Positions 1-64,000 of a stretch of 64,000 nt of DNA are shown here, piece after piece (position 1 is the first letter of the stretch; each line of letters begins with the position of its first letter). Below the pieces are notes generated by a model that was not told the DNA's origin, ran no database searches, and saw only the letters and a program-made list of their open reading frames with translations. The DNA comes from Vulcanimicrobiota bacterium (GTDB taxonomy: Bacteria > Vulcanimicrobiota > Vulcanimicrobiia > Vulcanimicrobiales > Vulcanimicrobiaceae), in NCBI GenBank assembly GCA_027459645.1, contig DAIDHQ010000013.1, forward strand, positions 1 through 64,000, in the 5' to 3' direction. The translations under genes were made by a program, and so were the position numbers.

Positions 1-389
1 CGACGCCGCCACCGACGCCGGTCCCGATGCCCACGCCCTCGGGTTTCGCCGCAACCAACGTCTTCGAATTTGGCACGGCGCCGCAAAACAACTTCGCCAA
101 TCCGCAAGATCCGCCGCAGATCTACTACGCTCGCCTCGAACCGACCGTGATTACACCCACGACGATCGTTTCAATGCACGTGGTTACCTCGACGAACGTG
201 AACTCGGTTACGATCGGCACGCCCGGTCATGCCGTGCAGCTCTCAAATCTCGGCAACGGCAAATGGAGCGCGTCGTTTCCTGGAAGCCGCCTGATCCTTA
301 GCACCGCGCAACAGACGACGATGCTGCAGCTCAACGCCTATCGCACCGACGGCACGGCGGCATCGATTCAAGTTCCAGTCAGTCCTTAG
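1..389 (+). CDS. C-terminal part of an exported/surface protein with a Pro-Thr linker (5' end outside window)
   Basis: The reading frame is open from the first base and reads as a Thr-Pro-rich stretch (TPPPTPVPMPTPSG) before a compact 100-residue beta-rich tail, so this is the 3' end of a longer gene rather than a gene starting at the ATG at 27. Proline-threonine linkers of this kind usually join an N-terminal lipoprotein or signal segment to a folded extracellular domain. The tail is rich in Thr, Val and Asn with no recognisable catalytic motif. The stop (387-389) overlaps the end of the convergent moeB-like gene by four bases. No function can be assigned. An internal start at 27 is possible but unlikely because the low-complexity linker continues through it. 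Confidence 0.6.
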   Translation, partial: TPPPTPVPMPTPSGFAATNVFEFGTAPQNNFANPQDPPQIYYARLEPTVITPTTIVSMHVVTSTNVNSVTIGTPGHAVQLSNLGNGKWSASFPGSRLILSTAQQTTMLQLNAYRTDGTAASIQVPVSP

Positions 390-1519
390 TACAACATGAA
401 ATCGTCGCGCGCGGCCGCGTATGCGAGCAGGCCGCCGCGCAGATGACGGACTCGCGTGAAGCCGGCTTCACGCAGACGACGAACCGCCCAAAGCGATTTA
501 CTGCCGACCCGGCACGCGACGACGTAATGCCGCGCGCTGTCGAGTTCGTGCAAGCGTGCTTCCAATTGCGATGCCGGTATTGCAAGCGCCCCATCGATCT
601 GCGCCACAATGATTTCGTGCGGCTCGCGCACGTCGAGCAGCAGCGCTCCGTCCAACGCTTCATCGAGCTCGTCGGGCCCGATCTCGTCGTCATCGTGCTC
701 TTCTTCTTCCTCGATCAAGCGCGCATCGTGGATGGTCCGCTCGTCGCCACAGATCGGACACTGCGGATCGCGTTCGAAGCGCACCTCGCGCGTGCGCGCG
801 CCGAGGCTTTCAACAAGCAACAAGCGCCCGACGAGCGGTTCACCGATGCCGAGCAGCATCTTGATCGCTTCGTTCGCCTGCCACGCGCCGACGAGCCCCG
901 CCAGTACGCCCAGCACGCCGCCTTCCGCGCACGTCGGTACGGTGCCGGCCGGCGGTGCATCGGGATACAGGCAGCGATAACACGGGCCGCCGGGTGCGCC
1001 GAAGACGCTGACCTGGCCGTCGAATCGAAAGATCGACGCGTAGACGTCGGGCTTCCGTTCGAGCACGCAGGCGTCGTTGATCAGATAGCGCGTGGGAAAG
1101 CGATCCGTACAATCGACGACCAGATCGTACAAGCGCACGAGCTCGCGCGCGTTCTCCGGCGTAAATCGTGTCGCGATCGTATCGACGTTGACGAGCGGAT
1201 TGAGCTCGCGCACGTAATCGGCGGCAACTTCGGCCTTTGAACGTCCGATGTCGCGCGTCGCGAAGATCGTCTGCCGCTGAAGGTTCGTTTCATCGACGAC
1301 GTCGTCGTCGCAGATGCCAAGCCGCCCCACGCCGGCGGCGGCGAGATACTGCAGCACGGGCGATCCTAGGCCGCCGGCGCCCACAACGAGGACGCGCGCG
1401 GATGCAAGCCGCTCTTGCCCCGCAAGCCCGACTTCGGGAATGAGCAGATGACGGCTGTAACGGCGCAATTCACGCCGCCCGGCAAGGCTTATTTTCGGGG
1501 ATGCCGATCGTTGAGCCAT
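386..1519 (-). CDS. moeB: MoeB/ThiF-type adenylyltransferase with C-terminal rhodanese domain
   Basis: This is an E1-like enzyme that adenylates the C-terminal Gly-Gly of a sulfur carrier such as MoaD and helps load sulfur. The 377-residue product has the nucleotide-binding GAGGLGSP (47-54), zinc cysteines C180/C183 and C254/C257, and the conserved TCAEGGVLG segment (Cys197). An acidic linker (about 268-285) leads to a rhodanese domain whose active-site loop CRVGSK (Cys336) keeps the catalytic cysteine. The MoeB-rhodanese architecture resembles eukaryotic MOCS3. I chose the ATG at 1519, which overlaps the upstream hydrolase by 31 bases, because residues encoded further upstream are arginine-rich and unlike the family. 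It is the last gene of a leftward operon with moaD and moaE, which favours a molybdopterin role over thiamin (ThiF). Confidence 0.9.
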   Translation of the reverse strand: MAQRSASPKISLAGRRELRRYSRHLLIPEVGLAGQERLASARVLVVGAGGLGSPVLQYLAAAGVGRLGICDDDVVDETNLQRQTIFATRDIGRSKAEVAADYVRELNPLVNVDTIATRFTPENARELVRLYDLVVDCTDRFPTRYLINDACVLERKPDVYASIFRFDGQVSVFGAPGGPCYRCLYPDAPPAGTVPTCAEGGVLGVLAGLVGAWQANEAIKMLLGIGEPLVGRLLLVESLGARTREVRFERDPQCPICGDERTIHDARLIEEEEEHDDDEIGPDELDEALDGALLLDVREPHEIIVAQIDGALAIPASQLEARLHELDSARHYVVACRVGSKSLWAVRRLREAGFTRVRHLRGGLLAYAAARDDFMLY

Positions 1520-2208
1520 TGAAGTATCTCGGTGCGCGCATGTTCGGCGGCATACGTGTGATCGCTTTCGACGATCGCGAACGATTTCGGCTCCGGCGCG
1601 CGCTCGTACAATTCGCGAACGCTTGCGGGTGTGACCATCGCGTCGCGGCTTGCCGCGATATACAGCGCCGGCCGTCCCGCGAGCTTCGGCAGGTCGCGAG
1701 CGTACCATGCGTCGACGTCGGCCACGAGCGCGGAAAGATCGACGCCGTCCACATACGACGAACGGAAATCGGTTGCACCCGCCGCGCGCAGCGCCGAAAG
1801 CGCACTCGGCCGTCCGTAGCCCGTTGCAATCGCGATGACGCCCGAGATCGAGGGATCCTCGGCGGCCGTGAAGATGGCCGTCATCGCGCCCATACTATGC
1901 CCCATAACGTACGTTTTTTGATCGTCGACGGTTCGCGCCAGATCGACCACGGCCGTCATGGCATCCACGCAATCGTCGATCCCGCGCAGCTTTCCACCGC
2001 TTGCGCCAAGCTTGTGTCCCGGAAAATCCAGGCTGAACACGCTGAAGCCTTGACTGGAAAGAAACGAGCAGAGCGGATCGAGGTTGTGCTTGCTCGATGA
2101 GTAGCCGTGCCCGGCGACGATCGTCACGCCACGCGGCCGGCGGGGCGCGTAACGCAACACCGCGACCTCGTTATTGCGACCGCTCGTGCGTAGCAGATCA
2201 ACAGGCAT
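1489..2208 (-). CDS. Alpha/beta hydrolase
   Basis: A 239-residue serine hydrolase of the alpha/beta-hydrolase fold, close to the small esterase/lipase group. The oxyanion-region HGYSSSK, the nucleophile elbow GHSMG (Ser about 107), an Asp in ASRDAMV and the His in ESDHTY form a complete catalytic set. There is no signal peptide, so it acts in the cytoplasm. It starts 11 bases inside the end of moaE and overlaps moeB, so it is translated as part of the molybdopterin operon, although nothing in the family links it to cofactor synthesis. The substrate is unknown. Confidence 0.85.
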   Translation of the reverse strand: MPVDLLRTSGRNNEVAVLRYAPRRPRGVTIVAGHGYSSSKHNLDPLCSFLSSQGFSVFSLDFPGHKLGASGGKLRGIDDCVDAMTAVVDLARTVDDQKTYVMGHSMGAMTAIFTAAEDPSISGVIAIATGYGRPSALSALRAAGATDFRSSYVDGVDLSALVADVDAWYARDLPKLAGRPALYIAASRDAMVTPASVRELYERAPEPKSFAIVESDHTYAAEHARTEILQWLNDRHPRK

Positions 2209-2614
2209 TCGCGATCCATTGCGACGAGCCGTCGATATAACGCTCTTTTTTCCAGATCGGCGCGCGCTTTTTCACTTCGTCGATCGCGTATTCGCACGCG
2301 TCGAACGCATCGGCCCGATGCGGCGCGGCCGCGCATATCACGACGGCGATCTCGCCGACCAGCAGCGCGCCGAGACGGTGCACGATGCCGAGGCGCACCC
2401 GCGGCCAGCGCAACGCCACCTCGGATTCGATCGTATCGAATTCGGCGAGCGCCATCGTTTCGTGCGCTTCGTATTCCAGGCCGTCCACACAGCGCCCGTC
2501 GTTCGCGCGTTCGCGCACCACGCCGAGAAACGTGACGATGCCGCCGGATGCATCGGTGCGGACGTCCGCTTCAACCATGCGGGGATCGATGCGTTCGCGA
2601 ACGATGGCGTTCAC
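2198..2614 (-). CDS. moaE: Molybdopterin synthase catalytic subunit MoaE
   Basis: MoaE is the large subunit of molybdopterin synthase and converts precursor Z (cPMP) into molybdopterin using thiocarboxylated MoaD. The 138-residue length is typical. Family signatures are present in order: GxVR (FLGVVRE), LEYEAH, HRLGxLxxGE, the HRxDAFxACEYxID segment and the KKRAPIWKKE catalytic lysine region. The start lies three bases after the moaD stop, so the two subunits are probably made together. Confidence is high because both sequence and neighbours agree. Confidence 0.95.
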   Translation of the reverse strand: MNAIVRERIDPRMVEADVRTDASGGIVTFLGVVRERANDGRCVDGLEYEAHETMALAEFDTIESEVALRWPRVRLGIVHRLGALLVGEIAVVICAAAPHRADAFDACEYAIDEVKKRAPIWKKERYIDGSSQWIANAC

Positions 2615-2617
2615 GCG

Positions 2618-2887
2618 TTACCCTCCGCCGACCGGCGGCAAGAGCGCGATTTCGTCGCCGTCGGCGACCGCTTCGCCCAAGAGCGCGACAACGCGGCCGT
2701 TGCGCGCGATGCGCGTGCTCGATGCGAGTGCGTCGATCTTGCGGTTGCGTTCGCGTAAGGCTTCCCACACGTCAACGAGCGTGGAACCGGCCGGAAGTTC
2801 TAACGTGAACTCCGGCGCCTCGAGCAATTCGCGCAAGCGCGCAAACGCGCGCACCCGTATCGTAAGCGTGACCTTAGTATCCGCCAA
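2618..2887 (-). CDS. moaD: Molybdopterin synthase sulfur-carrier subunit MoaD
   Basis: An 89-residue ubiquitin-like sulfur carrier. The beta-grasp pattern (VRAFARLREL, later DGDEIALLPPVGGG) and the C-terminal Gly-Gly needed for adenylation by MoeB and thiocarboxylation are visible. The tail is GGG, one glycine longer than the minimal motif. Its start overlaps the 84-residue gene upstream by 14 bases and moaE follows three bases downstream. It works with MoaE as the heterotetrameric molybdopterin synthase. Confidence 0.93.
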   Translation of the reverse strand: MADTKVTLTIRVRAFARLRELLEAPEFTLELPAGSTLVDVWEALRERNRKIDALASSTRIARNGRVVALLGEAVADGDEIALLPPVGGG

Positions 2888-3128
2888 TGTCGGTCGAATA
2901 CCCCTGGTCCGACAACCACTTTCGCGAGGACTCGTGCTTCGCGAGCATATCGATGCGGTTGCAGATCAGCTTGTGCATCATCACTTCCCAGAAGTGCTGA
3001 TCCTTCTCGTAGACGTCGTCGGGAATTTGATTCTCGCTGCGCGCGAATTCGCGTAACGCCTCCCAATCCTCGTGCTGGAGTGCGTCTCGCAAGCGGGCCT
3101 CGTAGTCGGGGCTCGGTGCCGAATTCAT
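2874..3128 (-). CDS. Small conserved-looking hypothetical protein (84 aa)
   Basis: I do not recognise a family. The 84-residue product is mixed-charge, soluble and helical in appearance, with motifs such as EDWEALREFARS, HFWEVMMHKLICN and a Tyr-Gly-rich tail. It has no membrane segment or signal peptide. It is locked into the operon by an ATGA overlap with the Cof phosphatase before it and a 14-base overlap with moaD after it, which makes it very likely a real gene. Position suggests, but does not prove, a role linked to molybdopterin synthesis. Confidence 0.75.
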   Translation of the reverse strand: MNSAPSPDYEARLRDALQHEDWEALREFARSENQIPDDVYEKDQHFWEVMMHKLICNRIDMLAKHESSRKWLSDQGYSTDIGGY

Positions 3129-3955
3129 GCGCTCTTTTGCTCCTCCTCCAGCGGCCGCAGCACGAAACGTTCGATCGCACGCGCCACGCCGTCGTCGTCG
3201 TTCGTCGCCGTGACGTGTTTGACCGCGTCCCGCACTTCGGGCAGCGCGTTGGCCATCGCAACGCCGACTTCGGCCCAGCGCAACATCGGAACGTCGTTGC
3301 GCGAATCACCCACGGCCATGACGTGCTTGGGGCGGATCTTCAGATCCGCGCAGAGCCGAGCCAACGCGTTTTTCTTGGTCGCCTCAAGACTGGTGACGGC
3401 GAGTTCCTCGAAGTCGCCCCACGTCTCGTATTTGAAATGCAGCGGAAAATCGTCGAAGGCTGCACGCACCGCCCGTGCCGATTCGCTTCCGAAGAAGCGT
3501 AGAAACGTCGGGGCCGAGGTGAGCACGTGCGCGAGACGTTCGACTTCGACCCAATGCGGGCCGGTCATGTCGTTCATGTACGGCGGCATGTCGGCCACCC
3601 GATGAAACTTTTCGTCCACGTACACGGCTGCATCCAGGCGATTCGCTTCCGCAAATTCGATCATGGGCTTCGCGTATTGCAACGGCACGGGAATATGTCC
3701 CAGGATCTTCCCCGAGAGAATATCCTTGGTGAGGGCGCCGTGCGCGCAGATGATCGGCAAGTTCAATTGCAACTCGCGGGCGACGTCGCTTGCGGCATCG
3801 GCGCCGCGGCCGGTGGCAATAACGACGCGTACGCCTGCCTCAAGGGCGGCGGCAATGGCCTCGCGGTTTGCGGAAGAAACGCGGTCGCTCGAATTCAGGA
3901 GCGTTCCATCGAGATCGAGCGCGATGAGATCGATACGGGACACCACCCCAAGCAT
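3125..3955 (-). CDS. Cof-type HAD-IIB phosphatase
   Basis: A haloacid-dehalogenase hydrolase of the Cof/YidA subfamily that dephosphorylates small phosphometabolites. Motif I is DLDGTLLNSS near the N-terminus, motif II lies in VVIATGRG, and motif III/IV in KNALARL and VGDSRNDVPML. Length (276 aa) is normal for the family. The start at 3955 gives the usual short lead before motif I; upstream in-frame codons overlap the divergent exported gene. It heads the leftward molybdopterin operon and ends with an ATGA overlap to the 84-aa gene. The substrate cannot be told from sequence. Confidence 0.88.
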   Translation of the reverse strand: MLGVVSRIDLIALDLDGTLLNSSDRVSSANREAIAAALEAGVRVVIATGRGADAASDVARELQLNLPIICAHGALTKDILSGKILGHIPVPLQYAKPMIEFAEANRLDAAVYVDEKFHRVADMPPYMNDMTGPHWVEVERLAHVLTSAPTFLRFFGSESARAVRAAFDDFPLHFKYETWGDFEELAVTSLEATKKNALARLCADLKIRPKHVMAVGDSRNDVPMLRWAEVGVAMANALPEVRDAVKHVTATNDDDGVARAIERFVLRPLEEEQKSA

Positions 3956-4032
3956 ACCCCGTCTCGTCAATTCTGTGCTCGAAACGGTTGCGGGTGGGAC
4001 GTTTGTCGGAAGCGAAGCGTTATCGAACAGAA

Positions 4033-4416
4033 ATGAAATCCTCGTCTTTGGTTCTTGCAGCATTCCTCGCCGCGGTGCCGATCGCGGCCGGTGCACAAGA
4101 GCATTGTTCCCGCGAAACGCTCACGGTGCGCGGGACTCCCGTCACCATCGGCTACTGCCTTACGGCCCCAGCGCAACAGAGCGGTCCGGAACTGCTCCTG
4201 GCGGTCGACGGCACCTACTCCTCGGGCGATAAGTCGTTTTCGAAGAAGGCCACGCTGCGCTTCGTGACCGGCGAGGGGCCGGCCGAGATGCTCCAAAACG
4301 TCGATCTGGCCCCGCTCGGGCTGACCGGGACGCTCCACCTCACGCTCGAGTACTCAGGCGGCCAGGTAACCATCGCCGCCGCCATGTTGACCCCAGGCGC
4401 CATCATCATAAAATAG
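4033..4416 (+). CDS. Small exported protein of unknown function
   Basis: A 127-residue product beginning MKSSSLVLAAFLAAVPIAAG, a clear signal peptide with likely cleavage near AGA-QE. The mature part is beta-rich with two cysteines (EHC and GYC) that could form a disulfide. It resembles no family I know. It stands alone, divergent from the Cof phosphatase and followed by a gene with its own ribosome binding site. Confidence 0.7.
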   Translation: MKSSSLVLAAFLAAVPIAAGAQEHCSRETLTVRGTPVTIGYCLTAPAQQSGPELLLAVDGTYSSGDKSFSKKATLRFVTGEGPAEMLQNVDLAPLGLTGTLHLTLEYSGGQVTIAAAMLTPGAIIIK

Positions 4417-4567
4417 GCTAGGCCCGGGTCGACCGCCCCCTCGGCCGGTGCAACCGTCGCCCGAAGTGGGGACTTTATAGAAAAGATTATGCGACGTCGA
4501 TACATCGCGTTCAGCAGTGCCAAAATCCCCGACGGCTGTTGTCGTCGCTGCGAGGAGTAGTATCCCC

Positions 4568-6004
4568 ATGCCCTGTACGGCAACCGTGCCGAATCTCACG
4601 GCTCGTGAGCAAGCGCAATTCATCCACGACAGCCTGCCCGCCGGACTCTTCAAGATCGAAGACGAGACGGAACGGATCCCGTGGCGCGTCAGCCCCGAGC
4701 CGTTTGCATTGTCCCCCAAAACCGTCACCGCCCTGGAAACCGTCGGACGCGACCTGCTCGCGTTCTACCGCGGACTCAACAGTCTCTACAACCGCAGCGC
4801 ACGCGGCACCGCACCGGCCTTTATCGCCGAGTATCTGGACCGCGGAAAGCCCGAACACATCGTGCGCCTGGCGCGGCAAAATCGCTTCAAGCAAGACATT
4901 CCGAGTGTCATCCGGCCGGATCTGCTGCTGACCGACGACGGCTTTACCGCATCCGAACTCGACAGCGTTCCGGGCGGCATGGGCTTCGTGGGAGCGCTGA
5001 CCGAGGCGTACTGTAAAGCGGGCATCGAGTCGATCGGTGGCGCGCAGGGGATGGCCAAGGGCTTCGCGGCGATGCTGGCGCACGTCAGCGGCGTCGAACG
5101 GCCCGTCGTGGCAATCGTCGTCTCCGAAGAGTCGGGTGACTACCGCGCCGAGCTGCAATGGCTTTCGAACGCCGTCAACGACATGGGCACCGCCCGCACG
5201 ATCGTCACGTCGCCGCAGGATGTCATCTTCACCGAAGACGCGCTCTTCGTTCGTGAAGCGGACGGCCGCGAGACGAAGCTCGATGCGATCTATCGCAACT
5301 TCGAGCTCTTCGATCTGCTCAACGTCCCCAAACAAGAACTGATGCTCTACGCCGCGCGGCACAATCGCGTAAAGATGACGCCGCCGCCGAAGGCGACGAT
5401 GGAAGAGAAATCGTCCTTCGCGCTCTTTCACCACCCGGCGCTCGCGGCGCTGTGGCGAGCGGAGCTCGGCAAAGATACCTACGAACGCCTGCGCGCGATT
5501 TTCCCGATGACGTGGATATTGGATCCGCGGGAACTTCCGCCGCAAGCGATCGTTCACGATCTTCTGGCGAACGGCGTGCCCGTTCAGTCCTTCCAGCAAC
5601 TCGTCGACTTGGGAAAGAGCGAACGCGACTACGTGGTCAAGCCCTCGGGCTTCTCGGAACTGGCCTGGGGATCGCGCGGCGTCAAGATCGCGAACGACCT
5701 CACGCGTGAAGAATGGCAAGCGGCACTCGACGAAGGCTTAGCATCGTTCGAACGCACGCCGTACATCCTTCAGCGGTTCCACAAAGGCAAACGCATCCGT
5801 ATGCCATACTTGAACCGCACCGACGGCGAGATCAAGATGTTCGACGGACGCGTTCGTCTGTGTCCCTACTACTTCGTCACGGGCGAAAGCGACGTGACGC
5901 TGGGCGGAATCCTCGCGACCATCGCGCCGGCCGACAAGCGCCTCATCCACGGGATGAGCGACGCGGTCATGACGTCGTCGATGATCAAAGAGAACGGTTA
6001 CTAG
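4568..6004 (+). CDS. ATP-grasp-like ligase, function unknown
   Basis: A 478-residue cytoplasmic protein. The C-terminal third contains DYVVKPSGFSELAWGSRGV, LQRFHKGKRIRMPYL and LGGILATIAPADKRLIHGMSD, the Lys/Gly-rich loop and acidic/basic pattern seen in ATP-grasp enzymes such as the glutathionylspermidine synthase group. The N-terminal half (RPDLLLTDDGFTASELDS, PGGMGF) also resembles that group, but I cannot name a substrate. I start it at the ATG at 4568 because GAGGAG sits ten bases upstream (4552-4557); an in-frame ATG at 4517 lacks this. It is monocistronic and its end overlaps the convergent S10 peptidase gene by 20 bases. Confidence 0.65.
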   Translation: MPCTATVPNLTAREQAQFIHDSLPAGLFKIEDETERIPWRVSPEPFALSPKTVTALETVGRDLLAFYRGLNSLYNRSARGTAPAFIAEYLDRGKPEHIVRLARQNRFKQDIPSVIRPDLLLTDDGFTASELDSVPGGMGFVGALTEAYCKAGIESIGGAQGMAKGFAAMLAHVSGVERPVVAIVVSEESGDYRAELQWLSNAVNDMGTARTIVTSPQDVIFTEDALFVREADGRETKLDAIYRNFELFDLLNVPKQELMLYAARHNRVKMTPPPKATMEEKSSFALFHHPALAALWRAELGKDTYERLRAIFPMTWILDPRELPPQAIVHDLLANGVPVQSFQQLVDLGKSERDYVVKPSGFSELAWGSRGVKIANDLTREEWQAALDEGLASFERTPYILQRFHKGKRIRMPYLNRTDGEIKMFDGRVRLCPYYFVTGESDVTLGGILATIAPADKRLIHGMSDAVMTSSMIKENGY

Positions 6005-7550
6005 CCTTTCCGTACCAGCGTTCCAAATCGCGGTGGTAGACATCCAGCGCCGCTTGATTCAGATAGATCATGTGGCCGGACTGATAGAATCCGTAGCTGA
6101 TGTTTCGCTGTAACGCCGGCGAGAGGTTCATGTGCTCGAGCGTGTACTTCGTCGCGAGCCACGGCGTCGCGAAGTCGTAGTATCCGTTCGCCGAAAAGAC
6201 CAGCATGTTCGGATTGTCCGACATGGTCTGCGCCAGATCCGGCGCAACGTTGATGTCGTTCTCTCCGTCCTGCCACGAATACCGCCCGCTCTTGGCGATC
6301 AGCGCGTAGGTGTCGGGCTTGTAGGGAATCGGCGGATTGTACTTGAGCGTCTGGCGCAAATACTGATTGACTGCCGACGTATAGGGCGCATCCATTGCGT
6401 CATCGCTTGCATCGCCGAGCGGATATTCGCTGCCCGGATCGAGCGTGTGCACCGAGAAGCGGCCGTCGTAACGCCCCAGCGTTTCCGATTTATCGCGGAG
6501 CAGGCCGGCCAGAAAGCGTCCGTACGGCACCATCAGATGCGAGTTGACGAGATACTGCACCGGCATCCCGATGTAGCGGTGCATCTGCTCTGCCATCGAG
6601 CGCGTCTGTTCGGCGCTGAGCGTATCGCCGGCCACGAGAGCGTCGTGGTACGGGCCGAGCGCAAAATTCGCGGCGCGTTGAATGAACGCCGTTTCGCTAC
6701 CGACGTGCGGCACCATGTTGTGGTACCACGCCGTCGCGGCTTCGGTCGGGAAATAAAAGACGTAACCGAGCGTTCCGTCACCTCCGACCGCCGACTGCAC
6801 GTACGACGCGTCCTGCGACCAGTCGAGTTGGAAGTCGAGAATCGACGACTGCGAAACGATGCCGTTGAGCGCGACGCCGTCGTTGAAGAGCTGGGCCGCT
6901 AGCGCCGCAGAGCGCGGCGTTCCGTAGCTTTCGCCGAAGAGAAACTTCGGTGAGTTCCACCGCCCGAACTGCGTGCAATAGCGCTGGATGAACTGCGCGA
7001 ACGCCTGCGCGTCGTGCTGCAGACCGAAGAAATCCTTCGGTTTGCCGACGCCCATGATGCGGCCGAAGCCCGTGTTCGGCATGTCGATAAAGACGAGATC
7101 GGTCTTGTTCAGAATCGAGTCGTGATTTTCGACCCAGCGGTAGGGCGGCGCACCGGCGAGACTATTTCCCGCCGTAACGACGTGGACGGGCCCGACCGAG
7201 CCCATCAACAGCCACATCGTGGAACTTCCCGGTCCGCCGTTATAGAGAAACGTCACCGGGCGATGGGGATCGTTCCCGACGGTGTAGGCGACGTAGGACA
7301 TGCGCGCCGTCGGCTGATCCGCGTCGTTGCGAAGCGTGATCGTACCGGCGCGGGCCGTATAGCCGATCGTCTTTCCGTCGATCGTGACCGAGTGATGCGT
7401 CACGGCGTCGGGCGTGTAGGGCATCGCCACCTGCGCCGGCTTGGCTTTCGGCTTGGCCGGCGCCGCCGATGCGACGAGCGGCAGCACGAGCGCCGCGCAG
7501 GCCGCCATCGCCGTCAAGGTGTGCGCGATCGTGAAACGTTGATTGCTCAT
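5985..7550 (-). CDS. Exported S10 serine carboxypeptidase-like peptidase, downstream copy
   Basis: A 521-residue peptidase of family S10. A signal peptide (LTAMAACAALVLPLVASAA) sends it out of the cytoplasm. The family landmarks are LYNGGPGSSTMWL (oxyanion region), the nucleophile motif FGESYG, an Asp in ANGYYDFATP and the His in QSGHMIYL. The start ATG shares one base with the TAA stop of the upstream paralogue (TAATG), so the two are translationally coupled. Over the central region the two copies are about three-quarters identical by eye, which indicates a tandem duplication with maintained activity in both. Confidence 0.9.
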   Translation of the reverse strand: MSNQRFTIAHTLTAMAACAALVLPLVASAAPAKPKAKPAQVAMPYTPDAVTHHSVTIDGKTIGYTARAGTITLRNDADQPTARMSYVAYTVGNDPHRPVTFLYNGGPGSSTMWLLMGSVGPVHVVTAGNSLAGAPPYRWVENHDSILNKTDLVFIDMPNTGFGRIMGVGKPKDFFGLQHDAQAFAQFIQRYCTQFGRWNSPKFLFGESYGTPRSAALAAQLFNDGVALNGIVSQSSILDFQLDWSQDASYVQSAVGGDGTLGYVFYFPTEAATAWYHNMVPHVGSETAFIQRAANFALGPYHDALVAGDTLSAEQTRSMAEQMHRYIGMPVQYLVNSHLMVPYGRFLAGLLRDKSETLGRYDGRFSVHTLDPGSEYPLGDASDDAMDAPYTSAVNQYLRQTLKYNPPIPYKPDTYALIAKSGRYSWQDGENDINVAPDLAQTMSDNPNMLVFSANGYYDFATPWLATKYTLEHMNLSPALQRNISYGFYQSGHMIYLNQAALDVYHRDLERWYGKASNRSL

Positions 7551-9106
7551 TATGAATGCAGCGCCTCGTCGTACCAGTGCTCGAGATCGCGGTGATACGC
7601 ATCGAGCGCGGATTGGTTCAAATAGATCATGTGGCCGGACGGGTAGAAGCCGAAGCTGACGTTCTTCTGCAGATTCGGCGGCAGGTTGAGATGCTGCAGC
7701 GCGTAGTGCGTCGCAAGCCACGGCGTCGCGAAGTCGTAGTAGCCGTTGGCCGAAAAGACCAGCATCTGCGGATTCGAAGCCATCGTCTGCGCGAGCGCCG
7801 GAACGACGTTGATATCGCCTTCGCCGCCCTTCCACGAACGCAGGCCACCCTGATAAATCAAGCGGTAGGTATCATAGTTGTACGGCAACGCCGGGTTGTA
7901 TTTGAGCACGTCACGCAGATAGGCGTTGACGGCCGTCGTATACGGCGCCGTCATGGCGTCGTTGCTCGCATCACCGCGCGGGTTCGTCGCTTCCGGATCG
8001 AGCGTGGTGACGGCGAAACGCGAATCGTACCGCCCGAGCGTCTGGCCCTGATTGCGCATGAGCTCGGCCAGGAAGCGAGCGTAGGGCACCATCAAATGCT
8101 CCCGCACCAGATACTGCACCGGCAGACCGATGTAACCGTGCATCTGTTGCGCCATCGAACGCATCGCGCCGGCGCTCAATGTGTCGCCCTTCATCAAGGC
8201 ATGCAGATACGACGTCATTGCAAAATGCGCCGCATCGTTGACGAACGCTTCTTCCGTTCCACGGTGCGGCACCATGTTGTGATACCACGCGGTGGCGGCC
8301 ATCGTCGGAAAGTAGAGCGCGTATCCCATGTCGCCGCCGCCGATCGCCGAGTAAAGGTAGGGATAGTTCTGCGACCAGTCGAGGTGGAAATCGAGCACGC
8401 TCGATTGCGACACGATGCCGTTGAGTGAGATGCCCTGATTGAAGAGCACCTGCGAGAGCTCGGCCGAGCGCGGCGTACCGTAGCTCTCGCCGAAGAGAAA
8501 CTTCGGCGAATTCCAGCGGTGGAATTTCGTGATGTAGTTCGTGATGAATTGCGCGAATGCGTTCGCATCGTGGCGCAGGCCGAAGAAATCCTTCGGCTTT
8601 CCGACGCCCATGATGCGGCCGAATCCGGTGTTCGGCATGTCGACGAAGACCAGATCGGTTTTGTCGAGGATCGAATCGTGATTGGCAATCCAATGATAGG
8701 GCGGCGAGCCCGCAAGCCGGTCACCCGGCGTCTCGACGTGAACCGGCCCGACTGATCCCATCAGCAGCCACATCGTCGAACTTCCCGGGCCGCCGTTGTA
8801 CAAGAACGTTACCGGCCGGCGCGGATCGTTGCCGACCGTGTACGCGACGTAGGACATCTTTGCCGTCGGCTGATTCTTGGCGTTGCGCAGCGTGATCGTC
8901 CCGACGCGCGCCGTGTACGCGATCGTCTTTCCGTCGATCGCAATCGTGTGTTGCGTGACGGCATCGGGTGGAAATTCGGCCGCGAGCGATACGGCCGGAG
9001 GCGCGGGCGGCGCCTTTTTTGAGGCGGCCGGATTGGGCTTAGCGGCCGCGGTAAACGGCACGGCGGCAAACGCGCATGCCATCGCCGTTGCGAGGAAGCG
9101 TTTCAA
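7550..9106 (-). CDS. Exported S10 serine carboxypeptidase-like peptidase, upstream copy
   Basis: The first of the tandem S10 pair, 518 residues, with a signal peptide (MACAFAAVPFTAAAKPN) and a short Pro/Ala-rich spacer. It has the same catalytic set as its neighbour: GGPGSSTMW, FGESYG, ANGYYDFATP and PSGHMIYL. The start codon is TTG, nine bases after an AGGAGA ribosome binding site. That site is the 3' arm of a seven-base-pair hairpin (9116-9135), so initiation may be restrained. It follows the aminotransferase and exported-protein genes on the same strand. Confidence 0.9.
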   Translation of the reverse strand: MKRFLATAMACAFAAVPFTAAAKPNPAASKKAPPAPPAVSLAAEFPPDAVTQHTIAIDGKTIAYTARVGTITLRNAKNQPTAKMSYVAYTVGNDPRRPVTFLYNGGPGSSTMWLLMGSVGPVHVETPGDRLAGSPPYHWIANHDSILDKTDLVFVDMPNTGFGRIMGVGKPKDFFGLRHDANAFAQFITNYITKFHRWNSPKFLFGESYGTPRSAELSQVLFNQGISLNGIVSQSSVLDFHLDWSQNYPYLYSAIGGGDMGYALYFPTMAATAWYHNMVPHRGTEEAFVNDAAHFAMTSYLHALMKGDTLSAGAMRSMAQQMHGYIGLPVQYLVREHLMVPYARFLAELMRNQGQTLGRYDSRFAVTTLDPEATNPRGDASNDAMTAPYTTAVNAYLRDVLKYNPALPYNYDTYRLIYQGGLRSWKGGEGDINVVPALAQTMASNPQMLVFSANGYYDFATPWLATHYALQHLNLPPNLQKNVSFGFYPSGHMIYLNQSALDAYHRDLEHWYDEALHS

Positions 9107-9115
9107 CGTTCGATC

Positions 9116-9135
9116 TCTCCTGGTATTGCAGGAGA
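9116..9135 (-). promoter_or_regulatory. Hairpin masking the ribosome binding site of the S10 gene pair
   Basis: In the leftward mRNA, TCTCCTG is followed by a six-base loop and CAGGAGA, a perfect seven-pair stem. The 3' arm is the Shine-Dalgarno sequence for the TTG start at 9106. Sequestration of the only good ribosome binding site is visible directly; regulation by temperature, ligand or protein is inference. Confidence 0.55.
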
Positions 9136-9170
9136 TTGTCTCTGTGCTTCCCGCGCGCCATCTCCTGCCG

Positions 9171-9785
9171 CTAGACGCGCGTAACGGTCAGATTCTGCGA
9201 CGGAATCGAAATCAAATCTGGAACCAGGGTCGCCGGATTGTACCAAATCGTGAAGGGCGCTTGCGGATTGGAAAACGCGACCGCAACGTCTCCGGCCGGG
9301 CCGCCCGTTGCGGCTGCGGTTTGCGGCGCAAGCTGCAACGATTGCCCCATCGACGGCAACACGGCGCACACCGGAGCATCTTTCCAAGCCTCCATCTGTT
9401 CGGGCAAAGCGACGAAGCCCGCGATCGTGCCGAGATCGACGAAAACGAAATGCGCGACGCCTGCGGGGAGCGCCACGTTGCGCGCTTGTCCCTGCGCGGT
9501 GGTGACGTTCGCGACACCGTTGGCCACCGTTGCGGCATCGGTCATCGCGTGGCCGCCCATCGTGCCGCTGGCCCGATAACTTGCCGGGCTGAGGTCGGGA
9601 TTGAGCGTCAGCGTTGCGTTTGCATTGCCGCTCGTGCCGAGGTACGTTCCCTGAACGTGCTCGGTGATCGACGTTCCGCCGTTTTGCACCTGAACGGTCG
9701 ACGTTCCCAAATCGGCACCGTTGTAGGTCGTCTTATAGGTATAGGTTCCGTTGGCGAGCGCTGCGGCTAAAACCAATCCGATCAT
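9171..9785 (-). CDS. Exported protein of unknown function
   Basis: A 204-residue product with a short N-terminal hydrophobic stretch (MIGLVLAAALANG) and a beta-rich, Thr/Asn/Gly-rich body. The layout (TYTYKTTYNGADLGTSTVQV, later APFTIWYNPATLVPDLI) resembles periplasmic lipocalin-like or DUF3108-like proteins, but I cannot name the family. Its ATG overlaps the aminotransferase stop as ATGA. It is followed by the S10 peptidases 64 bases downstream. Confidence 0.7.
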   Translation of the reverse strand: MIGLVLAAALANGTYTYKTTYNGADLGTSTVQVQNGGTSITEHVQGTYLGTSGNANATLTLNPDLSPASYRASGTMGGHAMTDAATVANGVANVTTAQGQARNVALPAGVAHFVFVDLGTIAGFVALPEQMEAWKDAPVCAVLPSMGQSLQLAPQTAAATGGPAGDVAVAFSNPQAPFTIWYNPATLVPDLISIPSQNLTVTRV

Positions 9786-10912
9786 ACTGCTTTTCTTACC
9801 TCTGCGAGCAAGCGATCGATGTCACTTTCATCGTTGTACCCGTGGGGCGCGACGCGGATGCCGCTTGCGCGCCAAGTCGTGATGATCCCCTCGCGCTGGA
9901 TCGTCTTCCCAAGCTCGACGCTGTCGCGCCCCGGAATGGAGAACGTTACGATGCCCGACGAGATTCCCGGCCCGCGTAAAGAATGAATCGTGGCTCCCAG
10001 GCCGCGCAGCCCTTCACACAAGCGATCGGTCAGCGCCACGACGTGCGCGCCAATCCGTGCCGTTCCGGCTTCTTCGATCGCATCGATCGACCGCTCCAGC
10101 GAGAGCGCGCCGAGAAAATTCGGCGTACCGCCTTCGAATCGGGAGGCATCGTTTATGTAGGGCTGATCGTAGTTGAAGAAATCCCACATGTCGGCCATCG
10201 ATCGCCAGCCCGGCACCCCGAGCTGCAAGCGCTCGAGCAACGAAGAGCGTATGTAGAGAAAGCCGACGCCTTGCAGCGCGAGCATCCATTTCGCGCCGCT
10301 GCCGTAGAGCGCATCGATGCCGAGTTCGCGCACGTCGAGCGGAAACGCACCCAGCCCTTGGATCGCGTCGACGCAAAACAAGGCATCGCCCGCGTGCGCG
10401 ATTTCGGCCAAGGCGCCAAGATCGTGGCGATAGCCGTCGGCGAAGGAAACCCAGGAGACGGAAACCAGACGCGTGTGCGGCGTCATCTCGCGCCGCAAGC
10501 GGTCGGGCGTGATGCGTTCGTTCGCGGTGGGCAGCAGGCGTACGTTGACGCCGCGCGCGCGCAGCGCAAGCCAGGGAATCGCGTTCGAGGGAAACTCGTT
10601 GTCGCCCAGGAGTATCTCGTCGCCGTCGCGCCAATCGATGCCGAGCGCGATCGCGTTTGCGCCGTCGCCGGTGTTGCGCAAGACCGCGATTTCCGAACCG
10701 CTCGCGCCGATGAAACGGCCGATGCGCTCGCGGAACGCCGGCATCTGCGCTTCGATCGGCCACACGCCCATCACGCCGCGTTCGGCGTGTCCCGCCACGA
10801 ATGCATCGACCGCCTCACGCGTACGCTTCGGCAGCACGCCGACCGCAGCGTGATTCAAATACGTGAGGTTCTCGGTAACGGCAAATTCGGAACGTGCTAA
10901 AGGCGTCTGCAT
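9782..10912 (-). CDS. Class V aminotransferase (cysteine desulfurase-like fold)
   Basis: A PLP-dependent enzyme of 376 residues. The N-terminal YLNHAAVGVLP, the PLP-contacting FCVDAIQGLG and the Schiff-base lysine in YGSGAKWML are all present, followed by the GTPNFLGALSL motif. The catalytic cysteine loop of true NifS/IscS is not evident, so the reaction could be an aminotransferase, lyase or epimerase-type step (isopenicillin-N-epimerase group). It is the first gene of a leftward operon ending in the S10 peptidases. Confidence 0.85.
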   Translation of the reverse strand: MQTPLARSEFAVTENLTYLNHAAVGVLPKRTREAVDAFVAGHAERGVMGVWPIEAQMPAFRERIGRFIGASGSEIAVLRNTGDGANAIALGIDWRDGDEILLGDNEFPSNAIPWLALRARGVNVRLLPTANERITPDRLRREMTPHTRLVSVSWVSFADGYRHDLGALAEIAHAGDALFCVDAIQGLGAFPLDVRELGIDALYGSGAKWMLALQGVGFLYIRSSLLERLQLGVPGWRSMADMWDFFNYDQPYINDASRFEGGTPNFLGALSLERSIDAIEEAGTARIGAHVVALTDRLCEGLRGLGATIHSLRGPGISSGIVTFSIPGRDSVELGKTIQREGIITTWRASGIRVAPHGYNDESDIDRLLAEVRKAV

Positions 10913-10927
10913 TCCCAGGGTTGATGC

Positions 10928-10974
10928 GGTCCTTCGACTGCGGCGTCCTGCGGACGCCTCCGCTCAGGATGACA
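10928..10974. repeat. Dispersed REP-like repeat, copy A
   Basis: The segment has the two hallmark ends of the window's dispersed element: GGTCCTTCG at one side and GCTCAGGATGACA at the other, with a GC-rich palindromic middle (GGCGTCC/GGACGCC). It lies between the aminotransferase start and the phoU stop. The same ends recur near 15.5, 20.55, 48.4 and 49.7 kb. Confidence 0.75.
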
Positions 10975-11070
10975 CGCTTCTCGAGTTTTGCGATGCTGTT
11001 TAGGAGCGGAAAGGTGACGTGGTCAAAGACGACCACGAGCCTTTCCGCGACGACAACAGCGCGCAAAAGA

Positions 11071-11706
11071 CTACGTGGTACCGATCATGTCCTTTGTGTG
11101 CCAGGCAATATTCCCCGCCCGGTCTCCGCACCGTTCGAGCGATGCGAGGACGAACAGAAAGCGCGTGCCGGCGCGAACGAGTTCCGGATCTTCCTGCATC
11201 TCTTCTTGCAGCAGCTTGATGCTGCGCTTGTAGAGCTTGTCGACTTCGTCGTCGCGCTCGATGACTTGGCTCGCGAGATTCGCGTCGCGTTCGGTGTAAG
11301 CGCGCATCGCATCGAGCAGCATGCCGTGGGCGACGCTTGCGATACGATCGATCTCGACCTTCTGCGGGCGCAACGGGTGATCGGCAAGCTTGATCGCGTT
11401 TTTGGCGATATCGACGGCATAGTCGCCGATTCGTTCGAGATCGGTCGCGATTTCCAGCATCGCCGCGATTTCGCGCAGCTCACCGGCGACCGGCTGTTGG
11501 CGCCAGATCAGCTCGATGCAGTGCGATTCGATGCGGCGGCGGAGGTCGTCGATGGCGTCGTCGCCTGCCACGACGCGGCCACCGGCCGTCGCATCGCGAC
11601 GATCGAGCGCCTCGACGGCAACGCGAATCGCGTCGCCGCAGAGCGCGCCGAGCCGCACGACGTCGAGTCGAGTGGATTCCAGCGCTTCGTGATAGGCGGT
11701 ACGCAC
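11071..11706 (-). CDS. phoU: PhoU phosphate-signalling protein
   Basis: A 211-residue cytoplasmic helical protein with the duplicated PhoU domain. Each half carries the metal-binding E/DxxxD-type motif: ATDLERIGDYAVDIA (about 88-102) and ASLERCGDRAGNIAWH near the C-terminus. PhoU restrains PhoR and the Pst transporter. It uses a GTG start at 11706 with GGAGG upstream. It is isolated from the pst genes of this window, which lie more than 30 kb away at 42.5-45.5 kb. Confidence 0.92.
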   Translation of the reverse strand: MRTAYHEALESTRLDVVRLGALCGDAIRVAVEALDRRDATAGGRVVAGDDAIDDLRRRIESHCIELIWRQQPVAGELREIAAMLEIATDLERIGDYAVDIAKNAIKLADHPLRPQKVEIDRIASVAHGMLLDAMRAYTERDANLASQVIERDDEVDKLYKRSIKLLQEEMQEDPELVRAGTRFLFVLASLERCGDRAGNIAWHTKDMIGTT

Positions 11707-11815
11707 CGGTAGGAGTTCCTCCCGTAGAATTGAGCTTCAGAGGTGAGTCTACCGCACGGTAGAGAAAGCCCCTGCGCCCTTTATCAAACCATAAGAGTCC
11801 CGAGGAGTGAAGGTT

Positions 11816-12670
11816 TTGTCAGAGATCAAAACGGTCGGCGTCTGTGGTGCCGGACTGATGGGTAACGGCATCGCTCAGACCTGCGCCACCGCAGGCTTCG
11901 ACGTCGTGCTCATGGAGGTGGCCGACGAGCCGCTCAAGCGCGGCCTTGCCGCTATTGCCAAATCGCTCGATAAATTCGTCGAAAAAGGCAAGATGCCGGC
12001 GGCGGATCGCGATGCCGCGGTTGGTCGCATTCGCGGTACGACGAAGGTCGAAGACCTCAAAAACTGCGACCTCGTGATCGAGGCGATCGTCGAAAACGTC
12101 GAGATCAAGACGAAGCTGTTCCAGCAACTCGACGATTTGCTCGCCCCCCATGCAATCATTGCCAGTAATACCTCGAGCCTGTGCGTCATCGAGCTGGCCG
12201 CCAAGACCAAGCGCCCGAATCGCGTCGCCGGGCTGCATTTCTTCAATCCCGTGCCCATCATGAAGCTCGTCGAGGTCGTGAAGACCATCGCGACGACGCA
12301 AGACGTCGTCGACGCGCTCTTCGCATTCGCGACGAAGCTCGGCAAAGAGCCGATCCTGGCGCAAGACACGCCGGGCTTCGTCGTCAACCGGCTGCTGATC
12401 CCATACCTGCTCTACGCGATTCGCTGCTACGAGCAGGGTCTTGCGAGCAAAGAAGACATCGACAAAGGCATGAAGCTCGGTTGCGGTTATCCGATGGGGC
12501 CGTTCGAACTACTCGATTTCGTCGGGTTGGATACGACGTATTACATCGCCGAGATCATGTTCGATGAATTCAAAGACCCGATGATGGCCGCGCCGCCGCT
12601 GCTCAAGCGCATGGTGCTGGCCGGACGCTACGGCCGCAAGAGCGGAAAGGGCTTCTATGACTACGCTTGA
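11816..12670 (+). CDS. 3-hydroxyacyl-CoA (3-hydroxybutyryl-CoA) dehydrogenase
   Basis: An NAD(P)-dependent dehydrogenase of short-chain 3-hydroxyacyl-CoA. The Rossmann motif VGVCGAGLMGNGIA opens the protein. The catalytic Ser/His/Glu region is seen in SNTSSL, LHFFNPVPIMKLVEVV and the C-terminal YPMGPFELLDFVGLD. Length (about 284 aa) fits the Hbd/PaaH family. I prefer the TTG at 11816 because GGAG ends eight bases before it; the GTG at 11807 would overlap the ribosome binding site. Its stop overlaps the enoyl-CoA hydratase start by 14 bases, so the two act as consecutive steps of fatty acid or butyrate metabolism. Confidence 0.92.
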   Translation: MSEIKTVGVCGAGLMGNGIAQTCATAGFDVVLMEVADEPLKRGLAAIAKSLDKFVEKGKMPAADRDAAVGRIRGTTKVEDLKNCDLVIEAIVENVEIKTKLFQQLDDLLAPHAIIASNTSSLCVIELAAKTKRPNRVAGLHFFNPVPIMKLVEVVKTIATTQDVVDALFAFATKLGKEPILAQDTPGFVVNRLLIPYLLYAIRCYEQGLASKEDIDKGMKLGCGYPMGPFELLDFVGLDTTYYIAEIMFDEFKDPMMAAPPLLKRMVLAGRYGRKSGKGFYDYA

Positions 12671-13457
12671 TCGCGGGTTCGAAACGATCGTCGTCGAGCA
12701 CGACGGTCCCGTGGGCATCGTCACGCTCAATCGTCCGAGCGTCCTCAACGCGCTCAACGCGCAGCTTCTCGACGAAGTCTCGCGCGCGCTCGCGGAACTC
12801 GAAGGCGACGACGCGGTTCGCGCGATCATTGTCACCGGCGCGGGCGAAAAAGCCTTTGCCGCAGGCGCGGACATAGGCGAACTCAACGCGCTCAAAAATG
12901 CCGTTGAAGGCGCCGGAAAAGCGCGTACGGGTCAAATGCTTACGCTGCAGATCGAGCGGATGAACACGCCGGTCATCATGGCGGTCAACGGCTTTGCGCT
13001 CGGCGGCGGATGCGAACTTGCGATGGCGGGCGATATCCGTATTGCAAGCGACAAGGCGAAGTTCGGCCAGCCGGAAGTAAATCTGGGGCTCATTCCCGGC
13101 TACGGCGGTTCGCAGCGTACCACGCGTTTGGTCGGCAAAGGCATGGCGATGTACCTCTGCTTGAGCGGCGAGATCATCGACGCGCAACTCGCACTGCAGA
13201 TCGGCCTCGTCGATCGCGTCGTCCCTCACGCCGAACTGATGGAAGCGGCGAAAAAGCTCGCGACCACGATCGCGCAGAAAGCGCCGCTCGCAATCGCGGC
13301 GTGCAAGCGCGTCATCAACGGCGGCGCACACCTTCCGATGCAGGAGGCGCTCGAACTCGAGGCTCTGGCGTTCGGTACGCTGGTCGACACCGAAGACTTC
13401 CGCGAAGGCACGGGCGCGTTCTTGGAAAAGCGCAAGCCCGACTGGAAAAACCGCTAA
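12657..13457 (+). CDS. Enoyl-CoA hydratase (crotonase family)
   Basis: A 266-residue crotonase that hydrates short-chain trans-2-enoyl-CoA. The oxyanion-hole segments AAGADIGEL and NGFALGGGCELAMAGD are present. Both catalytic glutamates are retained: the Glu in GGGCELAM and the Glu in QPEVNLGLIPGYGG. Translation is coupled to the upstream dehydrogenase by a 14-base overlap, giving the hydratase-dehydrogenase pair. A thiolase on the opposite strand about 3 kb downstream could complete the cycle. Confidence 0.93.
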   Translation: MTTLDRGFETIVVEHDGPVGIVTLNRPSVLNALNAQLLDEVSRALAELEGDDAVRAIIVTGAGEKAFAAGADIGELNALKNAVEGAGKARTGQMLTLQIERMNTPVIMAVNGFALGGGCELAMAGDIRIASDKAKFGQPEVNLGLIPGYGGSQRTTRLVGKGMAMYLCLSGEIIDAQLALQIGLVDRVVPHAELMEAAKKLATTIAQKAPLAIAACKRVINGGAHLPMQEALELEALAFGTLVDTEDFREGTGAFLEKRKPDWKNR

Positions 13458-13514
13458 GCCGCAAAAGCGGCCGGGCGGTCACGATGGGCGCGCAACACGC
13501 GTCATGTTTGGTAC

Positions 13515-14171
13515 ATGGGCAATTCACGCATCCGTAACATTGCCTGGCTCATAGCGGCGCTGGCTGTGGGGTTCCCTCACGTGACGGTGGCCGGCGACGC
13601 GGGGCCAGGCAAGGAGGTCGGAGCGCTCCGCCACGACGCGGCAATCGTGATAGGCGACCGGCTGGGAACGACCGCGATCTCGATCGACGAGGTTCACATT
13701 GCCGGCCGCAACGCACGCGTGACGTGGCATACCGCAAGCGCCGGCGGTACCGACGAATTCGAACGCCTGCTGGGCGTCTGGGTCGATAGCAAGCGCGCTT
13801 CGGATACGGTGCACGCGCTCGTCGGCGTACGCTTTTCGCCGTCGGTTCCACCGTTTACGATCGAAGCGCGGCTGCCGACCGAAGCCGAGAGCTGGCGCAA
13901 TCAGGTGCTGCACGGCGGCGGTAATGCCTACGCGTTTTTCACGCTGCGCTTCAGCAACGAGCAGCCCGTGGCGTTCCCCGGCGGCAGCGTGGAGGTGTGG
14001 CTGCCGTACTATCCGCCGCAGGACGTGAAGTACGAACTGACCCTCGCCCACGCGGCGCAGCCGCTCGAGCCGGTCTACGGGACGCTCGACGGCAGCGTTA
14101 CGACCTTTCGAATGCCCGGCTTTACCCTTCCGGCCCATGCTAAGTTAATCGGGGAGCTGGACGGGAACTAG
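13515..14171 (+). CDS. Exported protein of unknown function
   Basis: A 218-residue protein with a signal peptide (IAWLIAALAVGFPHVTVAG). The mature part is mainly beta, with conserved-looking Trp/Tyr/Pro positions such as VEVWLPYYPPQDVKYEL. I recognise no family. It precedes the metal transporter gene by six bases, so the pair may form an operon, but no functional link can be drawn. Confidence 0.65.
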   Translation: MGNSRIRNIAWLIAALAVGFPHVTVAGDAGPGKEVGALRHDAAIVIGDRLGTTAISIDEVHIAGRNARVTWHTASAGGTDEFERLLGVWVDSKRASDTVHALVGVRFSPSVPPFTIEARLPTEAESWRNQVLHGGGNAYAFFTLRFSNEQPVAFPGGSVEVWLPYYPPQDVKYELTLAHAAQPLEPVYGTLDGSVTTFRMPGFTLPAHAKLIGELDGN

Positions 14172-14177
14172 CTATGC

Positions 14178-15491
14178 ATGGAATCGGTGGGCAAGTCGGT
14201 TGCGCCGGAGCAAGCGCAGGATCCAGGCGGTAAGCGGCGGCTCTCCGACTGGCTTTCCATCCTTGGGCCGGGGCTGATCACAGGGGCGTCCGACGACGAC
14301 CCCTCAGGCATATCGACCTATTCCGTAGCCGGTGCAACGACCGGCTTTTCAATGCTCTGGCTGCTGCTTCTCACGACCCCGATGATGGCGGTGGTGCAGG
14401 GCATGTGCGCGCGGATCGGCATGGTCTCCGGCGTCGGGCTTGCGAGAAACATGCGCAAGTATCTGCCAGCGTGGCTGCTCTATCCGCTGATGCTATCGGT
14501 CTTTGCCGCGAACATCATCAACGCCGGCGCCGACTTGGAAGGCATGGCCGCATCGTCGCGCATGGTCTTCGGATTACCGCAATGGCCGTGGATTCTGGCC
14601 TACGGCTTTGCACTCGCATTCTTTCAAGTGTTCGTTTCCTATAGAAAGATCGCATCGGTCGTAAAGTGGCTGACGCTCACACTCTTTGCCTACGTCATCA
14701 CGGCATTCGTCGTGCACGCGAACTGGCTGACCGTCGCGCAGCACCTCGTCGTTCCGCACGTCGAGCTAAGCGCGACGTGGCTGACGACCGCGATGGCGTT
14801 GCTCGGCACGACGATTACGCCCTATCTCTTCTTCTGGCAAGCGTGTTTGGAAGTCGAGGAAGAAAAAGCGCTCGGGCGCACGACGATCATGAAGCGTCGC
14901 GGTGCGACCGAACGCGAGATTTCCGATGCCCACATCGACATCAATTTCGGCATGATTTTTTCGAACGTGGTCGCGCTATTTATTATCGTGACGACCGCCG
15001 TGACGTTGAACGCCCACGGCACCACGCACATCGCAACCGCGCAGGACGCTGCCAAAGCGCTCGAGCCGCTTGCCGGAAAGTTCGCCTATCTGCTCTTTAC
15101 GCTGGGCATGGTCGGAACCGGTTTGCTTGCGATTCCGGCGCTCGTCGGATCGTCGGCGTATGTCGCGGCCGAAACGTTCGACTGGAAGCGCGGCCTCGCG
15201 CTTCCGTGGCTAAAAGCGCCGGGTTTCTACGGCACGCTCGTCGTCGGCATGCTCATTGCAATGCTGATGGGCTTCTTCAACATCGATCCGATCGCGGCGC
15301 TGTTCTGGTCCGCCGTCCTCAACGGCATCGTCGCCGTTCCGCTGCTCGCCGTCATCGTCCACTTCGCGAGCGACAAGAAACTGATGCACAAATGGCGCGC
15401 ATCGCTCGCAGCCCGCATCTGGGGTTGGGCGACCGTCGCGGTCATGGGCATCGCCGCCATCTCGATTTTCGTCTTCTGGGGCAAAAGCTAG
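14178..15491 (+). CDS. NRAMP-family divalent metal transporter with altered metal-site motifs
   Basis: A 437-residue inner-membrane transporter with eleven or so hydrophobic helices, related to MntH/NRAMP. The TM1 helix-break motif reads DDDPSGISTY (39-48) instead of the usual DPGN. The TM6 motif at 212-220 is TITPYLFFW, where MntH has a methionine-proline-histidine. Loss of that methionine is the known mark of NRAMP-related magnesium transporters (NRMT), so Mg2+ or hydrated Mn2+ transport is more likely than Fe/Mn uptake; this is inference. It is convergent with tlpA across an inverted repeat. Confidence 0.85.
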   Translation: MESVGKSVAPEQAQDPGGKRRLSDWLSILGPGLITGASDDDPSGISTYSVAGATTGFSMLWLLLLTTPMMAVVQGMCARIGMVSGVGLARNMRKYLPAWLLYPLMLSVFAANIINAGADLEGMAASSRMVFGLPQWPWILAYGFALAFFQVFVSYRKIASVVKWLTLTLFAYVITAFVVHANWLTVAQHLVVPHVELSATWLTTAMALLGTTITPYLFFWQACLEVEEEKALGRTTIMKRRGATEREISDAHIDINFGMIFSNVVALFIIVTTAVTLNAHGTTHIATAQDAAKALEPLAGKFAYLLFTLGMVGTGLLAIPALVGSSAYVAAETFDWKRGLALPWLKAPGFYGTLVVGMLIAMLMGFFNIDPIAALFWSAVLNGIVAVPLLAVIVHFASDKKLMHKWRASLAARIWGWATVAVMGIAAISIFVFWGKS

Positions 15492-15494
15492 CTT

Positions 15495-15638
15495 CTCATC
15501 CTGAGCCAAGACGAAGGATCGCGACGGGACAACGCTTGTCATTCTGAGCGGAGCGAAGCGGAGACGAAGGACCGCGACGGGACAACGCACGTAGCGGTCC
15601 TTCGTCTCCGGCGCTACGCGCCTGCGCTCAGGATGACA
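15495..15638. repeat. Cluster of three REP-like units with a long inverted repeat
   Basis: Three copies of the dispersed element occupy the gap between convergent genes. Units 2 and 3 are inverted: a perfect 16-bp arm at 15560-15575 pairs with 15594-15609, and outer arms 15537-15550 and 15625-15638 match at 13 of 14 positions. The resulting hairpin lies between two gene ends, so it may serve as a bidirectional terminator. No U-run follows, so termination is inferred. Confidence 0.7.
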
Positions 15639-16172
15639 TTACTTTAGCGTTCGTTGCGCGTTTTGCATGGCGAGGCCGATGGCGGGATTGAAGCCCGACC
15701 ACGAGCCGCGGATGCGCCCTTGCGGATCGATGACGACGACCGTCGGAAAGCCGGTCACCTGAAAATACCCTTGCGATACGGAGTGCGGATCGAGCACGAC
15801 GTTTTGCATGTGGTGTTTCTTTGCGAACGGCAACACCAGCGCGCGCGGTTCGCCGACGTCGACGGATACGACTTCGGCATCGGGATGCTGACGCGCATAG
15901 GCTTCGATGAGCGGCGTTTCCAACCGGCACGGTTCGCACCACGTGGCAAAGAAATCGAGAAAGAGCACTTTGCCGCGCGCATCGGTAACGTTGAAGTTTC
16001 CGCCGGTAAGGCGCTGGTACGTCACGTGCGGCGCGGGTTGGGCGTTCGCGTCGCTCTTCAAGACGCGTGGCGCGATGAAGATCTTCCACACGACGAAGCC
16101 GATGACGAGAATCGCGATGATATCGAGGAGGCGGCCCCAGTTGAACCAAGGCCGCCTCGGTTGATCGATCAT
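15639..16172 (-). CDS. TlpA-like membrane-anchored thioredoxin
   Basis: A 177-residue thiol-disulfide oxidoreductase. One N-terminal membrane segment (LLDIIAILVIGFVVWKIFI) anchors a periplasmic thioredoxin fold with active site FFATWCEPCRLE and the cis-proline loop in VTGFPTVVVID. Such proteins reduce or isomerise disulfides, often in cytochrome c maturation, but no cytochrome genes are near. It begins immediately after the TAA of the thiolase gene (stop and start abut with no spacer), so the two are co-translated. Confidence 0.88.
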   Translation of the reverse strand: MIDQPRRPWFNWGRLLDIIAILVIGFVVWKIFIAPRVLKSDANAQPAPHVTYQRLTGGNFNVTDARGKVLFLDFFATWCEPCRLETPLIEAYARQHPDAEVVSVDVGEPRALVLPFAKKHHMQNVVLDPHSVSQGYFQVTGFPTVVVIDPQGRIRGSWSGFNPAIGLAMQNAQRTLK

Positions 16173-17375
16173 TTATTCCGCTGCGAGTACGGCCGCGATA
16201 CCTTGACCGCCGCCGATGCACGCCGACGCGACGCCGTAGCCGCCGCCCAGATGGCGCAGATCGTTCAATACCGTCACGGCCAGCCGCGCGCCCGATGCGC
16301 CGAGCGGATGCCCGAGCGAGATCGCGCCACCGTGCGGATTCAAACGAACGCCGTTGCTGCCCATGTCTTTCATGCACGCGAGCACCTGCGGCGCGAACGC
16401 TTCGTTGATCTCCATCACGGCGAGATCGCTTTCGCGCAGACCCGCCTTCTGCATCGCCTTGGGAATGGCGACGGCAGGTCCGATGCCCATGATCTGCGGA
16501 TCGACGCCCACGACGCTTCCGGAGATCAGGCGCCCGATCCACTTCAGGCCGTCGGCGCGCGCTTGTTTCACGGTGGTGAGCACGACCGCAGCAGCGCCGT
16601 CGGTGATGCCGCTGGCATTACCGGGCGTCACCACGCCGTCTTTGACGAAGCGGGCCGGAAGTTTGCCGAGTTTCTCCATCGACAGCCCGGCGCGCGGGCC
16701 TTCGTCCTTGTCGACCACGGTTTGCGTGCCTTTCGGGCCGGGCACCGTGACGGGCGCGATCTCCTCGGCAAAATAGCCGCTGGTCTGCGATTCGACCGCG
16801 TTGTTTTGACTGGCGAGCGCGAACTCGTCGCAGGCTTCGCGCGAGATACCGTACTTCTTGGCGAGGTTCTCTGCAGTCACGGCCATCGGCGTGTTGCAGT
16901 ACGAATCGGTGAGCGCGGTCCAGAGCGAGTCTTCGAACTGCGTGTTCGCGCCCAGGTGAAAGCCCTTGCGGGCGCCACGGACGACGTGCGGAGCCTGGCT
17001 CATGTTCTCGCTGCCGCCGGCCAGAGCGTAGGTCGATTCGCCGAGCCGCAGCGACTGCGCCGCAGTCAGAATGGCTTGCAGACCGGAGCCGCACAAGCGG
17101 TTGAGGGTCAAGGCGGGAACGCCGATCGGCAGACCGGCGCGCAGGCCGATGTGGCGGGCAAGGTAGATGGCATCGGCACTGGTCTGTATGACGTTGCCGA
17201 ACACCACGTCGTCGATCTTTTCTTTGGGGACGCCGCTACGGGCAATGGCCGCCTCGGCGGCGGCGACGCCAAGGTCGGTCGCGGTCAGATCCGCGAGCGC
17301 CCCGCTGAAGTTGCCGAACGGCGTGCGGGCGCCGGCGAGAATGACGACGTCATTATCGTTGGGTGTACTGGTCAT
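16173..17375 (-). CDS. Acetyl-CoA acetyltransferase (thiolase)
   Basis: A 400-residue thiolase that condenses or cleaves acyl-CoA. The acyl-enzyme cysteine is in LNRLCGSGLQAI, the base region in NPHGGAISLGHPLGASG, and the second cysteine in GVASACIGGGQG, so the catalytic set is complete. I start at the ATG at 17375; the in-frame extension upstream is arginine-rich and unlike the family. Together with the hydroxyacyl-CoA dehydrogenase and enoyl-CoA hydratase 3 kb away it makes an acetoacetyl-CoA/butyryl-CoA or polyhydroxyalkanoate precursor route possible. Confidence 0.93.
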   Translation of the reverse strand: MTSTPNDNDVVILAGARTPFGNFSGALADLTATDLGVAAAEAAIARSGVPKEKIDDVVFGNVIQTSADAIYLARHIGLRAGLPIGVPALTLNRLCGSGLQAILTAAQSLRLGESTYALAGGSENMSQAPHVVRGARKGFHLGANTQFEDSLWTALTDSYCNTPMAVTAENLAKKYGISREACDEFALASQNNAVESQTSGYFAEEIAPVTVPGPKGTQTVVDKDEGPRAGLSMEKLGKLPARFVKDGVVTPGNASGITDGAAAVVLTTVKQARADGLKWIGRLISGSVVGVDPQIMGIGPAVAIPKAMQKAGLRESDLAVMEINEAFAPQVLACMKDMGSNGVRLNPHGGAISLGHPLGASGARLAVTVLNDLRHLGGGYGVASACIGGGQGIAAVLAAE

Positions 17376-17455
17376 AGGGGCTCTAGTATTCCGCGCCCCC
17401 GGCCCCCGCTCCGTCCAAAGGAAGCCCCGCCGACCATCCATAATCAACGCGGGTC

Positions 17456-18403
17456 ATGCCAATAAATCGCCCTGCCGCCATCACGCTCGATGCCCGGTCG
17501 CTCCCGGCTGCGAGCAAGACCGAACAGATTCTCGAAAACTTCGACAAGCTTCAGGTGGGCGGGGCCCTCGAAATCAACGAGGAGAGCGATCCGCGCGCGC
17601 TTCGCAACGAGATGACGCAGCTGCGTCCAGGCAAGTTTTCGTGGGACGCGCGCAATCTGGGCGGCAGCCGCTGGACGATCCGCCTGGAACGCATCGACGA
17701 ACACGCCGACGGCGAAATCTTCTTGCAACACGTCTCGCAATTCACGCAGGCGAAGGCGACGACGGTCAAAGAGCTCGGCGCCCAGATGAGCGAGCGCAGC
17801 TATAAATCCGGCGACACGATCTTCGACGAAGGCGAACAGTGGCCGTATCTTGGCATCGTCAAGAGCGGCAAGGTGATTTACACGCTGCTCTCGCCCGACG
17901 GCAAGACGCACACGATCGGCGAACGCCTCACGCACGACACGCTCAACGAAAGCGGCGTCTTCGACGGCGGCGGCGCAACCACGCGCGCCGAGGCCCTCAC
18001 CGATGCAACGATCGTTACGCTTCCGAGTGAAGCGGTGATGCACGCGATTCGCAACGATGCCGAACTCGCGCTCGGATTTCTAATCGCAAGCTCCCAGGCG
18101 CGCCGCCGGTCGATCGACACGATCGCCGATCTCGCGTTCGCGCACGTCCTGCAGCGCGTTGCGAAGTTCTTGTTGGGCTATGCGCGCACGTCCGTCGGCA
18201 TGACGCGCGGCCTGCCCGGCGTCGAAAATCTCTCGCAAGCGCAGATCGCCGCGGCCGCGGGTACCGTCCGCGATATGGCCGCTCGCGCGTTGCTGCGCTT
18301 GAAGAATGCCAATGCGGTCGAACTCGATCGCGGGCGCGTCAAGGCGATCGATCGCGCGCGCCTCGAAGCGTTCGCGCACAACGTTCAAGCGCCGCCGGTT
18401 TAG
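17456..18403 (+). CDS. DUF2249-Crp/Fnr fusion regulator
   Basis: A 315-residue cytoplasmic regulator with an unusual layout. Residues 10-80 form a DUF2249 domain (LDARSLP, KTEQILENFDKLQVGGALEI, GGSRWTIRLERI). Residues 95-220 form a cyclic-nucleotide-binding-type beta barrel (DTIFDEGEQWPYLGIVKSGK). Residues 235-310 form a Crp-type winged helix (LSQAQIAAAAGTVRDMAARALLRLK). No cysteine cluster of Fnr type is visible. DUF2249 is often found with hemerythrin or Nar-type redox genes, so a redox- or NO-responsive factor is plausible but inferred. Confidence 0.82.
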   Translation: MPINRPAAITLDARSLPAASKTEQILENFDKLQVGGALEINEESDPRALRNEMTQLRPGKFSWDARNLGGSRWTIRLERIDEHADGEIFLQHVSQFTQAKATTVKELGAQMSERSYKSGDTIFDEGEQWPYLGIVKSGKVIYTLLSPDGKTHTIGERLTHDTLNESGVFDGGGATTRAEALTDATIVTLPSEAVMHAIRNDAELALGFLIASSQARRRSIDTIADLAFAHVLQRVAKFLLGYARTSVGMTRGLPGVENLSQAQIAAAAGTVRDMAARALLRLKNANAVELDRGRVKAIDRARLEAFAHNVQAPPV

Positions 18404-18446
18404 AACCGGGCTAAACGGCTCGCTCGACGACGCAGAGGAGTTGTTG

Positions 18447-18470
18447 ATGCGCTTCCGGCCCGATTCGTGA
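18447..18470 (+). CDS. Seven-codon minicistron upstream of hutD
   Basis: A strong GAGGAG (18435-18440) stands six bases before an ATG that encodes MRFRPDS and stops at TGA 18468-18470. That TGA overlaps the GTG start of hutD (GTGA). The only good ribosome binding site therefore serves this minicistron, and hutD would be translated by coupling. Whether the peptide itself matters is unknown. Confidence 0.45.
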   Translation: MRFRPDS

Positions 18471-19015
18471 TCGAAAAACTTTCGGCCGCCCACTATCGGC
18501 GCCAGCGCTGGAAAAACGACGGCGGCGAAACGCTCGAAATCGCGGCGGACGCTGAAGCGACGCCGCCGGCGTGGCGCATCTCCGTCGCGACGATCGAACG
18601 CAGCGGCGCTTTTTCGGATTTCAGCGGCTACGATCGCACGATCGTCGCGCTCGACGGCGGAGCCGTCGCGCTTTCGGTGGACGGCATCGCGGTCGCACTC
18701 GAGCGGCACGAACCGTTCGCGTTTCGCGGAGAATCAAAAGTCGAGGCGACGCTGGATGGACCGCCGGCGCGCGATTTAAACGTCATGACGCGGCGCGTGA
18801 GCTTCTCGCACGACGTAGAGATCGTCTCGATACCGACGGTCTTTTTGCTGGACGACGACGAACTGGTCTTCGTCTATGTCCTTGAAGGCCGCGCCACCGT
18901 CGGCAACGTGACATGTGAAGCCGGAGAGACGCTCTATTTAGACGGCGAGGAACGCATCGACGTGCGCCCGGATGCGGATGCCGCCTTGTGCGTCACGCGC
19001 ATCACGCCGCGATAA
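18467..19015 (+). CDS. hutD: HutD/Ves family cupin-like protein
   Basis: A 182-residue bicupin-like protein of the HutD/Ves family. The hallmark YRRQRWKNDGGETLEI near the N-terminus and RISVATIERSGAFSDFSGYDR match the family; mid-protein DLNVMTRR is also typical. HutD is linked to regulation of histidine utilisation, but no hut genes are nearby. The GTG start at 18467 lacks its own ribosome binding site and overlaps a seven-codon minicistron, which suggests coupled translation. Confidence 0.85.
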   Translation: MIEKLSAAHYRRQRWKNDGGETLEIAADAEATPPAWRISVATIERSGAFSDFSGYDRTIVALDGGAVALSVDGIAVALERHEPFAFRGESKVEATLDGPPARDLNVMTRRVSFSHDVEIVSIPTVFLLDDDELVFVYVLEGRATVGNVTCEAGETLYLDGEERIDVRPDADAALCVTRITPR

Positions 19016-19018
19016 GCG

Positions 19019-19432
19019 CTAGTGCACGACGTACACGTCGGCAGTCTGGCCGGGAACGACCAGCGCGCTGCTGACGTGTTTGCCGATGCAGCGCTCGCCC
19101 TTCGACGAGATCTCCATGCGCAAGCGTCCGACGACGCCGTGATAGAGCTTGGAGATCTCACAAGCGGTGCGTACGCCGTTCGCGTTCGCGACGACGAGAT
19201 AGCGCCCGGGGGTGAGTGAAATGTCCGCAAAAAAGCCGCGGTCGTTCGCTACCAGCGTCGCAATCGGATTCACGACGGTTTGTAGCGGCAGGTGATAGAT
19301 TTCGACCTGCGCTCCGCGCAACGGTTTGCCGTTGTCGAGATCGACGACGGTACCGGCGAGGCCGGTCGGTTGAGCCGCCGCGACGGGCGCGGCGGCCGCA
19401 AGAGCCAGGAGGATTAGAGCGAGCGCTTTCAC
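19019..19432 (-). CDS. Exported carboxypeptidase-regulatory-like domain protein
   Basis: A 137-residue exported protein. A signal peptide (LALILLALAAAAPVAAAQ) precedes a single Ig-like fold with the motif GTVVDLDNGKPLRGAQVEIY and LTPGRYLVVANANG, typical of CarboxypepD_reg domains. Such domains occur alone or at the N-terminus of TonB-dependent receptors. Two cysteines (TACEI and ERCIG) may pair. It ends three bases from the convergent hutD stop. Confidence 0.75.
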   Translation of the reverse strand: MKALALILLALAAAAPVAAAQPTGLAGTVVDLDNGKPLRGAQVEIYHLPLQTVVNPIATLVANDRGFFADISLTPGRYLVVANANGVRTACEISKLYHGVVGRLRMEISSKGERCIGKHVSSALVVPGQTADVYVVH

Positions 19433-19469
19433 TTTTGGATTGTCCCGCCGATGAGGCGCCCGCTAAACG

Positions 19470-20024
19470 TCAGGCTTCGATCGACTCCAGCGCAGCCGTC
19501 TCATCGACGGTCTGCAAGTCGAAGGCCGCCCGCTTGCTCTTGGCGGCGGCATCGGCCAAGGGCTGGGCAGCCGCAGCCTTCCGGGGCGCACCGCTGAGCG
19601 CTTCGCGGCCCTTCTGCACGCTGCCGAGCGCTGCCGAGAGACGTCCTTCCATCTCGGCCAGCACCTGCGCGGCGTACTGATCGGCGCCCTCGCGAATCTT
19701 GCGGGCGCGCTCCTCGGCTTCGCGCAGCACCATTTCGGCCGTCGTGCGAGCGCGCTGCACGATTTCGTTCTGGTCGACGAGTTCTTCGTGCGTGCTCGAG
19801 GCCTGCTGCACGATGGCTTCGGCCTTTTCCTGAGCGGCGCGAATCACCCGATCGTGATCGCGGGCGATGACTTTTGCGCGTCCGACTTCCTCGGGAAGCG
19901 ACGCGCGGATCTTCTCGACGAACTCGACCACGCGCTCTTCGGAAACGATCCGAAATCCGGCGGGCAGCCACGTGCTGTCGTGCACGTACTCTTCGAGTTT
20001 ATCCAACACGCGATAGACCGACAT
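19470..20024 (-). CDS. Coiled-coil protein downstream of coaD
   Basis: A 184-residue protein that is almost entirely charged heptad-like helix (EKAEAIVQQASSTHEELVDQ, REAEERARKIREGADQYA) after a short MSVYRVLDKLEEYVHDS head. It is annotated in related genomes only as an ATPase-like or DivIVA-like coiled-coil protein, and I see no nucleotide-binding motif. The ATG at 20024 has a strong GGAGG just upstream. It is the last gene of the HAD-rsmD-coaD operon, 14 bases after the coaD stop, a placement that suggests a cell-envelope or division accessory role. Confidence 0.7.
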   Translation of the reverse strand: MSVYRVLDKLEEYVHDSTWLPAGFRIVSEERVVEFVEKIRASLPEEVGRAKVIARDHDRVIRAAQEKAEAIVQQASSTHEELVDQNEIVQRARTTAEMVLREAEERARKIREGADQYAAQVLAEMEGRLSAALGSVQKGREALSGAPRKAAAAQPLADAAAKSKRAAFDLQTVDETAALESIEA

Positions 20025-20038
20025 ACGAACGACCTCCG

Positions 20039-20551
20039 TTAACGTTTCAGAGCTGAGCGTTTGCGCGACATGACGTCGAGCACGACGGACGGCACGAATG
20101 CCGATACGTCCCCGCCCAAGAAGAAGACTTCCTTCACCAAACTCGAGCTGACGAACGAATATTTTGCGTCGCTCATCAGGAACATGGTGTCGACGTTCGA
20201 CAGCGACCTGTTCATAAGTGCTGTGGACATCTCGCTTTCGAAGTCGGAGACGACGCGAAGACCCTTCACGATCACGTCGGCTTCTTGCGCCCGCACGTAG
20301 TCCGCGAGCAAGCCGCGGAAGTGCTCCACGCGCACGTTGGGAACGTGCGTGAGGCATTCTTTGAGCATCTTCTCCCGATCTTCGAGCGTGAACATCGGAT
20401 TGCGCTTCTGGGGATTGACGACGATAGCGACGATCAATTCGTTGAAGGCGCCGGCGGCACGTTCGATGACGTCGAGGTGACCGTTCGTGAGGGGATCGAA
20501 CGATCCGGGATAGATAGCCCGCGTCGCGCGCGGTAGGCGACCGTTTGTCAT
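20039..20551 (-). CDS. coaD: Phosphopantetheine adenylyltransferase
   Basis: CoaD transfers AMP to 4'-phosphopantetheine, the penultimate step of coenzyme A synthesis. The 170-residue product has the nucleotidyltransferase signature YPGSFDPLTNGHLDVI, the KGLRVVSDFE loop and the SSSLVKEVFFLGGDVS segment. I start at the ATG at 20551; the TTG at 20572 would add residues encoded by a dispersed repeat. The chosen ATG itself lies in the repeat end (GGATGAC). It sits between rsmD and the coiled-coil gene in a leftward operon. Confidence 0.94.
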   Translation of the reverse strand: MTNGRLPRATRAIYPGSFDPLTNGHLDVIERAAGAFNELIVAIVVNPQKRNPMFTLEDREKMLKECLTHVPNVRVEHFRGLLADYVRAQEADVIVKGLRVVSDFESEMSTALMNRSLSNVDTMFLMSDAKYSFVSSSLVKEVFFLGGDVSAFVPSVVLDVMSRKRSALKR

Positions 20552-20571
20552 CCCGAGCTTGTCGAAGGACA
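20547..20571. repeat. REP-like repeat, short copy at the rsmD-coaD junction
   Basis: A 25-base copy reading GTCATCCCGAGCTTGTCGAA on the plus strand. It fills the gap between the rsmD stop and the coaD reading frame, and its GGATGAC end provides the coaD start codon. It is the same subtype as the copy at 48456-48481. Confidence 0.7.
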
Positions 20572-20572
20572 A

Positions 20573-21124
20573 TCAGCCGTCCGCGCGTGCAAAAAATGCA
20601 AGGGCGACATCGCCGTACACTTCTTCGCGCGTGGACCGATACCCCGGTATGTCGGGAAGAATTCGTTTCGCCGCGTGCTCGTAGATCACGACGGCGTCCG
20701 GCGCGAGCAGCGATCGTTCGAGGAGCAAGCGGAAGACTTGCAGCGGGACCTCGTTGGCATACGGCGGGTCCATGTACACGATGTCGAACGGGCCTTCGAC
20801 GCGGTAGAGCGCGCGCTCGACCGGCGCCCCTACCACCGTCAGGCGATCGTCGACGCCGAGCTGCGCTGCGGCTTCTTCGATCTGTTGCGCCGTTTCACGG
20901 TGTGCTTCCACGGAGACCACGCGAGCTGCACCGCGCGACGCGGCTTCGAATCCGATCGCGCCGGTACCGGCGTAGAGATCCAGCACGGCCGCGCCCTCGA
21001 TGCGATGCATCAAGATCGAAAACAGCGACTCTTTTACGCGACCGGGCGTGGGCCGCACGGTCATTCCCTTCGGCGACTTCAACTTTCGGCTCCCGAGCGA
21101 ACCGCCCGTAATCTTCGGGCTCAT
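20573..21124 (-). CDS. rsmD: 16S rRNA (guanine(966)-N(2))-methyltransferase
   Basis: RsmD methylates G966 of 16S rRNA in the 30S particle. The 183-residue protein has the SAM-binding LDLYAGTGAIGFEAASRG (48-65), the catalytic DPPY (IVYMDPPYANE) and the N-terminal RPTPGRVKESLF that contacts RNA. It overlaps the HAD gene by ATGA and is followed by coaD, the usual rsmD-coaD pairing in bacteria. Confidence 0.94.
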   Translation of the reverse strand: MSPKITGGSLGSRKLKSPKGMTVRPTPGRVKESLFSILMHRIEGAAVLDLYAGTGAIGFEAASRGAARVVSVEAHRETAQQIEEAAAQLGVDDRLTVVGAPVERALYRVEGPFDIVYMDPPYANEVPLQVFRLLLERSLLAPDAVVIYEHAAKRILPDIPGYRSTREEVYGDVALAFFARADG

Positions 21125-21816
21125 CGCAGCGCGACCGCGCCGATGAGAACCGGCAGTTCGCGCAGCGATCGAATGATGTGCGAGGGGGCCGGAAGATCGG
21201 GCGGATACGTTTTTCCCTCGTTATCGAGCCACACGGCCTGAAATCCCGCCGACAAGGCGCCCACGACGTCCGCGCGAGGATCGTCGCCCACGTAGAAACA
21301 CGATTGCGGCTGCATCTCCAGACCCTCGGCAAGGGCCAGGAACGCGCGCGGATCGGGCTTTTGCACGCCGAGGTCGCCGCTGGCAAGCACCTTGCCGGTA
21401 AAGCCGGCTCGGCGCGCTTTGAGCTCTTGCAGCGGGCTCCAGCCGTTGCTGAGCACGCCGAGCGTCACGCCGCCGGCTGCCAGGACGTCGATCATCGGCT
21501 TCGCCTCGGGATCGGGCACGACGAAGGTCTCGCCCATGGCGAGCGCCATGCGCTTAAAACCCTCGACATAGTCCTCGTGCGGCCGCACCCCGCGCTCGCG
21601 CACGAAGCGGTTCACCGCCTCCTCAATGGTGCACGCCCCGCCGCGTTGATACGCGAGCAGGGCGTCGATGTTGTTCGATTCTTCGGCCAGCGTGCCGAGC
21701 GCTTTCCCGCCCGATTCGATCACGCGCTCGAGCAGGTGCAGGAAGGCAACCCGCTCGAGCTTGTTGTCGATCGCGAGGGTGTGGTCGATGTCAAAGCCGA
21801 CGGCGACGCTGGACAT
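21121..21816 (-). CDS. HAD-superfamily hydrolase
   Basis: A 231-residue HAD phosphatase. Motif I is FDIDHTLAIDN, motif II VLSNGW, motif III GVQKPDPRAF and motif IV VGDDPRADVVGA. A helical cap lies between motifs I and II. The substrate is unknown; the order of motifs fits the phosphoglycolate-phosphatase-like group. First gene of the HAD-rsmD-coaD-coiled-coil operon. Confidence 0.85.
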   Translation of the reverse strand: MSSVAVGFDIDHTLAIDNKLERVAFLHLLERVIESGGKALGTLAEESNNIDALLAYQRGGACTIEEAVNRFVRERGVRPHEDYVEGFKRMALAMGETFVVPDPEAKPMIDVLAAGGVTLGVLSNGWSPLQELKARRAGFTGKVLASGDLGVQKPDPRAFLALAEGLEMQPQSCFYVGDDPRADVVGALSAGFQAVWLDNEGKTYPPDLPAPSHIIRSLRELPVLIGAVALR

Positions 21817-21822
21817 GCACCG

Positions 21823-24486
21823 CTACTTCGGAGCCGGCCCCGTGACCACCCGGACGAAGTCGGTCGGACGAACGTACTTCGCGAAGGCGGCTTGGACTTG
21901 AGCGGCCGAGGTCCCGAGGTAGTGTTGCGCGTCGATCTGGTACTGATCGAGCGGCAGCCCCACGCCGGCGTAGGACAAGAACAGCGCCGCCACACCACCG
22001 TAGCTCGACTGCTGGATCGGCACGTCGCCGAGCAGCATGGCCTTCGAGCGATCGAGGGCGTTTTGCGAGAGCGGGACCGTTTGCAGGCGCTGCAGATCGC
22101 CGACCACGGCGTTCTGCGCCGGCACGATGTTCTGCGGATCGCAGGCGTAGGTCACCGTGAACGTCGAGCGCGACTTGCCGACGTTGAAGCGGCTGCCGAC
22201 CGCATACGCATATCCGTGCACTTCGCGCAGATCGTGGTAGAGGATCGACGAGTAAAACCCGCCGCTGAGCGCCGCGTTGGCGAGTTGCAGCGCGGCCCAA
22301 TCCGGATCCGAACGGCGCAGCGAGTTCAACTCGACGAGTTGCACGCTCGACTGCACGCGGCCGGTTGCGGGAACGTCGATGGCGCCAGGCTTATTCGCGC
22401 TGACCGCGGGCGGATAGACGTCGGGCGTCGGTCCGACGTTCTGCCACGAACCGAAGTACTTCGCAACGACGGCTTGCGCTTGCGCGGGCGTCACGTCGCC
22501 GATCACGACGATCGTCGTGAGGTCCGGGCGATAGGCCTTTGCATAGAACGACTTGACGTCGGCAAGCGTGATGCTGCTCACCGTCTTGACGTTCGCGAAG
22601 TTTTGGTACGGGTCTCCGGCGGGGTAGAGCGCCTTGTTGAGCGCGATCTCGGTCAGATAATCGGGAGAATTCACCGTTCCCGCCATCGCGCCGACCTGCT
22701 GCCGGCTGACGATCGCGAAATCGCTTGCATTAAATGCCGGATGTAACTCGTCGTCCGCGAGCAGTTGCATGCCGCGGTCGAAGTTTTTCGAGAGCACCTG
22801 CAGGCTGAAGTCCGCTCCCGCATTGACCGTCGCAGCGATCTTATCGAGCTGCGCTTGATACGCGATGCGGCTGTAGGTGGTCGTGCCGTACGGGAACAGC
22901 GCGCTCGTGAGATCGTTGATGCCGCGTAGATTCGCCGGTTCTTCAACGAACGGATTGAGCAGGATGCGTCCGCTGACTTCGACGGTCTTGCTGATCTTCT
23001 CGGGTTGAACGATCAGGTGCAAACCGTTAGGCAGCGTCGTTTCCGTCGGTGCGAGCGTCTTCGCGGGAACCTTCAGATTCTTCAGAATGTTCTGCGCGAA
23101 CGCCGGCAGCGGTTCGTGGTGCTTGGGCGGCACCATGTTGTTCTCTTTGGCCTGCGGTCCGCCGCCCATGTTGACCTTGCCGTTGTTCTTCGGCACGGCA
23201 TATGCGGCGACGACGTTCGAGTTGTTGACGTACTTGCGCAGCACGCGATTGACGTCGGCCGTGGTGACGTGCTCGTAGGCTTGCACCATGTCGTCGGGTG
23301 ACGAGAGATGCTGCACCGCGACCGCCTGGCTCCACTGGAACGCAAGATTTTCGATCGAGTTTGCGTTGAATTGCAGCTGCGCGATCTCACGCTGCTTCGC
23401 CGCTTCCACGAGATCGGCGGGAACGCCCGTCTTGCGATAGCCGTCGATGACCGTTCGAATCTCGCGATCGATCGTTTGCGGCTTCACCGACACCGGCACG
23501 ACGCCGATCGCCAAGCCGAGCGCCGTCTTCTGGAACGACTGCATTTGGAAGCCGGTCTGCAACGCCTTGCCTTCCGCAGCAAGGGCGAAGAGGTTGCCGC
23601 GCGGGCTGCTCAACACGTCGCTGAGAATCTGCGCCGCCGCGTAGTCGTGGCTGAAATAACCCGGCATGCGATAGCCGAGGAAGATCAGCGTGAACGGCAG
23701 ATCCGACGTGTCGTGATAGACCTTGCCGGTAATGGGCTTGAGCACGACCTTCGGCTGCGCCGGCAGCTTCGCGGGCTTCCAATTGCCGAAGAGCTGCTTC
23801 ACCTTCGCAACCGTGGCCGGTCCGTCGACGTCGCCCACGATCACGTAGACGGCGTTGTTCGGATGGTACCAGGTGCCGTAAAACTTGCGCAGCAGCGGCG
23901 TGTTGACCTTATGCGCGAAATCGTAGACGGTACCTAGACCGTTTTTCGCATAGGGCGTGCCTGCGAGCATGCGATCCGAGACCTTCTTGAAGAGGCGCGT
24001 GATCGCGTTACTGTTATCCTGCGTCACTTCTTGGGTGATCGCGCCGCGCTCTTGCGCCCACTGGTCGGGAGCCAAGCTCAATCCCGTCGCGCGCGAGCGC
24101 TCCAGGTTTAGCGCCACGTCCAGATACTGCGAGGGCATCGTGAAGTAGTATTGCGTGACCGCATCCTGCGTGTCGGCGTCGAAATCACCGCCGGTCAGGC
24201 TGAGCGAATCCATCAATTGCGACGACGAGACCGTCGCACTGCCGCGGAACATCATGTGCTCCAGGGCATGGGCTTCGCCGGCGACCGTCTGCTGGTCGGA
24301 TCCGGCTTCGTAGTTCAACATCGCGGTGACGACCGGGGCGAGCGGATCGTGCACGACGACCACGCGCAATCCATTTGAAAGCGTCGCACGCGTGACGCTG
24401 ATCGACGAAGGTGCCGCAGCGCTGGCCGTAGCCACGGTTGCGGCAATAGAAAGCAGCACTGCTACTAACAGGCGAAAATGACGCAT
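21823..24486 (-). CDS. Exported two-domain M16 (pitrilysin-type) zinc peptidase
   Basis: An 887-residue peptidase with signal peptide (LLVAVLLSIAATVATASAA). The N-terminal M16 domain has the inverted zinc motif HALEH and the distal glutamate region ERGAITQEVTQ. A central linker leads to a second M16-like half that lacks the zinc motif and should be the inactive partner. The layout (active half then inactive half in one chain) is normal for bacterial M16B-type fusions. An AGGAG lies six bases before the ATG. It probably degrades oligopeptides in the periplasm. Confidence 0.9.
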   Translation of the reverse strand: MRHFRLLVAVLLSIAATVATASAAAPSSISVTRATLSNGLRVVVVHDPLAPVVTAMLNYEAGSDQQTVAGEAHALEHMMFRGSATVSSSQLMDSLSLTGGDFDADTQDAVTQYYFTMPSQYLDVALNLERSRATGLSLAPDQWAQERGAITQEVTQDNSNAITRLFKKVSDRMLAGTPYAKNGLGTVYDFAHKVNTPLLRKFYGTWYHPNNAVYVIVGDVDGPATVAKVKQLFGNWKPAKLPAQPKVVLKPITGKVYHDTSDLPFTLIFLGYRMPGYFSHDYAAAQILSDVLSSPRGNLFALAAEGKALQTGFQMQSFQKTALGLAIGVVPVSVKPQTIDREIRTVIDGYRKTGVPADLVEAAKQREIAQLQFNANSIENLAFQWSQAVAVQHLSSPDDMVQAYEHVTTADVNRVLRKYVNNSNVVAAYAVPKNNGKVNMGGGPQAKENNMVPPKHHEPLPAFAQNILKNLKVPAKTLAPTETTLPNGLHLIVQPEKISKTVEVSGRILLNPFVEEPANLRGINDLTSALFPYGTTTYSRIAYQAQLDKIAATVNAGADFSLQVLSKNFDRGMQLLADDELHPAFNASDFAIVSRQQVGAMAGTVNSPDYLTEIALNKALYPAGDPYQNFANVKTVSSITLADVKSFYAKAYRPDLTTIVVIGDVTPAQAQAVVAKYFGSWQNVGPTPDVYPPAVSANKPGAIDVPATGRVQSSVQLVELNSLRRSDPDWAALQLANAALSGGFYSSILYHDLREVHGYAYAVGSRFNVGKSRSTFTVTYACDPQNIVPAQNAVVGDLQRLQTVPLSQNALDRSKAMLLGDVPIQQSSYGGVAALFLSYAGVGLPLDQYQIDAQHYLGTSAAQVQAAFAKYVRPTDFVRVVTGPAPK

Positions 24487-24556
24487 TTACTACTCCTGAC
24501 GAGGGATGTGAGCAGTTTTGGCGCCGGACGCCGGAGCCCTCTCGTTTGAAGCGCTT

Positions 24557-26614
24557 TTAGGAGGAAAGAACGAGCGCGCGCGTCGACGGCTGGCGCTCAA
24601 GAAGCGCCCGCAGACCGGCATGCTCCGGGGCGGTGAGCCGCGGGTCGCGCGCGAGCAGTTCTTCCGCCACCGTCCGCGCCTGCGCGTACACGTCGATGTC
24701 GCGAACGAGATCCGCGATCCACAAATCGGCCGCGCCCGACTGCGCCGTTCCGGCGAACTCGCCGGCGCCGCGCAGCCGCAAATCTTCTTCCGCAATGCGA
24801 AAGCCATCGGTCGATTCGGTGAGAATCCCGAGCCGCTCGCTTTCTACGTTGTCGTCGGGATAGACGAGGATGCAGAACGACTTCGCGGCGCCGCGGCCCA
24901 CGCGTCCGCGCAGTTGGTGCAGCTGTGCGAGACCGTAGCGCTGCGAATCGAGGATCACCATCACGCTCGCGTTGGGAACGTCGACGCCGACTTCGACGAC
25001 CGTCGTCGCGAGCAAGACGTCGATCTCGCCCCGCGCGAAGCGGCCCATCACGTCGTCTTTTTCGCGCGGCGTCATGCGGCCGTGTAAGAGCCCGAGCTGC
25101 AGGTCCGGAAAGACGTCGCCTTTCAATCGCTCCGCTTCGGCGACCACGCTCGTGAGTTCACTCTCTTCGTCGATCGCAGGCGCAACGATGTACGCTTGAT
25201 TGCCGCGGTCGACGTTCGCACGAACGAACGCGTACACGTCGTCCAAGCGGCTGGTTCGCACCGCGTAGGTTTCGATCGGCGTGCGCCCGGGCGGCAATTC
25301 GTCGATGACCGAAACGTCGAGATCGGCATAGACCGACTGCGCGAGCGTGCGCGGAATCGGCGTCGCCGTCATGTGCAACGTATGCGGAGCGGCGCCTTTT
25401 GCGCGCAGCCGGGCGCGCTGCTCCACGCCGAAGCGATGCTGTTCGTCGATCACCACCAATCCGAGCCGCGCAAAATCGACGCCTTCGGTCAAGAGCGCGT
25501 GGGTGCCGACGGCGACCGCGGCTTCGCCGCTGCCAATGCGAGAGACCGCCGCATTGCGCGCCTTCGCACCCTGACTGCCGAAGACGGCTTCGAGCGGGAT
25601 CCCGAAGGGCAGCAGCAACGGTGCGAGCTTGGCGGCGTGCTGCGATGCGAGAATTTCGGTCGGAGCCATTAGCGCCGACTGCACGCCGTTGCGTGCGGCG
25701 AGCACGATTGCCGCGGCAGCCACGAGCGTCTTTCCGCTGCCGACGTCGCCTTGCAGCAGCCGGTTCATCGGAACGTCGCGCGTCATGTCGCGCCAAATCT
25801 CGTCGATCGACCGGCGCTGAGCGCCGGTTAGCGGGAAGGGCAGCGCCGCTTGGAATTCGCCCATCAGCTCGGAGGGAATCTTGAGCGCATCGGCATCGTG
25901 TTCGCGTTCGCGCCCCATGCGGCGCAGTTTGGCAGACGCCGCGAGCACGAGAAATTCCGAGAAGATGAACCGCTCGCGCGCGCGTTGCGCCTCTTCCGGC
26001 GACGCCGGCGCGTGCACCATGCGATACGCGTCGCGCAACGAGCCGTATCCCCGGGCTTGCGAAATATCCGGCGGCAACGGATCTTCTTCCGTCAGCGACA
26101 ACAGTTGCGGGAGATTCTTCGCGACGACGCTCGCGATCTTGCGCGTGGTGAGTTCTTTGCTGCCGCGATAGATCGGCACCATCTCGCCGTGGTAGCTCTC
26201 CCCGTCGCGCAGTTGCGCGTAATGCGTGACGTTCACGATCGCGCCGGCAATCGTTCGCTCGACGCGCCCGCGCACGAAGAGCCGCATCCCTTCGCTGAAG
26301 CGGCCTATCACGTAACGGTTGCGCCCGATCCACTTCGCGATAAATTCGCCCGCGTCGTCGTGCAGGCCGACTTCGACGATCTCGAGCCCGCGCACGCGCC
26401 GTTCCTTGACGCGCGTGACGATGCCGACCGCGTTTTCTTCGCTGGCGCCGGTCGTCCCGAGCAGTCCCGAGGGCGTCGGAAAACGAAGATCGTCGTACCG
26501 AAACGGCAGGTAGTCGAGCAAATCGCGCGCGGTTTCGATGCCGAGTTCGCGAAAGAGCGGCGCGGATTTCGCGCCCACACCGCTGAGCGTTCCGATGCCG
26601 GCCTCCGGCGTCAT
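24557..26614 (-). CDS. recG: ATP-dependent DNA helicase RecG
   Basis: RecG remodels stalled forks and branched DNA. The 685-residue protein has an N-terminal wedge/OB domain, then the helicase motifs: Walker A QGDVGSGKTLVAAA, Walker B VIDEQHRFGVEQR, motif III MTATPIPRTLA, and motif VI (QLRGRVGRG). Length is in the normal range. Its ATG overlaps the panE stop (ATGA), so it is transcribed with panE and perhaps with the upstream tRNA-Gly and tRNA-Cys genes. Confidence 0.95.
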   Translation of the reverse strand: MTPEAGIGTLSGVGAKSAPLFRELGIETARDLLDYLPFRYDDLRFPTPSGLLGTTGASEENAVGIVTRVKERRVRGLEIVEVGLHDDAGEFIAKWIGRNRYVIGRFSEGMRLFVRGRVERTIAGAIVNVTHYAQLRDGESYHGEMVPIYRGSKELTTRKIASVVAKNLPQLLSLTEEDPLPPDISQARGYGSLRDAYRMVHAPASPEEAQRARERFIFSEFLVLAASAKLRRMGREREHDADALKIPSELMGEFQAALPFPLTGAQRRSIDEIWRDMTRDVPMNRLLQGDVGSGKTLVAAAAIVLAARNGVQSALMAPTEILASQHAAKLAPLLLPFGIPLEAVFGSQGAKARNAAVSRIGSGEAAVAVGTHALLTEGVDFARLGLVVIDEQHRFGVEQRARLRAKGAAPHTLHMTATPIPRTLAQSVYADLDVSVIDELPPGRTPIETYAVRTSRLDDVYAFVRANVDRGNQAYIVAPAIDEESELTSVVAEAERLKGDVFPDLQLGLLHGRMTPREKDDVMGRFARGEIDVLLATTVVEVGVDVPNASVMVILDSQRYGLAQLHQLRGRVGRGAAKSFCILVYPDDNVESERLGILTESTDGFRIAEEDLRLRGAGEFAGTAQSGAADLWIADLVRDIDVYAQARTVAEELLARDPRLTAPEHAGLRALLERQPSTRALVLSS

Positions 26615-27555
26615 GCCATAGCGCTCTCGCGCAGGCGCGCATACGCGCCGCGCAAGCGCGGCACCTCGACGTTCACGCGTTCGGCGAGTTCGATGACCGC
26701 GCCCACGATGGGATCGAGCTCCAACGGACGTCCGGCTTCGAGATCTTGAAGCATCGACGTCCGCACGTCGCTCAAACGCGCGGCAAGCTGCAGGCGAGCC
26801 TCCAGATCGACCTCACCTACGAGACCGAGCGCGCGGCCGACCGCCGCCGCTTCTTCCATCAACGCGCGCACTTCGCTTCGGACGTCGGGACGCGAAAGCA
26901 TCTGATGGATCGTCATGCGGTGCAGCGCGCTGACCGGATTCAAGCCGCAGTTGTTGACGAGTTTGAGCCACACGGTCGCGCGAATGTTCGGATCGATTTC
27001 GGGCGTTAATTCCGCGGCGCGCATCGCGGCCGCCAATGCTTCCACGCGTGTGCTGGTGCCGCCGTTCGGCGCGCCGAGAACGTAACGCATGCCGCCGCTT
27101 TGATGAATCTTTCCAGGTTCGGCGATATGCCCCGAGACGTGCACGACCGTGGCCACGATTCGCTCGTCGGGAAAGAGCGTGCCGATCGCTCCGCCGGGAT
27201 CGACAGATCGCAGCGGCGGCGTCCGCACAAACCAGAACGGCACGCCGTTTTGCAGGGTGACGATCGTTGCGTTACCGGATGCGAGCGAGCGGAGTTGCGG
27301 CACCAACTCGGGCCATTGATGCGCCTTGAAGGCGAGAAACACCGCATCGAAGCCGCCCAGCTCCCGAAGATCGGACGAGGCGCGTACGCGCGCGGTGAAG
27401 GCGCCGAGATCGCTGCGGAGGACGGTGATGCCGTGCGTACGGATGGCGTCGAGGTGGGCGCCGCGAGCGACGACGGCAACGTCTGCACCGGCGCGTGCGA
27501 GTGCCGCGGCGACGAAACCGCCGATTCCGCCTGCGCCCACGACCGCTATTCTCAT
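26611..27555 (-). CDS. panE: 2-dehydropantoate 2-reductase (ketopantoate reductase)
   Basis: An NADPH-dependent reductase of 314 residues that makes pantoate for coenzyme A. The Rossmann motif VVGAGGIGGFVAAALARAGA, the substrate-loop LQNGVP, the catalytic lysine in TVWLKLVNNCGLNPVSAL and the glutamate in LQDLEAGRPLELDPIVG are all present. The start lies 14 bases after the tRNA-Cys gene, pointing to co-transcription. ApbA-like paralogues with other substrates cannot be fully excluded. Confidence 0.88.
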   Translation of the reverse strand: MRIAVVGAGGIGGFVAAALARAGADVAVVARGAHLDAIRTHGITVLRSDLGAFTARVRASSDLRELGGFDAVFLAFKAHQWPELVPQLRSLASGNATIVTLQNGVPFWFVRTPPLRSVDPGGAIGTLFPDERIVATVVHVSGHIAEPGKIHQSGGMRYVLGAPNGGTSTRVEALAAAMRAAELTPEIDPNIRATVWLKLVNNCGLNPVSALHRMTIHQMLSRPDVRSEVRALMEEAAAVGRALGLVGEVDLEARLQLAARLSDVRTSMLQDLEAGRPLELDPIVGAVIELAERVNVEVPRLRGAYARLRESAMA

Positions 27556-27568
27556 GCTGAAATCTCTG

Positions 27569-27640
27569 AGGCGACGGGCAGATTCGAACTGCCGAATGGG
27601 GCTTTTGCAGAGCCCTGCCTTACCACTTGGCTACGTCGCC
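27569..27640 (-). tRNA. tRNA-Cys (GCA)
   Basis: A complete cloverleaf on the minus strand. The acceptor GGCGACG pairs with CGTCGCC, the anticodon stem GGGCT/AGCCC holds the loop CTGCAAA with anticodon GCA, and the T-arm is GGCAG-TTCGAAT-CTGCC. The discriminator base is U, the cysteine identity base. CCA is not encoded. Confidence 0.95.
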
Positions 27641-27720
27641 GCATGTCGAGTGCTTGTGCCTGATCGCACGACACACCTTGACCACTATTTGGCGGGATTG
27701 GTTTCCCTCGCGCCGATCTG

Positions 27721-27791
27721 AGCGGGTAGTGGGAATCGAACCCACGCGTCAACCTTGGGAAGGTCGCAGGCTACCATTACATCATACCCGC
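27721..27791 (-). tRNA. tRNA-Gly (CCC)
   Basis: Minus-strand tRNA. The acceptor GCGGGTA pairs with TACCCGC, the anticodon stem CGACC/GGTTG holds loop TTCCCAA with anticodon CCC, and the T-arm is GTGGG-TTCGATT-CCCAC. The D-stem is imperfect (one mismatch and wobble pairs). No encoded CCA. It lies upstream of tRNA-Cys on the same strand. Confidence 0.9.
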
Positions 27792-27854
27792 ATCCATCAG
27801 CCGCCGCCCTTTCGTTGCAGGCACATACCCGTCCTGTGTTCGAACCGTTCAAGC

Positions 27855-28646
27855 GTGACGTGGGTTTATGCCCTTCCCCTCTGGGCAGCAGGTGTTGCAT
27901 TTATCGGCGGAGTCTCGGTCCTTTCGGCCGCAGGCCTGCTGCTGGTGCGCAAGCTCTACCCCAAGGGGGACAAGATTACGCACAACGACGTCGCGGGCCC
28001 GATCATGACCACGATCGGCACGGTGCTTGCCGTACTGTTGACGTTCATGGTCGTCGCGATGTGGCAGGAGTACGACGCCGCAGCGCAAGTGGCCTCACAC
28101 GAAGCGGGCGAGCTCGCCGACGTCTATCACGATTCGTTTGCGCTGCCGGACGGCACGGGGAAGCCGATCCGAGCCGACATCTTGCGATATCTTCATCTGA
28201 CGGTTTACGACGAATGGCCGCTGATGCGCAGCGGGCACTTTAGCTCGACGGCCAACGACCTTGGGCACGACATCGTCAATCGCGTTCAGGAGATCGTCCC
28301 AAACTCGATGGCAACGCAGAACATCCAATCCGACGCCCTGCACCACGTTCACGGCTTTCTGGACGCGCGACGGTCGCGGCTCTTCAATAACGAGCAGTCG
28401 GTTCCGCCGCTGATTTGGACGATGATGCTGCTGGTCGCGGCCATTACGATCTCCTCTTCGTATTTCTTCCGCGTCACGAACGTGCGCGCGCACATGTTAA
28501 TGTGCGTGGCGCTCGGTGCGGTGGTCGGCGCGACGTTTCTGATGATCGCCGAGCTGGATCTTCCCTTCCGCGGTCCGCTCCAAATTTCGCCCGCGGCGTT
28601 CGCCGATCAGAGCGTGAAGCTGCCGAAAGTCAACGGGCACGTCTAA
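27855..28646 (+). CDS. DUF4239-type integral membrane protein
   Basis: A 263-residue protein with two membrane segments at the N-terminus (LWAAGVAFIGGVSVLSAAGL, then MTTIGTVLAVLLTFMVVAMW), a soluble middle, and two more at the C-terminus (WTMMLLVAAITISSSYFF, MCVALGAVVGATFLMIAEL). This layout fits DUF4239 (bestrophin-like) proteins of unknown role. The GTG at 27855 is chosen because upstream in-frame codons run through the antisense strand of tRNA-Gly. No clear ribosome binding site. Confidence 0.7.
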   Translation: MTWVYALPLWAAGVAFIGGVSVLSAAGLLLVRKLYPKGDKITHNDVAGPIMTTIGTVLAVLLTFMVVAMWQEYDAAAQVASHEAGELADVYHDSFALPDGTGKPIRADILRYLHLTVYDEWPLMRSGHFSSTANDLGHDIVNRVQEIVPNSMATQNIQSDALHHVHGFLDARRSRLFNNEQSVPPLIWTMMLLVAAITISSSYFFRVTNVRAHMLMCVALGAVVGATFLMIAELDLPFRGPLQISPAAFADQSVKLPKVNGHV

Positions 28647-28649
28647 GCC

Positions 28650-29273
28650 CTAGCCGTTGAGGATATTGATCGACCGCGCCAGCACGACGGCGACGGTTGC
28701 AAACGATATCAACGATTCGATCAGCATCAGCATCTTCGCCAAACGCGTCAGAGGCATCACGTCGGTCGGGCTGAACGCGAGCGCATTCGTGAACGAGACG
28801 TAGAGATAGTCGAGATAGAGCGGTTTCCACGACGGTGGTATGCTGCTCGGATTGGTATCCTTCAGCGCTAATTGCGGAAAGAGAAAATCCGGATAGCCCG
28901 ATTCCCTATCGATCTCCCAGAACCACAAGCTAAAGACGATGACGTTGGTCAGCCAAATGAGGGAACCGGCACGTAAGAGATCGACGGCGCCGACACCATG
29001 CGCGAGCTTGCGAGCGCCGGTGAGATCTAAGATCAGCAGCACGACGGATGCAAGATTGAACACGTTCATGATCGCGATCAGCGTCACGGAGAACGCGCGA
29101 TTCAACCGAAGGTTCATGCGCCGGCCAACGAAAAGCAACGGCAAGAGCAGCACCAGCACGAGCGCCGCCACGACCCAGTACGGCCCGAGCGTCAGCTTCT
29201 GCGGCAGCCGGGCCGATAGGAAGAGCGCCACGATGATGGCGACGGCCGCCTGGTAGCGGGAATCGAACTTCAC
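28650..29273 (-). CDS. Multi-pass membrane protein with ion-channel-like C-terminus
   Basis: A 207-residue protein with about five membrane helices. The segment PLYLDYLYVSFTNALAFSPT followed by MPLTRLAKMLMLIESLISFA recalls the pore-loop and last helix of two-TM potassium channels, but the selectivity sequence is not canonical. The same motif occurs in many uncharacterised bacterial proteins. It starts at GTG and ends four bases from the convergent DUF4239 gene. Function unknown. Confidence 0.65.
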   Translation of the reverse strand: MKFDSRYQAAVAIIVALFLSARLPQKLTLGPYWVVAALVLVLLLPLLFVGRRMNLRLNRAFSVTLIAIMNVFNLASVVLLILDLTGARKLAHGVGAVDLLRAGSLIWLTNVIVFSLWFWEIDRESGYPDFLFPQLALKDTNPSSIPPSWKPLYLDYLYVSFTNALAFSPTDVMPLTRLAKMLMLIESLISFATVAVVLARSINILNG

Positions 29274-29326
29274 GCCCGGCGATTTCGCCCAGCAACCTCG
29301 ACGTACCGCTTCGCGTTCTAGGCGGT

Positions 29327-29677
29327 ATGGCTACCGATTTTCGAGACGGAACGTCGTTTCCGCGCCGTGGGAGGGAACCGCTCGGCGATGCCCTCTGGCT
29401 TGCGCGCGTGTTCGACAAGGCGCGCGCCGCGGCGGCGGGGACGATCCACGACTACATCTATCCGTGTCCCATGGACAAAGGCGTGATGGAACGCTGGGGC
29501 ATCACGCCCGCGGAGTTCGACGCCGCAATCAAGGATCACCAGACGGATCAGGCTATTCGCGCCTGGCTCGCCGAACGGTCCTCGCCGGATCGCGTGCGCG
29601 CGGCCAACGAATGGCTTCTCAAAGAGAAGCACGAGAATCTCGACCGACAAGACGCCGAAGAGGGAGCAGCGGTTTGA
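29327..29677 (+). CDS. DUF5069 family protein
   Basis: A 116-residue soluble protein with the DUF5069 signature: PRRGREPLGDALWLARVFDK followed by GTIHDYIYPCPMDKGVMERW. The biochemical role of DUF5069 is not established to my knowledge. Its TGA overlaps the TTG start of the next gene (TTGA), tying it to a dienelactone hydrolase-like enzyme. Confidence 0.78.
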   Translation: MATDFRDGTSFPRRGREPLGDALWLARVFDKARAAAAGTIHDYIYPCPMDKGVMERWGITPAEFDAAIKDHQTDQAIRAWLAERSSPDRVRAANEWLLKEKHENLDRQDAEEGAAV

Positions 29678-30363
29678 ACCAAACGATCGAATTCACCCGG
29701 CCCGACGGGAAAAAAGCGCCGGGCTATTATGTCGCGCCGGAGCACGCCGACGGCGCGCCGGGCCTGGTGCTCATCGAAGAGTGGTGGGGTGTTACCGACC
29801 ACATGAAACGCCTCGCCGAACGCTTTGCGAAAAACGGATTTCGCGTGATCGTACCCGATCTCTATCGCGGCCGCACGGCTGCGGTCGGCGACGAAGCGAA
29901 CCACTTGATGGAGGGGCTGGATTTCGGCGACGCCGCGACGCAAGACGTACGCGGCGCGGCGCAATATCTGCTCTCGAGCGGCTCTGCAAAAGTCGGCGTG
30001 ATGGGCTTTTGCATGGGAGGCGCGCTAACGCTGCTCGCAGCGATGTACGATCCGGAATTCTCCGCTGCCGTAACCTTCTACGGTTTTCCTCCGCCCGAAG
30101 CGGGCGATCTCGGAGCGATCAAGATTCCGGTGCAAGGCCATTGGGGCGAACGCGACTCGTTCTTCGGGATGGACCGCGTCAACGATATCGAGAAGCGCTT
30201 TAAAGAAATCGGCGTACCGTACGAATTCCATCGTTACGATGCGGAGCACGGCTTCAACAATCCAAACGAACAGGGAAACTCCGGATTAGGGCATTATCAC
30301 GAAGAGCATTCGGAACGCTCCCTGCATCGCGCCAACGACTTCTTGAAGAAGCACTTGGCGTAA
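29674..30363 (+). CDS. Dienelactone hydrolase family protein
   Basis: A 229-residue alpha/beta hydrolase. The catalytic triad is Cys in GFCMGG, Asp in WGERDSFF and His in AEHGFNNP, the cysteine nucleophile being the family mark. The TTG at 29674 overlaps the DUF5069 stop as TTGA and is preceded by GAGGGAG, which decides the start. Substrate unknown; members hydrolyse dienelactones or other lactones and esters. Confidence 0.85.
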   Translation: MNQTIEFTRPDGKKAPGYYVAPEHADGAPGLVLIEEWWGVTDHMKRLAERFAKNGFRVIVPDLYRGRTAAVGDEANHLMEGLDFGDAATQDVRGAAQYLLSSGSAKVGVMGFCMGGALTLLAAMYDPEFSAAVTFYGFPPPEAGDLGAIKIPVQGHWGERDSFFGMDRVNDIEKRFKEIGVPYEFHRYDAEHGFNNPNEQGNSGLGHYHEEHSERSLHRANDFLKKHLA

Positions 30364-30375
30364 CGCTCTTCCCGC

Positions 30376-31194
30376 TTAGTGCGAGAAGAGCGTACCGGCG
30401 TTGACGGGGGCGCTGCGAAGCGCTCCCTGTTCCAATCCCCATTTCTTCAAAAGGCGATCGTACGTTCCGTCGGCGATGACGCCCGCGAGCGCTGCGACGA
30501 TACGCGAGCGTAACTGCGCGTTGCCTTTTTTCAGCGCGATGCCGTAGGGCACGAGATCGAACTGCCGCCCGGCGACGATGTACTTGTGATCGTTGGTCTT
30601 CGCGAGGTAGGCCACCACCGGAAAGTCGGTGACGTGGACGTCGGATTTGCCGGAAGCGAAGTTTTTGAACGCGGCGTCGTCGGTTGGAAACGACATGATG
30701 TCGATCGCGCCCAGACCGAGCTGTTTGCAGCGCTTCGACTGGTCGTCCAGGGCCGCTTCTTGGGACGTACCCTTCTGCACATCGACCTTCAGGCCGCACA
30801 ACGCCCCCAAATTAAAGACGTGGTGCGGATTACCGGCCGGTACCAGCATGCCGCTGCCCGCGAGCAGATAGTCGACGAAATCGACCTTTGCCTCGCGCTG
30901 ACGCGTATCCGACAGTGCCGAAATCGCAAAAGCGAACGTCCCCTTTTGCACCGACGGGATTAAATCGTCGAAGGTGTGGTTCTGAATGGCGATCGGTTCG
31001 CCGAGCTTCTGCGCGATCGCATTGGCGAGATCGATATCGAATCCGCGCATCTGATGCGACGCGCCATAGAATTCGAGCGGCGCATATGAAACGTCGGAAC
31101 CCACCCTCAAATCGGTCGCAGCCGAGACGGAGAGTCCGAGAGAAAGTACACCAGCGAGCAGCAGCGCGCCCGTCTGAAAGAAACGACGGCTCAT
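30376..31194 (-). CDS. Orphan ABC transporter substrate-binding protein (family 3, amino acid type)
   Basis: A 272-residue periplasmic binding protein. The signal peptide (FFQTGALLLAGVLSLGLSVSAA) is followed by the family-3 pattern LRVGSDVSYAPLEFYG, QMRGFDIDLANAIAQKLGE and VDFVDYLLAGSGMLV. Such proteins bind polar amino acids. No permease or ATPase gene lies in the window beside it, so it must serve a transporter elsewhere or act as a sensor. It is downstream of tRNA-Phe on the same strand. Confidence 0.85.
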   Translation of the reverse strand: MSRRFFQTGALLLAGVLSLGLSVSAATDLRVGSDVSYAPLEFYGASHQMRGFDIDLANAIAQKLGEPIAIQNHTFDDLIPSVQKGTFAFAISALSDTRQREAKVDFVDYLLAGSGMLVPAGNPHHVFNLGALCGLKVDVQKGTSQEAALDDQSKRCKQLGLGAIDIMSFPTDDAAFKNFASGKSDVHVTDFPVVAYLAKTNDHKYIVAGRQFDLVPYGIALKKGNAQLRSRIVAALAGVIADGTYDRLLKKWGLEQGALRSAPVNAGTLFSH

Positions 31195-31244
31195 GGAAGC
31201 GTTATCGGCCGTAGGCAAGCGCTTCGCCACTTGAGGAAATGAGA

Positions 31245-31320
31245 TGGTGCCAAGGGCCGGAATCGAACCGGCGACACCGCACTTTTCAGGCGCGTGCTCT
31301 ACCAACTGAGCTACCTTGGC
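31245..31320 (-). tRNA. tRNA-Phe (GAA)
   Basis: Minus-strand tRNA with encoded CCA. The acceptor GCCAAGG pairs with CCTTGGC, the anticodon stem CGCGC/GTGCG carries loop CTGAAAA with anticodon GAA, and the T-arm is GCCGG-TTCGATT-CCGGC. Discriminator A fits phenylalanine. Confidence 0.95.
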
Positions 31321-31369
31321 ACGTGGCGACCGACCCTCGTTCGCGGGTGGCGCCGCGGCTCCTCTCACC

Positions 31370-32032
31370 TCACGGGCTAAAGGTAACGGTGAAGAGATAG
31401 CTTCCACCCGTCGGCACGCAGTTGACGATTGCTGCGCTGTACGTCGACGCGCGCGCCGCCTGAAGCGCCGCCCGATCCAGCAGCATGTTCCCTGCGGATT
31501 CGAAGATCTTCGTCGCTTCAACAGCTCCGTTCGCGGCGAGCGTCACTTCGACTTTTGCCGTACCGCTTGCACCGTCGGCACCGTCGGGCGTTTGCGCTTC
31601 CATCACGTTCATGGCCGATGCGGGGACGTTCGGGTTCGCACACGCAGGTTTCGGCGTTCCGGTCGGTGCCGCGCTTGGGGCCGACGTTGCATTCGCGATC
31701 GTGCCTGGGCCGAGGCCGGTGCCCGGGCCGCTCGTCGCGCGCGGCTCGGGCGGTACCGAGTGAGCATCGGGCCGATTGTGCGTGTGCGGAACGCGCGGAC
31801 GCGGAATTGCGGCCACGGCCGTTTTCGGGGGCGCTTTCACGGGCGGCGCCGGCTTCGGTGTGGGCGTAGGCGGAGGCGGCGTAGGGACGATATCGACCGT
31901 CATGACGGGCGGCGTCGGGGCGGGTTTTGCTTCGATGGGCCGCACATTACGAGCTGCGAAGATCAACACCAAATGCAGCGCGAGCGAACCCGCGATAGCA
32001 TAGGTCAGAATGCGATTGCCGTTGCGCTTCAT
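31370..32032 (-). CDS. TonB-like energy transducer
   Basis: A 220-residue protein: one N-terminal membrane helix (ILTYAIAGSLALHLVLIFAA), a long Pro/Ala/Thr-rich periplasm-spanning section (IVPTPPPPTPTPKPAPPVKA), and a C-terminal TonB domain (AKVEVTLAANGAVEATKIFES, then AALQAARASTYSAAI). It should link inner-membrane energy to outer-membrane receptors, but no exbB, exbD or receptor gene lies in the window. Two cysteines in the linker (PACANPN) and C-terminal domain (NCVPTG) may bond. I start at the ATG at 32032 rather than 32047, which places the arginine directly before the helix. Confidence 0.8.
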   Translation of the reverse strand: MKRNGNRILTYAIAGSLALHLVLIFAARNVRPIEAKPAPTPPVMTVDIVPTPPPPTPTPKPAPPVKAPPKTAVAAIPRPRVPHTHNRPDAHSVPPEPRATSGPGTGLGPGTIANATSAPSAAPTGTPKPACANPNVPASAMNVMEAQTPDGADGASGTAKVEVTLAANGAVEATKIFESAGNMLLDRAALQAARASTYSAAIVNCVPTGGSYLFTVTFSP

Positions 32033-32097
32033 GCACGTGCAATGCAAGAGCGCCCAAGCTTGTGACGACGCTTGCGCGTGTCACAATCGGTGTGATA

Positions 32098-32460
32098 CTA
32101 CGGCTTACGAACGATGTAGACGCTTTGTCCGGGCTGTTCGATGGTAAAGACCTCGTCCGGACGCGGATCTTTCACATGCGTCGGCGTCGGCGTCGTGCCG
32201 TGGTAGCACGCGTCCCCGCTCAGGAACAGACTATACGTTCCCTTGGGAAGCGCCGCGTACTTGAAGACATACTGTTTTTTGGACTCGATCCGCTCGCGTC
32301 CGATGGAGATCGGGCTCCCCTGGTTGCGATACGCCTTGACGTCGATCGTATAGCAAATCGACGTATTATTGTGAACGACGACCGTGCTGGCGGCGGCGGC
32401 CGCTATCGCCGAGAGGAAGGCAACGGCAAGGATCAGGGCCGAGAACGTGAGGCGCTTCAT
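32098..32460 (-). CDS. Small exported protein of unknown function
   Basis: A 120-residue protein with a clear signal peptide (LTFSALILAVAFLSAIAAAA). The mature domain is beta-rich with two cysteines (ICYTIDV and DACYHG) and a Gly/Tyr pattern (ALPKGTYSLFLSGDACYHG). A perfect GGAGG precedes the ATG at 32460. It lies 65 bases downstream of tonB on the same strand side and upstream of the tRNA-Asp terminator. Function unknown. Confidence 0.72.
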   Translation of the reverse strand: MKRLTFSALILAVAFLSAIAAAAASTVVVHNNTSICYTIDVKAYRNQGSPISIGRERIESKKQYVFKYAALPKGTYSLFLSGDACYHGTTPTPTHVKDPRPDEVFTIEQPGQSVYIVRKP

Positions 32461-32549
32461 GATCGGACCTCCGTATGGTCGCTGAGAGCCTTCGCCTAGA
32501 AGGAGCGTCCCCCCGCTCGTAAACCGCGGTATACATGCCGCATACATAA

Positions 32550-32579
32550 AGAAGAGCCCCGAACGATCGGGGCTCTTCT
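32550..32579 (-). terminator. Terminator of the tRNA-Val/tRNA-Asp transcript
   Basis: A perfect 13-bp stem (AGAAGAGCCCCGA and its complement) with an ACGA loop region. On the minus strand it follows tRNA-Asp by seven bases and is followed by TTTATG, a typical intrinsic terminator for the two-tRNA transcript. Confidence 0.85.
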
Positions 32580-32586
32580 ATTCAAA

Positions 32587-32663
32587 TGGCGACGCTGATG
32601 GGGCTCGAACCCACGACCTCCGCCGTGACAGGGCGGCGCTCTAACCAACTGAGCTACAGCGCC
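32587..32663 (-). tRNA. tRNA-Asp (GTC)
   Basis: Minus-strand tRNA with encoded CCA. The acceptor GGCGCTG pairs with CAGCGTC (one G-U), the anticodon stem CCGCC/GGCGG holds loop CTGTCAC with anticodon GTC, and discriminator G73 fits aspartate. The T-arm is GTGGG-TTCGAGC-CCCAT. Confidence 0.95.
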
Positions 32664-32684
32664 ATCGCCGTTTTTCGGGACCTA

Positions 32685-32759
32685 TGGTGGGCACGGTTGG
32701 GATTGAACCAACGACCCCCCGCGTGTGAAGCGGATGCTCTCCCACTGAGCTACGCGCCC
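32685..32759 (-). tRNA. tRNA-Val (CAC)
   Basis: Minus-strand tRNA with encoded CCA. The acceptor GGGCGCG pairs with CGTGCCC, the anticodon stem TCCGC/GCGGG holds loop TTCACAC with anticodon CAC, and the T-arm is GTTGG-TTCAATC-CCAAC. It lies 21 bases upstream of tRNA-Asp, and both end at one terminator. Confidence 0.95.
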
Positions 32760-32845
32760 GAAGCCCAACCTCGATTGGACAAGGTCGGAGTTTATCCTAT
32801 CGGCGGCATGTTGTCCAGCGCCTAGAGTAGAATCCCGGCCTCCGC

Positions 32846-33277
32846 ATGCTCGAAGGGTTTCCTCTCGTTTCGCGCTTCACCGTCCCGTTCGCCGACGTGG
32901 ACATGATGCAACACGTGAACAACGTCGCGTACATCCGGTGGTGCGAGATGATGCGCGCCGAGTACTTCGCTCGCGTCATGCACGTGCCGATCAACAGCGA
33001 ACGCGGCATGATCCAGGCCAATATCTTCTTCACCTACGAACGCGAGCTTCACTATCGGGACGCTGTGGTGATCGGCATCAAGATCTCGCGCATCGGCAAC
33101 AAGTCCTGGGATTTCGCCTACGAGATCTGGAGCGAGACCGCAAACGCGCGGGCGGCGCACGGCACGACGACCGTCGTCGCATTCGATTTCATCAATAAGC
33201 GCACCATCGCCGTTCCGGACGAATGGCGGGATGCGATTGCCGCATTTGAAACGGGGCCGCAACAGGAGTTCATTTGA
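32846..33277 (+). CDS. Hotdog-fold acyl-CoA thioesterase (4HBT/YbgC-like)
   Basis: A 143-residue hotdog thioesterase. The family signature VPFADVDMMQHVNNVAYIRW carries the catalytic Asp and the His-Val-Asn-Asn motif. It hydrolyses acyl-CoA or acyl-ACP; YbgC relatives act on short or hydroxybenzoyl substrates. Its TGA shares a base with the ATG of the next gene (TGATG), with an AGGAG upstream, so the two are coupled. Confidence 0.87.
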   Translation: MLEGFPLVSRFTVPFADVDMMQHVNNVAYIRWCEMMRAEYFARVMHVPINSERGMIQANIFFTYERELHYRDAVVIGIKISRIGNKSWDFAYEIWSETANARAAHGTTTVVAFDFINKRTIAVPDEWRDAIAAFETGPQQEFI

Positions 33278-34482
33278 TGCTCCACGCGGCGCTCGCCGTG
33301 GCGCTCAGCGGCCCTCCCGCGTTTACCTCGGGGCTCATGGATCTGTACGCGTATGCCGGCCGCGCCGCAGCCCGCGAGTTCGAGCGGGGTGAATCCGCCG
33401 ATCCGTCATTCGTGCTGAATTATTGGGGCGAAGCGCTCGCGCTCGGGAGCAATCTCAACATCGGCCTTTCACCGGCACGTTTTGCCGACGCCCATGCGGC
33501 GATTGCAAAAGCGACGCCCTACCTCGCGTCGGCCTCACCACGCGATCGCGAACTGACCGAGGCCGTTGCCGCGCGCTACGCGGGAAATTACGGCGACTAT
33601 GACCGCAATGACGCCAACTATCGCAGGCTGATGGAAGCCTACCTGAAGGCCTACCCCGACGACGACGATGCGACGATGATCCTCGTCGAAGATTTGATGG
33701 AATGGCACGGCATGCACTGGGACGCGGACGACGCTGCCGCCGATGACGTCTCGCGCGAGATCCTCTCCCTAACGCGCCGGGTGCTCGCCCGCGACCCGCA
33801 ACACGTTTTCGCAAACCATCTCTGCATTCACGAATACGACAACGCGCCCGACCGTACTCCGGCGATCCCTTGCGCCGAACGTTTGGATGCGATGACCTTT
33901 ACGGAGCCGCAAGAGCATTTGGCGCACGTGCCCGCGCACGTATGGATGGAGCTAGGTGACGGAAAACGCGCGCTGTATTCGAGCGGACGCGCCTGGGCGC
34001 TCCATCCGCAGCGCTATGCCGAACACGATGCGTACGTCGGTTTGAGCGCCGCAATGATGTGCGGAGATTCGGCGGCGGTGCAAACGTGGAGAGCGCGGCT
34101 CGCGACGGCCGAGGAAGACCCGGTGTCGCTCGCCCTCCCGTTCTATGCCGTTCAAGCGCAACAACTCGAACGGTCTGGGAAAATCGATGCTGCCCTTGCG
34201 GTGTTGCAAAATGCGGCGCGTGCGCAATCGCCGTTGAACGAACTCGTGCCGCTCTACCCGGCTGACGTGCGCGTCGGCGCGCTGCTCTTCCGGGCCGGCC
34301 GTTTCTCTCAAGCGCGCGATGCGTTTGCGGCGATCCTCGCTCACCATCCGCGCCTTCCACGCGCGCTCTTCGGGATGGCCGAATCGCTCGCGAAACTCGG
34401 CGACACCCAGGGCGCAGCCCAGTACCGCGCACGATTTGCGCGATACTGGGCCGGCGGTACGTTGTCCATGAACGATTTCTAG
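33277..34482 (+). CDS. TPR-like repeat protein
   Basis: A 401-residue protein made of helical tetratricopeptide-like repeats (AALAVLQNAARAQSPLNELV, RAGRFSQARDAFAAILAHHP, LPRALFGMAESLAKLGDTQG). The region NHLCIHEYDNAPD followed by HLAHVPAHVWMELGDGKRAL is found in many bacterial TPR proteins of unknown role. A weak N-terminal hydrophobic stretch may be a signal. Start at the ATG at 33277, preceded by ACAGGAG, overlapping the thioesterase stop by one base. Confidence 0.75.
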   Translation: MLHAALAVALSGPPAFTSGLMDLYAYAGRAAAREFERGESADPSFVLNYWGEALALGSNLNIGLSPARFADAHAAIAKATPYLASASPRDRELTEAVAARYAGNYGDYDRNDANYRRLMEAYLKAYPDDDDATMILVEDLMEWHGMHWDADDAAADDVSREILSLTRRVLARDPQHVFANHLCIHEYDNAPDRTPAIPCAERLDAMTFTEPQEHLAHVPAHVWMELGDGKRALYSSGRAWALHPQRYAEHDAYVGLSAAMMCGDSAAVQTWRARLATAEEDPVSLALPFYAVQAQQLERSGKIDAALAVLQNAARAQSPLNELVPLYPADVRVGALLFRAGRFSQARDAFAAILAHHPRLPRALFGMAESLAKLGDTQGAAQYRARFARYWAGGTLSMNDF

Positions 34483-34485
34483 CGC

Positions 34486-34683
34486 TTACACGCGAGAAAC
34501 GCCGCGCAACGCGGATGCGACGTGTCCGAGGGCGTCGCTAAGGGTCTGTACCGAGTCGGCCACAACGATCCGAAAGCTTCTACTTCGGCTGCTCTCGCAC
34601 AGGCGCGCTTCACGGGCACGCCGGGCGCTGACGAGCAGTTCGTTGCGACGGACACGGACTTCGGACTCGATCCAAAGTTCCAT
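34486..34683 (-). CDS. Small basic hypothetical protein (65 aa)
   Basis: A 65-residue arginine-rich protein with a GAGGAC ribosome binding site just before the ATG at 34683 and codon use like its neighbours. The C-terminal half (FRIVVADSVQTLSDALGHVA) could form a beta-alpha unit. No family recognised. It is convergent with the TPR gene, ending four bases from its stop. An overlapping plus-strand frame is less convincing. Confidence 0.45.
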   Translation of the reverse strand: MELWIESEVRVRRNELLVSARRAREARLCESSRSRSFRIVVADSVQTLSDALGHVASALRGVSRV

Positions 34684-34719
34684 AATGTCCTCAAAAATGA
34701 GACGGTGAGTGAAGAAATG

Positions 34720-34750
34720 GAAAGGCCTCCGAGCGTTTGCTGGAGGCCTT
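34720..34750 (-). terminator. Intrinsic terminator after the 35-aa gene
   Basis: On the minus strand AAGGCCTCC and GGAGGCCTT form a nine-pair stem around an eleven-base loop, followed by TCCATTTCTT. It lies 38 bases after the stop of the 35-aa ORF and closes a unit that begins with the promoter at 34946-34975. The U-run is weak. Confidence 0.7.
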
Positions 34751-34787
34751 CGGGTCAGAACGTCTACGAGTCGCTATGTCAAACCGG

Positions 34788-34895
34788 TTAGGTTCGACCA
34801 CGTAAACGAACGCGCGCCGAAGGCAACGACACCGGCATCCCGCCTCGTTGAGGCGCGAGCTGCCACGATGTGCCGAACGACATGGATCGATTCAT
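34788..34895 (-). CDS. 35-residue arginine-rich small protein with its own promoter and terminator
   Basis: This short frame has everything expected of a gene. A consensus AGGAGG (34907-34912) stands 11 bases before the ATG at 34895, a sigma70-type promoter lies upstream (34946-34975), and a hairpin terminator follows. The peptide (MNRSMSFGTSWQLAPQRGG, then MPVSLPSARVRLRGRT) has seven arginines, no cysteine, no membrane segment and a net positive charge, as in nucleic-acid-binding or ribosome-associated peptides. I do not recognise it. The transcript (about 225 nt) could also act as an RNA. Confidence 0.6.
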   Translation of the reverse strand: MNRSMSFGTSWQLAPQRGGMPVSLPSARVRLRGRT

Positions 34896-34945
34896 AGAGT
34901 TTCGTGCCTCCTTTCTCTGCGGAGCAAGCGGGACTGGTGCCGACA

Positions 34946-34975
34946 ACTGTAGCATGTAAAAAGTTTGCTTGTCAA
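34946..34975 (-). promoter_or_regulatory. Sigma70-type promoter for the 35-aa gene
   Basis: On the minus strand the -35 element TTGACA is perfect (34970-34975), the spacer is 18 bases, and the -10 element is TACAGT (34946-34951), four of six matches. Start of transcription would be near 34939, giving a 5' leader of about 44 bases. Confidence 0.65.
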
Positions 34976-35052
34976 AGCAGGGTGAGCGGCCGCAATGGGC
35001 CAATGTACCGCGGTCATCCTGACACGTCGCCAAGCCAAGGCGATCGAAATGC

Positions 35053-35127
35053 GTGCGTGTAGCTCAGTGGGAGAGCACCACCTTGACACGGTGGGGGTCG
35101 TAGGTTCAATCCCTACCACGCACACCA
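35053..35127 (+). tRNA. tRNA-Val (GAC)
   Basis: Plus-strand tRNA with encoded CCA. The acceptor GTGCGTG pairs with CACGCAC, the anticodon stem CCACC/GGTGG holds loop TTGACAC with anticodon GAC, and the T-arm is GTAGG-TTCAATC-CCTAC. It is the second valine tRNA in the window and is followed at once by a terminator. Confidence 0.95.
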
Positions 35128-35131
35128 TTTA

Positions 35132-35158
35132 AAACCCCGATATACTCGGGGTTTTTAT
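35132..35158 (+). terminator. Terminator of tRNA-Val (GAC)
   Basis: AAACCCCGA and TCGGGGTTT form a stem with a short TATAC loop, followed by TTATTTTTC. This is a textbook intrinsic terminator five bases after the tRNA. Confidence 0.9.
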
Positions 35159-35251
35159 TTTTCTCGTACTGTCTCGTGAAACGTGCGCGCATCGGCATAA
35201 GCTTGAGGGTATCTAGTTGTCAGAAGAGAGTTGTCGAAGGCAACGGTTTCA

Positions 35252-35809
35252 ATGTCTCGGCTAATTAAGGCGCCCATGGCGCTGTGCCTGTTAAGTTTGA
35301 TTTGCCTCAACGGTTGTGCGACGGCCAAATCAGACTTAGGCCCTGAACCTCGTTTGAAGGTGTCTCCCGGCCTATATCAAGCCGTTTTAAAGACGTTAAA
35401 TAGCGGCTTTCATCGAGATGGCACTCGATGGTTCGGCGAATGTCCCGGCCAGTTCGCAGAGTATAAATTTATTGAGTTCTCGGACGTTAAAATGAGGCTG
35501 CGCGAAACAAGGTTTGATACGCCCAGCCCCTCGCCTCTCAACTTAAGGCCCGTATCAGAATCCGGCCTTGAAGTAATTGTCACCGGATTTCGGCCACACT
35601 ACTATAGCGCAAATAAGCAGAAGTGGTATTCAAGCGATCACCCTATGGTGCTCAAGCTTGAGGTGCGTCGCAGTAACGGCCGATGGAGCGCGAACAATTT
35701 CGACTATTTGTGTGGAATTGGACAAAAACTGTCCCGCCCGGGCGACGTCCCCGTGATGAGGGGCGGAACATCGGATGACTCACTGCGCGATCCGCTTACG
35801 ATCAAATAG
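35252..35809 (+). CDS. Low-GC lipoprotein next to tRNA-Val
   Basis: A 185-residue predicted lipoprotein. The N-terminus MSRLIKAPMALCLLSLICLN ends in a lipobox (CLNGC), so the mature protein is anchored at its cysteine. The rest is soluble, with YKFIEFSDVKMRLRETRFDT and a WSANNFDYLCGIG tail. Base composition is near 50 % GC with AT-rich codons, unlike its neighbours. That and its place beside a tRNA gene suggest acquisition by transfer. I use the ATG at 35252 (GAAGG upstream); a TTG at 35231 is an alternative. Confidence 0.7.
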   Translation: MSRLIKAPMALCLLSLICLNGCATAKSDLGPEPRLKVSPGLYQAVLKTLNSGFHRDGTRWFGECPGQFAEYKFIEFSDVKMRLRETRFDTPSPSPLNLRPVSESGLEVIVTGFRPHYYSANKQKWYSSDHPMVLKLEVRRSNGRWSANNFDYLCGIGQKLSRPGDVPVMRGGTSDDSLRDPLTIK

Positions 35810-35939
35810 CGCGACTCCGCTGAGGCATTTGTGCTGAGCGATGACCGTGGTCGACATGACTCTTATTGGCCTCCAGCCTTAACCCAGGATTTTCGCACCA
35901 GCCAGGCCCGAGGACTTTGCCCCGCAAACTCCTGGGCGC

Positions 35940-38900
35940 ATGACGACGAACGTGAAGACGTCCGCCCCCTGGCGCGCGTCCGCCTGGGCGCTAACCGCCA
36001 TACTCGCCGTGGGCCTTCTCCTGCGCATCGCCTTCATCGGCGGCAGCGGCTTCAACGTCGACATTCAAACGTTCGTAGCGTGGACGGGCACCCTGCTCGA
36101 TCACGGGCTCGGCAACTTTTATGCGAGCGCGAAATTCGTCGACTATCCGCCCGGTTATTTCTATGTTCTGGCCATCCTCGGACACATGTGGGCCCCCTTC
36201 CGGCATGGCGACACGTCGTTCGCGATCATTCGCATTCTCGTAAAGACGCCGGCGATTCTCGCCGATCTCGGCATCGGAATCGTGCTTTACGCGATCGCCC
36301 GGCGTTTCGCGGACGAGCGAGTCGCGCTGCTCACCGCAGCGCTCTACGTCTTGAACCCCGCGGTGATTTTTATCTCCGCGTATTGGGGACAGGTCGACTC
36401 GGTCGCCGGGTTCTTCGCTTTGCTGGCCGCGTACTTTCTGTTGCGCGACGCGCCGAGCCGCACGCCATGGATTCCGCTTGCATGGATATCGCTCGCGTGT
36501 TCGCTGCTGATCAAACCGCAAGCCGCGCTCGTCATTCCCGCCTTTATTGCCTTCGCGTTCGCCGATCCGTCGATGCGGCCGCGGCGACTCGCACAGACGG
36601 GCATCGGTATCCTGGCGGCGCTCTTCGTTTCGTACCTTGCCGCGCTGCCGTTTTATCCGGCGCTCAACCCCTTTGCCGTCATGGTCTGGCTGATCGAACG
36701 CTACGCGCACGGATCGAACATTTATAAAGTCAATTCGGTCAATGCATTCAACCTATGGGCGATCAAGGGATCGTTCTGGCAGAGCGATGCGCTCCCGATT
36801 CTCGGCATCCCGCAATATCTGTGGGGCATGGCGCTGGTCGCTGCCGCGGCGGCACTTATCGTCTGGCGCTATGTGACCGATCGCACGGTGAACCTGCTCG
36901 AAGCATGCGCGCTCTCGCTGCTTGCATTCTTCATGCTCGCGACGCGCATGCACGAACGGTATAGCTTCAACGGTTTGGTTTTTATCATTGCCTGCGTACC
37001 GTTCGCAAAACGCTACCTATGGGCCGCGATCGTGCTCTCGGTCATGCTCTTTGCCAACCTCACCTATTCGCTGCAATACCTGGCGGCAACGAGCGGCCAT
37101 TTGACCGGGGTAAATCAATTCAATCTGTGGGGCCCCATGACGACGTTCTGGGCGCTCGTCTCCGTGGCCACCTTCTTCTTCCTCGGATACCAATATCTGG
37201 GAACCAACGACGATAAAGAAGCGCAAGCCCCCGCGCCGCAACCCAAAGCCGAAGCGGAATCGCCGCTCGCGCAATGGTGGGCGAAGGGTCGTTCCGCCTT
37301 CGACCCCACCGAAGGCTTCAGCGTCCTAAGCGCGCTCGATTATGTCGTCATGAGCGCGTTCGGCCTCTTCAACATCGCGCTTTCCGCCATTCATTATTGG
37401 CTTCCCACGAACAAAGGCAGTTGTTGGACCGTCGCCGGGCAAACCCGCTGCGGCGTCTTCGATGAAATCTATTACGCGCGCGCGGCGTCGGAATATCTGC
37501 ACAACATGCGCATCTACGAAAACACGCAGCCGCCGCTCTCGAAGTTGCTCATCACGTTCTCGACGATTCTCTTCGGCGGCCTCCAGCACGGTAACACCGC
37601 CGTTGGATGGCGCTTCTTCCAGGTGATCTTCGGCGGCCTGGTCGTCATGGCACTCTTCGCCTTAGCCAAGCGCGTCACGCGTTCGACGCTGTTCGCATCG
37701 CTCGCCGCGCTCTTCCTTACGGCAGACGGCATGCACTACGTGCAATCGCGCATCGCGACCCCCGAAGGTCTCTACGTGCTCTTCTCGGTCTTCGCCGTAT
37801 ACGCGCTCTACCGATTTGCGATCGCATCGCAAACGAGCCGTCGTCATAGGGACGCCGTATCGCTTCCCGCGCTCGCGGCTGCAGCCGCCGCTTCGCTCGT
37901 CGGCGGCGTACTCACCGTCGCCGTGTGGGACCTCATCTGGACGCACATGACGCCGCCCGGAAAGCTGACGCCGGCGGCCAGCATCGTGGTGACGCTCTAT
38001 GTCGCCTGCGGCCTCTATCTCCTGGCACGGTATGTCGTGCTTCCGCGAATGTTCCCGGCCGACGGCGACGAGATCTCGTTCGCCGACGGAAGTTACGCCG
38101 TCATCCGCAGCGACGGTACCGCGTTGTACACCCCGGACGGCGGCGCGCTCGAAAGCGCCAAGGGCAAACCGAAGGTGCGCATCGGCGATTACTCGCGCAA
38201 CAAAGGCGGCACGCTCGTCTATGAACGCGAGGGCCTCCGCATTGAGTACGGTTCGGAACCGCGGGTCGAAATCGAAGGCTCCGGTCGTGCGGCCGTCTTC
38301 GAAAACGCAGAAATCCGCGCCGGCGCGCACGTCGAGCGCGGCAACTCCGCGCGGTTCTGGCTGATCGCTTTTGCCGTCGCGCAAGGCCTGTTCATCAGCA
38401 CGAAATGGAACGGCGTCACCGGCCTCGGCTTTAGCTTTATCGCCGTGGCCGCAATTTGGCTGCAGCAGCGCTTCGCGGCGCGTACACCCGCGCAGTGGGG
38501 AAACCCGCGCGGGTTTCGCTTGGACGGCGTATTGCTCGGCATTCTTTTTACCTGCGCGACGGTTTACGCGCTGGCGTGGACGCCCGATCTGATCCGGCAA
38601 TCGCCCGACCCGTACGAAATTCACAACTTCAACGATGTCGTATACCGGCAATACGGCATGTACGAATATCACGCGACACTCCATGCCAAGCATCCGTACT
38701 CATCCAAGGCTTGGGAGTGGCCGTTCGATTACGTGCCGATCGCGTACTATTACCAAGATCACCGCGCGAACACGAACGATCCGAACGGCTGCTGCGTCGC
38801 GGAAATCACCTCGATGCCCAATCCGATCACCGCGTGGCTCGGTTTATTGGCGATTCCCATCGTCGCCGTACTCGCGTGGAAGCTTCGCCGAAAGAGCTAC

Positions 38901-39218
38901 GCGCTGATCGTACTCGTGTATCTCTTGCAGTGGGCTCCGTGGCTGCTCTCGCCACGCATCGACTTCATGTACGAATACTATGTCGACATTCCAATGACGT
39001 GCCTCTGCATCGCGATTGTGCTCGCGCATATTTGGCGGTGGGGACGAAATGCGGGCGGCCAGTCTCGCACGTGGTCGATCGCCGCCGTCGCAGGCGTGAG
39101 CCTCGCGATCGTCGGCGCGTTTATCTTCTTCTTCCCAATTCTCTCCGCGATGCCGATCACGTGGAACGCCTGGCATGCGCGCATGTGGATTCCGACGTGG
39201 ATCATCGGCCCCGGATGA
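35940..39218 (+). CDS. Double GT-C glycosyltransferase (GT-C half fused to PMT/GT39 half)
   Basis: A 1092-residue integral membrane protein with about twenty hydrophobic segments. The N-terminal half (1-430) looks like a lipid-dependent GT-C mannosyltransferase, with the first-loop acidic residue in GGSGFNVDIQTFVAWTGT and KFVDYPPGYFYVLAILG. After a charged linker (AQAPAPQPKAEAESP) a second transferase begins. It has the protein-O-mannosyltransferase hallmarks VFDEIYYARAASEYL, ENTQPPLSKLLI and TADGMHYVQSRIATPEGLYV. A soluble insertion (about 700-800) follows. It may build or transfer sugar from a polyprenyl phosphate donor to proteins outside the membrane. Confidence 0.82.
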   Translation: MTTNVKTSAPWRASAWALTAILAVGLLLRIAFIGGSGFNVDIQTFVAWTGTLLDHGLGNFYASAKFVDYPPGYFYVLAILGHMWAPFRHGDTSFAIIRILVKTPAILADLGIGIVLYAIARRFADERVALLTAALYVLNPAVIFISAYWGQVDSVAGFFALLAAYFLLRDAPSRTPWIPLAWISLACSLLIKPQAALVIPAFIAFAFADPSMRPRRLAQTGIGILAALFVSYLAALPFYPALNPFAVMVWLIERYAHGSNIYKVNSVNAFNLWAIKGSFWQSDALPILGIPQYLWGMALVAAAAALIVWRYVTDRTVNLLEACALSLLAFFMLATRMHERYSFNGLVFIIACVPFAKRYLWAAIVLSVMLFANLTYSLQYLAATSGHLTGVNQFNLWGPMTTFWALVSVATFFFLGYQYLGTNDDKEAQAPAPQPKAEAESPLAQWWAKGRSAFDPTEGFSVLSALDYVVMSAFGLFNIALSAIHYWLPTNKGSCWTVAGQTRCGVFDEIYYARAASEYLHNMRIYENTQPPLSKLLITFSTILFGGLQHGNTAVGWRFFQVIFGGLVVMALFALAKRVTRSTLFASLAALFLTADGMHYVQSRIATPEGLYVLFSVFAVYALYRFAIASQTSRRHRDAVSLPALAAAAAASLVGGVLTVAVWDLIWTHMTPPGKLTPAASIVVTLYVACGLYLLARYVVLPRMFPADGDEISFADGSYAVIRSDGTALYTPDGGALESAKGKPKVRIGDYSRNKGGTLVYEREGLRIEYGSEPRVEIEGSGRAAVFENAEIRAGAHVERGNSARFWLIAFAVAQGLFISTKWNGVTGLGFSFIAVAAIWLQQRFAARTPAQWGNPRGFRLDGVLLGILFTCATVYALAWTPDLIRQSPDPYEIHNFNDVVYRQYGMYEYHATLHAKHPYSSKAWEWPFDYVPIAYYYQDHRANTNDPNGCCVAEITSMPNPITAWLGLLAIPIVAVLAWKLRRKSYALIVLVYLLQWAPWLLSPRIDFMYEYYVDIPMTCLCIAIVLAHIWRWGRNAGGQSRTWSIAAVAGVSLAIVGAFIFFFPILSAMPITWNAWHARMWIPTWIIGPG

Positions 39219-39219
39219 T

Positions 39220-40539
39220 CTAGCCCGCGCAGCGCGTCCAAACCGGATTACGTAGCGGCGCAAACTTGACCGGCGCGTAGGTATACGGCGTCCACGCTTT
39301 GCGTACGAGGCCTTCTTTTGCGATCGCGTTCGCTAACGACGCCATACGCTCTAGGCTGACGCTGCAATCCTTACCGCTGCAGCCCTTGAAGCGAACCGGC
39401 ACTATGCCCACGCCCTGCGGCAGATACGCGTAGTTCCGATATTGCGCGAGGGTCTGGTAGGCGAATTTCAAGCGCACGCGATACGCGCCCGCGCGCGTTT
39501 TATATAATTCAAAAATCAGGCCGCCGCCGGGCGGCATATCGTCGGGCACCAGCCCGTTCGACAACTTCCAGTGCGCCCCCAAGATGCCGCCGAGCGCGCC
39601 GATCTGCGTGTCGTGACCAGAGAAGAACGCGAGCGAATACCGTTTCATATCGGGATTCCGAACGTTCGTATCGCTCGTGCCGGCTTTTTGTTCCAGCATG
39701 CCGACGATGTGCGCGAAAAGCGTTCCGCCCCGAACGCGCGCGCTGTATGGATTGCGCGAGTTCACGTCGTACGCAAGCACGTGCAGGCGCATCGCCGATT
39801 CGAGATCGTCTTGAATATTGACCGCTTGGCTACCGGCAAATTCCACGTCGGGACGGCACTGCGCGTACTCGAGAAAAAGATCTTCGGCGTACGTCGACGC
39901 GGTTTTTACCGGACCCGTCAGCTCGGGCAAACCACCGCGCATGGCGATCGCGGTCGGCTCCGACGTTACGGCCGCACACGTGCCCGCACAGCGCGCGTCC
40001 AAGAGCTGTTGCAATCCCGCGAAATCCGGCGCAGCCATATTGGCTGCAGCGCTGCGAACCGACGCAAGCGCCGCTTTTGCATTGATGCGGCCTAGTGATT
40101 TGGCCCATGCGGCTGCGTTAAAGAGCGGGTCGGCGACCTTGGGCTTGCGATTGGCTTCGTGATACATCGCGAGCGCGGAGTGCATCCCGCACATGCCTTC
40201 GATTAATGCATGGCCGGTTTCCAACGTGCGCTCGGCGATATCGGCATAGACGAAGGTCCCCTGCCGGCGGCATCGCGGCGCTAAGCCTTCGCGCGTGAAA
40301 TACCAGCGATAGAACTGCCCCATATAACTCGCCAGGCGGTAGCCGTGCGCCGTGAGCGTGTCGGGGGCAAGCGGCGTCCAATCTGCCCACACGTACTGCG
40401 AGGGCGCCTTCGAGATGGCGCGCACGCCGTGGCGAGTAACCACCACGGCAAAGACCGGCTTCTCGGCCGGCGCTGCGGCTTGCGCGACGCCCGCGACCGA
40501 GGCAACGACGGCAGCGAAGATCAGCAAAAACCGGCTCAT
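39220..40539 (-). CDS. Exported histidine acid phosphatase (AppA/phytase-like)
   Basis: A 439-residue periplasmic phosphatase of the branch-2 histidine phosphatase family. The signal peptide (FLLIFAAVVASVAGVAQAAA) is followed by the catalytic VVVTRHGVRA; the proton-donor motif is FFSGHDTQIG. Paired cysteines (GMCGMHS, CRPDVEF and others) suggest a disulfide-bonded exported enzyme. It likely releases phosphate from phytate, sugar phosphates or nucleotides. It is divergent from the PLC-type phosphoesterase gene, with a possible Pho box in the shared upstream region, and close to pstSCA. Confidence 0.85.
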   Translation of the reverse strand: MSRFLLIFAAVVASVAGVAQAAAPAEKPVFAVVVTRHGVRAISKAPSQYVWADWTPLAPDTLTAHGYRLASYMGQFYRWYFTREGLAPRCRRQGTFVYADIAERTLETGHALIEGMCGMHSALAMYHEANRKPKVADPLFNAAAWAKSLGRINAKAALASVRSAAANMAAPDFAGLQQLLDARCAGTCAAVTSEPTAIAMRGGLPELTGPVKTASTYAEDLFLEYAQCRPDVEFAGSQAVNIQDDLESAMRLHVLAYDVNSRNPYSARVRGGTLFAHIVGMLEQKAGTSDTNVRNPDMKRYSLAFFSGHDTQIGALGGILGAHWKLSNGLVPDDMPPGGGLIFELYKTRAGAYRVRLKFAYQTLAQYRNYAYLPQGVGIVPVRFKGCSGKDCSVSLERMASLANAIAKEGLVRKAWTPYTYAPVKFAPLRNPVWTRCAG

Positions 40540-40562
40540 TTTCCACACTCTACGCACAACGG

Positions 40563-40580
40563 CATGACAGTGCTATGAAC
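40563..40580. promoter_or_regulatory. Possible Pho-box-like site between two phosphatase genes
   Basis: Read on the minus strand, GTTCATAGCACTGTCATG contains two TCAT cores separated by exactly one 11-base period, the spacing of PhoB direct repeats. Only two half-sites are present and the first is imperfect. It lies upstream of both divergent phosphatase genes. Confidence 0.3.
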
Positions 40581-40661
40581 GGGGCGCCTTTACCTATCGT
40601 TAATCAGGAATCTTTTGCGAGGGCGAGAAAGCAACGGACCAACAGCATCCGGAGGTTTTCG

Positions 40662-42350
40662 ATGAAGCGCAGTCTCGCTGCCGTTCTTTGTACGCTTTTG
40701 CTTCTCGGCGCGGCGCCCGTTAGCTCGACAAACGCGGCCGCGCCGCAGGCCGACGCGCAGCTGATCGCGCTCGTGCGCAAGCACGTCAAGCACCTCTTCG
40801 TCATCTATCAAGAAAACCGATCGTTCGACTCGTATTTCGGGTCGTTCCCGGGCGCCGAAAATCTCGCGAGCCCGCTTGCATTGACGCACGGCTTCCGCCA
40901 ATACGATCCGCTCGGGGGACAGTGGGTCTCGCCCTTCCGCATCACGGCGGCCGACACTGCCGACGCCGACCATTCACGCCTTGCGCTCATCACCAAAGCC
41001 GACGAAGGGCGCATGGATCTCTTCGTCTCGACCGAGGAGTTCGGCTTGCTCGCTCGCGGCTACTCGCGCAGCGACGCCCAGCGCGTCGGATTGCTGACGA
41101 TGGCATTCGAAGACTGCGACACGATTCCGTACTTGTGGCAGTACGCGCACAATTTTGCGCTCTACGATCACTTCTTTCAAGGGATGTACGGCCCTTCGAC
41201 GCCGGGGAACATCGATTTGATCGCCGCGCAAACCGGTCAAACCCAATGGGCGAAACACGGTGACGAACAAGTGGCGGCGAGCGGCCGCGGTCCTGGCGTT
41301 CCGGTCGTTAACGACATGGAACCGGCGTTTGGACCCTATGGAAACGGCAACGTTCCGCCGCCGCAAGACCGGCAAGACGATCTCGGATTTGCGACCGTGT
41401 TCCTGACGATGGCAGGCAAGAATGCCGGCGAAGCACGCCGCGACGACGACGACATCAAGAATGACGTCCAACATCTCTCGATGCTCGGCAAACCGGCGGT
41501 GCCGTGGGGTTGGTATCAGGAAGGCTTTGCGCAGAAACCCGGCAGCTTGTTCGACGCATACGTGACGCACCACAACCCGCTGCAATACTTCGGTTACTTA
41601 CGCAAGAACCCGTATTTCTGGCGCGGCGTCCACGATCTAAAGAGCCTGCTTCCCGCGATTAAGAAAGGCACGCTCGGCGATCGCGGCGTGGTCTTTATCA
41701 AAGGCGGTTATCGCGACCCCTTCGGTTTTAAACCGGCCGACAAGAGCCCTTACGCGCAAACCAACTTCCGCGGCGACGACGATCATCCGGGCTACTCCGA
41801 CTCACAGGTTTCCGAAGCGATGGTTGCAACGTTCGTCAATGCGATCGCAAAGAGCAAATATTGGAAAGACTCCGCGATTCTCATCACGTGGGACGATTCC
41901 GAAGGCTTCTACGATCACGTGAGTCCGCCGGTCTTTGAACGCTGCCCCGACGGTCATCCCTGTGGCGACGGACCTCGCGTCCCCGCGATTTTGATTTCGC
42001 CGTTTGCAAAAGATCATGCGGTCATCCACGATCTTTCCGACCACGCGTCGTTTGCAAAGATGCTCGGCAAGATCTTCAATCTTCCCGCACTCGCCTCGCT
42101 GCCCGACGAAAAGCCGTATCTTCCGGAAGGACCGCGCGACACGGACCCGCGCTTGTCCGATCTCCTCGGCGGATTCGACATCGAACGCCTCGCCGGCACG
42201 AAGTTGCCGATTCCGGCGAGCGCCGCCATCGTCAGCGACGTCGGCGTGCCGCCGAAAGAGAACTGCAAGTCGCTCGGCATCACGCCCGACACGATCCCCG
42301 GCTCGAACGTCATCCCGAAAGGCTTCGCACCGCTAACCGAACAGCACTAG
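40662..42350 (+). CDS. Exported phosphoesterase (acid phosphatase/phospholipase C family)
   Basis: A 562-residue secreted enzyme of the phosphoesterase (AcpA/PLC) family. The signal peptide (SLAAVLCTLLLLGAAP) is followed by the family-defining FVIYQENRSFDSYFG. Later metal and catalytic residues are in ADADHSR, LITWDDSEGFYDHVSPP and CPDGHPCGDGPRVPAILISP. It hydrolyses phosphomonoesters or phospholipids outside the cytoplasm. A GGAGG five bases before the ATG at 40662 fixes the start. Confidence 0.88.
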   Translation: MKRSLAAVLCTLLLLGAAPVSSTNAAAPQADAQLIALVRKHVKHLFVIYQENRSFDSYFGSFPGAENLASPLALTHGFRQYDPLGGQWVSPFRITAADTADADHSRLALITKADEGRMDLFVSTEEFGLLARGYSRSDAQRVGLLTMAFEDCDTIPYLWQYAHNFALYDHFFQGMYGPSTPGNIDLIAAQTGQTQWAKHGDEQVAASGRGPGVPVVNDMEPAFGPYGNGNVPPPQDRQDDLGFATVFLTMAGKNAGEARRDDDDIKNDVQHLSMLGKPAVPWGWYQEGFAQKPGSLFDAYVTHHNPLQYFGYLRKNPYFWRGVHDLKSLLPAIKKGTLGDRGVVFIKGGYRDPFGFKPADKSPYAQTNFRGDDDHPGYSDSQVSEAMVATFVNAIAKSKYWKDSAILITWDDSEGFYDHVSPPVFERCPDGHPCGDGPRVPAILISPFAKDHAVIHDLSDHASFAKMLGKIFNLPALASLPDEKPYLPEGPRDTDPRLSDLLGGFDIERLAGTKLPIPASAAIVSDVGVPPKENCKSLGITPDTIPGSNVIPKGFAPLTEQH

Positions 42351-42360
42351 ATCATTTTCG

Positions 42361-42534
42361 CCGTAGCATATCGTCCTTGGCGGCCGCAAGACCGCTCCTC
42401 GCGGCACATCGTGTGCCGCTCCTGCTACGCGAGTTTTGCGCCACGTCCAAAGGAAGTTCGCATCCTGCGAATGGCGCAAAACTTCGAGTTCTTGCTTACC
42501 GCCAAGGACGATGCGCTACGCGAGAACGTCTCGC
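42361..42534. repeat. Nested palindromic element between convergent genes
   Basis: A 174-base region without a gene that is built of hairpins. Outer arms 42361-42382 and 42498-42519 match at 20 of 22 positions. Inside are 42385-42390 with 42489-42494, an eight-bp hairpin (42400-42407/42411-42418), a perfect 12-bp pair (42431-42442/42471-42482) enclosing a six-bp hairpin (42456-42461/42465-42470), and outside them a seven-bp hairpin (42518-42524/42528-42534). Together they fold into a multi-branch structure on either strand. It could be a non-autonomous mobile element, a structured RNA or a bidirectional terminator. Confidence 0.7.
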
Positions 42535-42541
42535 GAGTGCG

Positions 42542-43411
42542 TTAGCGTCCGCGGTTGAGGCGATATTCTACGAAGCTGCGAGCGACCAGGTTCGTCAAAA
42601 AGATGAAGATCATCAGCAGCGCGGCGGCGGCGTACGCGAGTTGGTGCGATTGCTCGAACGGCTGGCTGATGTACGTCCACACGACGTAGGTCAGGTAGCC
42701 GACCGGTGAATGCGTCGGCGCGAGCGTCGGCATGTAGTTCGACCAACCGGCGGTGTAGATCAGCGGCGCCGTTTCGCCGAGCCCAATGCCCGTCGCAACG
42801 AGAATGCCGGTAAGAATGCCCGGAAGCGCGTAGGGCAGATCGATCGACGATACGACCATCGCCGGACGAGCGCCGAGCGCGACGGCGCCCTCTTTCAAAG
42901 CGCGCGGAACGTTCGTTAGCGACACGTCCGCGGCGCGCACAACGTAGGGCAGCATGAAAATCGCGAGCGCAAGCGCGCCGGCGATGAGCGAGAATCCCCA
43001 GCCCGCTTCTTCCACGAGCGCGACGTAGAGAAAATAGCCGACGACGATCGACGGAACGCCGGCGAGCACGTCGACCATGAAACGAATCACGCGCTTCATC
43101 CCCGGCGGGGCAAACTCGACGGTCCAGATGGCCGTTCCGATGCCGACGACGATCACGATCAGCAAGCCGATCACGACTAGCACGAGCGTACCGACGATGG
43201 CATTGGAAAGACCGCCGGCGATGCCTTGCGTCGGTGTGAAGAGCAGCGACGGCTTGAGCGCGGGCAGACCGCGCGCAAGCACGAATGCGAAGATGGCAAA
43301 CAGCAAGCCGATTACGGCGACCAAACACGCAACGCTCAGGCTCCACCACGCCTGGCTGATGCGCGTCTTCAGTGCCGTCTTGCCGGCGGTTTCGGCAAAC
43401 GTGTTCGTCAT
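42542..43411 (-). CDS. pstA: Phosphate ABC transporter permease PstA
   Basis: One of the two inner-membrane subunits of the high-affinity phosphate importer. The 289-residue protein has six helices, the conserved ADVSLTNVPRALKEGAVALGA coupling segment (EAA loop) and the GIGLGETAPLI motif. It follows pstC with an ATGA overlap. No pstB lies downstream; the next element is the palindromic region at 42361-42534. Confidence 0.93.
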   Translation of the reverse strand: MTNTFAETAGKTALKTRISQAWWSLSVACLVAVIGLLFAIFAFVLARGLPALKPSLLFTPTQGIAGGLSNAIVGTLVLVVIGLLIVIVVGIGTAIWTVEFAPPGMKRVIRFMVDVLAGVPSIVVGYFLYVALVEEAGWGFSLIAGALALAIFMLPYVVRAADVSLTNVPRALKEGAVALGARPAMVVSSIDLPYALPGILTGILVATGIGLGETAPLIYTAGWSNYMPTLAPTHSPVGYLTYVVWTYISQPFEQSHQLAYAAAALLMIFIFLTNLVARSFVEYRLNRGR

Positions 43412-44454
43412 GCGTGGCCCCGCCCTTCACGTCGATCGGCGCCGCGCATCATAGCGCGCGCGATCACGTTGATCAGCAGCGTGATGATAAAGAGCGTGCA
43501 GGCAAGTTCCGCAAGCGACCGCTGCGCCATCCCGGTTGCATCGGTGAGTGCCGATTCGAGTTGCGAAACAATGACGGCCGCGATCGTATTGACCGGCGAG
43601 AAAATGTTCGACGGAAACGCGTTGATCGCCGAACCGCATACCATCAGGACGGCCATCGTTTCGCCGATCGCTCGCCCGAAGGCCAGCATGATCGACGCGA
43701 CGATGCCCGAGCGCACGCTCGGCAACACCGCCCGCGTCATCGCCTGCCAGCTCGTGCTCCCCAAGGCCATGCTCGCTTCAAAAATCGCGTTCGATTGCGC
43801 GAGAATCACGTCGCGCGTCGTCGCGACCATGATTGGAATTACCATCAGCGACAAAATAAATACCGACGCGATCAAACCCGTTCCCGATCCCGTGGGGCCG
43901 CCAAGAAACGGGATGAACCCGAGATGCGAGGTCACCCACGGCGCAAGCGCGTTCGAAATCCACGGAACGAGCACGACGAGTCCCCACAGGCCGTAAACCA
44001 CCGACGGTATGCCGGCCATCAACTCGACGAGCGCGTTTGCAATCGGCCGCAGTTGACGCGGAATGCGATAGACGAGCGCGAGCCCGACCATCAGCGCGAG
44101 CGGCACGGATACCAGCATCGTCAGTAACGCGCTCAGCACCGAACCGAAAATAAAGACGAGCGCGCCGAATTCCGCTCCGGGTGCGCCGCTAAATCCATTG
44201 CGGGTCGCGACGCCGCTTCCGTATTGGTTGCCGATGTTCCAAATCGGGCTCGTGAAGAATCCCCAGCCGTTGAATCTGATCGCCGGATACGCGTAGACGA
44301 GCAGAAAGAACAGCATAATAAAGATGATCGCAAAACTGAACAACGCCGCTACGCCGGTGAGGGCGCGTAGCAGCGTTTGTGAGATCTTGCGTTGGAGCGC
44401 AGACGGGGAAGTCGCTTTCGCGACCCCCCCGGCGCTCATTTCCAATGTCGCCAT
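43408..44454 (-). CDS. pstC: Phosphate ABC transporter permease PstC
   Basis: The second permease subunit, 348 residues with six or more helices. The family region GIPSVVYGLWGLVVLVPWI and the coupling segment NAIFEASMALGSTSWQAMTRA with FGRAIGETMAVLMV identify it. I start at the ATG at 44454, which follows the pstS stop by five bases; a longer frame would overlap pstS. It ends in an ATGA overlap with pstA. Confidence 0.93.
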   Translation of the reverse strand: MATLEMSAGGVAKATSPSALQRKISQTLLRALTGVAALFSFAIIFIMLFFLLVYAYPAIRFNGWGFFTSPIWNIGNQYGSGVATRNGFSGAPGAEFGALVFIFGSVLSALLTMLVSVPLALMVGLALVYRIPRQLRPIANALVELMAGIPSVVYGLWGLVVLVPWISNALAPWVTSHLGFIPFLGGPTGSGTGLIASVFILSLMVIPIMVATTRDVILAQSNAIFEASMALGSTSWQAMTRAVLPSVRSGIVASIMLAFGRAIGETMAVLMVCGSAINAFPSNIFSPVNTIAAVIVSQLESALTDATGMAQRSLAELACTLFIITLLINVIARAMMRGADRREGRGHA

Positions 44455-44459
44455 CGAGG

Positions 44460-45497
44460 CTACTGGATCTTGTTGACCTGAACTTCGCTCTTCGAGCGGA
44501 TCGCTGCCGGAAGCGGCAGGAAGTGGACCGCGTTCAGGTACTTCGAATTCTGGCCGTCGCTCAGCGCCCATTTCAGGAACTTCTTGAGCTGGTCGGCCTT
44601 TTCTTTCGATTGCTGGTGCGGGTTCACGATGGCGTATTCGTAGTTGATAATCGGATACGAATTCGCACCGGGCGCGAAGACGAGCGAGATACGTTCGTCG
44701 GTCGGCGTCTGGCGATCGAGCGCGGCAGCGGCCGAGCCGATCGTGGAAGCCGTCGGCAGGACGAAGCGTCCGGCCTTATTCTTCAGCGCGGCATAGCCGA
44801 GGCCGGCCTTGTTCGTCTGATTCAGGAAGCTGACGCCGATGTAGGCGATGCAGCCGCGCGCGTTCTGGCATTCCTGCACCATGCCGGGGTTGCCGTTGGC
44901 GCCGGTCGCCGAGCTGACCGACGGCCAGCTGATCGTCGTACCGAATCCGGCGGGCCACTGGGAACCGGCCGACTTCGTGAGGTACTGCGAGAAGATGAAC
45001 GTGTCGCCCGAGCCGTCGGAACGGTGGATCGGGACGATTGCCAGATGCGGAAGCTTCACGCCGCGGTTGATCGACTTGATCGCGTTGTCATCCCAGTACT
45101 GGATTTTGCCGGTGTAGATTCCCGCGAGAACCGGACCCGAGAGATTCAGGTGGCGGTTGTTGAGACCCGGGATGTTGTAGTTGATCTGTTGCGCCGAAAT
45201 CGCGAGCGGAATGTTGAGCATGTGCGTGCTCTTCATCTGCGCGTCGGCCATATACGCATCCGAGGCGCCGATCTGAGCGACGCCGCTCATGGCCTGCGAA
45301 ATGCCGGTGCCGGAGCCCGTGCCTTGCGTCGTGATCTGGACGTCTTTGTGGCTGCGTTGATAGTCGGCCACCCAGAGGTTCATCAGCGGATAGAGCAGCG
45401 TCGAGCCGGTTTCCAGCAAGTTCGTCGCTGCAAGGGCGCGTCCACCAACGGACGCGATCAGAAGCGCGGCGAGTGCCAGCGCAGCAGTCTTACGCAT
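44460..45497 (-). CDS. pstS: Phosphate-binding protein PstS
   Basis: The periplasmic phosphate-binding protein of the Pst system, 345 residues. The signal peptide (ALALAALLIASVGGRALAA) is followed by the phosphate-binding TGSTLLYPL, the TQGTGSGTGISQ and the HRSDGSGDTFIFSQYL loops, all hallmarks of PstS. I use the ATG at 45497 with AGGAG about ten bases upstream. The 5' leader (45498-45663, divergent from thrS) contains a small hairpin (CCCGC/GCGGG). Confidence 0.94.
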   Translation of the reverse strand: MRKTAALALAALLIASVGGRALAATNLLETGSTLLYPLMNLWVADYQRSHKDVQITTQGTGSGTGISQAMSGVAQIGASDAYMADAQMKSTHMLNIPLAISAQQINYNIPGLNNRHLNLSGPVLAGIYTGKIQYWDDNAIKSINRGVKLPHLAIVPIHRSDGSGDTFIFSQYLTKSAGSQWPAGFGTTISWPSVSSATGANGNPGMVQECQNARGCIAYIGVSFLNQTNKAGLGYAALKNKAGRFVLPTASTIGSAAAALDRQTPTDERISLVFAPGANSYPIINYEYAIVNPHQQSKEKADQLKKFLKWALSDGQNSKYLNAVHFLPLPAAIRSKSEVQVNKIQ

Positions 45498-45663
45498 CAA
45501 AAAATGACTCCTAGAGAAAGGATTGCGAGGAGCACCACGCGCTCCCGCTCTATCGTGCGGGTTTCCGAACTAAAGTGGCTTTAAAGCTTGTTTATGGCCG
45601 CCTTAATCTTGGGGCTGGAGGGCGCTAAGGATACACCCCCTTGACGACGAATCGCCGTGCGAT

Positions 45664-47391
45664 ATGCCCGACCACGATCACGCGACGTCCCTCCCCGAGC
45701 TGCGCCACACGGCCGCACACGTGCTTGCCTACGCGGTTCAAGACCTCTTCCCCGAGGCCAAACCAACGATCGGCCCCGCGATTGAAAACGGTTTCTATTA
45801 CGACTTCGATCGCAAGCAACCGTTTACCGCAGAGGATCTCGAGCGGCTCGAGCAGCGGATGAACGAGATCGTGAAGGCCAACTACGAAATGACCGGCCGG
45901 CGCGTGACGCGCGACGAAGCCGTCGAGCGCTTCAAGGACAACCCTTATAAGGTAGAGCTCGCGCGCGAGATTCCCGATGGCGAGCCGATCACGCTCTACA
46001 CGATCGGCGAATTCACCGATCTCTGCCGCGGCGGCCACGCGCACACCACGGGCGAGATCGGCGCGGTCAAGCTGATGAACGTCGCGGGCGCGTATTGGCG
46101 CGGCGACGAGCACAACCCCATGCTGCAGCGCATCTACGGCACCGCGTGGTACGAAAAATCGCAGCTGGAACACTATTTGCATCAAATCGAAGAGGCGCAA
46201 AAACGCGACCATCGCAAGCTGGGCGTCGAGCTCGATCTCTTTTCGATCGAGGATGATGCCGGCGCGGGATTGGTCTTCTGGCATCCCAAGGGTGCGATCG
46301 TCCGCAACATCATCGAAAACTTCATTCGCGAAGGCTTGCATGACCGTGGTTATCAACCGGTCGTAACGCCGCACGTCGTCAGCGAAAAGCTCTACGAGAT
46401 TTCGGGCCATTTGGACAACTACGCGCACGGCATTTTCGGTGCGTTGGAAGTCGAAGAGCAGCGGTTCCGCCTCAAACCGATGAACTGCCCCGGGCACATT
46501 CTGATCTACCGCAGCCGCCTGCACAGCTACCGCGATCTGCCGATCCGCTACAGCGAATTCGGCACGGTGTATCGTTACGAGCGCTCTGGCGTCATGCACG
46601 GGCTCACGCGCGTGCGCGGCTTCACGCAAGACGACGCGCATCTCTTCTGCACGCCCGACCAGTTGCAAGCCGAGTTCGAACAAACGCTCGACGAAGCGCT
46701 GCGCTTGATGAAGGCGTTCGGCTTCGCGGATTTCGAGTATTTCCTCTCGACCCGCGAACCGCATCTGCGCGGCGATACGGATCCGATTGCGGAAGCAGCG
46801 ATCCGGCAAGCGCTCGAGCGCTACGAGTTACCGTACGAGATCGACGAAGGCGGCGGCGCGTTTTACGGACCGAAGCTCGACATCAACGTGCGCGACGCGA
46901 TCGGCCGCAAATGGCAGCTCGGCACCGTGCAGGTCGACTTCGTGCTGCCGAAACGGTTCGATCTGAAATACCGCGGAAGCGACGGCGCCGATCACACGCC
47001 GGTGATGATCCACCGCGCGCTCGCCGGCTCGCTGGAACGCTTCTTCGCGATCCTCATCGAGCATTACGGGGGCGCGTTTCCCGCCTGGCTCGCGCCGGTG
47101 CAAGCAGTCGTCGCGCCCATCTCCGAACATCAGCTGGAGTACGCGCGTGAGATCGGGTCGCGCCTCGAGGGGATGGGATTTCGCATCTATGTGGATGAGA
47201 GCAACGAAAAGCTCGGCTACAAGATTCGCCACTGGAAGACGCAGAAGGTTCCCTATATCCTCGTCGTGGGCAAACAAGAGGCGGCAGACGGCACGGTGAA
47301 CGTGAACGAACGCGGCGTCGAAGAAAAACGCACGATCTCCACCGCTGCATTCGCCGAAGAGCTGAAGGACAAGGTTGCATCCCGTGCCTGA
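45664..47391 (+). CDS. thrS: Threonyl-tRNA synthetase without TGS domain
   Basis: ThrRS charges tRNA-Thr and proofreads serine. The 575-residue protein begins directly with the editing (SAD) domain, HTAAHVLAYAV and CRGGHAHTTGE, and goes on to the catalytic core with zinc ligand MNCPGHI, motif 2 VRGFTQDDAHLF, motif 3 (HRALAGSLERFFAILIEHY) and the C-terminal anticodon domain (GFRIYVDESNEKLGYKIR). The usual N-terminal TGS domain (about 60 residues) is missing. The start has no strong ribosome binding site and no T-box is visible upstream. Confidence 0.95.
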   Translation: MPDHDHATSLPELRHTAAHVLAYAVQDLFPEAKPTIGPAIENGFYYDFDRKQPFTAEDLERLEQRMNEIVKANYEMTGRRVTRDEAVERFKDNPYKVELAREIPDGEPITLYTIGEFTDLCRGGHAHTTGEIGAVKLMNVAGAYWRGDEHNPMLQRIYGTAWYEKSQLEHYLHQIEEAQKRDHRKLGVELDLFSIEDDAGAGLVFWHPKGAIVRNIIENFIREGLHDRGYQPVVTPHVVSEKLYEISGHLDNYAHGIFGALEVEEQRFRLKPMNCPGHILIYRSRLHSYRDLPIRYSEFGTVYRYERSGVMHGLTRVRGFTQDDAHLFCTPDQLQAEFEQTLDEALRLMKAFGFADFEYFLSTREPHLRGDTDPIAEAAIRQALERYELPYEIDEGGGAFYGPKLDINVRDAIGRKWQLGTVQVDFVLPKRFDLKYRGSDGADHTPVMIHRALAGSLERFFAILIEHYGGAFPAWLAPVQAVVAPISEHQLEYAREIGSRLEGMGFRIYVDESNEKLGYKIRHWKTQKVPYILVVGKQEAADGTVNVNERGVEEKRTISTAAFAEELKDKVASRA

Positions 47392-48370
47392 TCGCCGTAG
47401 TCACAATCGAAAGATCGCGTCACTTTTTCTCCTTGCAGCGCTCACCGCGTGTCAAGGCAGTTTCGGTTCGGGCGGAACGGCGGCGCCGGGCGGCGTTGCG
47501 CCGCCCGTGAATCCGCAGCAGCAAGTCAATCCTGGCGGCACGCCGACGCCGATTCCGAGCGCGCATCCGAGTCCGACGCCACCGACCGGCGCAGCGACGT
47601 ACGCGTTCGCAAGCGCGTCGACCGAGGGTTTGCAGTGCCCGCAAGATCAAGGCTTTTCGTGCGTACTGCGGTTCAACGTGAAAGCGACTCCGGAACCTTC
47701 GCCCTCGGCAAGCGCCAACGCAAAGGGTAAAGCCGCGCAATCTCCCTCGCCGACGCCATCTCCAACGCCCACGCCGACACCGTCGCCCGAGCCCTCGGGG
47801 TCGGCGTCGCCAGGCGCATCGCCTAATGCCAAAGCATCGGCATCGCCGAAGCCGTCCGGCGCGACGATCACGCTGACATCGAAAGCGCTGCCGAAAGACG
47901 CGCCCAAGATGGAAAACCCCGATCCCAAAGCGGTTGCAACCGTTGCATTAATGACCGTTTCGCTGCACGCCGGTGGCGACATTATTCTGCAAGGAAAGGC
48001 CATCGCCGATTTCACGCTGCCGAAGGAACAAATCGGCGGACGCGGCTTTGCGCTGCAACTCTTCCGCCAAAGCGTCAAACATCGCAAAACGATCGACACG
48101 TTCGTGGGATCGTACAACAAGTCCGATTACCACGGCAAAAACACGCTGCGTTTCCAAATCGACATGCCGAAGTTCCAGGTAAAGAAAGACGAAACGTGGC
48201 TGCTCGTGCTCTATGGAGATGAAATGCCGAGTGCGAGCGCCTCGCCAAAACCCGGCAGCAGCGCTTCGCCCGGCGCGTCCCCCCCGGCGAGTGCCTCGCC
48301 TTCGGCGAACGCCTCTCCCCAAGCAAGCTCTAGCGCTAGCGCCGCGCCGTCTGCGTCCGCATCGCCCTAA
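47384..48370 (+). CDS. Low-complexity lipoprotein coupled to thrS
   Basis: A 328-residue predicted lipoprotein. The signal IASLFLLAALTAC carries a lipobox (LTAC). It is followed by Pro/Ser/Ala-rich low-complexity tracts (SPTPSPTPTPTPSPEPSGSA and others) flanking a beta-rich middle (ATVALMTVSLHAGGDIILQ). The GTG at 47384 overlaps the thrS stop by eight bases, and AAGG lies nine bases before it. It is probably an envelope spacer protein. The repeat-rich tracts are expected to vary between strains. Confidence 0.72.
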   Translation: MPDRRSHNRKIASLFLLAALTACQGSFGSGGTAAPGGVAPPVNPQQQVNPGGTPTPIPSAHPSPTPPTGAATYAFASASTEGLQCPQDQGFSCVLRFNVKATPEPSPSASANAKGKAAQSPSPTPSPTPTPTPSPEPSGSASPGASPNAKASASPKPSGATITLTSKALPKDAPKMENPDPKAVATVALMTVSLHAGGDIILQGKAIADFTLPKEQIGGRGFALQLFRQSVKHRKTIDTFVGSYNKSDYHGKNTLRFQIDMPKFQVKKDETWLLVLYGDEMPSASASPKPGSSASPGASPPASASPSANASPQASSSASAAPSASASP

Positions 48371-48384
48371 CGTGTGTCCGCGTA

Positions 48385-48481
48385 GCATCGCACCCCCATG
48401 TCATCCTGAGCGGAGCGCCGCAGGCGCGCAGACGAAGGACCGCATCGCACCCCCATGTCATCCTGAGCTTGTCGAAGGATG
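48385..48481. repeat. REP-like repeats before the MFS gene, with a 27-bp direct repeat
   Basis: Two units of the dispersed repeat stand here. A 27-base direct repeat begins GCATCGCACCCCCATGTCAT at 48385 and again at 48442 (57-base period). The first unit continues as GAGCGGAGCGCCG, the second as GCTTGTCGAAGGATGA. The second unit ends on the start codon of the MFS gene. Confidence 0.75.
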
Positions 48482-49699
48482 ATCAATAAAACATTCGTCG
48501 CAAGCTTTCTCGGGTGGACGCTCGACGCGTACGACTTCTTTCTGGTCATCGTCGTCGTTCCGCATCTCGCGCACGACTTCGGGCGATCGATCACGGACAT
48601 CGCGATCGCGACGACGCTGACGCTCGCGCTGCGCCCGGTGGGCGCGTTCATTTTCGGCTGGTTCGCCGATCGTTTCGGCCGTCGCACGCCGCTGATGATT
48701 GACATCGCGCTCTATTCAGTCATCGAACTCCTCACCGCGTTCTCGCCGAACTTCACCGTGTTCCTCATCTTTCGTGCCGTCTTCGGCATCGCAATGGGCG
48801 GCGAATGGGGCCTCGGTGCGGCGCTTGCGATGGAATCGATGCCTGCAAATCGCCGCGGACTCTTTTCCGGCATTCTGCAAGAAGGCTACGCGGTCGGCAA
48901 TCTTCTCGCCGGCGTAACGTACTGGCTGCTCTACGATCACATCGGCTGGCGCGGCATGTTCGTCGTCGGCGCGCTTCCCGCGCTGCTCATTCTCTACATC
49001 CGCACGCAAGTTCCGGAATCCCCGGCATGGCTTGCGAAAAAGCCGGAACGCGAAGCGCTCGGTTCTGGCATCCTCTGGCACGCGTTCAAGACGAACTGGC
49101 CGCTCTTCATCTACGGCGGCTTCTTCATGGCCGCATTCAACTTCATGTCGCACGGCACGCAAGATCCCTACGCGACGTTCCTGATCAAGCAGCATAGCTT
49201 CAGTCCGCAACAAGTCGGCATCGTGAACACCATTGCATCGGTCGGCGCGATCATCGGCGGCATCGCCTTCGGCGCACTCTCGCAGCGGATCGGGCGCCGC
49301 ATGGCCATCATGATCGCAGCGATCCTGGGAGCGTTCGCGATCCCGCTCTGGGCGTTCAGCCAAACACTTGCGATGCTCGCCTTCGGCGGCTTCATCATGC
49401 AGTTTATGGTGCAAGGCGCGTGGGGCATCATTCCCGCGCATCTGAACGAAATCGCGCCCGCGCTCGCGCGCGGAACGTTCCCCGGTTTCGTCTATCAGCT
49501 CGGCAATCTCATAGCATCGGGCACGCTGCCGCTCATCACGGCGCTCGCCGCGACGACGTTCCTCACGCCGGTTGGCCCCGACTACGGCAAAGCGATGGCC
49601 CTCTTCACCTTGCTCGCGCTGTGCGCCGTCATCGTCACGACGGTGATCGGCTTCGCCGTCGGCAAGGAACGCCGCACCGAATCGTTCATGTCATCCTGA
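48479..49699 (+). CDS. MFS transporter (metabolite:proton symporter type)
   Basis: A 406-residue inner-membrane transporter with twelve helices. The opening FLGWTLDAYDFFLVIVVVPH, the motif between TM2 and TM3 (GWFADRFGRRTPLM) and MGGEWGLGAALAMESMP match the sialate/lactate (SHS) and metabolite:H+ symporter groups, so a carboxylate substrate is likely. The start codon is the ATG of an upstream repeat unit and the TGA stop lies in a downstream repeat unit, so both ends of the gene are set by the dispersed repeat. Confidence 0.87.
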   Translation: MINKTFVASFLGWTLDAYDFFLVIVVVPHLAHDFGRSITDIAIATTLTLALRPVGAFIFGWFADRFGRRTPLMIDIALYSVIELLTAFSPNFTVFLIFRAVFGIAMGGEWGLGAALAMESMPANRRGLFSGILQEGYAVGNLLAGVTYWLLYDHIGWRGMFVVGALPALLILYIRTQVPESPAWLAKKPEREALGSGILWHAFKTNWPLFIYGGFFMAAFNFMSHGTQDPYATFLIKQHSFSPQQVGIVNTIASVGAIIGGIAFGALSQRIGRRMAIMIAAILGAFAIPLWAFSQTLAMLAFGGFIMQFMVQGAWGIIPAHLNEIAPALARGTFPGFVYQLGNLIASGTLPLITALAATTFLTPVGPDYGKAMALFTLLALCAVIVTTVIGFAVGKERRTESFMSS

Positions 49700-49770
49700 G
49701 CGGAGCGCCGAAAGGCGACATTGTGTCATCCTGAGCGGAGCGCCGAAGGCGCGAAGACGAAGGACCGCAA
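49688..49770. repeat. REP-like repeats after the MFS gene
   Basis: Two tandem units (ATGTCATCCTGAGCGGAGCG at 49688, GTGTCATCCTGAGCGGAGCG about 34 bases later), each with a GCGCCGAA/GGCGC palindrome, the second continuing to GAAGACGAAGGACCG. The TGA of the MFS gene is part of the first unit (TCATCCTGA). Confidence 0.78.
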
Positions 49771-49845
49771 CCGACTCGCGCACACGAACCACCACCGCGA
49801 ATACTTCATGCGGAAGTGAAGCATCGGCGTGCGATACTGCAGGGT

Positions 49846-50587
49846 ATGGAACACATCTGGCTCGTCTCGAAAGATGCCGAAGTCGAAGTGGCGCTCAATC
49901 ATCCCGATCTCCACGTACGGCCGCCCGATGAGCCGGTTCCGAAAGCCATGCGCGGCGCGTTGCTTGGCGACGTCTTTGCCCGTCTTGCCCGAATGAACGA
50001 AGGCCCACGACACGACGAGTTGCGCGAACGCATCGTGCGGATCATCGACGGATGGGACACGGCTCGCGTCTGCGCGCTCGCTCGCGATGCGTCCCGCACG
50101 ATGCCGGCGCGGGAGGTCGGCGCCTACGTCGTCGCCGTCATGTCGGGCCTCACGCAACCCGAGAAAGCGATGCCGCTCATCCACGATTTCGCCGAAGCGA
50201 TCGCAGGCGGCGCTTCCGATGAAGCAATCGCGCGCGGCGTCGACGCCACACCACGCCTCCTCGAGTTGTTGCCGAACCGCGCTGACGTCGATGAGCGCGC
50301 GAATCGGCTCGGTTTACTCTTCCAAGCGTACGCTGATCGAAGGTCGCGCGGCACCGCCGGTCATTATGACGCGCCGCTGGGCGGCGTGCGACGTAAACCT
50401 CTTCGGCTCGCAGTTGAGGCGCGGCGACGCCCTCGTCATCTTGCTGACGTCGCCGCAGTTTCACTTCGGTAGCGGCCCACATGCCTGCCCCGGAAAGCAG
50501 ATTGCACATGCGATTGCCGACGCCGCAGGCTTATTCAGAGCCGCCTACGGCTCAAGGAAAAGCCAAAATTGTCGGTCCCCATTTTAG
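49846..50587 (+). pseudogene. Frameshifted cytochrome P450-like gene
   Basis: The frame from the ATG at 49846 reads a P450-like I-helix region (ERANRLGLLFQAY) and then loses similarity. The heme-binding loop FHFGSGPHACPG is found in a second frame (+1), preceded there by APPVIMTRRW and GSQLRRGDALVILL. Joining the frames near 50331-50337 gives a compact P450 of about 245 residues that lacks much of the J/K-helix region. So it looks like a truncated, frameshifted gene, although a sequencing error in a genuinely short P450 is possible. The C-terminus overlaps the convergent protease gene. Confidence 0.65.
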
Positions 50588-51268
50588 CGCTAGGACGAAA
50601 GCTCGATACGGTATTTCATACTGCCCCGGCGCGATCTTTATCGCGCCGTTGAGCAGATAGGGGTCAGGAACAATCGTGGGCGGCGCGCCGAACTGGAACC
50701 ATAAGGGCACACCGTATGGAAACGGATCGTTCACAATGATGTTTTCTTGCGGGATGCCCTGTACGCTTGTGTCGTCGTAGCCGACAACTACGACGGCGTG
50801 CTCGGGGAACGGCGACGCAATCATGGCGCTCGGTGAAATACCGGCGATGAACGGATGACCTAACCGAACGCTCGTCTTGATCTCACCATAGCTCAAAGGG
50901 CGCAGAATGAACCCCGACCGAAGCTGCGGGACCCCAGTGCCAAGTGCGCGTCGAACGAGCATGGGGTATTCCGACATCTCATTTGCCAGCGTCATATCGG
51001 GATTCGGACCCAGCGCTCCCGCGCTCAGTTTAGGGTTGCACGCGATGTTCGCGGCCTGCAGAATACCACACTGATACGTGGAACTTTGCGGAAACTGTGG
51101 AATCTTGTAATAGCGGAAAATCATCTCCCCGGAAGCGAGCCAACAATACTCTGGCGTTTGTTGAAACACTGCAGGCACCGCTAGAATCTGCGAAGCTGCC
51201 GACGCGCTTGCAGCCGAAAGCAAGAATAATGCTCCGAGGCGCGCGAGGACGCGATAAAGAAATACCAT
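50552..51268 (-). CDS. Exported papain-like cysteine protease
   Basis: A 238-residue exported protein. The signal peptide (LARLGALFLLSAASASA) precedes the papain-like catalytic segment VPAVFQQTPEYCWLASGEMI, with the glutamine oxyanion residue and the catalytic cysteine. The histidine lies in FPEHAVVVVGYDD and the Asn/Asp in IIVNDPFPYG. This pattern fits peptidase C39-like/AvrRpt2-type proteases. AAGGAG precedes the ATG. It may process an exported substrate or act on peptides outside the cell. Confidence 0.8.
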   Translation of the reverse strand: MVFLYRVLARLGALFLLSAASASAASQILAVPAVFQQTPEYCWLASGEMIFRYYKIPQFPQSSTYQCGILQAANIACNPKLSAGALGPNPDMTLANEMSEYPMLVRRALGTGVPQLRSGFILRPLSYGEIKTSVRLGHPFIAGISPSAMIASPFPEHAVVVVGYDDTSVQGIPQENIIVNDPFPYGVPLWFQFGAPPTIVPDPYLLNGAIKIAPGQYEIPYRAFVLALKWGPTILAFP

Positions 51269-51425
51269 AAAACGGCTCCTTTATTCAAAGACACCTTGCG
51301 TCCATTTCAATCTTGCGTCTGGGCTCTCGGTATGTCAAGAGCCATAACGCGTATTCCGCGGAGGACGCCATCGAGCCGACGCCGCTGGCTGAACATCACG
51401 GCCACGTGAAACCTCGCGCTCCTCG

Positions 51426-52400
51426 TTAGCCGAACGCAAACTCCAGCGCGTACTCGCGCGTCTCTCCGGGACGGAGCATCGGAAGCGTCCCGCGCTCGCG
51501 TGCTTCGATGCGGCCTTGAATCGTCGGGCAGTTCGCCGGCTCGATCGCCATCACGTACGTTCGCGTGCCCAGCATCCGCCAGCTAAAGCACGCCGGAAGT
51601 TGCTCGGGCCGAAAGCGAATCGCCCACGACATTGGAAGCGCATCGTTGCGAAATTCCGCGACGGCCCATCCGTCGGGCGCCGCTTGCGGCACGTGTACGA
51701 ACACTTCTTCCGCGAAGCCCACCTGGGGCGCACCGCCGCGATCCCATAACGTAAGCCCCTTGCGGGCCTGCTCGTCGCGCGGCTTCATCGACGATTGGCT
51801 CAACGATACGCGCAGGTGCTGGTCCAGCAGCGGGTATCCCGCGTTGCAATGATACAAGAGCATGTGGGGCTGTACCTCACCGCCTTCGTTCGTCACGCGA
51901 TCGCGTAAACGCAACAACGTTCCGCTACGATTCATCCGCCAAGTGCGCTCGAGGCGCAACGTTTCGCCGAACATGCGATTCTGGCGCACCACGCCCCGCA
52001 ACTCGGCAAACGCATCCTCCGACTCGATGTCGACGCGTACCGATATATCCTCGGCGGCGATGTGATTCACGTGCCCGTGCATCGTCCACGAACCATCTTG
52101 GTCGTGTCCCGACGCCCCGAACGCCTCGAGCCCGCACGTCGTTACCAACCCTCCGAAAAAGTTGCGTGCAAAATCGTCGTCGTTCATCGTGCCGGGATGC
52201 GGTGGAAGAATGCCGCCGGGACCGTGCCATACGAAGGGCACGCCGCGAAACGATGCGGCGGCAATATCCATGGCGCGGTCCAGCACCACGAGCGCATCCA
52301 AGCCGCCCATGCTGCGTAACCGCGCGACGCGCACGCCGTTCTCCAGGCGCAGCATCTCCACGCCGCCGATCTGTTCGGGACGTCCGACCCGCTCAAGCAT
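51426..52400 (-). CDS. DUF4432 aldose-1-epimerase-like protein
   Basis: A 324-residue cytoplasmic beta-rich protein of the galactose mutarotase fold, DUF4432 type. Motifs include DRAMDIAAASFRGVPFVW, FFGGLVTTCGLEAFG, HMLLYHCNAGYPLL and YVMAIEPANCPTIQGRIEA. DUF4432 members bind or epimerise sugars; the substrate is unknown. I choose the ATG at 52400 with GAAGGTGAG just upstream. It is divergent, 59 bases apart, from a POT-type transporter. Confidence 0.8.
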   Translation of the reverse strand: MLERVGRPEQIGGVEMLRLENGVRVARLRSMGGLDALVVLDRAMDIAAASFRGVPFVWHGPGGILPPHPGTMNDDDFARNFFGGLVTTCGLEAFGASGHDQDGSWTMHGHVNHIAAEDISVRVDIESEDAFAELRGVVRQNRMFGETLRLERTWRMNRSGTLLRLRDRVTNEGGEVQPHMLLYHCNAGYPLLDQHLRVSLSQSSMKPRDEQARKGLTLWDRGGAPQVGFAEEVFVHVPQAAPDGWAVAEFRNDALPMSWAIRFRPEQLPACFSWRMLGTRTYVMAIEPANCPTIQGRIEARERGTLPMLRPGETREYALEFAFG

Positions 52401-52459
52401 ACTCACCTTCGGTACGTTCCCAGCAGGCGCACGGGCGACGCGAGCCAATCACCGCACGC

Positions 52460-53719
52460 ATGCTACGTACGTTGACCGAGGTCCGCGGCGGCTTCCAGCG
52501 GCCGTTCTGGATCGCGAACACGACCGAAATCTTCGAACGCCTTTCGTATTACGCGGTCTTCTCCGCGCTCGCGCTCTATCTCAATCAGAGCCTCGGTTTC
52601 CCCACGTCGCTCGCCGCCAGCCTCAGCGGCCTCTTCGGCGGCGCGGTATGGGTGATGGCGATTTTCGGCGGAGCGCTTGCCGACCGCATCGGCTTCCGTC
52701 GCGCGCTCTCGACCGCGTACTTCATTCTCGCGTGCGCCTACGTGCTCGTCGGATCGATCGGCGCACCGTGGCTCGCACCGGTTCGTTCGCTGATGCCGCT
52801 GGGACTGCTCGCCGGCGTCATTCTCTTCTTGCCGGCACTCGGCGTCGCGCTTGTCAAACCATCGGTCGTCGGCACGACCGCCCGTGCATCGAACGACAAC
52901 GTGCGTTCGATCGGCTACTCCGTCTATTACACGATGGTAAACATCGGCAGCACCGCCGGCCCGTTCCTCGCCGGCTACGCACACGCACATCTGCCACCGC
53001 AAGCCGTCTTCTTGCTGGCGGCACTTTCCGTCGCGCTCATGTTCTTCGTGGTGCTCTTCTTCTACAAAGAACCGCGCACCCAAGCCACGGAAAAGCAGCC
53101 GACCCTGAGTGAAGTCGTCGCTAACTTCGGCACGGTCCTCGCGAACTGGCGGTTCGTTCTCTTTTTGCTGATCTTCTCGGGATATTGGATCGTGTTTTGG
53201 CAGCAGTATTTGATTCTGCCGATCTTTCTCGCGAAATACGTCCCGAGCGCAAACAGCGGCTACGTGCTCATGACCGATCCCGCGATCGTGATCACCTGCA
53301 CGGTGCTGATTAATACCGTCACCCGACGACTGCCGCCCTTCGCCGCGATCACGCTCGGCACGCTCATCACCTCGCTCGGATGGCTCGTCATCGCCACGCA
53401 TGCAAACACGCTCACGGCAGTGCTCAGCCTCGCCGTCCTCGCCCTCGGCGAAATCATCCAATCGCCGCGCTACTACGAGTACATCTCGCGTCTCGCACCG
53501 GCGGGACAGCAAGGCACCTACATGGGCTTCGCGTTTCTTCCGATCGGCATCGGTTCGTTCGTCGGCGGCATTTTCTCCGGCTCGATCTATCACCGTTTTT
53601 GCGAACTCTCGAACCAGCCCGCGCAAATGTGGATCGTCATCACGGCCGTCGGCATCGCGACCGCCGCGCTCTTGTGGATCTACGACCGCTTCATTCGCAA
53701 CGCCCCCGCGTCAAACTGA
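52460..53719 (+). CDS. POT/PTR2-type proton-dependent transporter
   Basis: A 419-residue inner-membrane protein with twelve helices. The first helix carries TEIFERLSYYAVF, close to the ExxERxxYY signature of proton-coupled oligopeptide transporters, and the loop LADRIGFRRAL follows. The second half has AKYVPSANSGY and the C-terminal SRLAPAGQQGTYMGFAFLP. A di- or tripeptide substrate is likely by family; nearby exported peptidases would supply it. The ATG at 52460 is the natural start. Confidence 0.85.
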   Translation: MLRTLTEVRGGFQRPFWIANTTEIFERLSYYAVFSALALYLNQSLGFPTSLAASLSGLFGGAVWVMAIFGGALADRIGFRRALSTAYFILACAYVLVGSIGAPWLAPVRSLMPLGLLAGVILFLPALGVALVKPSVVGTTARASNDNVRSIGYSVYYTMVNIGSTAGPFLAGYAHAHLPPQAVFLLAALSVALMFFVVLFFYKEPRTQATEKQPTLSEVVANFGTVLANWRFVLFLLIFSGYWIVFWQQYLILPIFLAKYVPSANSGYVLMTDPAIVITCTVLINTVTRRLPPFAAITLGTLITSLGWLVIATHANTLTAVLSLAVLALGEIIQSPRYYEYISRLAPAGQQGTYMGFAFLPIGIGSFVGGIFSGSIYHRFCELSNQPAQMWIVITAVGIATAALLWIYDRFIRNAPASN

Positions 53720-54016
53720 GCGGGAACCCCTCCGTTCGAAATTCGCGCCACGTCCGCGCCGCGACGACGGACGAAGTGAGAGGGCTCCGGCGCGTCGGTC
53801 ATTTGCCATTCACGCGCCGGATGATTGCGAAAAGGTCAGCAGCGCGGGCGCCGCAGAGGAGAGGAACTCGACGTTTGTACTAGGTATTGTAAAAGTCGTG
53901 TTCTCGCTGGGTAATTTCTTGCTTTACACGGCGCCCGAACACCCTCGGCGGAGGCGGTGGAGGCCGCCGCCATCGAGCGAACTCCTTGCTTTGCTGCCCT
54001 ACGAAGGAGCTTTCAA
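53720..54016. other. Intergenic region before the sedolisin gene
   Basis: A 297-base gap. I see no gene, tRNA or clear terminator; only GC-rich imperfect palindromes (for example GGCGGAGGCGGTGGAGGCCG) and a strong AAGGAG at its 3' end belonging to the sedolisin gene. The promoter is presumably here but no good consensus pair is evident. Confidence 0.5.
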
Positions 54017-55336
54017 TTGAAATCATCCCTAAGGATAGCCGCCGTCGCTTTGGCTGCTGCACTTGCGGCGTGCTCCGGCCAAGGCGCCGTCGGAAACAAT
54101 TCCTCGTCTTCATTAACCCCGGAACTTTCGACACACGCATCTGGTAATGCACTGCCGCCGGGGCCGGCTGCCGCGGTGTGTGGGGCCGTTTCCCGCGGAA
54201 TGGACCGCTGTTTCTCCTGGATTCGTACCGATATCAACCAGCCGGCTGCCACGACAAACCCGGCCGGCTACCATCCTAATGATCTGCGCGCCGCTTACGC
54301 GTTGCCGTCGACCACGGCGGGCGCGGGCCAAGTCGTCGCAATCGTCGACGCATACAACGATCCGAACGCGCTGAGCGATGTTAACACCTACCGCTCGACG
54401 TTCGGTATTCCGTCACTTCCAGCGTGCAACGGCAGTAAGCCGTCAGCAAGCAGCAACGCGCCGTGCTTTTTGCAGGTCAATCAAAGCGGCAGCACAAGCG
54501 GGCTTCCCAAGAATAACGCGAGTTGGTCCCAAGAGATCTCGCTCGACCTCGATATGGTCAGCGCCGTCTGTCCGAACTGCAGCATCATTCTCGCCGAAGC
54601 CAGTTCCGCAACCACTGCCAACCTGGGGAGCGCGGTGAACGCAGCCGCCAGCCTAGGGGCCAACGCCATCAGCAACAGCTACGGCGGCAGCGAGAGCTCG
54701 AGTGACACCAGCTATGACGCAAGCTATTACAATCATCCAGGAATTGCCGTTGTAGCGAGCTCCGGCGACGGCGGCTACGGCGTCGAATATCCGGCGGCTT
54801 CGCAATACGTCACCGCGGCGGGCGGAACATCGCTCTATCTCAATGGCGCCGGTACGTCATCCGTATCATACAACTACGAAACCGCATGGGAAACGTCGGT
54901 CTCCGAAGGCGCCGGGAGCGGCTGCAGCGCAGACGATCCTCAGCCCTCGTGGCAGAGCAGCGTAACCAATATTGTCGGCACGTCCTCGCCCGATGCAAAC
55001 TGCGCGAAGCGAGCGGTAGCGGATGTTTCTGCCGACGCCGACCCAAACACCGGCGTATCGGTGTACGACAGTTACGCCTATCGCGGCCAGAGCGGCTGGC
55101 TCGTGTTTGGGGGCACCAGCGTGGCGTCGCCGATTCTTGCGTCGGTATACGCTCTTGCAGGCAACGAAACGAGCATCAGCTACGGCGGATACTCGTATAG
55201 CCATTTGAGTGGCCTTCGCGACGTTTCGCAGTACGGTGCCTATACCGAAACATGCGGCACAACCCTGTGTAACGCGTACACGGGCTGGGATGGGCCGACG
55301 GGCAACGGATCGCCCAACGGTACGACCGCTTTCTAG
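54017..55336 (+). CDS. Exported sedolisin (S53) peptidase, lipoprotein-like N-terminus
   Basis: A 439-residue serine-carboxyl peptidase. A TTG start at 54017 (AAGGAG eight bases upstream) gives a signal IAAVALAAALAAC with a lipobox. The catalytic set is visible: the Glu/Asp pair in ASWSQEISLDLDM, an Asp in VVASSGDGGYG, and the Ser in FGGTSVASPILA. The usual pro-domain is missing, so the enzyme begins almost directly with the catalytic domain, as in compact bacterial sedolisin-like proteins. It is followed by a strong terminator. Confidence 0.87.
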   Translation: MKSSLRIAAVALAAALAACSGQGAVGNNSSSSLTPELSTHASGNALPPGPAAAVCGAVSRGMDRCFSWIRTDINQPAATTNPAGYHPNDLRAAYALPSTTAGAGQVVAIVDAYNDPNALSDVNTYRSTFGIPSLPACNGSKPSASSNAPCFLQVNQSGSTSGLPKNNASWSQEISLDLDMVSAVCPNCSIILAEASSATTANLGSAVNAAASLGANAISNSYGGSESSSDTSYDASYYNHPGIAVVASSGDGGYGVEYPAASQYVTAAGGTSLYLNGAGTSSVSYNYETAWETSVSEGAGSGCSADDPQPSWQSSVTNIVGTSSPDANCAKRAVADVSADADPNTGVSVYDSYAYRGQSGWLVFGGTSVASPILASVYALAGNETSISYGGYSYSHLSGLRDVSQYGAYTETCGTTLCNAYTGWDGPTGNGSPNGTTAF

Positions 55337-55356
55337 ATCCACACCCAACCAGTGGG

Positions 55357-55393
55357 AAGACGAGCCGGAAGGTTGTTCCGGCTCGTCTTTTTA
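55357..55393 (+). terminator. Terminator of the sedolisin gene
   Basis: A perfect 14-bp stem (AAGACGAGCCGGAA with its complement), a GGTTG loop and a trailing TTTT. It isolates the peptidase transcript from the riboswitch that follows. Confidence 0.92.
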
Positions 55394-55447
55394 CGAGGAG
55401 CCACAACGTTGAAAGGAGCTCGTGGAAACTCTCGCAAAAAGCTCCTG

Positions 55448-55580
55448 CGTTCGCTGCCAGGAACCCGGTTGAACTCCGGGACGGTCGCGCCACTGTAAGC
55501 GGGGAGTCGCGGATCACCACTGCGCAAGCGGGAAGGCGTTCCGAATCATGGCGAGGATCCGCAAGTCAGGATACTGCTGC
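55448..55580 (+). promoter_or_regulatory. Cobalamin riboswitch
   Basis: Conserved cobalamin-aptamer blocks appear in order: GCCAGGAACCCGG, TCCGGGACGGTCGCGCCACT (containing the GCCACTG B12-box core), GCGGGAAGGCG, and the 3' block CCGCAAGTCAGGATAC. The cobB ATG lies only about 27 bases after the aptamer and has no exposed ribosome binding site, so adenosylcobalamin probably represses translation of the cob operon. A terminator-type expression platform is not visible. Confidence 0.92.
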
Positions 55581-55606
55581 GAACCAATCGCTTCCACACG
55601 CCTCGC

Positions 55607-56962
55607 ATGAAGGTGTTTCGCTTGCCGCCTCGTCTCCTCGTCTCGGCCGCATCGAGCGGCTCGGGAAAGACTATCTTCTCACTCGGACTCATTGAGGCGC
55701 TAAAGCGTCGCGCACTTTGCGTCGTTGCAGCGAAAGTCGGACCCGACTTCATCGACTCGGCGCACCTAACGCGTGCGAGCGGGATCCCCGCGCGCAACTT
55801 GGACGCATGGATCGCTCCAGAAGCACACGTCGTATCCTCATTTGCTCGCGCAGCGGCCGCAGCAGATATTTGCATCATCGAAGGCGTGATGGGACTGTTC
55901 GATGGTCGTCATGGATCGGGAGAAGGTTCAAGCGCTCACATAGCGCGACTTCTACATGCGCCGGTCGTCGGCGTATTAGATTGCTCGCGATCGTCATCCA
56001 CCATTGGGGCCATCGCCCTCGGTTTGCGCTCTTATGATCCGCGCGTCGACTTTGCTGGCGTGATTCTGAATCGGGTTGCGAGCGAACGGCATCGCACGAC
56101 CGTCGCCGATGCTTGCAGAGCGGCCGGCATTGCCGTATTCGGCGCCATTCCGCGCGACGAACGGCTCACGCTGCCCAGCCGTCACTTGGGACTGACCGCG
56201 CCGGGCGAAGCCGGGTGGAAGCAGGCGGTTAACGCAGCTGCCGACCTCCTCGAAATGCACCTCGACCTAGACGGCCTGCTCGCGCTAGCGAGAAGTGCGC
56301 CGCCCTTGCCGGCTCCTGACATACGCCAACCGCGTGAAACTGTGGCGCGCGTCGCCCTCGCCCGCGACGAGGCTTTTTGGTTTTACGACGAGGATACCAT
56401 CGATGCGCTACGCGACGCGGGTGCCGAGATCGTGTTCTATTCACCGCTACGCGACGCGTTCCCGAATGCCGATGCAGCCTTTATCGGCGGCGGCTATCCT
56501 GAATTGCACGCCGGCGCCCTCTCCGAGAACCGGGCGGCGAGAGTCGCCTTGCGGGACGCTATCGAGGCCGGCATGCCGGTCTACGCAGAATGCGGCGGGC
56601 TGATGTATCTTTCGCAATCGCTCGCGAACGGAGCCGATGTTGCCGAAATGGTCGGAGCCGTACCCGCGCACGCGGCGATGAACGAGACACGCACCGCGCT
56701 GCGCTATGTCGAGGCGGACGCGCTTACCGACGGGCCGCTCTTCACTCGAGGCGAACGAGTGCGCGGCCACGAGTTCCATTATTCTCAGATTAATTACACC
56801 CGCACGGCATACGCCTACCAATTCGACGGAGAACGCGAAGGCTACGCCGCCGGCAACCTTCACGCATCTTACGTGCACGCTCATTTAGGGGCTCGTCCCC
56901 TGGCACTTGCGCGGTTTTTGAACTTGGCGCGCACCTTTGGAGGCCGCAGAGGCGCATTATGA
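55607..56962 (+). CDS. cobB: Cobyrinate a,c-diamide synthase
   Basis: CobB (CbiA family) amidates the a and c side chains of hydrogenobyrinate or cobyrinate with glutamine and ATP. The 451-residue protein opens with the P-loop SAASSGSGKT, continues with VGPDFIDSAHL and the switch region IIEGVMGLFDGRHG, and ends in a class-I glutamine amidotransferase domain with nucleophile YAECGGLMYLSQ and a C-terminal HASYVHAHLGA. It is the first gene after the B12 riboswitch. It overlaps cobN by ATGA. Confidence 0.94.
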   Translation: MKVFRLPPRLLVSAASSGSGKTIFSLGLIEALKRRALCVVAAKVGPDFIDSAHLTRASGIPARNLDAWIAPEAHVVSSFARAAAAADICIIEGVMGLFDGRHGSGEGSSAHIARLLHAPVVGVLDCSRSSSTIGAIALGLRSYDPRVDFAGVILNRVASERHRTTVADACRAAGIAVFGAIPRDERLTLPSRHLGLTAPGEAGWKQAVNAAADLLEMHLDLDGLLALARSAPPLPAPDIRQPRETVARVALARDEAFWFYDEDTIDALRDAGAEIVFYSPLRDAFPNADAAFIGGGYPELHAGALSENRAARVALRDAIEAGMPVYAECGGLMYLSQSLANGADVAEMVGAVPAHAAMNETRTALRYVEADALTDGPLFTRGERVRGHEFHYSQINYTRTAYAYQFDGEREGYAAGNLHASYVHAHLGARPLALARFLNLARTFGGRRGAL

Positions 56963-59900
56963 TCGCCTTTATCTCCGCCGTCGATACCGATCTGATTGCT
57001 GCGCGAAACGCGCTCGCGCTGCTGCCGCCGGATTTTCCGCCGGTCGCGGTGTATGCCGCACACGAGTTGGAACATGAAGATCAGATGCGAGCTGCGCTCG
57101 CCGGGTCGCGTCTGGCAATCGTGCGTATCTTGGGCGGCCATGCCTATTTCGCGCGAGGATTCGAGACCCTCGCGGCCCTACAAAAGGAAGGCACGCTCGA
57201 GGTCTTAGCGATTCCGGGAGACGCGCATCCTGACGCCGATTTGGATGCGCGTTCGAACGCTCCGCCGCACATTCTGCGCGGCGCTCACGCGTATGCATTT
57301 GCCGGTGGCTCGCGTAATCTTGCAAGCTTGTTTGCCTACGTCGCACACGAGCGGCTCGGCTTGCCGTTCTCTTACGACCCTCCGCAACAATCGCCTGAAT
57401 GGGGATTCTATCACCCCGATTCCGCCGATCGGGAAGGCTGCGCGCGTCTATCGTCGACTGAATTCCGCTCGCGTTTTTGGCACGAAGGCCAAAGTGGCAT
57501 TGGCGTGATTTTTTATCGTGCCGATTGGTCGAGCGGGAATCTCGCGCACATCGATGCACTGATTCATCTATGTGAAGCTCGCGGCCTCAACGTTCTTCCC
57601 GTGTTCGTCTATAGCTTACGTGACTGCGAGCGAATCGGCGATTTGCCGGCTCCCTACGTCCACGCCTTCGGATCCAGCGATGGAACGAGCGTCGACGCAA
57701 TCGTTAGTTTACTCTCCTACACCCTAGGTGATGCATCCGAGCAGGTACAGCGCTGGCTCGATGTGCCGGTCGTACAGGCCATCGCAACCGCTCAAAGTCG
57801 CGCAGCTTGGCAAGCGAATCCCGCAGGACTCGGCCCACTCGATGCGGCGACCAAAATCGTCATGCCGGAATTTGATGGAAAACTTTGCGGCCCCGTATTC
57901 GCGTTTCGCGACCCGAAAAGCGGATTGACGCAGGCGGATCCGCTACAGCTGAAAGCGCTGGTGGGGCTACTGGAAAGGCACGTCCGTTTGAGGCGCACGC
58001 CGAACGCCGACAAACGCGTGGCAATCGTGCTGACGAATTTCGCAAACCGCCAGGGGCGCATTGGCAGCGCGGTGGGTTTAGATACGCCTGCATCCGTCGT
58101 TGCGATTCTTCGCGCGTTAGAGGCAGACGGCTACGATGTGGGCTCCTTCCCGAGCGACGGCGATGCATTGATGGCCGACCTTCTTGCACGCGGTGGCTAC
58201 GACATCGATTCACTAACCCCCGATCAACTCGCGAACGCCGAAGCGGGCTTCGACGTTGCAGAGTACCGTGCGTGGTTTGCCGACTTTGGCCAAGCCGTGC
58301 GAACGTCGATGGAGGACGCGTGGGGAGCCGCGCCGGGCAATGCCTATCGCGAAGGGGACCGCATCTATGTCGCAGGCGCCCGCTTCGGGAACGTCTTCGT
58401 GATGATCCAGCCGCCACGCGGCTTCGGCGATAATCCGTTGGCCGTCTATCATTCCGGCGATCTCGTACCAACGCATCATTACATCGGTGCCTATCGATGG
58501 CTACGGGATGTCTTTCGCGCGGACGCAATCGTGCAGTGCGGCAAGCACGGCACTTTGGAATGGCTTCCGGGCAAATCGCTTGGTCTCTCCGCGGACTGTT
58601 TTCCGGCGCTCGCCCAAAGCGACATTCCGCTCTTCTATCCGTTCATCGTCGACGACCCCGGCGAAGGTGCCCAAGCAAAGCGTCGCGCTCACGCATGTAT
58701 TATCGATCATTTAATTCCCCCCATGACCAAAGCACAGGCCTACGACGAACTCGCCCAACTTGCGCGGCTTCTTGGCGAATATGCGGCGGCGGAACGGATC
58801 GATCCAGACAAAGCGCCGCTGATCGCGTCCGCTATCTGGCAGACGGTAGTTGCGGCAAACCTCCAGCGCGATCTCGCCGTTGACGTATTGCCTCAGGGAG
58901 AAGCTTTCGGCGAGTTTCTGCAGCATGTCGACGGTTATCTCTGCGAACTTGGAGACATGCAGATCCGCGACGGGTTGCACGTACTTGGCGAACCGCCGAG
59001 AGAAGGCCGCCTATTGGACCTGGCGCTTGCGCTCGTGCGTGTGGATGGGGCCGACGCGCTTGGCGCTCTGCACGCGCTTGCGTTGGACCTCGGCATTGAC
59101 TATGCGGCAATTGCAGACGCCGCCGATGCCGGCCGGCCTTATCTCAACTCAGGTTCCAGCGTCCGCGACGTGCGCGAGCAGCTGGAATCGCAGATACGCG
59201 AGATCGCCTCCGCCATTCTCACAAACGACAGGGAACTCACGGTTGAAGAAATCCTCGCCCAGTTTGCCGTTCCCGTGAGTGGTGAATGCGCGCGTACGAT
59301 GCGGCTGCTCGGGGAGCGTATCGTGCCGGCACTTTCGCGCGCCGGTGATGAAATCAGCAATCTCCTGCGCGGGCTGAACGGCCACCACGTTCCAGCCGGC
59401 CCGAGCGGAGCGCCGACGCGCGGAATGATCAACGTCCTCCCCACCGGTCGTAATTTTTACGGAATCGACGTACGTGCGGTCCCCTCCCGTTTCGCATGGC
59501 TCGTCGGAATGCGTCTGGGCGATGCATTATTGCGCACCGCGAAAGCGCGCGACGGTGAATACCCGCAGAATATCGCGATGACCGTGTGGGGCACCGCCAA
59601 CATGCGGACCCAGGGCGACGACATCGCCGAGATCCTCTGGCTGCTCGGGGTTCGGCCGCTGTGGCATCCGGAAAACGGACGCGTAACCGGGCTCGAAGTC
59701 GTGCCGCTAGAAGAGCTCGGACGGCCGCGGATCGACGTAACCGTTCGCATTTCCGGCTTCTTTCGAGATTCGTTTCCCGATGCGATTGCGCTGATCGACC
59801 GGGCGGTTGCGGCGGTAGCCGAGTTACCCGAAGATGCGCAGCAGAATTACGTGCGCGCCGCCACGCTGCGCGACGAGCGCCTCAAACTAGCCGCGGGGAT

Positions 59901-60672
59901 GGACGCCGGCGAGGCACGCCGGCGCGCGCGCTTTCGAATCTTCGGCAACAAGCCCGGGACCTACGGCACGGGAGTGCTGGAACTGATCTCATCGGGCGCG
60001 TGGCAGTCACGCGGCGATCTCGCGCAAGCGTACCTCGCATCGGGGGGCTTCGCCTATGGAACCCATACCTTTGGCGAGCCCGCACCGGCAGAATTTCGAG
60101 ATCGGCTTAAGGCCTCGAGCATCGCAGTACAGAATCAGGACAATCGCGAGCACGACATCTTTGATAGCGACACCTATCTGCAGCATCATGGCGGCATGAT
60201 TGCGGCGATCCGGGAACTGAGCGCCAAAGAGCCCTCAGCGCTCTTCGGCGATTCTTCCGATCCGCAGCAGCCGAAGACGCGTACGCTGCAAGACGAAGCC
60301 CGGCGCGTCTTTCGCGCCCGCGTGGCCAATCCAAGATGGCTTGCCGGCATGCGCCGCCACGGCTACAAAGGTGCGCTCGAGATGGCCGCAACGGTTGATT
60401 ATCTCTTCGGCTACGATGCGGCAGCCGGTGTGGTGGAAGATTGGATGTACGAACGCGTCGCGCAAGCGTATGTGCTCGACGAAGAAAATCGCGAGTTCCT
60501 CCGCGCCTCGAATCCCTGGAGCGCGAGGGAGATGAGCGAACGACTCCTGGAAGCCGCTGCTCGCGGATTATGGGAGAAGCCATCGCACGAAACGCTCGAG
60601 CAGCTTCGCGATGAACTGACAGCCGTCGATGGCGTTCTCGAGGATCGAACCGAGGTGATCTATGCGCGTTAA
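56959..60672 (+). CDS. cobN: Cobaltochelatase subunit CobN
   Basis: The large subunit of the ATP-dependent cobaltochelatase that inserts Co(II) into hydrogenobyrinate a,c-diamide, the aerobic-pathway route. The 1237-residue length is typical. Conserved segments include [54 protein letters not shown] and a C-terminal [19 protein letters not shown]. Partner subunits should be the AAA+ and VWA proteins, here provided as one chain by the next gene. It overlaps cobB by four bases and the next gene by 11. Confidence 0.95.
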
Positions 60673-62422
60673 TTATCCGTTTGCCGCCATCGTTGGCCAG
60701 GAAACTCTTCAAGACGCGTTGCTCTGGCTCGCGGTCGATCCCTACATCGGTGGTTTGCTGATTTCTGGAACGCGTGGCACGGCGAAATCGACCGCCGCAC
60801 GTGCCCTTGCCGATTTGCTCCCCGATGGGACGCCGTTCGTTGAATTGCCGGTGGGCGCCACAGAAGACCGCGTCGTTGGAAGTCTCGACGTTCACGCATT
60901 GCTCTCCGACGGTGGCCGGCGGTTTGAACCCGGACTTCTTGCGCGTGCGAACCACGGCGTACTCTACGTCGACGAAGTGAATCTTCTTCCAGACCATATC
61001 GTCGACGTGCTGCTCGATGCCGCGGCAATGGGCGTGAACGTTGTCGAACGCGATGGCGCGTCCCACTCGCATGAAGCGCTGATCATGCTCATCGGCAGTA
61101 TGAACCCCGAGGAAGGAGAGTTACGCCCGCAGTTACTCGACCGTTTCGGACTGTGCGTGCACGTGGAAAACGATGCGGATGTCGAACGGCGGACCGAAAT
61201 CACCGCCCGAAGAATCCGCTTCGATCTCAATCCGGAGGCATTCATCGCTGAATACGATGCGGCCTCGCGGTCTCTGCGCCGCCGCATTGCCTGCGCGCGA
61301 GAAATGCTACCCCACACGAGTGTCGATCGTAGCGCCCTTACCCATGCTTCACGCCTGGCCGTAGAGGCACGCGTGGAAGGCATGCGCGCGGACCTAACGA
61401 TCATTCGTACCGCCCGGGCAATCGCGGCGCTCGACAGCCGCGAACACGTCGTCATCGATGATGTCGAACGCGCGGCCCATGCCGCACTCGCGCATCGGCG
61501 CCGTGAGCCGCCACCCCCTCCACAGCGCCCGCAACGCACCCAAAGACCGGATGGTGAGAGCGCGAACGGAAGCGCCGCAAAGGCGACCGAGCAATCCACG
61601 GCCGTCTTCGACGTTGGCTCGATGCTCGACGTCGGCTTGCCGGAGTCCAGACGACCCAAACGGAGTAACGCCGCGGCTCTCAATGCAGCGCGCGGTCGCA
61701 GCAGCACGGATGTGGCGCGCGGTATAGCGCGGGCCTCTGCAACGGCGCGTGGTCCCGTCGCCCCGCTAGCAACAATTCGTGCGGCGGCGCTTGAGAAACA
61801 ACGTGAAGAAGAACTCTCCGTCGACTCGCGACATCTTCGCTACGTGCTCCGACGCGGGCGCGAGCGTCAACTTGTGATCTTTCTTATCGACGCTTCCGGC
61901 TCTATGGCGGCCGCCGCACGGATGAGGGCGGCAAAAGGCGCCGTCAGCGGCTTACTGGAGCAGGCGTATTACCGCCGCGACGCGGTCGCGTTGATTGCCT
62001 TTCGCGGATCCGATGCCGAAGTGGTCGTTCCGCCCACGCGCAGCGCCGTCTTTGCCTATCGCCGGCTACGCACCATGGCGACCGGCGGCCGAACGCCGCT
62101 CGCCCAGGGTCTACGCTTGGCCGAGCAAACGGCCAGGCAGTACGCGCAGCGCGATCCGGCCGCCCGATCGCACGTGGTGTTGGTGAGCGATGCTCGCGCG
62201 AACGTTCCCGAGCACCACGCCTTCGAGGAAGCGCTCGCGCGCGCGTCGGAACTTCGACTGCTAGGCGTTCGCGCACTTTGCGTAGATACGGAGAACGGGC
62301 GCGTGCGCCTGGGAAATGCGGTGCGGCTCGCCCATGCGCTCGGCGCAACGTATCGTCACCTCTCTGAATGCACCGATCGTAGCCTAGGAGCGGCGGTGCG
62401 AGAATGGATGGCAATCGCATGA
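60662..62422 (+). CDS. Fused AAA+/VWA magnesium-chelatase-type partner of CobN (ChlI-ChlD fusion)
   Basis: A 586-residue protein that joins the motor and integrin-like subunits of a class-I chelatase. The AAA+ part has Walker [11 protein letters not shown] (35-44), Walker [13 protein letters not shown] and sensor-type [20 protein letters not shown] Pro/Arg-rich linker (about 290-330) follows, then the VWA domain with the MIDAS motif FLIDASGSM (around residue 410). Given its position it should drive CobN, replacing separate CobS and CobT; chlorophyll synthesis is excluded by context. It overlaps cobN by 11 bases and cobO by four. Confidence 0.88.
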
Positions 62423-62997
62423 GTTCGATATCGACGAAGCACGGTGACGGCGGGGTGACACGCCTTGGCGGGGGAGAGCCGATTTCGAAAGCCGACGCGC
62501 GTGTCGAAGCTTACGGCGCGATCGACGAACTCAATACGATGATCGGGCTTGCGCGAACGCTTTGCACCGATCAGGAGATCGCCGCGGAAATCCGCGCCAT
62601 TCAGCGGGAACTCTTCCCGGTTGGTTCTGCAATTTCAACGAAACCGACGTCGAAGAAGCCGATTCCAGTGATCTCCAAGGAAATGGTTCACCGCCTAGAT
62701 GCACTCGTCGAACGATTTGAAGCGGAACCGAATATCCTTCGGGATTGGTCGCTGCCGGGCGAGTTTCGCGAGTCCGCGGCATTCGACGCGGCGCGGGCCA
62801 TTTGTCGACGCGCCGAGCGAGCCGCGGTGCGATACGTTTCGGGCGGCGGAAACGTGCAGCCGACGGTGCTTGAATACCTGAACCGTCTCAGCGACGTGCT
62901 GTGGTTGTGCGCACGAGTGCTGGAAGCGCGCAACGGCATCGATGCTCGCCTGCGGGACGAGCATCACCCTGGCCCTCCGTGGTCGCGTGCATGGTGA
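62419..62997 (+). CDS. cobO: ATP:cob(I)alamin adenosyltransferase (PduO type)
   Basis: This enzyme attaches the adenosyl group to cobalt. The 192-residue protein has the PduO-type signatures [16 protein letters not shown], the [18 protein letters not shown] segment and [13 protein letters not shown] in the ATP-binding C-terminus. It is PduO-like, not the CobA/BtuR P-loop type, so the symbol is functional only. The ATG at 62419 overlaps the chelatase stop as ATGA, and its stop overlaps the next gene by seven bases. Confidence 0.9.
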
Positions 62998-64000
62998 AGA
63001 GCGAGCTCGCTGACTCGCGTTGCCCCGGGGCGGTTCACGCGGTACCGGCGCGCGACGGCCTTCTGCTACGCGTGAGAGTTCCGGGCGGCAACCTTACGAA
63101 CTCGCAACTTGGCACACTTGCCGATATTGCGGAGCGGTACGGCGATGCCCACCTGGATCTGACCTCTCGCGCTAACGTACAATTGCGCGGGCTGAAACGT
63201 CCCGCACTTCATCGCGTCGCGACAGCGCTTGAGGAGTCGGCTCTCTTACCGTCTCGAGAGCACGATCGCGTGCGGAACATTGCTGCCAGTCCGTTTGCCG
63301 GTGCTGATGCGGGGGAACTCTTCGACATACGGCCTCTGTTGCGGGAACTCGACGAGCGTCTCATTGCCGATGCTCGGCTCGCCGCACTTCCGGCGAAGTT
63401 TGCCTTTGCGCTCGACGGCGGCGCGCGCGCTTTCAATTCAAACGAAGCCGATCTCAGTCTACGCGCCGTCTCAAGCGATGCTGGCGTACGTTTTCATCTG
63501 ATAATTGCGGGAACACCTTCGGGGTTCGGAGCTTCTCCCCGTCGCGCCATTGACGTGCTTCTTGAAGCGGCGCATTGCGCGTTCGATCTCGCGACTGACT
63601 ACGCTGCCGGAAAGACGTGGCGAGTGGCGACGGTTCCAAACATGGCCGGGGCCATCGTGGAACGCCTTTCCGGCAAAGCGCAACCATGCGCCACGCCCGA
63701 CCGCAGTCCTCGCGCATTGCGCCCACTCGGCGTTACCGACGGCGCCGAACCTGGGCTCGCGAACGTCCTGCCTTCGGTGCCTCTCGGACGCCTTTCCAGC
63801 GTCCAGGCGCGCACGATTCAAATATTGGCGGCCCGTTACGAAATGGACGTGCGTCTTGCATGGTGGCGGGGCGTCGTCCTTGCGGGTGCGATTCGCACGC
63901 AGCTTCCGCAGATCGAACGCGAACTCGTCTCAGCCGGCTTGCCGCCGGATGATTCGAATGGTTTTGCCGGGATTGCCGCCTGTTCCGGAATGCACGGCTG
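62991..64000 (+). CDS. cobG: Precorrin-3B synthase-like CobG (3' end outside window)
   Basis: A frame open to the window edge encodes about 336 residues of a nitrite/sulfite-reductase-type protein. LTSRANVQLRGLKRPALHRV and RNIAASPFAGADAGELFD match CobG-family ferredoxin-like half-domains. The last codons (AACSGMHGC) start the cysteine cluster that would ligate a 4Fe-4S centre. CobG contracts the ring in the oxygen-requiring B12 pathway, which fits cobN. The start at 62991 overlaps cobO by seven bases; a GTG at 62994 is an alternative. Confidence 0.85.
   Translation, partial: MVKSELADSRCPGAVHAVPARDGLLLRVRVPGGNLTNSQLGTLADIAERYGDAHLDLTSRANVQLRGLKRPALHRVATALEESALLPSREHDRVRNIAASPFAGADAGELFDIRPLLRELDERLIADARLAALPAKFAFALDGGARAFNSNEADLSLRAVSSDAGVRFHLIIAGTPSGFGASPRRAIDVLLEAAHCAFDLATDYAAGKTWRVATVPNMAGAIVERLSGKAQPCATPDRSPRALRPLGVTDGAEPGLANVLPSVPLGRLSSVQARTIQILAARYEMDVRLAWWRGVVLAGAIRTQLPQIERELVSAGLPPDDSNGFAGIAACSGMHG

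Follow-up and report, generated by a model that had tools for sequence, protein, structure and literature searches.

Translational attenuators of the erm type contain two mutually exclusive helices with a common arm, of which one hides the Shine-Dalgarno (SD) sequence. FourU thermometers are conserved helices with imperfect pairing and low stability. According to the available part of PMC3669281, ROSE-like thermometers are imperfect, conserved, low-stability helices, thermosensing hairpins range from -4.1 to -7.6 kcal/mol, SD hairpins reportedly become relevant starting at about -5 to -6 kcal/mol, and perfect SD pairing in Pseudomonas ibpA stopped expression at both low and high temperature. 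For operons, the available part of a review (PMC12548453) covers SD-sequestering leader hairpins and RNA-unfolding coupling, and cites a coupled pair with a spacing of +52 nt and an inhibitory RBS structure. In the part of PMC10666635 at hand, the TAATG-type overlap is an arrangement with well-supported coupling, and a spacing of about 20 nt nearly abolished reinitiation in six tested pairs.

Here we examine a hairpin over the SD of a peptidase gene in a window of 64,000 nucleotides (the whole stretch of DNA that was analysed) from a Vulcanimicrobiota bacterium. With ROSE-like and fourU thermometers this hairpin has in common an SD placed in the 3' arm, and with erm-type attenuators its leader would have in common two exclusive helices with a shared arm, one hiding the SD. 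As in the systems outlined in the available part of PMC12548453, the SD lies in a helix before a downstream operon gene.

Sequence and predicted fold of the S10a leader

Two S10 genes lie in tandem on the minus strand (Table 1). Both match the Pfam family Peptidase_S10 (S10a, E 3.1e-13; S10b, E 1.3e-13; 50.3 and 51.6 bits for the pair against a cut-off of 21.9), the S10b match having been obtained with a longer ORF (5985-7835), and neither is matched by an NCBIfam model. The N terminus of S10a was judged by eye to be signal-peptide-like. The TAA of S10a (7552-7550) and the ATG of S10b (7550-7548) overlap by one base, in agreement with the earlier note, which had the second gene joined by TAATG, and this overlap is present in all three orthologous S10 pairs. 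By analogy with other overlaps of this type, translation of S10b probably follows that of S10a. At its far end, S10b overlaps a convergent plus-strand ORF (4517-6004) tail to tail by 20 bases (window 5985-6004); Pfam and NCBIfam searches with that ORF gave no match. Besides the window pair, the genome (G000) has a further tandem S10 pair, with 53% and 48% identity to S10a, and a fifth S10 gene, with 40%; among its S10 genes, it is the window pair that has a patchy distribution.

Table 1 Features of the S10a leader and related loci (window coordinates unless a contig is given).
Feature	Position	Strand	Basis and remarks
S10b, second Peptidase_S10 protein, 521 aa from overlapping ATG	5985..7550	-	ORF and Pfam
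S10a, Peptidase_S10 family protein, 518 aa	7550..9106	-	ORF and Pfam
TTG start codon of S10a, 9 nt 3' of AGGAGA	9104..9106	-	sequence; present in L032 and L033
Hairpin 3' arm CAGGAGA including SD AGGAGA (arm 3)	9116..9122	-	sequence; AGGAGA present in both orthologues
Hairpin 5' arm TCTCCTG, SD-complementary (arm 2)	9129..9135	-	sequence; missing from L032 and L033
Outer helix, 5' side; pairs with 9090-9099 in first S10a codons and encloses SD and start	9146..9154	-	prediction
Arm 1, GCAGGAGAT, 9-bp perfect complement of 9128-9136	9160..9168	-	sequence; rivals SD for arm 2
Gene X, upstream, co-directed, 204 aa	9171..9785	-	ORF; without Pfam or NCBIfam family
Other S10 loci of G000 (L034, L035)	C40:157986-160956 and C6:126974-128455		further tandem pair and fifth S10 gene

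Minus-strand positions 9135..9116 read TCTCCTG-CAATAC-CAGGAGA, and the two arms pair fully around the 6-nt loop (9128-9123), which confirms the perfect 7-bp stem reported from the first inspection of the sequence. The SD, AGGAGA, occupies 9121-9116, with the TTG (9106-9104) of a gene with a Pfam match 9 nt further on; the identification of the 3' arm as the RBS of a TTG-start S10 gene holds. The isolated stem is predicted at -9.2 kcal/mol, compared with the threshold of about -5 to -6 kcal/mol given in the available part of PMC3669281, and opening the S10a SD is predicted to cost 7.4-7.9 (about 8) kcal/mol. Its predicted pairing probability is about 1 in most of the leader contexts tested, the exceptions being short, early transcripts, and the fold z-scores are -2.68 for a 46-nt hairpin and -1.49 for a 101-nt leader. 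In predicted folds, the SD thus sits in a stable local helix, as expected of an RBS-occluding leader hairpin. An Rfam search found no leader element at the S10a leader, and the genome holds no second full copy of the 70-nt leader, the five other matches being of 14-20 nt with E 0.1 or worse; a repeat element was rejected on this ground.

Distribution of the hairpin among relatives

The comparison set comprised 99 genomes of the family, our own included. Of these, 88 contain at least one S10 relative (E of 0.001 or lower), and the S10 pair is found at more than 80% identity in three, again counting our own, which belong to three genera. The other two, G095 (L033, 82% protein identity) and G108 (L032, 81%), are the only further genomes above that level among the 99. 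Both retain the second S10 gene, the TAATG junction, AGGAGA and TTG-AAA-CGC, and blast alignments of the DNA with them stop at the SD (limits 9123 and 9124). The 5' arm was sought upstream of the SD in both genomes and is missing, the best matches being 5/7 and 4/7; SD opening is predicted to cost 0.8 and 2.6 kcal/mol in the two relatives versus 7.9 here, with equal window size. The stem is hence missing in both (2/2) close orthologues, the very finding that the earlier note had named as a refutation. These relatives belong to other genera, at 81-82% protein identity, and are not conspecific strains, so that the stem might be kept within the species alone. The hairpin is most likely lineage-specific and an ordinary, local feature.

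The genes upstream of the S10 pair differ among all three genomes. Here, the stop of gene X lies 64 nt from the S10a start, and relatives of gene X occur in 52/99 family genomes. In the genus-mate G001 (83% complete), gene X follows an aminotransferase gene as it does here, and this pair is followed by a different ORF, with no S10 there; the best S10 match in this genome is 53%. From these sequence comparisons we infer that the S10 pair moved, carrying its own SD, and that the anti-SD arm would belong to the new junction. Loss of the S10 pair in G001, instead of transfer, is an alternative.

Proposed static occlusion and its rivals

The reading that we favour, with confidence just above even, is that of a lineage-specific, static RBS-occluding hairpin at S10a. 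The S10 pair would bring its SD and TTG start along and would here have come to lie 64 nt behind gene X. The stretch that separates X from the SD, being the 3' flank of a gene unrelated to the pair, would supply an anti-SD segment able to pair with the SD. A message from X, or from a start inside X, would presumably run into the S10 genes; a simple scan of 9050-11100 detected no promoter-like sites, and other promoter types may be present. In this X-S10 message the helix would hold the SD mostly shut and so lower translation, keeping S10a, and S10b through TAATG, at a low constitutive level that may be set by hairpin breathing or by opening by passing ribosomes or helicases, with no dedicated signal sensed by the hairpin. 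Given the stability of the stem and the ibpA precedent for perfect pairing, constant damping is favoured over thermosensing. The suggestion that one switch could control both enzymes survives in part: the SD is occluded and TAATG could pass on one translation level, but a switch is unsupported, since the stem is missing in relatives and predicted to stay shut to 70 C.

With a gap of 64 nt, and about 20 nt already nearly abolishing reinitiation, reinitiation from X at S10a is unlikely. The locus also differs from RNA-unfolding coupling as outlined in the available part of PMC12548453, in that the upstream stop is 64 nt off and about 35 nt separate it from the beginning of the 5' arm; a ribosome finishing X should therefore not open the SD stem.

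The most serious competitor, to which we give a clear minority of our credence, is a chance inverted repeat of negligible effect, where the ribosome loads by breathing, standby binding or coupling and there is no selection either way. Its lack of conservation fits such an origin, as do the stem counts: the window contains 115 perfect stems of at least 7 bp (loop 3-12), within the range of 83-127 given by 10 shuffles. An SD-including stem is less common, appearing in 11/5000 shuffles of the S10a leader and in 5/1240 across shuffles of 62 SD-led ORFs from 384 kb of the genome (the window plus 320 kb, L075-L090; ORFs called by a simple heuristic in place of a trained gene finder), and at the latter rate chance alone should yield a few stems over an SD in each genome. 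Among the real SD-led ORFs, 2/62 have such a stem, namely S10a and a spurious opposite-strand ORF reading the same palindrome, which leaves S10a as the sole genuine SD-covering case of at least 7 bp among the 62 in these 384 kb. Picked from a scan, the S10a stem is mildly improbable, no more. Its SD opening cost of 7.9 kcal/mol ranks 8/62 (median, 3.5), which counts against static occlusion: S10a is no outlier and its translation may hardly change. Against chance stand the predicted strength of the stem, its position exactly on the SD, and a second helix that uses the same arm. As a separate observation from this crude scan, 62 ORFs with a 5-6 nt SD core seems few for 384 kb, and weak SD use may be general.

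Similar hairpins were also sought more widely. The pattern TCTCCT-N3-12-AGGAGA occurs 53 times in the 99 family genomes versus 26 for a reversed control, a mild excess, and among the AGGAGA-hairpin loci inspected, 7/30 (S10a among them) show a putative ORF of at least 120 aa with a start codon 3-12 nt past the arm. A shared family of AGGAGA hairpins was rejected, as the excess is mild and no further listed match lies at a listed S10 locus. An SD could be assigned in 19 of 32 S10 leaders (30 loci plus L032 and L033; 18 further loci are outside this count, save L037 and L038, which are the records L033 and L032), and a 7-bp stem occurs in the S10a leader only.

A possible second helix in the S10a leader

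The second helix, a perfect 9-bp duplex between arm 1 and arm 2 (Table 1), is unexplained under a purely static view. It appeared in 6/5000 shuffles and, taken alone, is predicted at -13.0 kcal/mol versus -9.2 for the SD stem. One rival explanation built on it, which we consider improbable, is a three-arm attenuator, where arm 1, just downstream of the X stop, pairs with arm 2 and frees the SD until a ribosome that is finishing X sits on arm 1, or the outer helix forms, and arm 2 shuts the SD, such that S10 translation would be anti-coupled to X or confined to a short time after transcription. In growing transcripts with a 5' end at 9170, the arm 1:arm 2 helix is predicted to hold (0.98-1.0) until the transcript reaches 9100 and then to flip, as the first S10a codons emerge and the outer helix (9146-9154/9090-9099) tips the balance. 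With a 5' end at 9200, however, its predicted probability is 0.35-0.41, solely before the SD is made, and with longer leaders at equilibrium it is below 0.001. Of the two exclusive helices with a shared arm that an attenuator would need, both are present as sequence, the alternative one being a predicted equilibrium minority. Moreover, the arrangement is unconserved and was spotted after the fact, and it differs from the erm type in having no identified leader peptide. A one-genome form, with X translation or transcript age choosing between arm 1 and the SD as the partner of arm 2, is likewise improbable in our judgement; if true, a secreted S10 protease pair would be inversely coupled to an unrelated neighbour soon after transplantation, a riboregulator at birth.

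Operator, thermometer and terminator readings

Dyads of the 7-6-7 shape are found in many operators. The perfect 7-6-7 dyad at S10a might be a 20-bp site that a repressor recognises in DNA or in RNA, which we regard as very unlikely. The 3.14-Mb genome has a single exact copy of the motif, and allowing up to 2 mismatches gives 5 sites versus 9 for a reversed control pattern, which indicates no regulon; a regulon operator was rejected on this count. Nor did the Rfam search reveal a protein-binding leader here. The resemblance to protein-controlled leaders seen in the earlier note accordingly finds no recurrent site in the genome to rest on.

Its other suggested resemblance, to RNA thermometers, is disfavoured. 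An SD within the 3' arm of a hairpin that precedes the start codon speaks for a thermometer melting on warming, but the predicted unpaired share of the SD is only 0.1% (37 C), 0.2% (42 C) and 3.6% (70 C), with no predicted opening in the physiological temperature range, and the isolated stem is predicted to behave alike. The helix is a perfect 7 bp with no mismatches, bulges or U-rich anti-SD, unlike the imperfect, conserved thermometers described above, and perfect SD pairing abolished thermometer function in Pseudomonas ibpA (PMC3669281, available part). The Rfam search gave no match to a thermometer family, and the structure is conserved in 0/2 close orthologues. We rejected this reading, now highly improbable, because the predicted stability is too high and the stem is missing in relatives.

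Least credible is an intrinsic terminator for X or antisense transcripts: a scan marks the palindrome as terminator-like on the plus strand, but the T run there is poor, the region has 4 such sites versus 2.1 expected, and no T run follows the palindrome on the minus strand, the genes' strand, where a GC-rich stem and then a U run would be expected.

Discussion

The hairpin over the S10a SD is real and ordinary in kind, and a conserved switch is unsupported. If the hairpin works, protein output would here again be set by local RNA structure, and the locus would illustrate on a small scale how a moved gene can gain a leader from the gene it has come to adjoin. It does not indicate a new switch class. 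When a perfect SD hairpin is found in one genome, relatives should be checked before it is called a riboregulator. A literature search on Eremiobacterota with Shine-Dalgarno gave nothing on such hairpins, judged by title, and a combined search for RNA thermometers and S10 or serine carboxypeptidases in Eremiobacterota gave nothing relevant among the matches listed.

Elsewhere in the window, the Rfam search gave an ordinary match at 55458-55576 on the plus strand, to the Cobalamin riboswitch aptamer family RF00174 with 61 bits. It lies 30 nt ahead of an ORF that by eye resembles cobyrinate a,c-diamide synthase and of a CobN-like ORF.

Follow-up and report, generated by a model that had tools for sequence, protein, structure and literature searches.

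A probable translation-dependent attenuator RNA upstream of a conserved small basic protein gene in Vulcanimicrobiaceae

A minus-strand leader in the 64,000-nt stretch of DNA analyzed here (the window, part of the 3.14-Mb draft genome G000) is most probably a translation-dependent transcription attenuator that controls the 65-aa gene at 34683-34486, as judged from comparative sequence analysis and RNA folding models. The sequence basis for this assignment is fourfold, comprising the conserved order of the block, a covarying antiterminator, an unconserved leader peptide and a conserved 65-aa protein. Which way the switch works, what signal it answers to and what role the 65-aa protein plays are inferred. 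The attenuator mechanism belongs to a known class; the RNA and protein families, like this particular case, appear to be new. The elements of the leader and its surroundings are listed below.

34975-34970, minus strand: -35 element TTGACA, perfect in 23 of 25 orthologous leaders
34954-34946, minus strand: extended -10 element TGC-TACAGT, with TACAGT at 34951-34946 and an 18-bp spacer from the -35 element; kept in relatives
34914-34907, minus strand: Shine-Dalgarno sequence (SD) of the leader ORF, AAAGGAGG, found in 25 of 25 orthologues
34895 (ATG) to 34788, minus strand: leader ORF of 35 codons plus TAA (MNRSMSFGTSWQLAPQRGGMPVSLPSARVRLRGRT); orthologues have 26-38 codons and an unconserved peptide sequence
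34824-34817, minus strand: core of the putative antiterminator strand, GCCUUCGG, within the leader ORF; a section of a longer pairing
34753-34746, minus strand: counterpart of the antiterminator core strand, CCGAAGGC, sharing positions with the 5' arm of the terminator
34751-34721, minus strand: intrinsic terminator hairpin, GAAGGCCTCC-(11-nt loop)-GGAGGCCTTT; the terminator region was aligned in relatives
34692-34688, minus strand: SD GAGGA of the putatively regulated gene; most orthologues are preceded by a GAGG-type SD
34683-34486, minus strand: putatively regulated 65-aa gene (MELWIESEVRVRRNELL...), with a basic, predicted all-helical product that has no known family
35053-35127, plus strand: tRNA-Val(GAC), the divergent conserved neighbor on the promoter side; tRNA sequence lies upstream of many orthologues

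A preliminary description of this region had been right in placing TTGACA, an 18-base spacer, TACAGT, a strong SD, an ATG, a 35-codon ORF and a hairpin on the minus strand. The hairpin itself stands, although its stem has ten pairs and begins 36 nt past the leader stop (nine pairs and 38 bases had been given), and it is followed by CCATTTC. The leader peptide has six arginines rather than the seven claimed. The notion of a self-contained unit has to be given up, as the block runs on into the 65-aa gene, which is itself conserved and starts only 37 nt after the terminator. No promoter was detected between the two in the promoter scan. When taken alone, the promoter match of the window is at chance level (4 sites against 4.3 expected in 14.5 kb); its significance comes from conservation across orthologues. 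Rfam, scanned with both the gathering and a relaxed threshold, gave no relevant match in the leader, and no known attenuator or leader family at gathering score.

We compared 25 leaders, namely 24 loci from a search with the 65-aa protein and one further locus (L056). In all of them the order is an extended -10 promoter, a strong SD, an ORF of 26-38 codons, a terminator and the 65-aa gene. Among genomes with a complete leader region, the block precedes the 65-aa gene in 25 out of 26. For instance, the terminator region was matched by DNA search in a congeneric genome (G001), where the same order runs into the orthologue of the 65-aa ORF. The promoter and ORF are conserved in relatives, as the preliminary description had required: each of the 24 leaders whose contig extends to the -35 element has TTGAC(A/T) and TGNTANNNT separated by 17-18 bp, and an ATG or GTG start with a strong SD occurs in all 25. 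Most orthologous hairpins resemble GGCCTCC...GGAGGCC and run into TTTTCATTTC or a comparable sequence. Six of the orthologous loci recur, their leaders unchanged, in Candidatus Eremiobacterota/Eremiobacteria contigs, which places the window in this phylum of uncultured soil bacteria. As foreseen, gene callers would miss this conserved promoter-SD-ORF-terminator block across the 25 leaders. Both ORFs would escape annotation, being short (26-38 codons and about 65 codons) and lacking a family model.

The single exception to the block order, in G036 (L010), has an aberrant, longer leader with a 46-codon ORF ahead of a good 65-aa orthologue, and may represent a rebuilt form or one under different regulation. 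In another leader (L019, in G043), a dispersed intergenic repeat of the CCTTCGAC...GCTCAGGATGACA type has apparently been inserted, lengthening the ORF; tandem repeats similar to this insert occur at a second locus of G036 (L089). One more case, in G040, came from a search with an RNA model and is followed by a small basic ORF that is divergent. There the full leader (MSILVFNNPMNLVGTYHLSRVLPSATSA; L086) precedes a basic 69-aa ORF with an hhalign probability of 32% to the 65-aa family, which suggests that faster-evolving family members may escape sequence searches. G000 carries one leader copy, its second RNA-model match being weak (E 0.03). The remaining weak matches to the RNA model (L082, L083, L085, L088, L089 and L090) were assigned to other terminators or repeats, and two further loci, L004 in G019 and L005 (the first DNA match in G005), were discarded as chance matches in other contexts.

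The search for an antiterminator used a 12-sequence alignment and anchored or duplex tests. Each leader ORF can pair through its 3' half with its own terminator, the complementary stretch there comprising the 5' flank, the 5' arm and the loop. Cognate ORF-terminator duplexes have a mean energy of -33.3 kcal/mol versus -28.0 kcal/mol for non-cognate ones, and none of 10,000 permutations was as good. Codon-shuffled ORF ends pair at -25.3 kcal/mol, and a control segment lying 5' of the ORF is barely specific (-19.6 vs -18.9). Shared ancestry is not the only source of this specificity, because the effect persists within a single genus (0 of 20,000) and in two sets with one leader per genus (147 and 2 of 20,000). 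On either side of the CCUUC:GAAGG core, the flanking columns form pairs in 74 of 105 cells, compared with 57.4 expected (2 of 20,000), and do so with several pair types; in this test the CCUUC motif gave no anchor for L021, L024, L026 and L029, four leaders whose ORFs are divergent. Examples of flanking pairs are CCTTCGTCC/GGACGAAGG in L012, GCCTTCGACG/CGTCGAAGGC in L008 and CCTCCGG/CTGGAGG in L019. With the alignment cut short of the terminator 3' arm, RNAalifold returned the antiterminator, and with the full-length alignment the terminator; it also gave a small mid-ORF hairpin and a GGGUC:GACCU pairing that could be an anti-antiterminator. The comparison thus points to a covarying antiterminator that overlaps the leader ORF and is mutually exclusive with the terminator. 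The pairing energy of the window's own leader is unexceptional, being equaled by 4% of random 60-mers.

The leader ORF is kept open without constraint on its product. Its frame is open in 25 of 25 leaders, with stops in the other two frames in 96% and 56% of them. Between pairs of related genomes, substitutions in the leader ORF are spread evenly over the codon positions (524:485:536) with no third-position excess, and dN is close to dS. By contrast, the 65-aa gene shows the third-position excess typical of a protein (728:562:1265). The closest pair of leaders (L016/L017) differs by three nonsynonymous and no synonymous changes in the ORF. The even distribution and the differences in this pair both indicate a peptide without protein-level selection, and on this comparative basis we regard translation of the leader as conserved and its peptide product as not. 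The case also illustrates how an ORF that acts as a sensor can be told from one encoding a functional small protein, by conservation of the ORF without that of its peptide. The alternative of a conserved small protein or a dual-function RNA, raised in the preliminary description, is therefore answered in part: an RNA function is supported by the covariation of the ORF 3' half with the terminator, whereas a conserved peptide is not. The alignment to relatives proposed there as a check likewise gave conserved ORF openness and pairing but no protein-type codon-position conservation.

The 335 leader residues encoded upstream of the switch strand are of mixed composition (Thr 13%, Asn 10%, Ser 10%) and contain no run of codons for a single amino acid. 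Asn, Thr and Ser are enriched among them and Glu is absent altogether. Thr or Ala forms the C terminus of the peptide in 18 of the 25 leaders. Candidate causes of this ending and of the residue bias are RNA structure near the stop and the composition of the initiation region.

The 65-aa ORF had been described as weak, yet the protein was found in 25 of the 99 genomes of the family by protein search and in 27 by profile search, and the comparison indicates that it is a real gene. In the remainder of the class, the only profile match was a doubtful, probably false one in G066, situated within an open frame of 610 aa. Among the invariant residues are W4, R38, A42, S49, A56 and R60. AlphaFold2 predicted one long helix (pLDDT 88, pTM 0.41). 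Searches of Pfam, NCBIfam, PHROGs and PDB with the family gave sub-threshold matches or none; in particular, PF06568/DUF1127 was not matched by the 65-aa protein, and no match rose above the Pfam cut-off in 60 genomes. Perhaps the protein binds RNA or the ribosome under translation stress.

According to the proposed mechanism, the strong promoter would drive synthesis of the leader RNA. A ribosome that initiates on the leader ORF and reaches its stop would melt or cover the 3' half of the ORF, and the terminator would then fold and end transcription after about 225 nt. If the leader is untranslated or the ribosome stalls early, the 3' half of the ORF (GGCGGG...GCCUUCGG-type) would instead pair with the terminator 5' arm and loop. 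With this antiterminator formed, RNA polymerase would read through and the small basic helical 65-aa protein would be produced. The leader peptide would act as the sensor, its amino-acid sequence hardly mattering. The signal is likely to be general translation capacity, as affected by an antibiotic, a block of initiation or a shortage of ribosomes or charged tRNA. The lack of a regulatory amino-acid run ahead of the switch strand is easier to reconcile with a general translation sensor than with a sensor of one amino acid or ligand.

Ensemble folding with the ribosome footprint masked gave mean predicted terminator occupancies of 0.41 with no ribosome, 0.38 with the ribosome at the start codon, 0.51 at mid-ORF and 0.77 at the stop. 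By these modeled occupancies, completed translation of the leader favors termination, and absent or early-stalled translation favors read-through. The predicted switch is missing in 5 of the 25 leaders and runs in the wrong direction in one. For the window leader, the terminator dominates at equilibrium in every ribosome state (0.73-0.98), so that the switch there must be kinetic; in the truncated transcript the predicted antiterminator occupancy is 0.84. This modeled equilibrium bias is the weakest point of the attenuator model.

Other explanations of the conserved block were weighed against a translation-sensing attenuator. An arrest peptide or an amino-acid-specific attenuator (TnaC-, ErmCL- or TrpL-like), responding to one ligand or charged tRNA, would share the anatomy of leader ORF, antiterminator and terminator, and the frequent terminal Thr or Ala could be read in its favor. 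We consider it unlikely, as the leaders have no regulatory codon run, the peptide drifts, and no residue upstream of the antiterminator strand is common to all leaders; the conserved peptide under purifying selection that would mark an arrest peptide is not found at 524:485:536. Still less probable is a conserved functional protein (30-38 aa) whose gene has a terminator to itself, with the 65-aa gene simply following and reached by read-through. Retention of the ORF, SD and start in 25 of 25 leaders would agree with such a protein, as would the recurring GGGS, GPS and final Thr or Ala. However, these recurring residues coincide with the pairing segments CCUUCG and GGGUCGA, the length varies between 26 and 38 codons, and the substitution pattern is that of the drifting sequence described above and not that of the 65-aa gene.

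The leader could also be a trans-acting sRNA of about 225 nt ending at the terminator, with an incidental ORF and a 65-aa gene expressed by leakage. The strong conserved promoter and terminator and the folding z-score of the window transcript (-2.4) fit this explanation, but the SD, start codon and open frame are kept in 25 of 25 leaders though the spacing varies, and the covariation is antiterminator-like and overlaps the terminator arm, as expected for control in cis. The constant presence of the 65-aa gene is no independent evidence here because that gene was the search bait; the G040 leader, which was found by the RNA model alone, also precedes a small basic ORF. We judge the sRNA explanation highly improbable, and trans-acting sRNA function, along with a type I toxin-antitoxin reading, was set aside for lack of support. 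Least credible is a lack of any regulation, the short leader simply ending in an ordinary intrinsic terminator and the complementarity being a coincidence. While the promoter and pairing of the window alone are within chance, the covariation extends across 25 leaders and holds within a single genus, and a conserved strong promoter would be useless to the gene if termination were constant.

A translation-sensing attenuator has several relatives among characterized systems. Amino-acid operon attenuators such as those of trp and ilvBNC (PMC11857589) combine, as here, a leader ORF with antiterminator and terminator hairpins that exclude each other; unlike them, the present leader has neither a regulatory codon run nor a biosynthetic operon. 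The closest documented system is the duf1127_1 leader of Sinorhizobium meliloti, which follows the same logic and also serves a small arginine-rich protein (PMC12218461). Translation of its uORF represses the downstream gene by premature termination, and the gene is induced by tetracycline; the RNA matters and the peptide does not, and monitoring of ribosome availability was proposed (PMC12218461). Termination there was attributed to Rho after an intrinsic-terminator candidate had been tested and rejected (PMC12218461), whereas an intrinsic terminator and a covarying antiterminator appear to be conserved here and the 65-aa protein is not a DUF1127 member. The Bacillus subtilis vmlR leader likewise contains a uORF, an intrinsic terminator and an antiterminator, and ribosome stalling on the uORF favors the antiterminator (PMC9226507). 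It differs in its target, an ABCF resistance ATPase as opposed to a 65-aa protein of no known family, and in its need for a separate anti-antiterminator and for stalling by cognate drugs (PMC9226507). In Escherichia coli, the multipurpose uORF toiL, upstream of topAI, senses several classes of translation inhibitors (PMC12121999). The general translation sensor proposed here on predictive grounds would share this multi-drug logic, but toiL works through Rho and by blocking the ribosome-binding site downstream, without an intrinsic-terminator switch (PMC12121999).

We tentatively put forward the more specific possibility of a lineage-specific sensor of translation failure, in which a drifting leader and an intrinsic-terminator attenuator would govern a new family of basic helical proteins serving when ribosomes are stalled or scarce, convergent with the S. 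meliloti uORF-DUF1127 system. This likeness suggests that induction of a small basic protein by translation failure may have evolved repeatedly. A title and abstract search of the open-licence literature gave no leader-peptide paper for Eremiobacterota and nothing relevant on small proteins; a conserved attenuator RNA and a small-protein family would thus be added to a little-studied, uncultured phylum.

On its far side, the cassette is bordered by a TPR protein or a 4HBT-type thioesterase. It is absent from G051 (L113) and G019 (L114), where the thioesterase gene abuts tRNA-Val, and G051 belongs to the same genus as two carriers. Such a clean absence of the whole cassette within a carrier genus indicates that it is gained or lost as a block. 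Elsewhere in the window, an ordinary cobalamin riboswitch lies on the plus strand at 55458-55576, just upstream of two ORFs of 451 aa and 1237 aa that by eye resemble cobyrinate diamide synthase and CobN, respectively.
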